A stretch of 32,287 bases of DNA. Origin: Rubrivivax sp. SCN 70-15. GTDB lineage: Bacteria > Pseudomonadota > Gammaproteobacteria > Burkholderiales > Burkholderiaceae_C. Numbering within the stretch: position 1 is the first letter of the stretch; each line of letters begins with the position of its first letter. The stretch covers positions 1 through 32,287 of the forward strand of contig MEGM01000018.1 in NCBI GenBank assembly GCA_001725505.1, in the 5' to 3' direction. Below, piece after piece: positions 1 to 32,287 of the stretch. A program made the position numbers and the translations under genes. A model generated the notes under the pieces. It did not search any database. It was not told the DNA's origin and was given only the letters and a program-made list of their open reading frames with translations.

Positions 1-2
1 CG

Positions 3-611
3 CTGCGCAGCCGGGTGCGCGGCGGTCGCGTGCGCGGTCACGGCATCGAACTGCTCGTGCAGACCGGCGAAGGCACCGAACCGCTGCACCTGGCGAGCCG
101 CAGCGTCGTCAACGCCGCCGGGCTGCACGCACAGGGGCTGGCGCGCGCGCTGGCGGGCCTGGCGCCGGCGCGGGTGCCGCCGCGTTTCCTGGCCAAGGGC
201 AACTACTTCACGCTGCGCGGCAGGAGCCCCTTCGGCCGGCTCGTCTACCCGATGCCCGACGCGGCTGGCCTGGGCGTGCACCTGACGCTGGACCTCGCCG
301 GGCAGGCCCGCTTCGGGCCCGACGTCGAATGGGTCGAGACGCTCGACTACCGCGTCGACCCGGCGCGCGCACCGCAGTTCGCCGCGGCGATCCGCAGCTA
401 CTGGCCGGCGCTCGACGACGCCGAGCTGCAACCCGGCTACGCCGGCATCCGGCCCAAGTGCGTCGGCCCGGGCGCAGCGGCGGCCGATTTCGTCATCGAC
501 GGCCCCTCCGGCCACGGCGTGGCCGGGCTGGTGAACCTCTTCGGCATCGAGTCGCCCGGCATCACGGCGTCGCTGGCGATCGGCGAGCACGTCGCCCGGC
601 TGCTCGCCTGA
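3..611 (+). CDS. lhgO: FAD-dependent oxidoreductase, L-2-hydroxyglutarate oxidase-like (C-terminal part; 5' end outside window)
   Basis: Frame open from the window edge; [22 protein letters not shown]...[20 protein letters not shown]...GYAGIRPK...[33 protein letters not shown] is typical of the LhgO C-terminus. Confidence 0.85.
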
Positions 612-2591
612 CCGGGCCGGCCCGGGCCTCGATCCAGTCGAGGACCTCGCCGTACCACTGCTTCGAGTTGCGCGGCTTGAGCACCCAGTGGTTCTCGTCG
701 GGGAACCAGAGCAGCCGCGCCGGCACGCCACGCGCCTTGAGCGTGTTGTAGCAGGCCAGGCCGTTGCAGTCGGGCACGCGGTAGTCGAGCGCGCCGTGGA
801 TCACCAGTGTCGGCGTGTCCATGCGCGCGGCGAAGGTCGCCGGGTTCTGCGCCAGCACGCGCGGCAGGTCCTCCCAGTAGCGCGCGGCCAGGTCCTTGGG
901 CCGCATCGGGTACGAGTCGGCGCTGAAGCTGGCGACGCGGTCGAACACGCCCGCGTGGCAGACGTAGGCGCGGTAGCGCCCGGTCGGTACATGACCGTTC
1001 ATCCACGCGACGAGGAAGCCGCCATAGCTGCCACCGGCGGCGGACAGCCGCGCCGGGTCGGCCCAGCGCTGCGCGAGCAGCCAGTCGCTGCCGGCCTCGA
1101 TGTCCTGCAGCTCGAGCTCGCCCTGGCGCCCGACGATGCTGTCGCGGAACGCGAAGCCGAAGCCACTCGAGCCGTGGTAGTTGACCTGCGCCACCACGTG
1201 CCCGCGCGAGGCCAGCAGATGGGTGTTCCAGCGGTAGCCGAAGGTGTCGCCGGCGGCGGTGTACGGGCCGCCGTGGATGACCTGCATCAGCGGGTGCTTC
1301 TTCGTCGCGTCGAAGCCGCTCGGGAACGTGAGCCACATCTGCACCGCGTCGCCGAGTGCGCCGGTGACGGCGACCTCGCGCACCGCGCCGAAGTCCACGC
1401 GCTCGAGCAGCACGTCGTTGAAGCGTTCCAGCCGCTGCGGCGCGCCGCCGCCGCCTCGCCACGCGTGCACGCGCACCGGGTGCACGGCCCGGTCGGCCGC
1501 GACGACGACGGTGCCGGCGGCGGCGTCGAAACCCTGCACCCAGCCGCCCTCGAACGCGACGCTGGCTTCGGCGTCCGCCAGCGGCTGGCGCCACAGGTGG
1601 CAGCGCCCGCGCGCCTCGGCGGCGTAGAGGATCGCGCTGCCGTCCGCGGCCCAGCGCAGCGCGCCGTCGACCGCGCGCTCGCGCTCCTGGCCAAGCACGC
1701 GCCAGCCTTGCCCGGGGACGACGAGCGCCGGCCAGGCCAGCGCCGTGTGCTTGCGGCCGACATGGGCGGCGGTGACGGCGATCCGGCGGCCGTCGGGGCC
1801 GTAGCGCGGCGCGCCGAAATCCCAGGCCGGGTCGTCCGCCAGCGACGTGAAGCGCCCGCGGCGCAGATCGAGTTCGACCAGCGCGAGCCGGTTGCCGGCC
1901 AGCGGCACCGGCGCCGGGTCGTGGACGAAGGCCAGGTGCCGGCCGTCCGGGCTGAGGTCGTAGACGGCGTTGCCGGTGCCGTTGCGCGGCAGCTCGTAGC
2001 GCGTGCCCTCGAAGAGATCGGTCACTCGCCCGCTGCGCAGGTCGAGCAGCAGCAGGTGCAGCACGCGCCCCATCGGCAGGTTGCGGTCCCAGTGGCGGTG
2101 GAAGGCCTCGCCGGTGGCATGGCCGCTCTCCTTGCGTTCGGTGAACTGCCGGTGGCGGCGCGCCTGCGCAGCGGCACCCTTCAGCTCCGGCCAGACCCAG
2201 GCGGCGAAGACGATGCGCCGTCCGTCGGGCAGCCACTTGAACGACTCGATGCCCGGCGCGAACCGGCTCTTGCGCTCGGCCTCGCCGCCGTCGGGCGAGA
2301 TCAGGTAGAGCTGCGCGGTCTCGTCCTTGCGCCCCTGCTGCCCGCGCCTGGCAACGAAGGCGATGCAGTCGCCGCGCGGCGACCAGGCGGGCTGGCCGTC
2401 CTTCTCGCCGCAATGCGTGAGCCGGCGCGGCGCGGTCTTCGCGGTCGGCAGCAGCCACAGGCTCGTCGTGCCCTGGTTCGCCTCCATCGAGTGGCTCGTC
2501 AGTCGCCGTCCGGCGCCAGCGCGACGGCACCGACGCGTTCGATCTGCCAGAGCCGGTCGACGCTCAGCGCGCCGCGGGTGTTCTTCGTCAT
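562..2591 (-). CDS. S9 family peptidase (prolyl oligopeptidase/acylaminoacyl-peptidase-like); N-terminus apparently frameshifted. Main uninterrupted frame is 562-2487
   Basis: [71 protein letters not shown] and [25 protein letters not shown] (Ser/Asp/His catalytic motifs). A second frame encodes [30 protein letters not shown] (2591-2499), a plausible true N-terminus. Confidence 0.85.
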
Positions 2592-2624
2592 CCCGCAAGT
2601 GTCGCCCGGTCGGCGGCGGCGGCG

Positions 2625-3719
2625 TCAGCCGATGCTCTCGACCTGGCGCGACTGCCGGTACGCGGCGCCGAAGCGATTGGCCAGGAAGTCGGGCAGCGCG
2701 ACCTGCTCCTGGCGGATGAAGCCGCGCTGCGGCAGCCGGCCTTCGCGGAACAGGTCGACCGCGGCGCAGACGCCGGCCGCGGTGGTGATCTGGATCGCCG
2801 AGAGCGGATTCGCCTCGTCGCGGTCGGCGAAGATCTTGCGCGCGAAGACCTCCTGCACCAGCGCGCCGCCGCGCTCGCCGCTGACGGTGACGAAGACCAG
2901 CACCACGTCCTGCATCGTGCTCGGGATCGCACGGCGCAGGACGTCCTTGAGCGTCTCGGTGTCCTGGCTCAGCTTCAGGTCCTCGAGCAGCATCTTCATC
3001 AGCTCGCGGTGGCCGGGGTAGCGCACGCTCTTGTAGTCGAGCGTGCGCACGCGGCCGGCGAGCGTCTCGCACAGCGTGCCCAGGCCGCCGCTGGTGTTGA
3101 AGGCCTCGTACTCGGTGCCGTCGAGCGAGAAATGCTCCAGCCCTTCGAGCGGCAGCACCTCGATGGACTGGCCGTCGCGGATCGCCTCGCAGGGGTGGAC
3201 GTATTCGTTGATCAGCCCGTCGACGCTCCAGGTCAGGTTGTATTTCAGCGCGTTGGTCGGGAACGCGGGCAGCGCGCCGACGCGCATCTTCACGTCGACC
3301 AGGCGCTCGAAGCCCTGCGCGAGGTGGTGCGCGACGATGCCGATGAATCCCGGCGCCAGGCCGCACTGCGGCATGAAGGCGGTGGCCGCGCCTTCGGCCA
3401 GGCGCTTGATCTCGCGCGTCGCGGCGACGTCCTCGGTGAGGTCGAAGTAATGGCAGCCGGCGTCGCGCGCGGCGGTCGCGGCAAACGTGGCCAGGTGGTA
3501 GGGCAAGGCGTTGATCACGGCGTCCTGCCCAAGCAGCGCGGCGCTGAGCGCAGCGCCGTCGCCCGTGTCGACCACGCGCGTCGTCAGCGCCAGTGGCGCC
3601 AGCCTCTGCAGCGCGGCGGCACTGCGGTCGACGACGCACACCTCGTAGTCGCCGCTGGCGGCGAGCAGCCGCGCGATGGTCTGGCCGATGTGGCCGGCGC
3701 CGAGCAGGGTGATGCGCAT
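2625..3719 (-). CDS. Saccharopine dehydrogenase family protein (lysine dehydrogenase-like)
   Basis: N-terminal Rossmann motif MRITLLGAGHIGQTIARLLA; DAVINALPYHLATFAATAARDAGCHYFDLTED; C-terminal saccharopine-DH-like domain. Confidence 0.85.
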   Translation of the reverse strand: MRITLLGAGHIGQTIARLLAASGDYEVCVVDRSAAALQRLAPLALTTRVVDTGDGAALSAALLGQDAVINALPYHLATFAATAARDAGCHYFDLTEDVAATREIKRLAEGAATAFMPQCGLAPGFIGIVAHHLAQGFERLVDVKMRVGALPAFPTNALKYNLTWSVDGLINEYVHPCEAIRDGQSIEVLPLEGLEHFSLDGTEYEAFNTSGGLGTLCETLAGRVRTLDYKSVRYPGHRELMKMLLEDLKLSQDTETLKDVLRRAIPSTMQDVVLVFVTVSGERGGALVQEVFARKIFADRDEANPLSAIQITTAAGVCAAVDLFREGRLPQRGFIRQEQVALPDFLANRFGAAYRQSRQVESIG

Positions 3720-3765
3720 GGGATCTTGCTCCGGGAGTCGATCGGGTCAAGTCTAGGAAGTGTCG

Positions 3766-3835
3766 GTGACGAAAGAAAGCGTCGGTTCGACGAATACGCA
3801 TGTGACCCTGACGCTTCGTCGCCAGCCTTCGTCAC
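3766..3835. promoter_or_regulatory. Candidate operator in the divergent Lrp / saccharopine-DH-like intergenic region
   Basis: GTGACGAA(AGAAA)GCGTC at 3766-3783 and inverted GACGC(TTCGTCGCCAGCC)TTCGTCAC at 3810-3835: the GTGACGAA and GCGTC blocks recur in inverted order. Confidence 0.45.
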
Positions 3836-3843
3836 AATGACGC

Positions 3844-4290
3844 ATGGCGAATCGAACCCTCGACCCCCTCGACCGCGACCTGATCGCGCTGCTGCAGGCC
3901 AACGCGCGCGAAAGCACCGCCAATCTGGCGCGCAAGCTCGGCGTCGCGCGCACCACCGTGCTCGCCCGGCTGGCGCGCCTGGAGCGCGATGGCGTGATCG
4001 TCGGCTACACGGTGCGGCTGGCGCAGGACGTCGACGCGGCCAGCGTGCAGGCCTGGGTCGGCATCACGACGCAGCCGAAGTCGGCGCGCGAGGTCACGCA
4101 GCGCCTGGCGCGCCTGCCCGAGCTGCGCCAGCTGTGCTCGGTGAGCGGCGAGTTCGACTACCTCGCGCTGCTGCGCGCCGCCTCCACCGCGCGCCTGGAT
4201 TCGCTGCTCGACGAGATCGGCGCGATCGACGGCGTGCTGAAGACCACCACCTCGGTGGTGCTCGCGCTGCGCGTGGACCGCAGCGCCTGA
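3844..4290 (+). CDS. Lrp/AsnC family transcriptional regulator
   Basis: LDPLDRDLIALLQANARESTANLARKLGVARTTVLARLARLERDGVIVGYTVRL HTH followed by an AsnC-type effector domain. Confidence 0.93.
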   Translation: MANRTLDPLDRDLIALLQANARESTANLARKLGVARTTVLARLARLERDGVIVGYTVRLAQDVDAASVQAWVGITTQPKSAREVTQRLARLPELRQLCSVSGEFDYLALLRAASTARLDSLLDEIGAIDGVLKTTTSVVLALRVDRSA

Positions 4291-4350
4291 TGCCGACTTG
4301 CGATCGGTCGACTGCGAAGGGGGCCGCTCGCGGCCCGGAGCGGCCGTTCG
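4288..4350 (+). repeat. Dispersed repeat family R1, copy 1 (begins at the lrp stop codon)
   Basis: TGATGCCGACTTGCGATCGGTCGACTGCGAAGGGGGCCGCTCGCGGCCCGGAGCGGCCGTTCG; similar to 4686-4745(-), 25673-25742(+) and 31240-31307(-); internal GGCCGCT/AGCGGCC stem. Confidence 0.75.
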
Positions 4351-4383
4351 GTGAGCATGGCCGGGCGTGCGGGCATCGGCGCG

Positions 4384-4491
4384 GGATCGGGGCAGCGGGG
4401 TGCCCTGCTCCGCTCATGTCCCCCGGCGTCGGCCTGCGGCCGCCACCTCCTCCTTTACTTCGCTACGCAGGGCACCCCACCGCCCCGATCC
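4384..4491 (+). repeat. Composite hairpin element, copy A
   Basis: Outer arms 4384-4407 and 4468-4491 pair at 22/24. Conserved strands CTCCGCTCATGTCCCCCG (4408-4425) and CTCCTCCTTTACTTCGCTAC (4447-4466) flank inner stem-loop GCGTCGGCC-TGC-GGCCGCCAC (4426-4446). Confidence 0.8.
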
Positions 4492-4538
4492 TCGAGCGTT
4501 GGCTGTTCGCGACCATCGAACGCCACCGATGCCGGTGG

Positions 4539-4641
4539 CCGCGGGCGTGGGGTGGCCGCTGTAGCGAAGTAAAGGAGGAGACGACGGTCGGCAGACCGTC
4601 GTCGGGGGACATGAGCGGAGGCGGCCACCCCGCGACCGGGG
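4539..4641 (-). repeat. Composite hairpin element, copy B (inverted relative to A)
   Basis: Reverse complement carries the same conserved strands (18/18 at 4603-4620 and 20/20 at 4561-4580) around inner stem ACGACGGTC-TGCC-GACCGTCGT (9/9 bp). Outer arms GGGGTGGCCGC.../...GCGGCCACCCC pair about 18/21 but differ in sequence from copy A. Confidence 0.8.
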
Positions 4642-4685
4642 CGCGCAACCGCGTCTGCATGCAGGGGCCGTGGCCCAACATTTGG

Positions 4686-4745
4686 CGAATGTCGGCTACG
4701 GGCCGCGAGCGGGCACATGGTCTTTCGTAGCGATCGATCGCAAAC
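4686..4745 (-). repeat. Dispersed repeat family R1, copy 2 (about 15 nt after the metallophosphoesterase stop)
   Basis: Reverse complement GTTTGCGATCGATCGCTACGAAAGACCATGTGCCCGCTCGCGGCCCGTAGCCGACATTCG aligns with copies 1 and 3. Confidence 0.65.
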
Positions 4746-4759
4746 GGGTACGAGCGGGC

Positions 4760-5485
4760 TCAGGGCATCTCGAGTCGACCGACGCGGCCGCTCGCGAGCG
4801 CGTCGGCCCAGTCACCGCGGCCGTTCTCTTCGGCACGGCGCGCGGCGGACTCCCAGTCGTAGGCCGTCGCGATCAGCCGCGCCTGCCAGCCCGCGGCGCC
4901 GCGCTCGGCCAATGTCCAGCGTGCGTGCGGACTGCCGGTCTCCATGCGATGCGCATGCGGGTTCGTGTCGTCGAAGGCCGGCAGGCCGACGCTGCCCGGG
5001 TTGACGACCAGCGTCGCACCGCATTGCGCCAGGCGCGGCATGTGGGTGTGGCCACACAGCACGAGCGGCGCGCTCACCGTGCCCAGGCGCTGCGCGACCT
5101 CGGCCGCGCTCGCCGCGCGCACGCCGGGCGAGCCGTTTGCGCCGAGGTCGGGGGTCACGGTCTCGAGGAAATACTGCAAATCGCTCACCGGCGTGCCGTG
5201 GCAGCACCAGACGCCGTCGCCGAGGTCCAGCGTCGCGGGCAGCGCGGCGAGCCAGGCGCGGTCGTCGTCGCCCAGGCGCGCGGCGGCGTAGGCATCGGCC
5301 GCCGACCGCGCCGCCGGCGCCAGCAGCTGGCGCTCGTGGTTGCCGCGGATCGTCGGCCACGCGAGCGCGCGCAGCCGCGCCGCGGTCTCGGCCCGCCGGT
5401 CGACGCGCTCGCGCGCGATCTCGGCCAGCACCGCGTCGAGCGCCGGCAGGTTGCCGTGGATGTCGGAGACGACGGCCAGGCGCAT
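4760..5485 (-). CDS. Metallophosphoesterase (YfcE/calcineurin-like); lacks the usual GD motif
   Basis: MRLAVVSDIHGNLPALDAVLAEIARE...PTIRGNHERQ...CCHGTP...LVLCGHTHMPRL...VVNPGSVG. The GD motif expected between DIHGN and GNHE is absent. Confidence 0.85.
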   Translation of the reverse strand: MRLAVVSDIHGNLPALDAVLAEIARERVDRRAETAARLRALAWPTIRGNHERQLLAPAARSAADAYAAARLGDDDRAWLAALPATLDLGDGVWCCHGTPVSDLQYFLETVTPDLGANGSPGVRAASAAEVAQRLGTVSAPLVLCGHTHMPRLAQCGATLVVNPGSVGLPAFDDTNPHAHRMETGSPHARWTLAERGAAGWQARLIATAYDWESAARRAEENGRGDWADALASGRVGRLEMP

Positions 5486-5572
5486 CTCAGCCTCCCGTAA
5501 CGCCGATCACCACCCTCGACGCACGCACCAGAAACATCCAGCGGACGGGCTCCGCCCGGCCGCAGGGGTGGT

Positions 5573-6931
5573 TCATGTCATCCCGCGCACGACCTCGATT
5601 GCCTGCTCGATGCGCTCGACCGCGTGCACGGCGAGCCCTTCGATCGGCTTCTTCGGCGCGTTCGCCTTGGGCACGACGGCGATGGAAAAGCCGAGCTTGG
5701 CGGCCTCCTTGAGCCGCTCCTGCCCGCGCGGCGCCGGCCGCACCTCGCCCGCCAGCCCGACCTCGCCGAAGGCGATGAAGCCGCGCGGCAGCGGCCGGCC
5801 GCGCAGGCTGCCCTGGATCGCGAGCAGCACCGCGAGGTCGGCCGCGGGCTCGCCGATGCGCACGCCGCCGACCGCATTGACGAACACGTCCTGGTCCATG
5901 CAGGCGACGCCGGCGTGCCGGTGCAGCACCGCGAGCAGCATCGCCAGGCGGTCGCGGTCCAGCCCCACCGAGAGCCGGCGCGGGCTCGGCCCGCCGCTGT
6001 CGACGAGCGCCTGGATCTCGACCAGCAGCGGGCGCGTGCCTTCGAGCGTGACGAGCACGCAGCTGCCCGGCACCGGCTCGCCGTGCGTCGACAGGAAGAT
6101 CGCGCTCGGGTTGCTGACGCCGCGCAGGCCGCGCTCGGTCATCGCGAAGACGCCGATCTCGTTGACCGCGCCGAAGCGGTTCTTGATCGCGCGCACGAGG
6201 CGGAAGCTGCTGTGCGTGTCGCCCTCGAAGTACAGCACCGTGTCGACGATGTGCTCGAGCACGCGCGGCCCGGCGAGCGCGCCTTCCTTGGTCACGTGGC
6301 CGACCAGCACTATCGAGCAGCCACTGGTCTTGGCCAGCCGCGTCAGGTGCGCGGCGCATTCGCGCACCTGCGCCACCGATCCCGGCGCCGACGTGAGCTG
6401 CTCGGAATAGACGGTCTGGATCGAGTCGATGACGCAGAACGCCGGCGCCTCGGCGGCGATCGTGGCGACGATCTTCTCGAGGTTGATCTCGGCGAGCACG
6501 CGCACCGCGGTGCCGGCAAGACCGAGCCGGCGCGCGCGCAGCGCGACCTGCGCGCCACTCTCCTCGCCGGTGACGTAGAGCACCTTCATCTGCGTGCTCA
6601 AGGCGTCCAGCGCCTGCAGCAGCAGCGTGCTCTTGCCGATGCCGGGGTCGCCGCCGATCAGCACCACGCCACCAGCGACGATGCCGCCGCCGAGGACGCG
6701 GTCGAGCTCGTCCTGGCCGGTCGGCGTGCGCGCGACGTCGGCGGCGTCGATCTCGCTCAGCGTCGCCACCGGCTGGCTCTTGCTCAGCGACTGGAAGCGG
6801 TTCTTGCCCGAGGTCGGCGCGTCGGCAATGCTTTCCTCGAGCGTGTTCCAGGCGTTGCAGTGCGGGCACTTGCCGAGCCACTTCGGGCTCGTGCCACCGC
6901 ATTCGCTGCAGGTGTAGATCGACTTGGCCAC
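5573..6931 (-). CDS. radA: DNA repair protein RadA
   Basis: C4 zinc finger YTCSECGGTSPKWLGKCPHC, Walker A GGDPGIGKSTLLLQ, KNRFG motif, Lon-like C-terminal domain (DVFVNAVGGVRI...FGEVGLAGEVR). Confidence 0.98.
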   Translation of the reverse strand: MAKSIYTCSECGGTSPKWLGKCPHCNAWNTLEESIADAPTSGKNRFQSLSKSQPVATLSEIDAADVARTPTGQDELDRVLGGGIVAGGVVLIGGDPGIGKSTLLLQALDALSTQMKVLYVTGEESGAQVALRARRLGLAGTAVRVLAEINLEKIVATIAAEAPAFCVIDSIQTVYSEQLTSAPGSVAQVRECAAHLTRLAKTSGCSIVLVGHVTKEGALAGPRVLEHIVDTVLYFEGDTHSSFRLVRAIKNRFGAVNEIGVFAMTERGLRGVSNPSAIFLSTHGEPVPGSCVLVTLEGTRPLLVEIQALVDSGGPSPRRLSVGLDRDRLAMLLAVLHRHAGVACMDQDVFVNAVGGVRIGEPAADLAVLLAIQGSLRGRPLPRGFIAFGEVGLAGEVRPAPRGQERLKEAAKLGFSIAVVPKANAPKKPIEGLAVHAVERIEQAIEVVRGMT

Positions 6932-6937
6932 GGGCGC

Positions 6938-7201
6938 TCAGCCGCGGCCGTGGTCGAACCACAGGCCGGCGCACAGCGCGACGCCGACGAGGTACAGCAG
7001 CCAGGTGCGCGAGATCGCGTAGGGGTAGACCATCAGCGCCACGCCCAGCCACAGCGTGACCGGGCGCTCGCCGCGCCTGCCGAAGCGGAACGCGACCATG
7101 CCGACGAGGCCGAAGACGATGGCGCCGAACAGGTAGGCCGGGCTGGGCAGCGCGAACCCGAGCGATTTCAGGGCGGAGAGATCGTTCATCGAGGCGGCCA
7201 T
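6938..7201 (-). CDS. Small conserved membrane protein (87 aa; possibly starts at 7189)
   Basis: Two or three hydrophobic segments: SPAYLFGAIVFGLVGMVAFRFG, VTLWLGVALMVYPYAI, WLLYLVGVALCAGLWF. Sits directly after radA in reading order. Confidence 0.75.
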   Translation of the reverse strand: MAASMNDLSALKSLGFALPSPAYLFGAIVFGLVGMVAFRFGRRGERPVTLWLGVALMVYPYAISRTWLLYLVGVALCAGLWFDHGRG

Positions 7202-7218
7202 GCTACCGCCGCGCGGCG

Positions 7219-7623
7219 TCAGACATCGCGCACCCGGCCGCGCCCGGCCTTCACGCCGGCACGCACCGCCTTGCCTTCGAGCCGGCGCAGCCTGGACGCG
7301 CGCGTCGGCTTCGTCGCCCGGCGCAGGCCGGGCGGCTGCGCCGCCTCGTCGACCATCGCCTGCAGCCGCGCCAGCGCCGCGGCGCGGTTCAGCGGCAGGC
7401 TGCGCTGGCTCTGCGCCTTGATCACGATCACGCCGTCGGCGCTGATGCGCTGGTCCGCCTGCGCGAGCAGCCGCGCCTTGACGTCCTCGGGCAGGCTGGA
7501 CGCGCGCACATCGAAGCGCAGATGGGCCGCGTTCGAGACCTTGTTGACGTTCTGTCCGCCGGCACCCTGCGCGCGGATGGCGCTGAACTCGACCTCGCGC
7601 ACGTCGACGCGCGGCGGCTTCAT
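7219..7623 (-). CDS. arfB: Alternative ribosome-rescue factor ArfB / peptidyl-tRNA hydrolase domain protein
   Basis: [20 protein letters not shown] (GGQ motif) and a basic C-terminal tail ([30 protein letters not shown]). Confidence 0.93.
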
Positions 7624-7630
7624 CGCGGCC

Positions 7631-8731
7631 TCAATCCGCCGCCAGGTGCACCGGCACGCGCGCGGCCAGCGCGCACATCAGCTCGTAGCCTATCGTGCCG
7701 GCCGCCTGTGCGACGTCGTCGATCGCGAGCTCGGTCGGGACGCCGCCCACCTCGGGGCCGCAGCCCCAGAGCGTGACCTCGCTGCCGATCGCGGCCGCCG
7801 GCACCGGCGTCAGGTCGACCGCGAGCATGTCCATCGAGACGCGGCCGACGGTGCCGGTGCGCACGCCGTCGACGAGCACCGGCGTGTCGCTGCCGGCGTG
7901 GCGCGGATAGCCGTCGGCGTAGCCGCAGGCGACGATGCCGATGCGCATCGCCTCGTGCGCGGTGTAGCGGCTGCCGTAGCCGACCGTGTCGCCCGGCTCG
8001 AGCCGCTGCGTCGCGATCAGCCTCGAGCGCAGCGTCATCGAAGGCCGCAGGTCCCAGTGCCGGATGTCGTGCGCCGGAAAGTCCGGCGCGCTGCCGTAGC
8101 AGAGGATGCCGGCGCGCACCCAGTCGTTGGCGAGGCCGTGGCGCAGGATCGCCGCGCTGTTGGACAGGCTGCGTTCGCCCGGCAGGTCGCGCGTCGCGGC
8201 CTCGAACGCCGCCACCTGGTGCGCGACGCCGCGCGCGCCGTCGGCGTCCGAGAAATGCGTCATCAGCGAGATCTCGCCGACCTGCGGCAGCGCGTTCAGC
8301 CGCGTCCAGGCGCTGCGGTACGCGCCGGGCGTGAAGCCGAGCCGGTTCATGCCGCTGTTCATCTTCAGGAAGACGCGCTGCGGCTGCTGCGTCTTGTGCG
8401 CGGCGAGCCAGTCGATCTGCTCGGCGCAATGCACCACGTGCCACAGGTTCAGGCGCGAGCACAGCTCCAGGTCGCGCGCCTCGAAACAGCCTTCGAGCAG
8501 CAGCACCGGACCGCGCCAGCCGAGCGCGCGCACGCGTTCGGCTTCGGCCAGATCGAGCAGCGCGAAGCCGTCCGCGCCGCGCAGGCTCGCGTAGACGCGC
8601 TCGATGCCGTGGCCGTAGGCGTTGGCCTTGACCACCGCCCAGACGCGTGAATCCGGGGCGCCCGCGCGCGCCCGGGCGAGGTTGTGGCTGAGCGCGCCGG
8701 GGTGGATCAGCGCTTCGATCGGACGCGGCAT
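7631..8731 (-). CDS. alr: Alanine racemase
   Basis: [18 protein letters not shown] (PLP lysine), [55 protein letters not shown]. Confidence 0.97.
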
Positions 8732-8827
8732 GGCAGGCCGATTCTGCCAGCCGTACCGGCGGCACTTTCATCATCCGGGAGGGCCGAACCCGCATGCTAT
8801 AACCGCCAGCCCTGGGAGACGGCAGAT

Positions 8828-10150
8828 ATGACGCCGGCGCAAACCGCCGGTGTCCCGCAGCGCGCGACACGGATGAAAAAAGGCTTTTCGACCCTGATGT
8901 CGGCGCAGTTCTTCAGCTCGCTGGCCGACAACGCGCTGTTCGTCGCCGCCATCGAGCTGATGCGAACCGGCGGCGCGCCCGAATGGCAGCGCGCCGCGCT
9001 GGTGCCGATGTTCGCGCTGTTCTACGTGCTGCTCGCGCCGCTGGTCGGTGCCTTCGCCGACGCGATCCCGAAGGGCAAGGTGATGTTCGTCGCCAACGGC
9101 ATCAAGGCGCTGGGCTGCCTGATGATGCTCTTCGGCACGCATCCGCTGCTGGCGTACGCGATCGTCGGCCTCGGTGCGGCGGCCTACGCGCCGGCCAAGT
9201 ACGGCATCCTCACCGAGCTGCTGCCGCCATCGCAGCTGGTCAAGGCCAACGGCTGGCTCGAAGGGCTGACGATAGGCTCGATCGTGCTCGGCGTGCTGCT
9301 CGGCGGCCAGCTCATCGCGCCGCGGATCGCGGCGGTGCTGCTCGGCTTCGACTTCCCGTACATCGACACCGGCGTCAGCACCCCGCCCCAGGCCGCGATC
9401 TCGGCGATCATCGTGCTCTACGGCGTGGCCGCGCTGTTCAACCTCTACGTCCCGCGTACCGACGCGCCGCTGCAGCGGCTGAACGACAACGTGTTCGAGC
9501 TGGTGCGCGATTTCGCCGCCTGCAACACGCGGCTGTGGGGCGACAAGCTGGGCCAGATCTCGCTCGCGACGACGACGCTGTTCTGGGGCGCGGCGGCGAA
9601 CCTGCGCTACATCGTGCTCGCCTGGGCCGCGGTCGCGCTCGGCTACGACACCACGCACGCGACCGCGCTCGCCGGCGTCGTGACGATAGGCACCGCCGCC
9701 GGCGCTGTCGTCGCGTCGATGGCGATGAAGCTCGAGCGCGCCACCGCGGTGATCCCGCTGGGCATCGGCATGGGGCTGCTCGTCGTGGCGATGAACGCGA
9801 TCCACAACGTCTGGATCGCGGCGCCCTTCCTCGTGCTGCTCGGCGCCTTCGGCGGCTTCATGGTCGTTCCGATGAATGCCTTGCTTCAGCACCGCGGCCA
9901 CAACCTGATGGGCGCGGGGCGTTCGATCGCGGTGCAGAACTTCAACGAGCAGGCCTGCATCCTGGGCATGGGCGCGTTCTACGCCGCGCTGACCAAGTTC
10001 GGGCTCTCGGCCTTCGGCGCGATCGCGATCTTCGGCCTCACCGTGGCCGGGATCATGGAGCTGATCCGGCGCTGGCACCGGCACAACCTGCGCACGCACG
10101 GCGCCGAGGTCGACCGCCTGCTTACGATCGCGCGCAGCGATGACCCCTGA
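8828..10150 (+). CDS. lplT: Lysophospholipid transporter LplT (MFS); alternative start 8873
   Basis: MKKGFSTLMSAQFFSSLADNALFVAAIEL...LVGAFADAIPKGKVMFVANGIK...AKYGILTELLPPSQLVKANGWLEG; divergent to alr. Confidence 0.95.
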   Translation: MTPAQTAGVPQRATRMKKGFSTLMSAQFFSSLADNALFVAAIELMRTGGAPEWQRAALVPMFALFYVLLAPLVGAFADAIPKGKVMFVANGIKALGCLMMLFGTHPLLAYAIVGLGAAAYAPAKYGILTELLPPSQLVKANGWLEGLTIGSIVLGVLLGGQLIAPRIAAVLLGFDFPYIDTGVSTPPQAAISAIIVLYGVAALFNLYVPRTDAPLQRLNDNVFELVRDFAACNTRLWGDKLGQISLATTTLFWGAAANLRYIVLAWAAVALGYDTTHATALAGVVTIGTAAGAVVASMAMKLERATAVIPLGIGMGLLVVAMNAIHNVWIAAPFLVLLGAFGGFMVVPMNALLQHRGHNLMGAGRSIAVQNFNEQACILGMGAFYAALTKFGLSAFGAIAIFGLTVAGIMELIRRWHRHNLRTHGAEVDRLLTIARSDDP

Positions 10151-11033
10151 CGCAGCGGCGCCGCGCCGCGCGCCCTGGGCGCGGCTGTTGCCGGCGCTGG
10201 CGCTGATGCTGAACTCGCTCACCTGGGGCGTCTCGTGGTGGCCGTTCCGCCAGCTCGAGGCGCGCGGCCTGCATCCGCTCTGGGCCACCGCGCTGATCTA
10301 CGCGGCCGCGGTGCTAGCGATCACGATCGCGCGCCCGCAGGCCTGGCGCCAGCTGTTCGCAGCACCGGCGCTGTGGGTGCTGGTGCTCGCGTCGGGCACC
10401 ACCAACGCAAGCTTCAACTGGGGCGTGACGATCGGCGACGTGGTCCGCGTCGTGCTGCTCTTCTACCTGATGCCGCTGTGGGCGGTGCTGCTGGCGCGGC
10501 TGCTGCTCGGCGAGCGCCTGACCGGTGCCGCCGGCGTGCGCGTCGCGATGGCGCTCGCCGGCGCCGCGATCGTGCTCTGGCCGGCCGGGGGCGGCTGGCC
10601 GCTGCCGCGCACGCTGGCCGAAGGGCTGGGCGTGCTTGGCGGCGCCACGTTCGCGCTGAACAACGTGATGCTGCGCCGCGAGGCGGACGAGCCCGACGCG
10701 GCGCGCGCGCTCGCGATGTTCCTCGGCGGCGCGCTCGTCGCCGGCGGCCTGGCGCTGGTGCTCGCGCTGCAGGGCACGGCGGCTTGGCCGCCGGCGCCCG
10801 CGCCGGGCTGGGTCGGCGGCGCGCTCGCGATGGCCGTCCTGTTCCTGGCCGGGAACCTGGCGCTGCAGTACGGCGCCGCCCGGCTGCCCGCCAACGTGAC
10901 CGCGGTGGTCATGGTCACCGAGGTGCTGTTCGCGTCGGTCTCGGCGTTGTGGCTCGGCGCCGCGAGCCTGAGCGCACCGCTGGTGCTGGGCGCGGCGCTG
11001 ATCATCGGCGCGACGCTGCTGTCGGCGCGCTGA
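10140..11033 (+). CDS. DMT superfamily (EamA) transporter
   Basis: Ten hydrophobic segments; LMLNSLTWGVSWWPFRQLEARGLHPLWATALIYA; overlaps the lplT stop by 11 nt. Confidence 0.9.
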   Translation: MTPDAAAPRRAPWARLLPALALMLNSLTWGVSWWPFRQLEARGLHPLWATALIYAAAVLAITIARPQAWRQLFAAPALWVLVLASGTTNASFNWGVTIGDVVRVVLLFYLMPLWAVLLARLLLGERLTGAAGVRVAMALAGAAIVLWPAGGGWPLPRTLAEGLGVLGGATFALNNVMLRREADEPDAARALAMFLGGALVAGGLALVLALQGTAAWPPAPAPGWVGGALAMAVLFLAGNLALQYGAARLPANVTAVVMVTEVLFASVSALWLGAASLSAPLVLGAALIIGATLLSAR

Positions 11034-11040
11034 CGATTGC

Positions 11041-11886
11041 TCAGCGCAACGCGCCCTGCGCCGGCCAGTGGCGCTGCAGCAGCTGTTCGAGTGCCGCACC
11101 GTCGAGCGGCTTGTCCAGGTAGGCGTCGGCGCCGGCCAGCGTGGCGCGGACGCGGTCGAGCTGGCTGTGGTGGGCCGAGACCATCGCGATCACGGGCGCT
11201 CGCTCGTCCGCGCCGAGCCGTTGATGGCGCTTGATGTGCTGGCACAGCGCGAGGCCGTCGAGGTCGCTGCCGGTGCCGAGCTCGACATCGAGGAAGACGA
11301 ACTCCCAGTCCTGCTGCGAGAGCAGCTCGATCGCCTTCGCGCTCGTCGTCGCGCGCACCGTCGCCAGCCCGTGGCGCTGCAGCCTGGTCTCGAGAAAGCG
11401 CAGCGCGATCTCGCTGTCGTCGACGAGCAGGGCCCGGCGTGGCGCGCGCTGCGCGGCGGCGGCCGGCGTCGGATCGGGACCGGCCAGGTCCCCGGAGCGT
11501 CGCGCCGGCCAGGGCCCGGCGGCGCCCGGCGCCGGCGACCGCGGGAGCGGGCGAGCGCATTCGGTCGTCGGCTCGGCGCGGTCGGCGACCATCGCGTCGA
11601 GTTCGCGCAGCACGTGCAGCGGGTCGATCGGCCGCATCATCCAGGCACTGGCCCCCTCGGGCGCCTGCGCGCCGACGAAGACCGCGTCGTCGACCCGGTC
11701 CAGTGCCTGCACCGCGCGCACGGCATCGCCATGGTCGGTATCGATGACGAGGAAATGCGCGTCGGCGACGCTGTCGACCTGCTCGTAGGCCGGCGCGCGG
11801 TTGATCGCGAGGCGGAAATAGGAGCCGAGCGCACTGCGCTCGAAGGCGCTGAAGCCCAGCAGGGCGACACGGTAGGGGCTGGGCAT
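11041..11886 (-). CDS. Response regulator with degenerate N-terminal receiver-like region and canonical C-terminal receiver
   Basis: C-terminal RRALLVDDSEIALRFLETRL...FVFLDVEL...DAYLDKPLDG (DD, D, K). N-terminal half has VALLGFSAFE...FLVIDTDHGD...MMRPIDP but no acidic pair. Confidence 0.85.
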   Translation of the reverse strand: MPSPYRVALLGFSAFERSALGSYFRLAINRAPAYEQVDSVADAHFLVIDTDHGDAVRAVQALDRVDDAVFVGAQAPEGASAWMMRPIDPLHVLRELDAMVADRAEPTTECARPLPRSPAPGAAGPWPARRSGDLAGPDPTPAAAAQRAPRRALLVDDSEIALRFLETRLQRHGLATVRATTSAKAIELLSQQDWEFVFLDVELGTGSDLDGLALCQHIKRHQRLGADERAPVIAMVSAHHSQLDRVRATLAGADAYLDKPLDGAALEQLLQRHWPAQGALR

Positions 11887-12021
11887 GGAGTGGCGGGGGT
11901 ACTGCGGTGCGGGGGGCGCTTCGATCGTGCAGGAGCGGCTCGCGCGATGTCAACGCCGGCCGCCCCCCATCCGTGGGACGGCTAACATCCTGCCTCTTCC
12001 GTGCTTTTCCGGGTGGCGCGA

Positions 12022-12513
12022 ATGGCCGAGTCCAGTGTCTACGACTTCGACGCGGTGGCGATCGACGGCCGGCCGGCCGCGCTAGCCAGCCAGCGCGGCA
12101 AGGTGCTGCTGATCGTCAACACCGCCAGTGCCTGCGGATTCACGCCGCAGTTCGCCGGGCTCGAATCGCTCTGGCAGACCTACCGCGACCGCGGCCTCGT
12201 CGTCGTCGGCTTCCCGAGCAACGAGTTCGGCGCCCAGGACCCGGGCAGCAACGACGAGATCGCGTCGTTCTGCCAGCTCAACTACGGCGTCAGCTTCCCG
12301 ATGATGGCCAAGGTCAAGGTCAACGGCCGCGATGCGCACCCGCTGTGGCGGTGGCTCACCGCCGAGGCGCCCGGCGTGCTCGGCACGCAGGCCGTCAAAT
12401 GGAACTTCACCAAGTTCCTCGTCGGCCGGGACGGCCAGGTCCTCAAGCGCTACGCCCCTACCGACACCCCCGAATCGCTCGCCCAGGACATCGAGAAAGC
12501 CCTCGCCGCATGA
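12022..12513 (+). CDS. Glutathione peroxidase (Cys type)
   Basis: LLIVNTASACGFTPQFAGLESLW, GFPSNEFGAQDPGSNDEI, VKWNFTKFLVGRDG. Confidence 0.96.
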   Translation: MAESSVYDFDAVAIDGRPAALASQRGKVLLIVNTASACGFTPQFAGLESLWQTYRDRGLVVVGFPSNEFGAQDPGSNDEIASFCQLNYGVSFPMMAKVKVNGRDAHPLWRWLTAEAPGVLGTQAVKWNFTKFLVGRDGQVLKRYAPTDTPESLAQDIEKALAA

Positions 12514-13706
12514 TCAGCTTCAAACACCTCGACCCGTACGCAGGCGACCCCATCCTCGGCCTCAACGATGCGTTCCAGAAGGACCCGCGCGCGGGCAAGG
12601 TCAACCTGTCGATCGGCATCTATTTCGACGACGCCGGCCGCATCCCGGTGCTCGGCTGCGTGCGCGAGGCCGAGGCGCGGATGCTCGCCGAGAGCGGGCC
12701 CAAGTCCTACCTGCCGATCGAAGGCGCGGCCGCGATGCGCAGCGCGGTGCAGGCGCTGCTGTTCGGCGCCGGCCACGAGGCGGTGACGAGCGGCCGCGTC
12801 GCGACGCTGCAGACCATAGGCTCGAGCGGCGGGCTGAAGGTCGGTGCCGACTTCATCAAGCGCTGGTTCCCCGACAGCGGCGTCTGGGTCAGCGACCCTA
12901 CCTGGGACAACCACCGCGCGATGTTCGAGGGTGCCGGCGTCGCAGTTCATGCGTACCCGTACTACGACGCCGAGTCCGGCGGGCTGAAGTTCGACGCGAT
13001 GCTCGCGACGCTCGCCGGCCTGCCCGCGCGCAGCGTCGTGCTGCTGCACGCGTGCTGCCACAACCCGACCGGGGTCGACCTCACCGAGGCGCAATGGCAG
13101 CAGCTGATCCCGGTGCTGCGCGAGCGCGAGCTGCTGCCCTACCTCGACCTGGCCTACCAGGGCTATGGCGACGGCATCGAGGCCGATGCGTTCGCGGTGC
13201 GCGCGCTGGCTTCGGCCGGGCTGCGCTTCTTCGTCGCGAACTCGTTCTCGAAGAGCATGAGCCTGTACGGCGAGCGCGCCGGCGCGCTGAGCGTGGTCTG
13301 TGGCGACGCCGACGAGGCCGCACTCGTTCTCGGCCAGCTGATGGCGACGGTGCGGCGCAACTACTCCAGCCCGGCGATCCACGCCGCCGGCATCGTCAGC
13401 CGCGTGCTCGGCGAGCCCGGGCTGCGCGCCGCCTGGGAGGCGGACGTCGCGGCGATGCGCGAGCGCATCCAGGCCATGCGGCGCAGCCTGCACGGCGTGC
13501 TCTTGGCCAAGCGCCCGGGGCGGGACTTCGGCTATTTCCTGAGCCAGCGCGGGATGTTCAGCTACACCGGCCTGATGCCAGCGCAGGTCGACCGGCTGCG
13601 CGAGGAGTTCGGCGTCTACCTGCTTCGCTCGGGGCGGATGTGCGTGGCCGGGCTGAACACCGGCAACGTCGAGCGCACGGCCGAGGCGATCGCCGCGGTG
13701 CTCTAG
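12510..13706 (+). CDS. Aromatic amino acid / aspartate aminotransferase (class I)
   Basis: LGLNDAFQKDPRAGKVNLSIGIYFDDAGRIPVL, VLLHACCHNPTGVDLT, LDLAYQGYGDG, FVANSFSKSMSLYGERAGAL; ATGA overlap with the Gpx stop. Confidence 0.96.
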   Translation: MISFKHLDPYAGDPILGLNDAFQKDPRAGKVNLSIGIYFDDAGRIPVLGCVREAEARMLAESGPKSYLPIEGAAAMRSAVQALLFGAGHEAVTSGRVATLQTIGSSGGLKVGADFIKRWFPDSGVWVSDPTWDNHRAMFEGAGVAVHAYPYYDAESGGLKFDAMLATLAGLPARSVVLLHACCHNPTGVDLTEAQWQQLIPVLRERELLPYLDLAYQGYGDGIEADAFAVRALASAGLRFFVANSFSKSMSLYGERAGALSVVCGDADEAALVLGQLMATVRRNYSSPAIHAAGIVSRVLGEPGLRAAWEADVAAMRERIQAMRRSLHGVLLAKRPGRDFGYFLSQRGMFSYTGLMPAQVDRLREEFGVYLLRSGRMCVAGLNTGNVERTAEAIAAVL

Positions 13707-13710
13707 CCGG

Positions 13711-13729
13711 CGCCCGAGCGCGTCGGGCG
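13711..13729. terminator. Candidate bidirectional hairpin between convergent aminotransferase and LysR genes
   Basis: CGCCCGA-GCGCG-TCGGGCG perfect 7-bp stem; no clear U-tract. Confidence 0.4.
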
Positions 13730-14665
13730 TCAGCCCTCGGGCAGGCTGGCTGCGCGGCGCACCAGCGCGCGCAGCCAGCGGTGCGCGGGGTCGGCGTCCT
13801 GGCGCACGGCCCAGAGCATCTGCACCGCCACCGGCGCCAGCTCGAAGGGCAGCGCCCGCGTGACGATCTGGTCCTGCGTGCCGGTCGCGGCGATGAACGA
13901 CTGTGGCAGCACGGTCAGCAGGTCGGACTGCGTGACCACCAGGCCGGCGGTGAAGAACTGGTTGACGGTCAGCACCACGTCGCGCTGGCGCCCGAGCGCG
14001 GCGAGCGCCTGGTCGACCAGCCCATAGGGCCGGCCCGAGAAGCTGACGAGCAGATGCTGCGCTGCGCAGTACGCGTCGAGCGTCAGCGGCGCCGCAGCGA
14101 GCGGATGCTCGCGCCGCATCACGCAGACGTAGCGCGTCTCATACAGGCGCAGGTGGCGTACTCGGGCCTGGTCGCCGTCGGCGACGAGGCCCGCGATCGT
14201 CTCCGGGAAGTGACCGATCGCGAGGTCCGCCTCGGCGTCGCGCAGCAGCCGGCGCGGATCGCGCGTGGTCAGCGGCAGCACGCGCAGCTTCACGCGCGAA
14301 TGCCCCGCCTCGATCGCGCGCACCAGCGGCGGCGCGAGCAGCGCCGCGGTCGCGTCGGCCATCGCGATGCGAAAGCTCGCCGTCTCGGCCTGGGGGTCGA
14401 AGGCCTCCGGTGCGAGCACGCGGCGCAGGTCGGCGAGGGCGGCGCGCACCTGCGGCCACAGGGCCTCGGCGCGGTCGGTCGGCTTCATCCCGAACGCGGT
14501 GCGCACGAACAAGGTCTCGCCGACCGCGCTGTGCAGGCGCTTGATCGCGTGGCTGGCTGCCGGCTGGGTGATCGCCAGCACCTCGGCCGCACGCGTCAGG
14601 CTGCCTTCGGCCATCACCGTGTCGAAGACGCGCAGCAGGTTCAGGTCGAGCGTGCGGAAGTTCAT
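13730..14665 (-). CDS. LysR family transcriptional regulator
   Basis: MNFRTLDLNLLRVFDTVMAEGSLTRAAEVLAITQPAASHAIKRLHSAVGETLFVRT. Confidence 0.95.
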   Translation of the reverse strand: MNFRTLDLNLLRVFDTVMAEGSLTRAAEVLAITQPAASHAIKRLHSAVGETLFVRTAFGMKPTDRAEALWPQVRAALADLRRVLAPEAFDPQAETASFRIAMADATAALLAPPLVRAIEAGHSRVKLRVLPLTTRDPRRLLRDAEADLAIGHFPETIAGLVADGDQARVRHLRLYETRYVCVMRREHPLAAAPLTLDAYCAAQHLLVSFSGRPYGLVDQALAALGRQRDVVLTVNQFFTAGLVVTQSDLLTVLPQSFIAATGTQDQIVTRALPFELAPVAVQMLWAVRQDADPAHRWLRALVRRAASLPEG

Positions 14666-14715
14666 GACGCCTCAAGTTATTATGATGATTGATAGCTTAC
14701 ATGCGTAACTTTCAC

Positions 14716-14743
14716 TTTGTTAACTCAGGGTAAGCCCTAATAT
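14716..14743 (+). promoter_or_regulatory. Putative sigma70-like promoter with internal AGGG-N4-CCCT dyad
   Basis: TTTGTT-16-TAATAT upstream of ORF 14791; AGGG(TAAG)CCCT at 14727-14738 lies within the spacer and abuts the -10. Confidence 0.4.
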
Positions 14744-14790
14744 GCCCTCATGCGATTCCAACAAGGAAGCGCTTGAAGAGAGGAAACATC

Positions 14791-15027
14791 ATGAGTGCAT
14801 CCCTGCAGTCCACCACCTTCCCGAACCCGATGCTGCCGCGCGTGGCCGGTGGCTTGGTTGCCCGTCTGTCGCGCTGGATGGCGCAGCCCGCAAGCCGCAA
14901 GCGCGGTTCGCGTGGCGAAGACGCCGCCGCCGTGCGCGCGATGGCCTACCGCGTCCAGGGCACCGACCCCGGCTTCGCGGCCGATCTTTATGCCGCAGCC
15001 GCGCGCCACGAAGGTCTGGACGACTGA
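14791..15027 (+). CDS. Small uncharacterised protein (78 aa)
   Basis: MSASLQSTTFPNPMLPRVAGGLVARLSRWMAQPASRKRGSRGEDAAAVRAMAYRVQGTDPGFAADLYAAAARHEGLDD; purine-rich SD (AGAGAGGAAA) 5' of ATG; own upstream promoter-like region. Confidence 0.7.
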   Translation: MSASLQSTTFPNPMLPRVAGGLVARLSRWMAQPASRKRGSRGEDAAAVRAMAYRVQGTDPGFAADLYAAAARHEGLDD

Positions 15028-15035
15028 CCCGCGCC

Positions 15036-15059
15036 GCGGCCGCTAGATGCAGCGGCCGC
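15036..15059. terminator. Hairpin between convergent small ORF and SDR gene
   Basis: GCGGCCGCT-AGATGC-AGCGGCCGC, perfect 9-bp stem overlapping the SDR stop codon. Confidence 0.45.
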
Positions 15060-15789
15060 CGTCGACTTCCATGCACACGCCGGTGATCATGGAAGCCTCG
15101 TCGCTGCACAGGAAGCAGGCGGCGTTGCCGAGGTCCTCGGGCGTCGAGAAGCGCCCGAGCGGAATCGTCGCGAGGAACTTCGCCCGCATCTCGGGCGTGT
15201 CCTCGCCCATGAAGGTCTTGAGCATCGGTGTGTCGCCGGCGACGGGGTTGAGCGCGTTGACGCGGATCCCGAACGGCGCCAGCTCGACCGCATTCGCGCG
15301 CGTCGCGGTGATGACCCAGCCCTTGCTCGCGTTGTACCAGGCCAGCCGCGGGCGCGGGCTCACGCCGGCCGTGCTCGCGATGTTCAGCACCACGCCGCGC
15401 CCGCGCGCCTTGAAGCGCGGCACCGCCTCGCGCATCGCGAGGTAGATCGCCTTCATGTTGACCGCGACGATGCGGTCGAACTGTTCCTCGGGCAGGTCTT
15501 CCAGCGGCTGCGGCAGGTGGCCGACGCCGGCGTTGTTGACGAGGATGTCGAGGTGGCCGAAGTGCAGCTCGGCGGCCTCCATCATCAGCCGCACGTCGGT
15601 CGCGTCGGCAACGTCGACGCGCAACGCGCGTGCAGCGGCGCCGAGCCGGGCGGCGACGTCCAGTGCCGCGTCCAGGTTCAGGTCGGCGACGATCACCTGC
15701 GCCCCCTCGGCGACGAACTTGGCGCAGATGCCGGCGCCGAAACCCGAACCGCCACCGGTCACGATCGCGACCTTGTCCTTCAAACGCAT
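15043..15789 (-). CDS. SDR family oxidoreductase (glucose/3-oxoacyl-ACP dehydrogenase-like)
   Basis: VAIVTGGGSGFGAGIC, LDILVNNAGVG, YNASKGWV catalytic motif, C-terminal MEVDGGRCI. Confidence 0.95.
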   Translation of the reverse strand: MRLKDKVAIVTGGGSGFGAGICAKFVAEGAQVIVADLNLDAALDVAARLGAAARALRVDVADATDVRLMMEAAELHFGHLDILVNNAGVGHLPQPLEDLPEEQFDRIVAVNMKAIYLAMREAVPRFKARGRGVVLNIASTAGVSPRPRLAWYNASKGWVITATRANAVELAPFGIRVNALNPVAGDTPMLKTFMGEDTPEMRAKFLATIPLGRFSTPEDLGNAACFLCSDEASMITGVCMEVDGGRCI

Positions 15790-15803
15790 GCCGTCGCTCC
15801 CCT

Positions 15804-17258
15804 TCAGCCGTGCTGGATCGCCACCGTCTTGAGCGTCGAGAAGCCGTACAGCGCCTCGAAGCCCTTCTCGCGGCCGTGGCCCGAATGCTTGACGCCACCG
15901 AACGGCAGCTCGATGCCGCCGCCGGCGCCGTAGTTGTTGATGAACACCTGGCCGCATTGCAGCCGGCGCGCCATACGCAGCGCGCGGCTGCCGTCGCGCG
16001 TCCAGACCCCGGCGACGAGCCCGAACGGCGTGCCGTTGGCCAGCGCCAGCGCCTCTGCCTCGCCGTCGAAGGGGATCACCGCCTGCACCGGGCCGAAGAT
16101 CTCTTCCTGCGCGATCCGGTGCTCGCCCGGCACCGCGGCGACCAGCGTCGGCGGCACGTAGAAGCCGCCCGCCGGCAGCGTGCTCGCCAGCGCCGCCTGC
16201 GCCGCCACCGTCAGGCCGCTGTCGCGCACGAGCTCCAGGTAGCCCTGGACGATCTCGCGCTGGCGCGCGGAGATCAGCGGCCCCACCTCGGGGTCGTCCA
16301 GCGCCGGCCCGACGGTGAGCGCGCGGTAGCGCTCGGCCATGCGCGCGAGCACCGCGTCGAACACCGGCCGCTCGACCAGGATCCGGCTCGCCGCCGAGCA
16401 GGTCTGGCCCGCGTTCTGGATCCCGGCGTTCACCAGGAAGGGCAGCGCGGCGTCGAGGTCGGCATCGGCGAAGACGACCTGCGGGCTCTTGCCGCCGAGT
16501 TCCAGCGTCACCGGCACCGCGTTGCGCGCCGCCGCGGCCTGGATCAGCGCACCCACCGCGACCGAGCCGGTGAACGAGACGTGGCGCACGCCCGGGTGCG
16601 ACGCGAGCGCCGCGCCGGCCTCCTCGCCCAGGCCCGGCACGACGTTGAGCGCACCGGCGGGCAGGCCGGACTCGCCGGCGATGCGGGCGAACGCCAGCGC
16701 CGTCAGGCAGGCTTCCTCGGCCGGCTTGAGCACGCAGGCGTTGCCCATCGCGAGCGCTGCGCCGACGCTGCGGCCGATGATCTGCATCGGGTAATTCCAG
16801 GGCACGATGTGCGCCGTCACGCCATGCGGCTCGCGCAGCGTGAACGCGGTGTAGCCGTTCGCGAACGGGATCGTCTCGCCCATCAGCTTGTCCGCGGCGC
16901 CACCGTAGAACTCGAGGTAGCGCGCCAGCGCCAGCGCATCGGCGCGGCCCTGGCGCAGCGGCTTGCCGACGTCCAGCGCTTCCAGGCGCGCCAGTTCCTC
17001 GGCCTGCGCCGCGACGCGCGCGCTCATCTTCAGCAGCAGGCGGCCGCGCTCGGCGGCGCTGAGCCGCCCCCAGTCGCCCGCCAGCGCCGCCTCGGCGGCG
17101 TGCACCGCGGCGTCGACGTCGGCGGCGTTGCCGCGTGCGATCTGCGCCAGCAGGCTGCCGTCCGACGGATTCAGCAGCGGCAGCGTCTCGCCGCTCGCGC
17201 CGGGGCGCCAGCGGCCGCCGACGAAGACCGAGGTGGTGTCGAAGCTGATCCGGTTCAT
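15804..17258 (-). CDS. NAD(P)-dependent aldehyde dehydrogenase
   Basis: VPWNYPMQIIGRSVGAALAMGNACVLKPAE, FTGSVAVG, ELGGKSPQVVFADAD, NAGQTCSAASRILV, EEIFGPVQAVIPF. Confidence 0.97.
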   Translation of the reverse strand: MNRISFDTTSVFVGGRWRPGASGETLPLLNPSDGSLLAQIARGNAADVDAAVHAAEAALAGDWGRLSAAERGRLLLKMSARVAAQAEELARLEALDVGKPLRQGRADALALARYLEFYGGAADKLMGETIPFANGYTAFTLREPHGVTAHIVPWNYPMQIIGRSVGAALAMGNACVLKPAEEACLTALAFARIAGESGLPAGALNVVPGLGEEAGAALASHPGVRHVSFTGSVAVGALIQAAAARNAVPVTLELGGKSPQVVFADADLDAALPFLVNAGIQNAGQTCSAASRILVERPVFDAVLARMAERYRALTVGPALDDPEVGPLISARQREIVQGYLELVRDSGLTVAAQAALASTLPAGGFYVPPTLVAAVPGEHRIAQEEIFGPVQAVIPFDGEAEALALANGTPFGLVAGVWTRDGSRALRMARRLQCGQVFINNYGAGGGIELPFGGVKHSGHGREKGFEALYGFSTLKTVAIQHG

Positions 17259-17407
17259 CGAGGGTCTCCTGTTTCGATGATAGTTCCGGCCGCCTGCGCA
17301 GCGGCCGGTCTCGGGCCGGCTCGACCGGGCACCCGATGCGTGACGAATTCACGACGGCGGTGCGGCGCCCGGGAATCCGCGGGGTCAGCGCAGTTCTGCG
17401 TGACAAA

Positions 17408-18574
17408 ATGTTTCAAGTGAGTTCCACAGGCCCCAAGTCGCGCACGAATCGCATCCGCTGCCCGGTCTGCAGCGCAGCGGTCGTTCGCGTGCACCGTGAC
17501 GGCCTGGACCGCTGGCTGAGCCAGTTCCGGCCCGCGCGCCGCTACACCTGCAGCGACCTCGGCTGCGGCTGGAGCGGCCGGCTCGCGGCAGCGCCGTCGG
17601 CCTCGCGCCTGGCCCGGCCCCTCGGCCCTCTGCCCTTGTCGACCTGGCTCATGATCGGCGCGGTGCTCGTGCTCGCCGCGGTCGACGGCACGCACCGCAC
17701 CCTGAAGGCCCGGGCCGCCGAGCGCGAACGGCTCGAGCTCCGGCTGGCCGCGGCCGAGGCCGGCACCGACGCCACCGCGTCGGGCTTCCCGGCCGGCTGG
17801 CATTTCGCCGGCAACCCGCTGCCGGCCCAGGACCCGCGCGCGCTGGCGAACCCGTCGCAGCTGACGCTGCTGCGCGGTTGCGTCTGGGGCTCGCCGGGAC
17901 GCGACCCCTATCGCGGCAGCACCGAACAGGCGCTGAAGGCGGCGCGCCTGCCCCCCGAGGTGGTGCACGAGGTCAGCGCGCTCATCGCCCGCGGGGCTGC
18001 GTCCGCCGACCTCGAGATCTCGGACGACGGCATCCGCACTCTCGACGGGCGGCGCGAGTTCAGCCCCAGGGTGCCGGCGATGGCCTTCGGCCATTCGCTG
18101 TGCTTCGACACCACGGTCAATTTCCAGCCCGGGCATGTCGAGCCGGCGCGCCTGTTCGAGGCCTCCGCCCGCGACGGCCGGCTGTTCAGCGTGATGGTGC
18201 CTTCGGTGTGCGGCAACGTCTCGGTGCTCAGCGAACGCGCCGTCGCGGGCGACGGTTCCGGGCCGGACGACCAGGGCCAGGTGCTCGCCGCACGCGCCGA
18301 GCTTCCCGACACCCCGCGCGCCACGCGCGCCGCGATGGCCCCCGCGTCCGCGAGCGATGGCGGCATCGGCGGGCTGCGGCGGGCGCGATCCAGCGCCGGC
18401 AGCCCCCCGGGCGGCGGCGGCACCGGCGCGAGGAAGGTCGGCGTCGCCGCAGCGAACAACGTTCCCGAGCCCGGCACGATCGCGATGGTTCCGCTGGCGC
18501 TGGCCGTGATGGCCTGGACGATGCGACGCCGGCGCCAGCGGCCGCCCCTCAAGAAGTCGCGCCGGGCGCCGTAA
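17408..18574 (+). CDS. PEP-CTERM sorting-domain protein with N-terminal zinc-ribbon-like motif
   Basis: C-terminal VPEPGTIAMVPLALAVMAWTMRRRRQR (PEP motif, TM, Arg cluster); N-terminal CPVC...CSDLGC zinc-ribbon-like pattern; internal TM LSTWLMIGAVLVLAAVDG. Confidence 0.8.
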   Translation: MFQVSSTGPKSRTNRIRCPVCSAAVVRVHRDGLDRWLSQFRPARRYTCSDLGCGWSGRLAAAPSASRLARPLGPLPLSTWLMIGAVLVLAAVDGTHRTLKARAAERERLELRLAAAEAGTDATASGFPAGWHFAGNPLPAQDPRALANPSQLTLLRGCVWGSPGRDPYRGSTEQALKAARLPPEVVHEVSALIARGAASADLEISDDGIRTLDGRREFSPRVPAMAFGHSLCFDTTVNFQPGHVEPARLFEASARDGRLFSVMVPSVCGNVSVLSERAVAGDGSGPDDQGQVLAARAELPDTPRATRAAMAPASASDGGIGGLRRARSSAGSPPGGGGTGARKVGVAAANNVPEPGTIAMVPLALAVMAWTMRRRRQRPPLKKSRRAP

Positions 18575-18646
18575 TCCCCGGGGTGGCGCCGGCCCCGAAC
18601 ATCGTTCGACGGCCGCAGACGCCGCGCGACCGTCCGGGGAATCATC

Positions 18647-19096
18647 TTGGAGACTTCTGCCGTACGCCGTGGGCTGGTGCGAGCACTGGCGCTCGCGGCG
18701 CTGCTCGGCGCCGGCGCCGCCTGCGCCGCGAGCGGTGTCGCACCGGCGCCTGACGACTTTGCCGGCCATCTGGCCGAACTGATCAACGACTACCGGCTGC
18801 GCCACGGCCTCGGGCCGCTCGCGATCACCGACGACCTCGAGACGCTGGCCAGCGAGCACAGCGTCAGCATGGCCGAGCGGCGCCAGCTCTCGCACGACGG
18901 CTTCCTCACGCGCTTCCATCGCGCGAGCAGCAAGGTCTGCGTCGAGAACGTGGGCTGGAACTTCCGCACGCCCGAAGGCCTGTTCAGGGGCTGGCGCGAA
19001 TCGCCCGAGCATCACCGCAACCTGCTCGAGCCCAAGGTCGAGCGCATGGGCATCGCGGTGGACGAGCGCTACGTGACCTTCTTCGCCTGCCGCTGA
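18647..19096 (+). CDS. Secreted CAP (SCP/PR-1-like) domain protein; TTG start inferred
   Basis: Signal peptide VRRGLVRALALAALLGAGAACA; LAELINDYRLRHGLGPLAITDDLETLASEHSVSMAERRQLSHDGF...CVENVGWN...GWRESPEHHRNLLEP...MGIAV. Confidence 0.8.
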   Translation: METSAVRRGLVRALALAALLGAGAACAASGVAPAPDDFAGHLAELINDYRLRHGLGPLAITDDLETLASEHSVSMAERRQLSHDGFLTRFHRASSKVCVENVGWNFRTPEGLFRGWRESPEHHRNLLEPKVERMGIAVDERYVTFFACR

Positions 19097-19110
19097 CGGC
19101 GTCGCGCCGG

Positions 19111-19128
19111 CGGCGGCGCGCGCCGCCG
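19111..19128. terminator. GC-only perfect palindrome between CAP gene and ABC operon
   Basis: CGGCGGCGCGCGCCGCCG followed by TT. Confidence 0.25.
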
Positions 19129-19148
19129 TTCAGGCATCATCGCCGGCG

Positions 19149-20105
19149 ATGGGTCTGTTCCTGCTCCGGCGCGCGGCCACCTTCCTGATCACGCTGGCGG
19201 TCGCGTCGGTGGTGGTGTTCTCGGTGCTCGAGCTGCTGCCCGGCAGCGCCGCCGAGGTGATCCTGGGCGACACCGCGACGCCGGAGTCGCTCGCCGCGCT
19301 GAACGCCAGGCTCGGCCTGGACCGGCCGCCGCTGCAGCGCTATCTGGCCTGGGTCGGCGGTCTGCTGCGCGGCCAGACCGAGAACAGCCTCAGCTACGAC
19401 ACGCCGACCGCCGAGCTGATCGCGCAGCGGCTGCAGGTCACGCTGCCGCTGGCCGTGATTTCGATGCTGCTCGCCGTCGCGCTCGCGCTCGCCGCCGGCG
19501 TCTACGCGGCGGCGCGCCACCACCGGCTCGGCGACGTCGGCGTGATGGCCGCGAGCCAGATCGGCATCGCGATTCCGAGCTTCTGGTTCGCGATCCTGCT
19601 CATCCTGGTCTTCGCGGTAAAGCTGCAGTGGGTCGGCGCCGGCGGCTTTCCGGGCTGGAGCGAGGACGACGGCGGCGGCCTCGTCCCCGGGCTGAAGGCG
19701 CTCGTGCTGCCGGCGGTGGCGCTGGCGGTCGTGCAGGCGGCGATCCTGGCGCGCGTCACGCGCTCGGCGGTGCTCGAGGTGATGCGCGAGGACTTCGTCC
19801 GCACCGCGCGCGCCAAGGGGCTGAGCCGGCGCCAGGCACTGTGGCGCCACGTGCTGCGCAACGCGATGATCCCGGTGCTCACCGTGATGGGCCTGCAGTT
19901 CGCGAACCTGATCACCGGCACCATCGTCGTCGAGAACGTGTTCGTGCTGCCCGGCATCGGCCGGCTCGTGTTCCAGGCGATCGCCAACCGCGACCTCGTC
20001 GTCGTGCGCGACGTCGTGATGCTGCTCGCCGCGACCGTCGTGCTCGTCAACTTCGTCGTCGACCTGCTCTACGCATTGATCGACCCGCGACTGCGCCATT
20101 CATGA
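19149..20105 (+). CDS. Peptide-type ABC transporter permease (DppB family)
   Basis: FSVLELLPGSAAEVILG; EAA-like loop EDFVRTARAKGLSRRQALWRHVLRNAMIPVLTVMGLQFANLITGTIVVENVFVLPGIGRL. Confidence 0.95.
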   Translation: MGLFLLRRAATFLITLAVASVVVFSVLELLPGSAAEVILGDTATPESLAALNARLGLDRPPLQRYLAWVGGLLRGQTENSLSYDTPTAELIAQRLQVTLPLAVISMLLAVALALAAGVYAAARHHRLGDVGVMAASQIGIAIPSFWFAILLILVFAVKLQWVGAGGFPGWSEDDGGGLVPGLKALVLPAVALAVVQAAILARVTRSAVLEVMREDFVRTARAKGLSRRQALWRHVLRNAMIPVLTVMGLQFANLITGTIVVENVFVLPGIGRLVFQAIANRDLVVVRDVVMLLAATVVLVNFVVDLLYALIDPRLRHS

Positions 20106-20941
20106 GCGGATTCGTCTCGCGCGCGCGCCGCCATCCGAGCTTCGTCGTCGGCGCGCTGCTGACCGCGCTGCTCGTCGCCGCGGCGCTGCTGTCGCTGGTC
20201 TGGTCGCCCTGGCCGCCGGCGGACATCGACATCCCGCACAAGCTGCAGCCGCCGAGCGCCACGCACTGGCTCGGCACCGACAGCCTGGGCCGCGACGTCG
20301 CGTCGCAGCTGCTCGTCGGCTCGCGCAGCAGCATCGTCGTCGGCGTCGTCGCGGTCGGCATCGGCCTGGGCCTGGGTGTGCTGCTCGGCAGCCTGGCGGC
20401 GGCGCGGCGCGGCTGGGTCGAGGAGGCCGTGATGCGCGCATCCGACTTCACCTTCGCGTTCCCGGCGCTGCTCTCGGCGATCATGCTCAGTGCGATCTAC
20501 GGCCCGGGCCTGGTGACCAGCATCGTCGCGATCGGCATCTTCAACGTCCCGGTCTTCGCGCGCATCACGCGCGCTTCGGCGAACGCGGTCTGGGCGCGCG
20601 AATACGTGCTCGCCGCGCGCAGCGCCGGCAAGGGGCCGCTGCGCATCACGCTCGACCACGTGCTGCCGAACATCGCGAGCCCGCTGATCGTGCAGGCGAC
20701 GATCTCGTTCGCGACCGCGATCCTCGCCGAGGCCGCGCTGAGCTACCTCGGCCTGGGCACGCAGCCGCCGCAGCCGAGCTGGGGCCGGATGCTCAACGAC
20801 GCGCAGGCACAGATGTTCCAGGCGCCGCTGCTCGCGGTCTGGCCCGGGCTGGCGATCGTCTTCAGCGTGCTCGGGCTGAACCTGCTCGGCGACGGGCTGC
20901 GCGACCTGCTCGACCCGCGGCTCGCGCGGCGGCGCGGATGA
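20102..20941 (+). CDS. Peptide-type ABC transporter permease (DppC family)
   Basis: [60 protein letters not shown] overlap with the upstream gene. Confidence 0.95.
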
Positions 20942-21924
20942 TCGACGCTGCCGTCATGGGCTCGGGCCTGCTCGAAGTCACCGACCTGCGCGTCACGCTG
21001 CCCACCGCGCGCGGGCCGGCCGAGGCGCTGCGCGGCGTCTCGTTCTCCCTCGCGCGCGGGCAGACGCTCGGCCTGATCGGCGAATCGGGCAGCGGCAAGT
21101 CGATCACCGCGCTCGCGCTGATGGGCCTGCTGCCCGAGGGCGCCACGGTCACCGGGGCCATCCGCTTCGACGGCCGCGAACTGACCACGCTCGACGAAGC
21201 CTCGATGTGCACGCTGCGCGGCAACCGCATCGGCATGGTCTTCCAGGAGCCGATGACGGCGCTCAACCCGCTGCACAAGGTGGGCCGGCAGATCGCCGAG
21301 TCGCTGCGCCTGCACCGGGGCCTGAGCGCCCAGGCTGCGCGCGCCGAGGCGCTGCGCCTGCTCGACCGCGTCCGTCTGCCGCAGGCGGCGCAGCGCCTGG
21401 ACGCCTACCCGCACCAGCTCTCCGGCGGCCAGCGCCAGCGCGTCGTGATCGCGATCGCGCTGGCCTGCGGCCCCGACCTGCTCGTCGCCGACGAGCCGAC
21501 GACGGCGCTCGACGTGACGATCCAGCGCGAGGTGCTGGACCTGATCGCCGAGCTCGTGCGCGAGGACGGCATGGGTCTGCTGCTGATCAGCCACGACCTC
21601 GGCGTGATGGCCCAGACTGTGCAGCGCCTGCTCGTGATGTATGGCGGCACCGTGGTCGAGAGCGGGGCGACGGCCGCGGTCTTCGCACGCCTGGCCCACC
21701 CGTACACACGGGGCCTGTTCGCAGCGAGGCCGCGGCTGGGCATGGCGCGCAGCGAGCGGCTCGCCACCATCCCCGGGCGCGTGCCCGAGCTCTTCGACCT
21801 GCCGAGCGGATGCCCGTTCGCCGATCGCTGTTCGCTCGTCGTCGATGCCTGCCGCGCGGCGCCGCCGCCGGTGGTCGCCGTCGGCCCGGACCACGAGGCG
21901 CGCTGCCTGCGCGTGGACGGATGA
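20938..21924 (+). CDS. Peptide-type ABC transporter ATP-binding protein (DppD family)
   Basis: [57 protein letters not shown]-terminal CPFADRC...C oligopeptide-transporter domain. Confidence 0.97.
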
Positions 21925-22748
21925 GCGCGCCGCTGCTCGTCGTCGAGAACCTCGCGAAGCGCTATCGGCTGTCGCGCGAGCACCTGTTCGCTGCGGCCCC
22001 CGAGGTGCAGGCGCTGGAGGGCGTGAGCTTCACGCTGCAGCCCGGGCGCAGCCTCGGCGTGGTCGGCGAGTCGGGATCGGGCAAGAGCACGCTGGCGCGG
22101 CTGGTGATGGCGCTCGAGGGCCCGAGCGCCGGCCGCGTCGTGCTCGATGGCCGGGACCTGCATGCGCTCGCTCCGGCCGATCTGCGGCGCGCGCGCGCGC
22201 TGATGCAGATGGTGTTCCAGGACCCCTACGGTTCGCTCGACCCGCGCCGCAGCGTGCTGCAGACGGTGGCCGAGCCACTCGCGATCCTGCAGGGAGCGGG
22301 CTGCGCCGAGCAGCGCGATCGCGCCGCCGAGGCGCTGGACGCGGTCGGGCTGCGCAGCGCCGACCTGGCCAAGTACCCGCACGAGTTCTCCGGCGGCCAG
22401 CGCCAGCGCATCGCGATCGCGCGCGCGCTGATCACGCGCCCGAAGCTGATCGTCGCCGACGAGCCGGTGAGCGCGCTCGACGTCTCGGTGCAGGCGCAGG
22501 TGCTCAACCTGATGCAGGAACTTCGCGAGCGCTACGCGGTCAGCTATCTGTTCATCAGCCACGACCTGGCGGTGGTCGACCGGGTGTGCGACGAGGTCGT
22601 CGTGCTCTGGCAGGGGCGCATCGTCGAGCGCGGCGCGCCCGAGCGCCTGTTCCGCGACCCGCAGCACCCGTACACGCGCCGCCTGCTGGCCGCGGTGCCG
22701 GGCATGCCGCAGAATCCCCCACCTCACCCGCAAGGAGATCTTCGATGA
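21921..22748 (+). CDS. Peptide-type ABC transporter ATP-binding protein (DppF family)
   Basis: [56 protein letters not shown]. Confidence 0.97.
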
Positions 22749-24259
22749 GCGTCCAGCGCCGTACCGTCAACGCCCTGCTCGCCGGCCTGCCGCTGGCCGG
22801 CGCCCTCGATGCCGCCCGTGCGCAGAGACCGAAGAACCAGGCCGTGCTCGGCATGATCCTCGAGCCCACGAGCCTGGACCCGACCACCGCGCCGGCGGCG
22901 GCGATCGGCGAGATCGTCCACTACAACATCTTCGAGGGCCTGACGAAGATCGGCATGGACGGCGCGGTGACGCCGCTGCTCGCCGAGAGCTGGACCGTCG
23001 CCCCCGACGGCAAGAGCTACACCTTCAGGCTCAGGAAGGGGGTCGCGTTCTCGGACGGCTCGCCGCTCGACAGCTCGACGGTCAAGTTCGCGTTCGAGCG
23101 CGCGAAGGCGCCGGGCAGCACGAACAAGGCGAAGAAGGCGGTGTTCGACAACATCTCCAGCATCGCCACCTACGACCCGCAGACGGTGATCCTGACGCTG
23201 AACAAGGCAGACCCGACGATGCCGTTCCGCCTGGGCGAGAACACCGCGGTGATCCTGCACCCGAAGACCGCGGCGCAGGCTGCGACGAACCCGGTCGGCA
23301 CCGGGCCGTACAAGCTCGAGAACTGGAACAAGGGCAGCAGCGTCACGCTCGTCAAGTGGCCGGGCTGGCGCGACGCCGCGAAGGTCGAGCTCGAGCGCGT
23401 GACCTTCCGCTTCATCAACGACGCGGCGGCCCAGGTCGCAGCGCTGCTCGCCGGCGACATCGACGGCATGCCGCGCTTCGGCGCGCTGCAGGCGATGGCG
23501 CAGTTCCAGCACGACGCCCGCTTCACGGTCCAGGTCGGCAGCACCGCGGGCAAGGGCATCATGGCGATCAACAACCGCCGCAAGCCGCTGAGCGACGTGC
23601 GCGTGCGCCGCGCGCTGATGCACGCGATCGACCGCAAGGCCTTCATCGACGGCGCGCAGCAGGGGCTGGGGCGGCCGATCGGCAGCCATTTCGCGCCCAC
23701 CGACGCGGGCTACCTCGACCTCACCGGGATGTACCCGTTCGACCCGGACAAGGCGCGCGCGCTGCTGAAGGAGGCCGGCGTCACGGCGCCGCTGAACCTG
23801 GTGCTGACGCTGCCGCCACCGCCCTACGCGCGCCAGGGCGGCGAGATCGTCGCGGCGATGCTGGCCAAGGTCGGCGTGAACGCGAAGATCGAGAACGTCG
23901 AATGGGCGCAGTGGCTGTCCGGGCCGTTCAAGGGCAACTTCGACCTGACGATCATCAACCACGTCGAGCCGCTCGACTACGTCACCGCCTACACCGACCC
24001 GAACTACTACTTCGGCTACGACAGCCCGGTGTTCCGCAAGCTCGTCGCCGACTACGCGACCACCGGCGACAAGCGCGAGGCGCTCAAGCTCTGGCACCAG
24101 ATCCAGCGCCAGCTCGCGATCGACTCGGTCAATGCGTTCATCTGGAACCCGGCCCAGGTCGCGGTGTTCAGGCGCGGACTGCACGGCCTGTGGAACAGCT
24201 CGCCGATCTTCGCCAACGACCTCGCCGCGGTCGGCTGGGGACCGGTGAAGAAGGCGTGA
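22745..24259 (+). CDS. Peptide-type ABC transporter substrate-binding protein (SBP_bac_5 family)
   Basis: [27 protein letters not shown] leader; [58 protein letters not shown]. Confidence 0.95.
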
Positions 24260-25652
24260 GCCGGCTGCACGCGCTGAGCGCGGCCGAGCTCGGCGCCGCC
24301 TACCGCAGCGGCGCGCTGTCGCCGGTGGAGGTGGCGCGCGACGTGATCGCGCACGTCGAGCGCTGCGAGCCGCAGCTGCACGCGACCTGGGCCTTCGACG
24401 CCGACACCGCGCTCGCGATGGCGCGCGAGTCCGAAGCGCGCTGGCGGCGCCGCGAACCCTGCTCGGCCATCGACGGCGTGCCGGTGACGATCAAGGAGAA
24501 CATCGCGACGAAGGGCGTGCCGCTGCCGCTGGGCACGGCCGCGACCTTGCTCGTGCCGGCCGCCGAGGACGCGCCGCCAGCAGCCCGGCTGCGCGAGGCC
24601 GGCGCGGTGTTCCTGGCCAGGACGACGATGCCCGACTACGGCATGCTGTCGTCGGGGCTGTCGAGCTTTCATGCAGCCTTCGGTGGCCCCACGCGCAACC
24701 CCTGGAACCTGGGCAAGAACCCCGGCGGCAGCAGCGCCGGCGCGGCCGCCGCGGCCGCCGCCGGCTATGGCCCGCTGCACGTCGGCACCGACATCGGCGG
24801 CTCGATCCGGCTGCCCGCGGGCTGGTGCGGCGTGTTCGGCCTCAAGCCCAGCCTGGGCCGCATCCCGATCAAGCCCCCCTACGCGGGCCGCGTCGCCGGG
24901 CCGATCACGCGCACGGTCGCCGACGCCGCGCTGATGATGGCCGAGCTGAGCCGCCCCGACTGGCGCGACGCGGCCAGCCTGCCGTACCAGCCCATGGCCT
25001 GGGACGCGCCGGCGCTGGACCCGAAGGGCCTGAAGATCGGCCTGCTGCTCGACGCCGGCTGGGGCCTGCCGCTGGACGCCGAGATCGCCGCCGCGGTGCA
25101 GGCCGCGGCGCAGGCTTTCGAGCGGTCGAGCCGCTGGCGCCGTTCACGACGCGCGAGATGGCCGACGGCGTCGACCGCTTCTGGCGCCTGCGCTCGTGGC
25201 TCGACATCTCGGCGCTGCCCGCCGAGCGGCGCGCGAAGGTGCTGCCGTTCATCCGCGAATGGGTCGCACCCGGCGAGCACCTGAGCGCGGCGCAGCTCTT
25301 CCACGGCTGGAGCCAGATCGCCGTCCTGCGCGACGCCACGGTCGCCGCCTGCCAGCCCTTCGACTTCGTGCTCTCGCCGGTGAGCCCGGTCTCGGCCTTC
25401 GCCGCCGACTGGCCGATGCCGACGAACGATCCGCAGCGCGCGATGGAGCACATCGGCTTCACGCTGCCCCACAACATGAGCGAGCAACCGGCGGCGTCCA
25501 TCGACTGCGGCGTCACGGCCACCGGGCTGCCGATCGGTCTGCAGATCATCGGCCGGCGCCACGACGACCTCGGCGTGCTGCGCCTGTCGCGCGCCTGGGA
25601 GCAGCTGCGGCCGCCGCCGCGGCCCTGGCCCGAGCCGCCATTCGCGGGCTGA
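24256..25652 (+). pseudogene. Amidase signature-family protein, apparently disrupted by a frameshift near 25120-25125
   Basis: Frame 1 (GTG at 24256): DGVPVTIKENIATKGVP, NPGGSSAGAAAAAAAGYGPLHVGTDIGGSIRLPA. Continuation VEPLAPFTTREMADGVDRFWRLRSWLD...GLPIGLQIIGRRHDDLGVL is in another frame. Confidence 0.85.
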
Positions 25653-25672
25653 CGCTCCGGCGCCTCGGTCTC

Positions 25673-25742
25673 CTGCCGATTCGCGATCAATCGTCAAGAG
25701 GAGCCGTGTGCCGGCTCGCGGCCATCAAGCGACATTCAATGG
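25673..25742 (+). repeat. Dispersed repeat family R1, copy 3 (about 20 nt after the amidase stop)
   Basis: CTGCCGATTCGCGATCAATCGTCAAGAGGAGCCGTGTGCCGGCTCGCGGCCATCAAGCGACATTCAATG aligns with copies 1, 2 and 4. Confidence 0.6.
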
Positions 25743-25850
25743 ATCGCTCAATTTCGGACCCTCGGATTCAGCGCCCCGGTCGATCAGAGTGCGGCAACCT
25801 GCCGACGTGCAGCCGCCGGGTCACGGGTCGGAGGTGCCGATCGGACGAAC

Positions 25851-26735
25851 TCAGTCGTGCATCAACTCGGTGATCAGCCTGCGGACGATGGGCAGGGCCG
25901 GCGGCTCTGCGCGGCGGCCGAGTGTCACGATGCCGAAGCGCGCGGTCGCGTTCATCGTCGGCTTCATGGGCAATTCGACCAGGTCCGGCGCGGCGGCACG
26001 AATTGCGATCAGCACCGCATCGGTTCGCCGCACCACGTCGACCAGGCTAGGAATCTCTTCGCAGCGTAGGGTGACGCATTCCGCGGGGTGCGCGCGGGGG
26101 CCATAGCGTTCGACAAGCGCGCGCGCCACCTCGTCGCTCAGCGGCGTCGAGGCGATCGGGTACTGAAGTAGCGTTTCGAACCGGAGCGCGCCCTTCCAGC
26201 GTGTCAGCGGATGGCGTTCCCGGACCATGAACGTCCCGCGCATCTCGACGAGGCTGGCCACGCGCAGGTCTGGCGCCGGCACGAGCGAGCGGGCGTCGAC
26301 AACCAGCGCATCGAGCTCGCGCTCACGCAGGCGACGTGTAAGCACGTCGGTATGGCCACGCGCGATCTCGATGTGCACCGTCGGGTGCGATGTCGCCATC
26401 GTATGTAGCAGCGGCGTCATCAGCATGGCGCCCGGGCCCGAGCCGAGGCCGATGCGCACGTTGCCAGAGCGGCCTTCGAGCATCTGCCGGCCACTGCCTG
26501 CCAGCTCATCCGCATCGAATACCAGCTGCCGCGCGCGTCGCAGGGCCACTTCTCCGAAGGGCGTGAGGACACTGCGCCGCCCAACTCGATCGAAGAGCGG
26601 CTGACCAAGCTCCGCCTCCAGTGCGCGGATGCTCCGGCTCAGCGCCGGCTGGGTTAGGAACAGCGCCTCGGCGGACTTGGTGAACGAGCCGCTCTGTGCC
26701 AGGGAAATCAGGTGTCGAAGCTGGACGAGGGTCAC
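25851..26735 (-). CDS. LysR family transcriptional regulator (GTG start at 26735 preferred; ORF extends to 26792)
   Basis: VTLVQLRHLISLAQSGSFTKSAEALFLTQPALSRSIRALEAELGQPLFDRVGRRSVLTPFGE. Confidence 0.93.
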   Translation of the reverse strand: MTLVQLRHLISLAQSGSFTKSAEALFLTQPALSRSIRALEAELGQPLFDRVGRRSVLTPFGEVALRRARQLVFDADELAGSGRQMLEGRSGNVRIGLGSGPGAMLMTPLLHTMATSHPTVHIEIARGHTDVLTRRLRERELDALVVDARSLVPAPDLRVASLVEMRGTFMVRERHPLTRWKGALRFETLLQYPIASTPLSDEVARALVERYGPRAHPAECVTLRCEEIPSLVDVVRRTDAVLIAIRAAAPDLVELPMKPTMNATARFGIVTLGRRAEPPALPIVRRLITELMHD

Positions 26736-26775
26736 CGGGAAAACCTGGATCTTGCATTCATCAAAGTCATCATAT

Positions 26776-26812
26776 CTCGACAGACAATGCATTGGACGTT
26801 GTCAATGTCGAG
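26776..26812. promoter_or_regulatory. Candidate LysR operator between divergent lysR and M20 genes
   Basis: CTCGACA (26776-26782)...TGTCGAG (26806-26812) enclosing GACAA (26783-26787)...TTGTC (26799-26803); nearly concentric dyads. Confidence 0.5.
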
Positions 26813-26878
26813 TCCTACATTGCCTTCCATGCGCGGGGCCGGATCGGGCCGGCGCCCTTGGAGCCCGTAGAGACAGGC

Positions 26879-28105
26879 ATGTTCGAGAACACCACGGCAG
26901 CGCCATCGGTACGCGAAGAGCCAGCCCGGCCGGCCTACTTGGCCGATGCGCTGACCCCATCGGTCGGCGAGTTCATCCGCCTGCGCCGCGAGATCCACTC
27001 CGAGCCTGAACTAGCGTTCGAGGAGCACCGGACCGCCGCGCTCGTTGCGGACAGGCTCGAATCCTGGGGCTACGCGGTCGCGCGCGGCGTCGGCGGCACC
27101 GGGGTGGTGGGGCGCCTGGTTTGCGGCAACGGCACTCGACGACTGGGCCTGCGCGCCGACATGGATGCGCTGCCGATCGCCGAAGCGACCGGCGCCGCCT
27201 GGGCCAGCCGCCGTCCGGGCGTGATGCACGCCTGCGGCCATGACGGCCACACCGCGATGCTGCTGGCCGCAGCGCGCCGGCTCGCCGACGAAGGCGGCTT
27301 CAGCGGCACGCTGAACCTGATCTTCCAGCCCGCCGAAGAAGGCGGTGGCGGCGCGCTGCGGATGATCGAAGACGGCCTGTTCGAGCGCTACCCGTGCGAC
27401 GCCGTGTTCGCGATGCACAACATGCCCGGCGTCCCGCAGGGCCACCTGGTGTTCCGCGAGGGTGCCGCGATGGCGTCGAGCGACTACGCGAGCATCACGC
27501 TGAGCGGCATCGGTGGCCATGGCGCGATGCCGCACAAGGCCTTGGATCCGATCGTCGCGGCGGCAAGCATCGTGATGGCGCTGCAGACCATCGTCTCGCG
27601 CAACGTCGATCCGCAGACGATGGCCGTGGTCACGGTCGGCGCGCTGCATGCGGGCAAGGCCAACAACGTGATCCCGGCCCATGCGACGCTGGAGCTCAGC
27701 GTGCGCGCGCTCGACCCCGCGGTGCGCGCGACACTGCAGCGGCGCATCCGGTCGCTGGTGGCCGCGCAGGCGGAAGGTTTCGGCGTCGACGCGCGCGTCG
27801 ACTGGCGCGCCGGCTACGCGGTGCTCGTCAACACGCCCGCCGAGACCGCCTTCGCGCGCGAAGTCGGCCTCGAACTGCGCGGCGCCGCCGGCGTCACCTT
27901 GCAGGGCCCGGCGCAGTCGGGCAGCGAGGACTTCGCCTTCATGCTCGAGCGCGTGCCCGGCAGCTACCTGCTGATCGGCAACGGCGATGGCGACAGCCCC
28001 GGCGCGTGCATGGTCCACAACCCGGGCTACGACTTCAACGACGACAACATCGCGATCGGTGCCGCCTACTGGACGCTGCTCGCGCGACGCTTCCTGACCG
28101 ACTGA
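26879..28105 (+). CDS. M20 family amidohydrolase (hippurate hydrolase/N-acyl-amino-acid hydrolase-like)
   Basis: RREIHSEPELAFEEHRTAALVADRL, LRADMDALPI, PGVMHACGHDGHTAMLLAAA, FQPAEEGGGGA, SGSEDFAFML. Confidence 0.95.
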   Translation: MFENTTAAPSVREEPARPAYLADALTPSVGEFIRLRREIHSEPELAFEEHRTAALVADRLESWGYAVARGVGGTGVVGRLVCGNGTRRLGLRADMDALPIAEATGAAWASRRPGVMHACGHDGHTAMLLAAARRLADEGGFSGTLNLIFQPAEEGGGGALRMIEDGLFERYPCDAVFAMHNMPGVPQGHLVFREGAAMASSDYASITLSGIGGHGAMPHKALDPIVAAASIVMALQTIVSRNVDPQTMAVVTVGALHAGKANNVIPAHATLELSVRALDPAVRATLQRRIRSLVAAQAEGFGVDARVDWRAGYAVLVNTPAETAFAREVGLELRGAAGVTLQGPAQSGSEDFAFMLERVPGSYLLIGNGDGDSPGACMVHNPGYDFNDDNIAIGAAYWTLLARRFLTD

Positions 28106-28205
28106 CTCTCTTCCCCCGCCGCTCGGCGCCACGGCAGCTGCGGCCGTCGCCTCCACCGCCTTCCGCAGCGACCCCGGGGCCGTGGCCCCATCAGCGAGAA
28201 CCGCC

Positions 28206-29522
28206 ATGACCCTGTCTGCAAAGCAATCCTTGCCCCACGCGGCCGAACCGCGCACGCGCGTCCAGCGCGCCAGCGGCGTGCCGCACCGCGTGGTGGCCGC
28301 CACGGTGGCCGGCAACGCGCTCGAGTTCTACGACTTCGTCGCCTACGCGTTCTTCGCCGTCTACATCGGCAAGACCTTCTTCCCGGCATCGACCCCGCTG
28401 GGCAGCCTGCTCCTGTCGCTGGCAGTGTTCGGCGTCGGCTTCGTCGCGCGCCCGCTCGGCGGCGTCGTGATCGGCGCCTTCGCCGATCGCGCCGGACGGC
28501 GCGCCGCGCTGCTGCTGACGATCGCGCTGATCACCATCGGCACGCTGGGCCTCGCACTGACCCCGTCGTACGAGAGCATCGGCGTCGCGGCGCCGATCAT
28601 CGTCGTCGTCTGCCGGCTGATCCAGGGGCTCGCGCTCGGCGGCGAGGTTGGCCCGTCCGCGGCGTTCCTGATCGAAGCTGCGCCGCCCGGCGGCCGCGGC
28701 ATCTACGGCAGCTGGATACTGGCGTCGCAAGGCGCCGGTGTGCTCGTCGCCGGCCTGCTGGGCATGGGCCTGTCGGCCACGCTGTCGCCTGCCGACATGC
28801 TCGCCTGGGGCTGGCGGGTGCCGTTCGTCGTCGGCATCGCGCTGCTGCCGATCGCGCTCTACCTGCGCCGCACCATGCCCGAGACGCTGCACACCGAGAG
28901 CGTCGAGGCGGCCAACAGCGGCATGACGGGCCTGAAGCGGCACCGCGTGCTGATGATGCTGGCGGTGCTGCTGATCATCGGCGGCACGGTCTCGACCTAC
29001 GTCGGCAACTACATGACCACCTATGCGATCGCAACGCTGAAGATGGCGCCGAGCCTGGCGATGGGCGCGACCGTCGTCGGTGGCCTGTGCACGCTGCTGT
29101 TCGCGCTGCTCGGCGGCTGGCTGAGCGACCGCTACGGCCGGCGCATGACGATGTTCTGGCCGCGGGTGGCGGCGGCGGTGCTGACCGTGCCGGCGTTCAT
29201 GCTGCTGATCGCGCAGCCGACCGGCCCGGTGCTGCTCGCGGTGTCGGGATTCCTGGCCGCGCTGACCGCGATCAGCGGCGCCGCCTCGCTGGTGGCGATC
29301 CCCGAACTTCTGCCGAGCGGCATCCGCGCCACCGGCATGGCGATCGTCTACGCGGTCGGCGTCGCGCTGTTCGGCGGCACCACCCAGTTCATCATCACCT
29401 GGCTGATCGGCGCGACCGGCAACCCGGCGGCGCCGGCGTGGTACGTGGCCGGCGCGAGCGTCATCACCGCACTGGCGATGCTGGCCGTTCCCGAGAGCCG
29501 CGACCGCGCGCTGGAGAACTGA
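28206..29522 (+). CDS. MFS transporter, metabolite:H+ symporter (MHS) family
   Basis: GNALEFYDFVAYAFFAVYIGKTFFP, FVARPLGGVVIGAFADRAGRRAALLLT, LIQGLALGGEVGPSAAFLIEAAP, GWRVPFVVGI. Confidence 0.95.
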   Translation: MTLSAKQSLPHAAEPRTRVQRASGVPHRVVAATVAGNALEFYDFVAYAFFAVYIGKTFFPASTPLGSLLLSLAVFGVGFVARPLGGVVIGAFADRAGRRAALLLTIALITIGTLGLALTPSYESIGVAAPIIVVVCRLIQGLALGGEVGPSAAFLIEAAPPGGRGIYGSWILASQGAGVLVAGLLGMGLSATLSPADMLAWGWRVPFVVGIALLPIALYLRRTMPETLHTESVEAANSGMTGLKRHRVLMMLAVLLIIGGTVSTYVGNYMTTYAIATLKMAPSLAMGATVVGGLCTLLFALLGGWLSDRYGRRMTMFWPRVAAAVLTVPAFMLLIAQPTGPVLLAVSGFLAALTAISGAASLVAIPELLPSGIRATGMAIVYAVGVALFGGTTQFIITWLIGATGNPAAPAWYVAGASVITALAMLAVPESRDRALEN

Positions 29523-29537
29523 TCTCGTCCTTTTCGT

Positions 29538-29720
29538 GCAGGAGAGTGCCGGGCGCGAAGCCCGGCCACCGAAGGCGCAATCTCCCATGAACGCTCAGGT
29601 CCCGTACTGCACACCTTTCATGCCGTCTGGAGACCCGTCACGACCTGCGTGACGCACCGAAGGAGCAAGGCCGCGCGCAGGCTGCCGCGGTCGAATCTCT
29701 CAGGTAACGAGGACAGAGGG
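29538..29720 (+). ncRNA. Tandem glycine riboswitch (two aptamers)
   Basis: Aptamer 1: GCAGGAGAGTGCCGGGCGCGAAGCCCGGCCACCGAAGGCGCAA...CGCTCAGGTCCCGTACTGC. Aptamer 2: TCTGGAGACCCGTCACG...CGTGACGCACCGAAGGAGCAAGG...AATCTCTCAGGTAACGAGGACAGA. Confidence 0.95.
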
Positions 29721-29776
29721 CGCGGCAAGCCCCGCGTCGCGAGACGCACGTCATCGATCGCCCTTGGAGCCACCTC

Positions 29777-31108
29777 ATGAAAGTCATCGTCCTCGGCGCC
29801 GGCCTGCTCGGCGTCACCTCCGCCTACTTCCTGCGCCAGCAGGGCCACGACGTCACCGTCGTCGACCGGCAGGCCTCGCCCGCGGCCGAGACCAGCTTCG
29901 CCAACGGGGGCCAGATCTCGGTCAGCCACGCCGAGCCGTGGGCCAACCCGAGCGCGCCGCTGAAGGTGCTGAAGTGGCTCGGCCACGAAGACGCGCCGCT
30001 GCTGTTCCGCCTGCGCGCCGACATGCGGCAGTGGTTGTGGGGCCTGCAGTTCCTGCGTGAATGCACGCCGGCGCGCACCCGCCACAACATCGAGCAGATC
30101 GTCCGCCTCGGCACCTACAGCCGCGACACCCTGCAGCAGCTGCGGCGCGACATCGGCATCGCCTACGCCGAGCGCACCCAGGGCATCCTGCACTTCTATA
30201 CCAGCCAGAAGGAGTTCGACGGTGCCGAAGCGCCGGCCGCGCAGATGCGCGAACTCGGCTGCGACCGCCGCGTGATCTCTGCCGACGAGGCGGTGCGCCT
30301 CGAGCCCGCGCTGCGCCATATTCGCCCGCAACTGGCCGGCGCCACCTACACCGCCGAGGACGAGTCGGGCGATGCCAATCGCTTCGCGCGCGAACTGGTC
30401 AAGCGCTGCGAGCGCGACGGCGTGCAGTTCCTGATGAGCCACACCGTGACCGCGCTGCGCGAGGCCGGTGGCGCGATCGACCATGTCGAGGCCACCGACG
30501 CCGAAGGCCGCTTCCAGCGCCTGCGCGCCGATGCCTACGTGCTGGCGATGGGCAGCCTGTCGCCGCTCTATGCCAAGCCGCTCGGCATTGCGCTGCCGAT
30601 CTACCCGGCCAAGGGCTACTCGGTGACGATGCCGGTCAAGGACGCGGCGATGGCGCACCAGGTCTCACTGACCGACGACGAGTACAAGCTGGTGTTCTCG
30701 CGCCTGACGACGCCGGCGACGGCGTCGTCGCCCGGCACCGACCGGCTGCGCATCGCCGGCACCGCCGAGCTCAACGGCTACGACCGCGACCTGAACCGGG
30801 TGCGCTGCGAGGCGATCGTCAAGCGCGTCGAGCAGCTCTTCCCGGGCGCCGGCGACGCGAGCCAGGCCCAGTTCTGGACCGGCCTGCGCCCGGCGACGCC
30901 GAGCAATGTGCCGATCATCGGGCGCTCGAAGCTGCCCAACCTGTTCCTCAACACCGGACACGGCACGCTCGGCTGGACCCATTCGTGCGGCTCGGGCAAG
31001 AGCATCGCGCGCATCGTCGGCGGCCTTCAGCCGGAAGTCGATTTCGCGTTCGTGGGCCAACCCAGGCCGCAGCGACAAGCGTTTGCGATTGGCACTACGA
31101 GTGCATGA
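29777..31108 (+). CDS. dadA: D-amino acid dehydrogenase
   Basis: MKVIVLGAGLLGVTSAYFLRQQGHDVTVVDRQ, ETSFANGGQISVSHAEPWANPSAPLKVLKWLG, GLRPATPSNVPIIGRSKLPNLFLNTGHGTLGWTHSCGSGK. Confidence 0.96.
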   Translation: MKVIVLGAGLLGVTSAYFLRQQGHDVTVVDRQASPAAETSFANGGQISVSHAEPWANPSAPLKVLKWLGHEDAPLLFRLRADMRQWLWGLQFLRECTPARTRHNIEQIVRLGTYSRDTLQQLRRDIGIAYAERTQGILHFYTSQKEFDGAEAPAAQMRELGCDRRVISADEAVRLEPALRHIRPQLAGATYTAEDESGDANRFARELVKRCERDGVQFLMSHTVTALREAGGAIDHVEATDAEGRFQRLRADAYVLAMGSLSPLYAKPLGIALPIYPAKGYSVTMPVKDAAMAHQVSLTDDEYKLVFSRLTTPATASSPGTDRLRIAGTAELNGYDRDLNRVRCEAIVKRVEQLFPGAGDASQAQFWTGLRPATPSNVPIIGRSKLPNLFLNTGHGTLGWTHSCGSGKSIARIVGGLQPEVDFAFVGQPRPQRQAFAIGTTSA

Positions 31109-31239
31109 ATGCTGATGTCGCCATCACATGCCGTTCTGCGGGCCGCGGTGGCGTTCAGCTGCGCGCCTGCCAGAACGCGTGGGGAAGTCTTGACTGAATC
31201 ATTAACGGTCAAGTCCCCGAATGACCGCGTCCGCACGGA

Positions 31240-31307
31240 ATGAATGGCTGCTCGGGGTCGCAAGCGGCCATTCGCATTCCTTGTCGATCATTCGCAAGTC
31301 GGCATCA
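31240..31307 (-). repeat. Dispersed repeat family R1, copy 4 (begins at the nagA stop codon)
   Basis: Reverse complement TGATGCCGACTTGCGAATGATCGACAAGGAATGCGAATGGCCGCTTGCGACCCCGAGCAGCCATTCAT shares TGATGCCGACTTGCGA exactly with copy 1; GAATGGCCGCT/AGCAGCCATTC stem. Confidence 0.75.
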
Positions 31308-32287
31308 GCCGCCGAGAGCGATCGACTCGCCTTCGACGACGACCGCCGTCACCCGAAGCTCGGCGTCGAGCAGCACCAGGTCGGCCCAGGCGCCTGGTGC
31401 CAGGCGCCCGCGGTCGTGCAGGCCCAGGTGTTCGGCGGCCAGGGTCGACGTGCGGCGCGAGGCCTCGGCCAGCGGCAGCCCGAGCGATACCAGGTTGCGC
31501 AAGGCCTGGTCCATCGTCAGCGTGCTGCCGGCGAGCGTGCCGTCGGCCAGGCGCACGCCGCCCTGGCACTTGGTGACGCGGTGGCGGCCGAGCCGGTAGT
31601 CGCCGTCGGGCATGCCGGCGGCGGCGGTCGAATCGGTCACGCAGTAGAGGCCGGGTATCGCGCGCAGCGCGGCGCGGATCGCGCCCGGGTGCACGTGCAG
31701 CAGGTCGGGGATGATCTCGGCGCGCTCGGCATGCGCGAGCGCGGCGCCGGCGATGCCGGGCGCGCGGTGGTGCATCGGCGTCATCGCGTTGAACAGATGC
31801 GTGAAGCCGGTCGCACCGGCCTGCAGCGCCGCGACGCCGTCTTCGTAGCTGCCCGCGCTATGGCCGATCTGGACCGCGAAGCCCTGCGCGCGCAGCGCGA
31901 CGATCAGTTCCAGGTGGCCGGGCAGCTCGGGCGCGATCGTCACCAGCTTCAGCGGCGCGATCGCGTGCAGCGCCAGCACCTCGGCCAGCGTCGCGGTGCG
32001 TGCGAAGTCGGGCTGCGCGCCGAGCTTGCCGGGGTTGATGTATGGGCCCTCGAGGTGCACGCCGAGCACGCGCGCGCCGCCGGCCGGCCGCGCAGCGACC
32101 GTGGGCGCGAGCGCGCGCAGCGCGGCCTCGATCTCGTCGGGCGGCGCCGTCATCGTCGTCGCGAGCAGCGAGGTCGTGCCGTGGCGCGCGTGCAGCGCCG
32201 CGATCGCCGCGACCGCATCGCCGCCTTCCATCGTGTCGCGGCCGCCGCCGCCGTGCACGTGCAGGTCGACGAAGCCGGGCAGCGCGA
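31305..32287 (-). CDS. nagA: N-acetylglucosamine-6-phosphate deacetylase (5' end outside window)
   Basis: ALPGFVDLHVHGGGGRDTMEGG continuing to the window edge, LGVHLEGPYINPGKLGAQ, IGHSAGSYEDGVAALQAGATGFTHLFNAMTPMHHR, VTDSTAAAGMPDGDYRLG. Confidence 0.95.
   Translation of the reverse strand, partial: ALPGFVDLHVHGGGGRDTMEGGDAVAAIAALHARHGTTSLLATTMTAPPDEIEAALRALAPTVAARPAGGARVLGVHLEGPYINPGKLGAQPDFARTATLAEVLALHAIAPLKLVTIAPELPGHLELIVALRAQGFAVQIGHSAGSYEDGVAALQAGATGFTHLFNAMTPMHHRAPGIAGAALAHAERAEIIPDLLHVHPGAIRAALRAIPGLYCVTDSTAAAGMPDGDYRLGRHRVTKCQGGVRLADGTLAGSTLTMDQALRNLVSLGLPLAEASRRTSTLAAEHLGLHDRGRLAPGAWADLVLLDAELRVTAVVVEGESIALGG

Follow-up and report, generated by a model that had tools for sequence, protein, structure and literature searches.

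Inverted hairpin units between two Rubrivivax genes belong to a dispersed repeat family with REPIN/BIME-like features

The window, by which we mean the whole 32,287-nucleotide stretch of Rubrivivax sp. SCN 70-15 DNA that was analysed, contains two inverted units, at 4384–4491 and 4538–4642, between two ordinary genes. These belong to a family of repeats whose members fold on one particular strand, occur in pairs, occupy their sites variably in related genomes and in places carry other DNA. We take the feature, with a probability of about 0.6, to be a copy of a mobile element that is non-autonomous, mosaic and REPIN/BIME-like and in which two palindromic units of ~105 nt lie in inverted orientation, bracketed in the window copy by an outer inverted repeat. 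The folded single strand would be recognised by a protein acting in trans, and a trans-acting enzyme would copy or move the pair, most probably as single-stranded DNA, the two units serving as the two ends of the moved element, as in REPINs.

In each unit, two core strands flank a variable inner stem with its loop, and the two arms of an outer stem enclose the whole; the folding z-scores of the units are −4 to −8. The shared core strands and the inner stems were found where the preliminary description had placed them. A degenerate inverted repeat, at 4298–4350 and 4686–4743, encloses both units of the window copy, so that the element is larger than first described and occupies almost all of the intergenic gap. 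The left repeat probably either forms the end of the element on that side or is a repeat of the host that served as the target. The features are as follows:

3844–4290, plus strand: flanking gene, Lrp/AsnC-family regulator (Pfam AsnC_trans_reg, 1.7e-17; context only)
4298–4350, plus strand: left outer inverted repeat, TTGCGATC...GGCCGCTCGCGGCCCGGAGCGGCCGTTCG (inverted-repeat pairs; alignment of both ends), likely element end or host target repeat
4384–4491, minus strand (folding, purine-rich): unit A, X-type arms (model R1 match at 4386–4489, minus, 97.8 bits; fold)
4384–4408, unstranded: unit A outer arm, 5' side, 92% complementary to 4467–4491
4408–4425, plus strand: unit A core strand CTCCGCTCATGTCCCCCG (sequence match)
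4426–4446, unstranded: unit A inner stem and loop (sequence, fold)
4447–4466, plus strand: unit A core strand CTCCTCCTTTACTTCGCTAC (sequence match)
4467–4491, unstranded: unit A outer arm, 3' side (complementarity to the 5' arm)
4492–4537, unstranded: centre between units A and B (the gap between second core strands, p2 to p2, is usually 98–117 bp in other copies)
4538–4642, plus strand (folding, purine-rich): unit B, Y-type arms (model R1 match at 4538–4642, plus, 85 bits; fold)
4561–4580, plus strand: unit B core strand GTAGCGAAGTAAAGGAGGAG (sequence match; unit B has the layout of unit A on the minus strand)
4581–4602, unstranded: unit B inner stem and loop (sequence, fold)
4603–4620, plus strand: unit B core strand CGGGGGACATGAGCGGAG (sequence match)
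4686–4743, minus strand: right outer inverted repeat (inverted-repeat search; alignment of both ends)
4760–5485 (3' end at 4760), minus strand: flanking convergent gene, calcineurin-like phosphoesterase (Pfam Metallophos_2, 1.3e-15; context only)

A search of the host genome and of the Burkholderiales for the core pattern, as the preliminary description had proposed, found further copies. The window's own genome holds 14–15 family matches; the first core strand alone is matched 15 times at up to two mismatches, against none for a reversed-pattern control, and the pattern is therefore not a product of chance. The same strand is present in 25 of the 61 relatives searched, with ~50 copies in each of two congeners. 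A scan of GTDB genomes with the two-strand pattern returned at least 119 stretches, and the genera among the matches listed include Rubrivivax, Hydrogenophaga, Variovorax, Rhodoferax, Aquabacterium, Caldimonas, Methylibium, Sulfurisoma, Lysobacter and Luteimonas. Occurrence is uneven across Burkholderiales, Rhodocyclales and Lysobacter/Luteimonas, and of 274 genomes sampled across the class the covariance model was positive in just 4, including one from a different family that carries 13 copies, so that the distribution is patchy. No family was matched in Rfam at gathering or permissive thresholds, and the literature search gave no paper that contains the core sequences or describes such a repeat in these genera. 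The view that this is not a named family thus holds, and the dispersed repeat appears to be undescribed. The phage collection gave no match; plasmids gave three weak matches, to Variovorax megaplasmids, and the annotated plasmid records show no genes at the matching positions.

Three side observations may be recorded here. Elsewhere in the window, a glycine riboswitch aptamer at 29617–29726 on the plus strand scores 55.5 bits, exceeding its gathering score. One unit (L106) comes from a contig of 524 bp that was assigned to the Ilumatobacteraceae (Actinomycetota), probably through mis-binning. In several species units share gene neighbours (L113, L116, L123, L142, L143 and L061; L051, L076 and L127), namely a methylmalonate-semialdehyde dehydrogenase-like and a LigB-type dioxygenase-like gene, both named by inspection. 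Such common neighbours suggest that some insertions are old and vertically kept, and they would be useful for dating the turnover of the arms.

The proposal that structure is maintained through compensatory change is borne out by the alignment of copies. Among 167 non-redundant units, outer-arm complementarity is 17.9 for a unit's own arms and 7.6 for arms swapped between units, and inner stems pair at 89% and 52%, respectively. When 57 units with inner loops of 19 nt were aligned without gaps, pairing was seen in 96% of cells, and the arms of homologous copies covary, with changes on both sides at 32 of the 34 modelled pairs; none of 500 shuffles reached the observed covariation values, and slid controls came nowhere near them. 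Units had been admitted to this subset on the strength of 18 or more of the 23 outer pairs, so it is the 167-unit arm-swap comparison that provides the unbiased test. The core strands, which had been characterised as conserved and unpaired, are indeed conserved but are in part paired. They covary as well, C:G exchanging with U:A at −1:0, next to the stem, and A:U with G:C at 2:−3, further inside; tandem G·A pairs become Watson–Crick in some copies (GCGAC/GTCGC, GCGAA/TTCGC), and a G·A/A·G swap occurs at 8:−11. On the purine-rich strand, the fold runs from the outer stem through a 3 × 3 loop, a short helix with tandem G·A pairs and a conserved purine-rich loop to the inner stem. We conclude that the fold of the family is kept by selection.

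The mismatches that remain in the stems identify the strand that folds. Transitions in a stem yield G·T or A·C mismatches with equal chance. On the strand quoted in the preliminary description there are 25 G·T and 291 A·C mismatches (p about 1e-58), outer and inner stems behaving alike, so that its complement carries 291 tolerated G·T/G·U wobbles. Because of this asymmetry the purine-rich complement, GAAGTAAAGGAGGAG / CGGGGGACATGA, with its covarying internal loop, is the folding strand, and the informative strand is thus the opposite of the one originally given. It is also the more stable of the two in both DNA and RNA folding. Selection acts on a folded single strand of purine-rich sequence; the wobble bias taken alone could equally reflect RNA or single-stranded DNA. 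A resemblance of the purine-rich strand to a Shine–Dalgarno sequence, hairpin and ATG was dropped because recurrent variants lose the ATG (TCGTG for TCATG).

Pairing is a second property of the family. Of 174 gaps between neighbouring units, 103 separate outward-facing inverted pairs at 60–130 bp, with the second core strands of paired units ~105 bp apart; by a simple scan, well over a quarter of units are unpaired. Two arm types recur, X (GATCGGG-type) and Y (GCCAAGG/GGGTGGCC-type), and many pairs combine one half of each. The outer arms of the two window units had been said to differ completely and yet to pair within each unit; they do pair, but the difference is incomplete, since GGGGTG/CACCCC next to the core is common to both halves and the arms are of recurrent types. 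One unit, at 3403 in L042 (end of contig C2 of G000), has an X-type left and a Y-type right arm and is either a recombinant or an assembly artefact.

A motif related to the outer repeat occurs in 53 of 232 unit flanks, mostly in Rubrivivax, against 19 of 1994 in the background, and is absent from genome G097. In the copy-rich genome G018, many copies are bounded sharply on both sides by inward-facing CGGCCCGTTGCGGTCGTTCG, giving elements of 400–600 bp beyond which the flanking sequence differs from copy to copy. Three such elements (L332, 190–791; L333, 211–743; L334, 195–671) contain a further large hairpin, which accompanies or replaces the unit and has a conserved core of its own, GGCGCCGAGGA...CCGCCGAGGATAAGCGCC. 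This exchange of one unit for a different large hairpin is mosaicism of the BIME kind.

Occupancy varies between relatives. At one locus G024 has a single pair between two co-directional genes, G097 a longer array and G086 three tandem pairs, and in seven congeners the site is empty, with hardly any space between the two genes and nothing of the element to be seen; these empty-site relatives are 70–84% identical, so that loss is not separable from gain at every node. Inspection of the G018 elements revealed no target-site duplication, and at the window copy the best shared word is a 4-mer at different offsets. RAYT, the obvious candidate for a mobiliser, fails: its family, PF01797, is missing from copy-rich G018 and G024, and family search and local tblastn linked no RAYT/HUH mobiliser to the units. 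The sole RAYT-like ORF adjoining a unit (L036, 3763–4452, upstream of gltB) scores below the cut-off for PF01797 (Y1_Tnp), appears to lack the HUH motif and is possibly a domesticated transposase. Pfam analysis of 102 neighbour genes gave diverse housekeeping genes and no transposase family, the ORFs around units, when clustered, proved to be host genes or frame shadows throughout, and no transposase-bearing parent copy with the same ends was seen among the loci examined.

The feature could instead be a conventional MITE that truly ends at the outer inverted repeats, depends on a double-strand transposase for movement and carries the hairpin units as passengers or protein sites. We regard this as unlikely. 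The sharp CGGCCCGTTGCGGTCGTTCG boundaries in G018 and the longer outer-repeat version around the window copy are in its favour, but the restriction of the outer repeat to a minority of flanks, mostly in one genus, contrasts with a hairpin core that is near-invariant across families, neither a target duplication nor, among the loci examined, a transposase-bearing copy with these ends was seen, and a passenger would need no strand-specific folding.

Less probable still is a structured RNA (an sRNA, mRNA stabiliser or attenuator), for which the purine-rich strand would be transcribed and an inverted pair would serve either side. The G·U-type wobble bias and the purine-rich internal loop with its tandem G·A pairs do look RNA-like. 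Units nevertheless form symmetric inverted pairs, and single units show no sense bias, 4 being sense/sense and 9 anti/anti to both neighbours, which disfavours a cis-acting RNA. Gene contexts (15 convergent, 36 tandem and 13 divergent, the background counts being 67, 180 and 47; all are rough, since genes were called with a simple codon-usage script) show no enrichment between convergent genes, and empty sites and arrays are likewise hard to reconcile with an RNA. Together with the lack of an Rfam relative, the inverted pairs, missing sense bias and background-like context favour a role at the DNA level. Among the three options of the preliminary description, the REP/MITE-like mobile hairpin is therefore favoured, and the cis-acting structured RNA is not.

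A non-mobile protein site on double-stranded or cruciform DNA, such as a nucleoid or chromosome-organisation element, is very improbable: the palindrome is long enough to extrude and single units exist, but the strand asymmetry of the wobbles is unexpected for a symmetric cruciform, and locus occupancy varies. The position of the window copy between the convergent lrp/asnC and phosphoesterase genes recalls a bidirectional intrinsic terminator or plain gene-end hairpin, a reading that we reject, as the least probable of all, on the gene contexts given above and on a core that has no T-run and that, unlike the stems, keeps its sequence from family to family.

The core is itself a target for insertion. 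In G097, an element of ~1.5 kb lies directly after AATACTTC of the core at two loci, with the displaced arm at its other end; the site is uninterrupted in G086, G024 and G074. The encoded protein is by inspection an IS110/IS1111-type transposase, and another IS110-type gene of that cargo is confirmed by Pfam as Transposase_20. The two insertions, at an identical core position in one complete genome, are:

L274, 3632–5125: IS110/IS1111-type insertion
L275, from 18523, reverse strand: IS110/IS1111-type insertion

Right-end remnants of the IS110-type element were also seen at L028 and L286. IS621 inserts in Escherichia coli REPs (PMC11208160), and the targeting of the hairpin core by the IS110 family parallels this. 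The insertions offer a natural target for bridge-RNA work.

In a lineage that includes relatives of Rubrivivax benzoatilyticus (L091; G024, G097, G086 and G074), pairs in the '+...−' arrangement stand 1.8–11.2 kb apart. The DNA inside is 51–60% G+C against 70–74% for the host, and its ORFs include Mrr, HNH, GNAT, nitrilase-like, DUF3800 and XRE proteins. Three typical attC sites were found in 37 kb of this cargo, and none in 75 kb of host sequence or in shuffled cargo. On its inner side the Y unit is followed by sequence that can be aligned for ~190 bp with the attI beside the true integron integrase of the same species, the sequences diverging exactly at G^TTRRRC. Left ends of this attI type recur at several loci in each genome, and at one chromosomal site the cargo differs between species and ranges from 2.1 to 11.2 kb. 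An integron integrase scored above cut-off in G024, G097, G086, G074 and G018, and none did in the window's genome, which is 90% complete. Wide pairs with attI-like sites and attC cassettes outside the integrase locus are:

L030, 3584–5819
L274, 3587–8968
L275, 7272–18568
L278, 3456–6250
L279, 3732–9800
L286, 1125–3619

The literature search for attI duplication gave nothing relevant. We tentatively suggest, at somewhat less than even odds, that in this lineage the element is a portable integron platform, in which several chromosomal loci of a genome each have a unit followed by ~100 bp and a full attI-like site, contain different cassettes and are closed by the other unit, and that the chromosomal integrase could load cassettes at these dispersed sites in trans. 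The attI-bearing derivatives hint at a route by which integron platforms could become more numerous within a chromosome, apart from movement of the integrase gene.

More generally, the repeat is widespread among environmental beta- and gammaproteobacteria, and comparison of its copies points very clearly to a strand-specific fold. As the stems are free to change while the internal loop is fixed, a direct test is possible of which protein binds the loop, and this raises the question of whether such a protein explains the spread of the repeat without RAYT.

With REPIN/RAYT (TnpA_REP) systems the family shares an intergenic, multicopy occurrence as inverted doublets of fixed spacing, the 103 outward-facing pairs among them, a stem-compensated folded single strand, arrays and targeting by the IS110 family (PMC3116915, PMC2817692, PMC11208160). 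The REP/REPIN unit is a palindrome of 20–40 bp (PMC3733652), whereas the unit here is ~102–108 nt and has a large conserved internal loop in place of the 5' GTAG or CGTC tag of REP; GNAG is present, but inside the stem beside the core and not at the end of the palindrome. Nor was a RAYT gene seen flanked by two inverted units, and G018 and G024 lack PF01797. On the favoured reading the element functions as a REPIN does, yet it is not classed as one, since unit size, tag and RAYT all depart from the definition. Integron attC sites are likewise long imperfect hairpins with conserved unpaired positions that function on one folded strand; the core of the 57-unit alignment has no RYYYAAC/GTTRRRY boxes, however, and the family is present in a genome without an integrase above cut-off. 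Bacterial MITEs are similarly short and non-autonomous and have empty sites, and the inverted repeats that bracket the present family in some lineages may be terminal as in MITEs, but this family has an internal covarying fold, and neither a target duplication nor, among the loci examined, a parent IS was found. From enterobacterial BIMEs it differs in unit size, core sequence, host range and the outer inverted repeats of some lineages; like them, it forms mosaics of palindromic units (X, Y and further ones) in alternating orientation and in tandem arrays.
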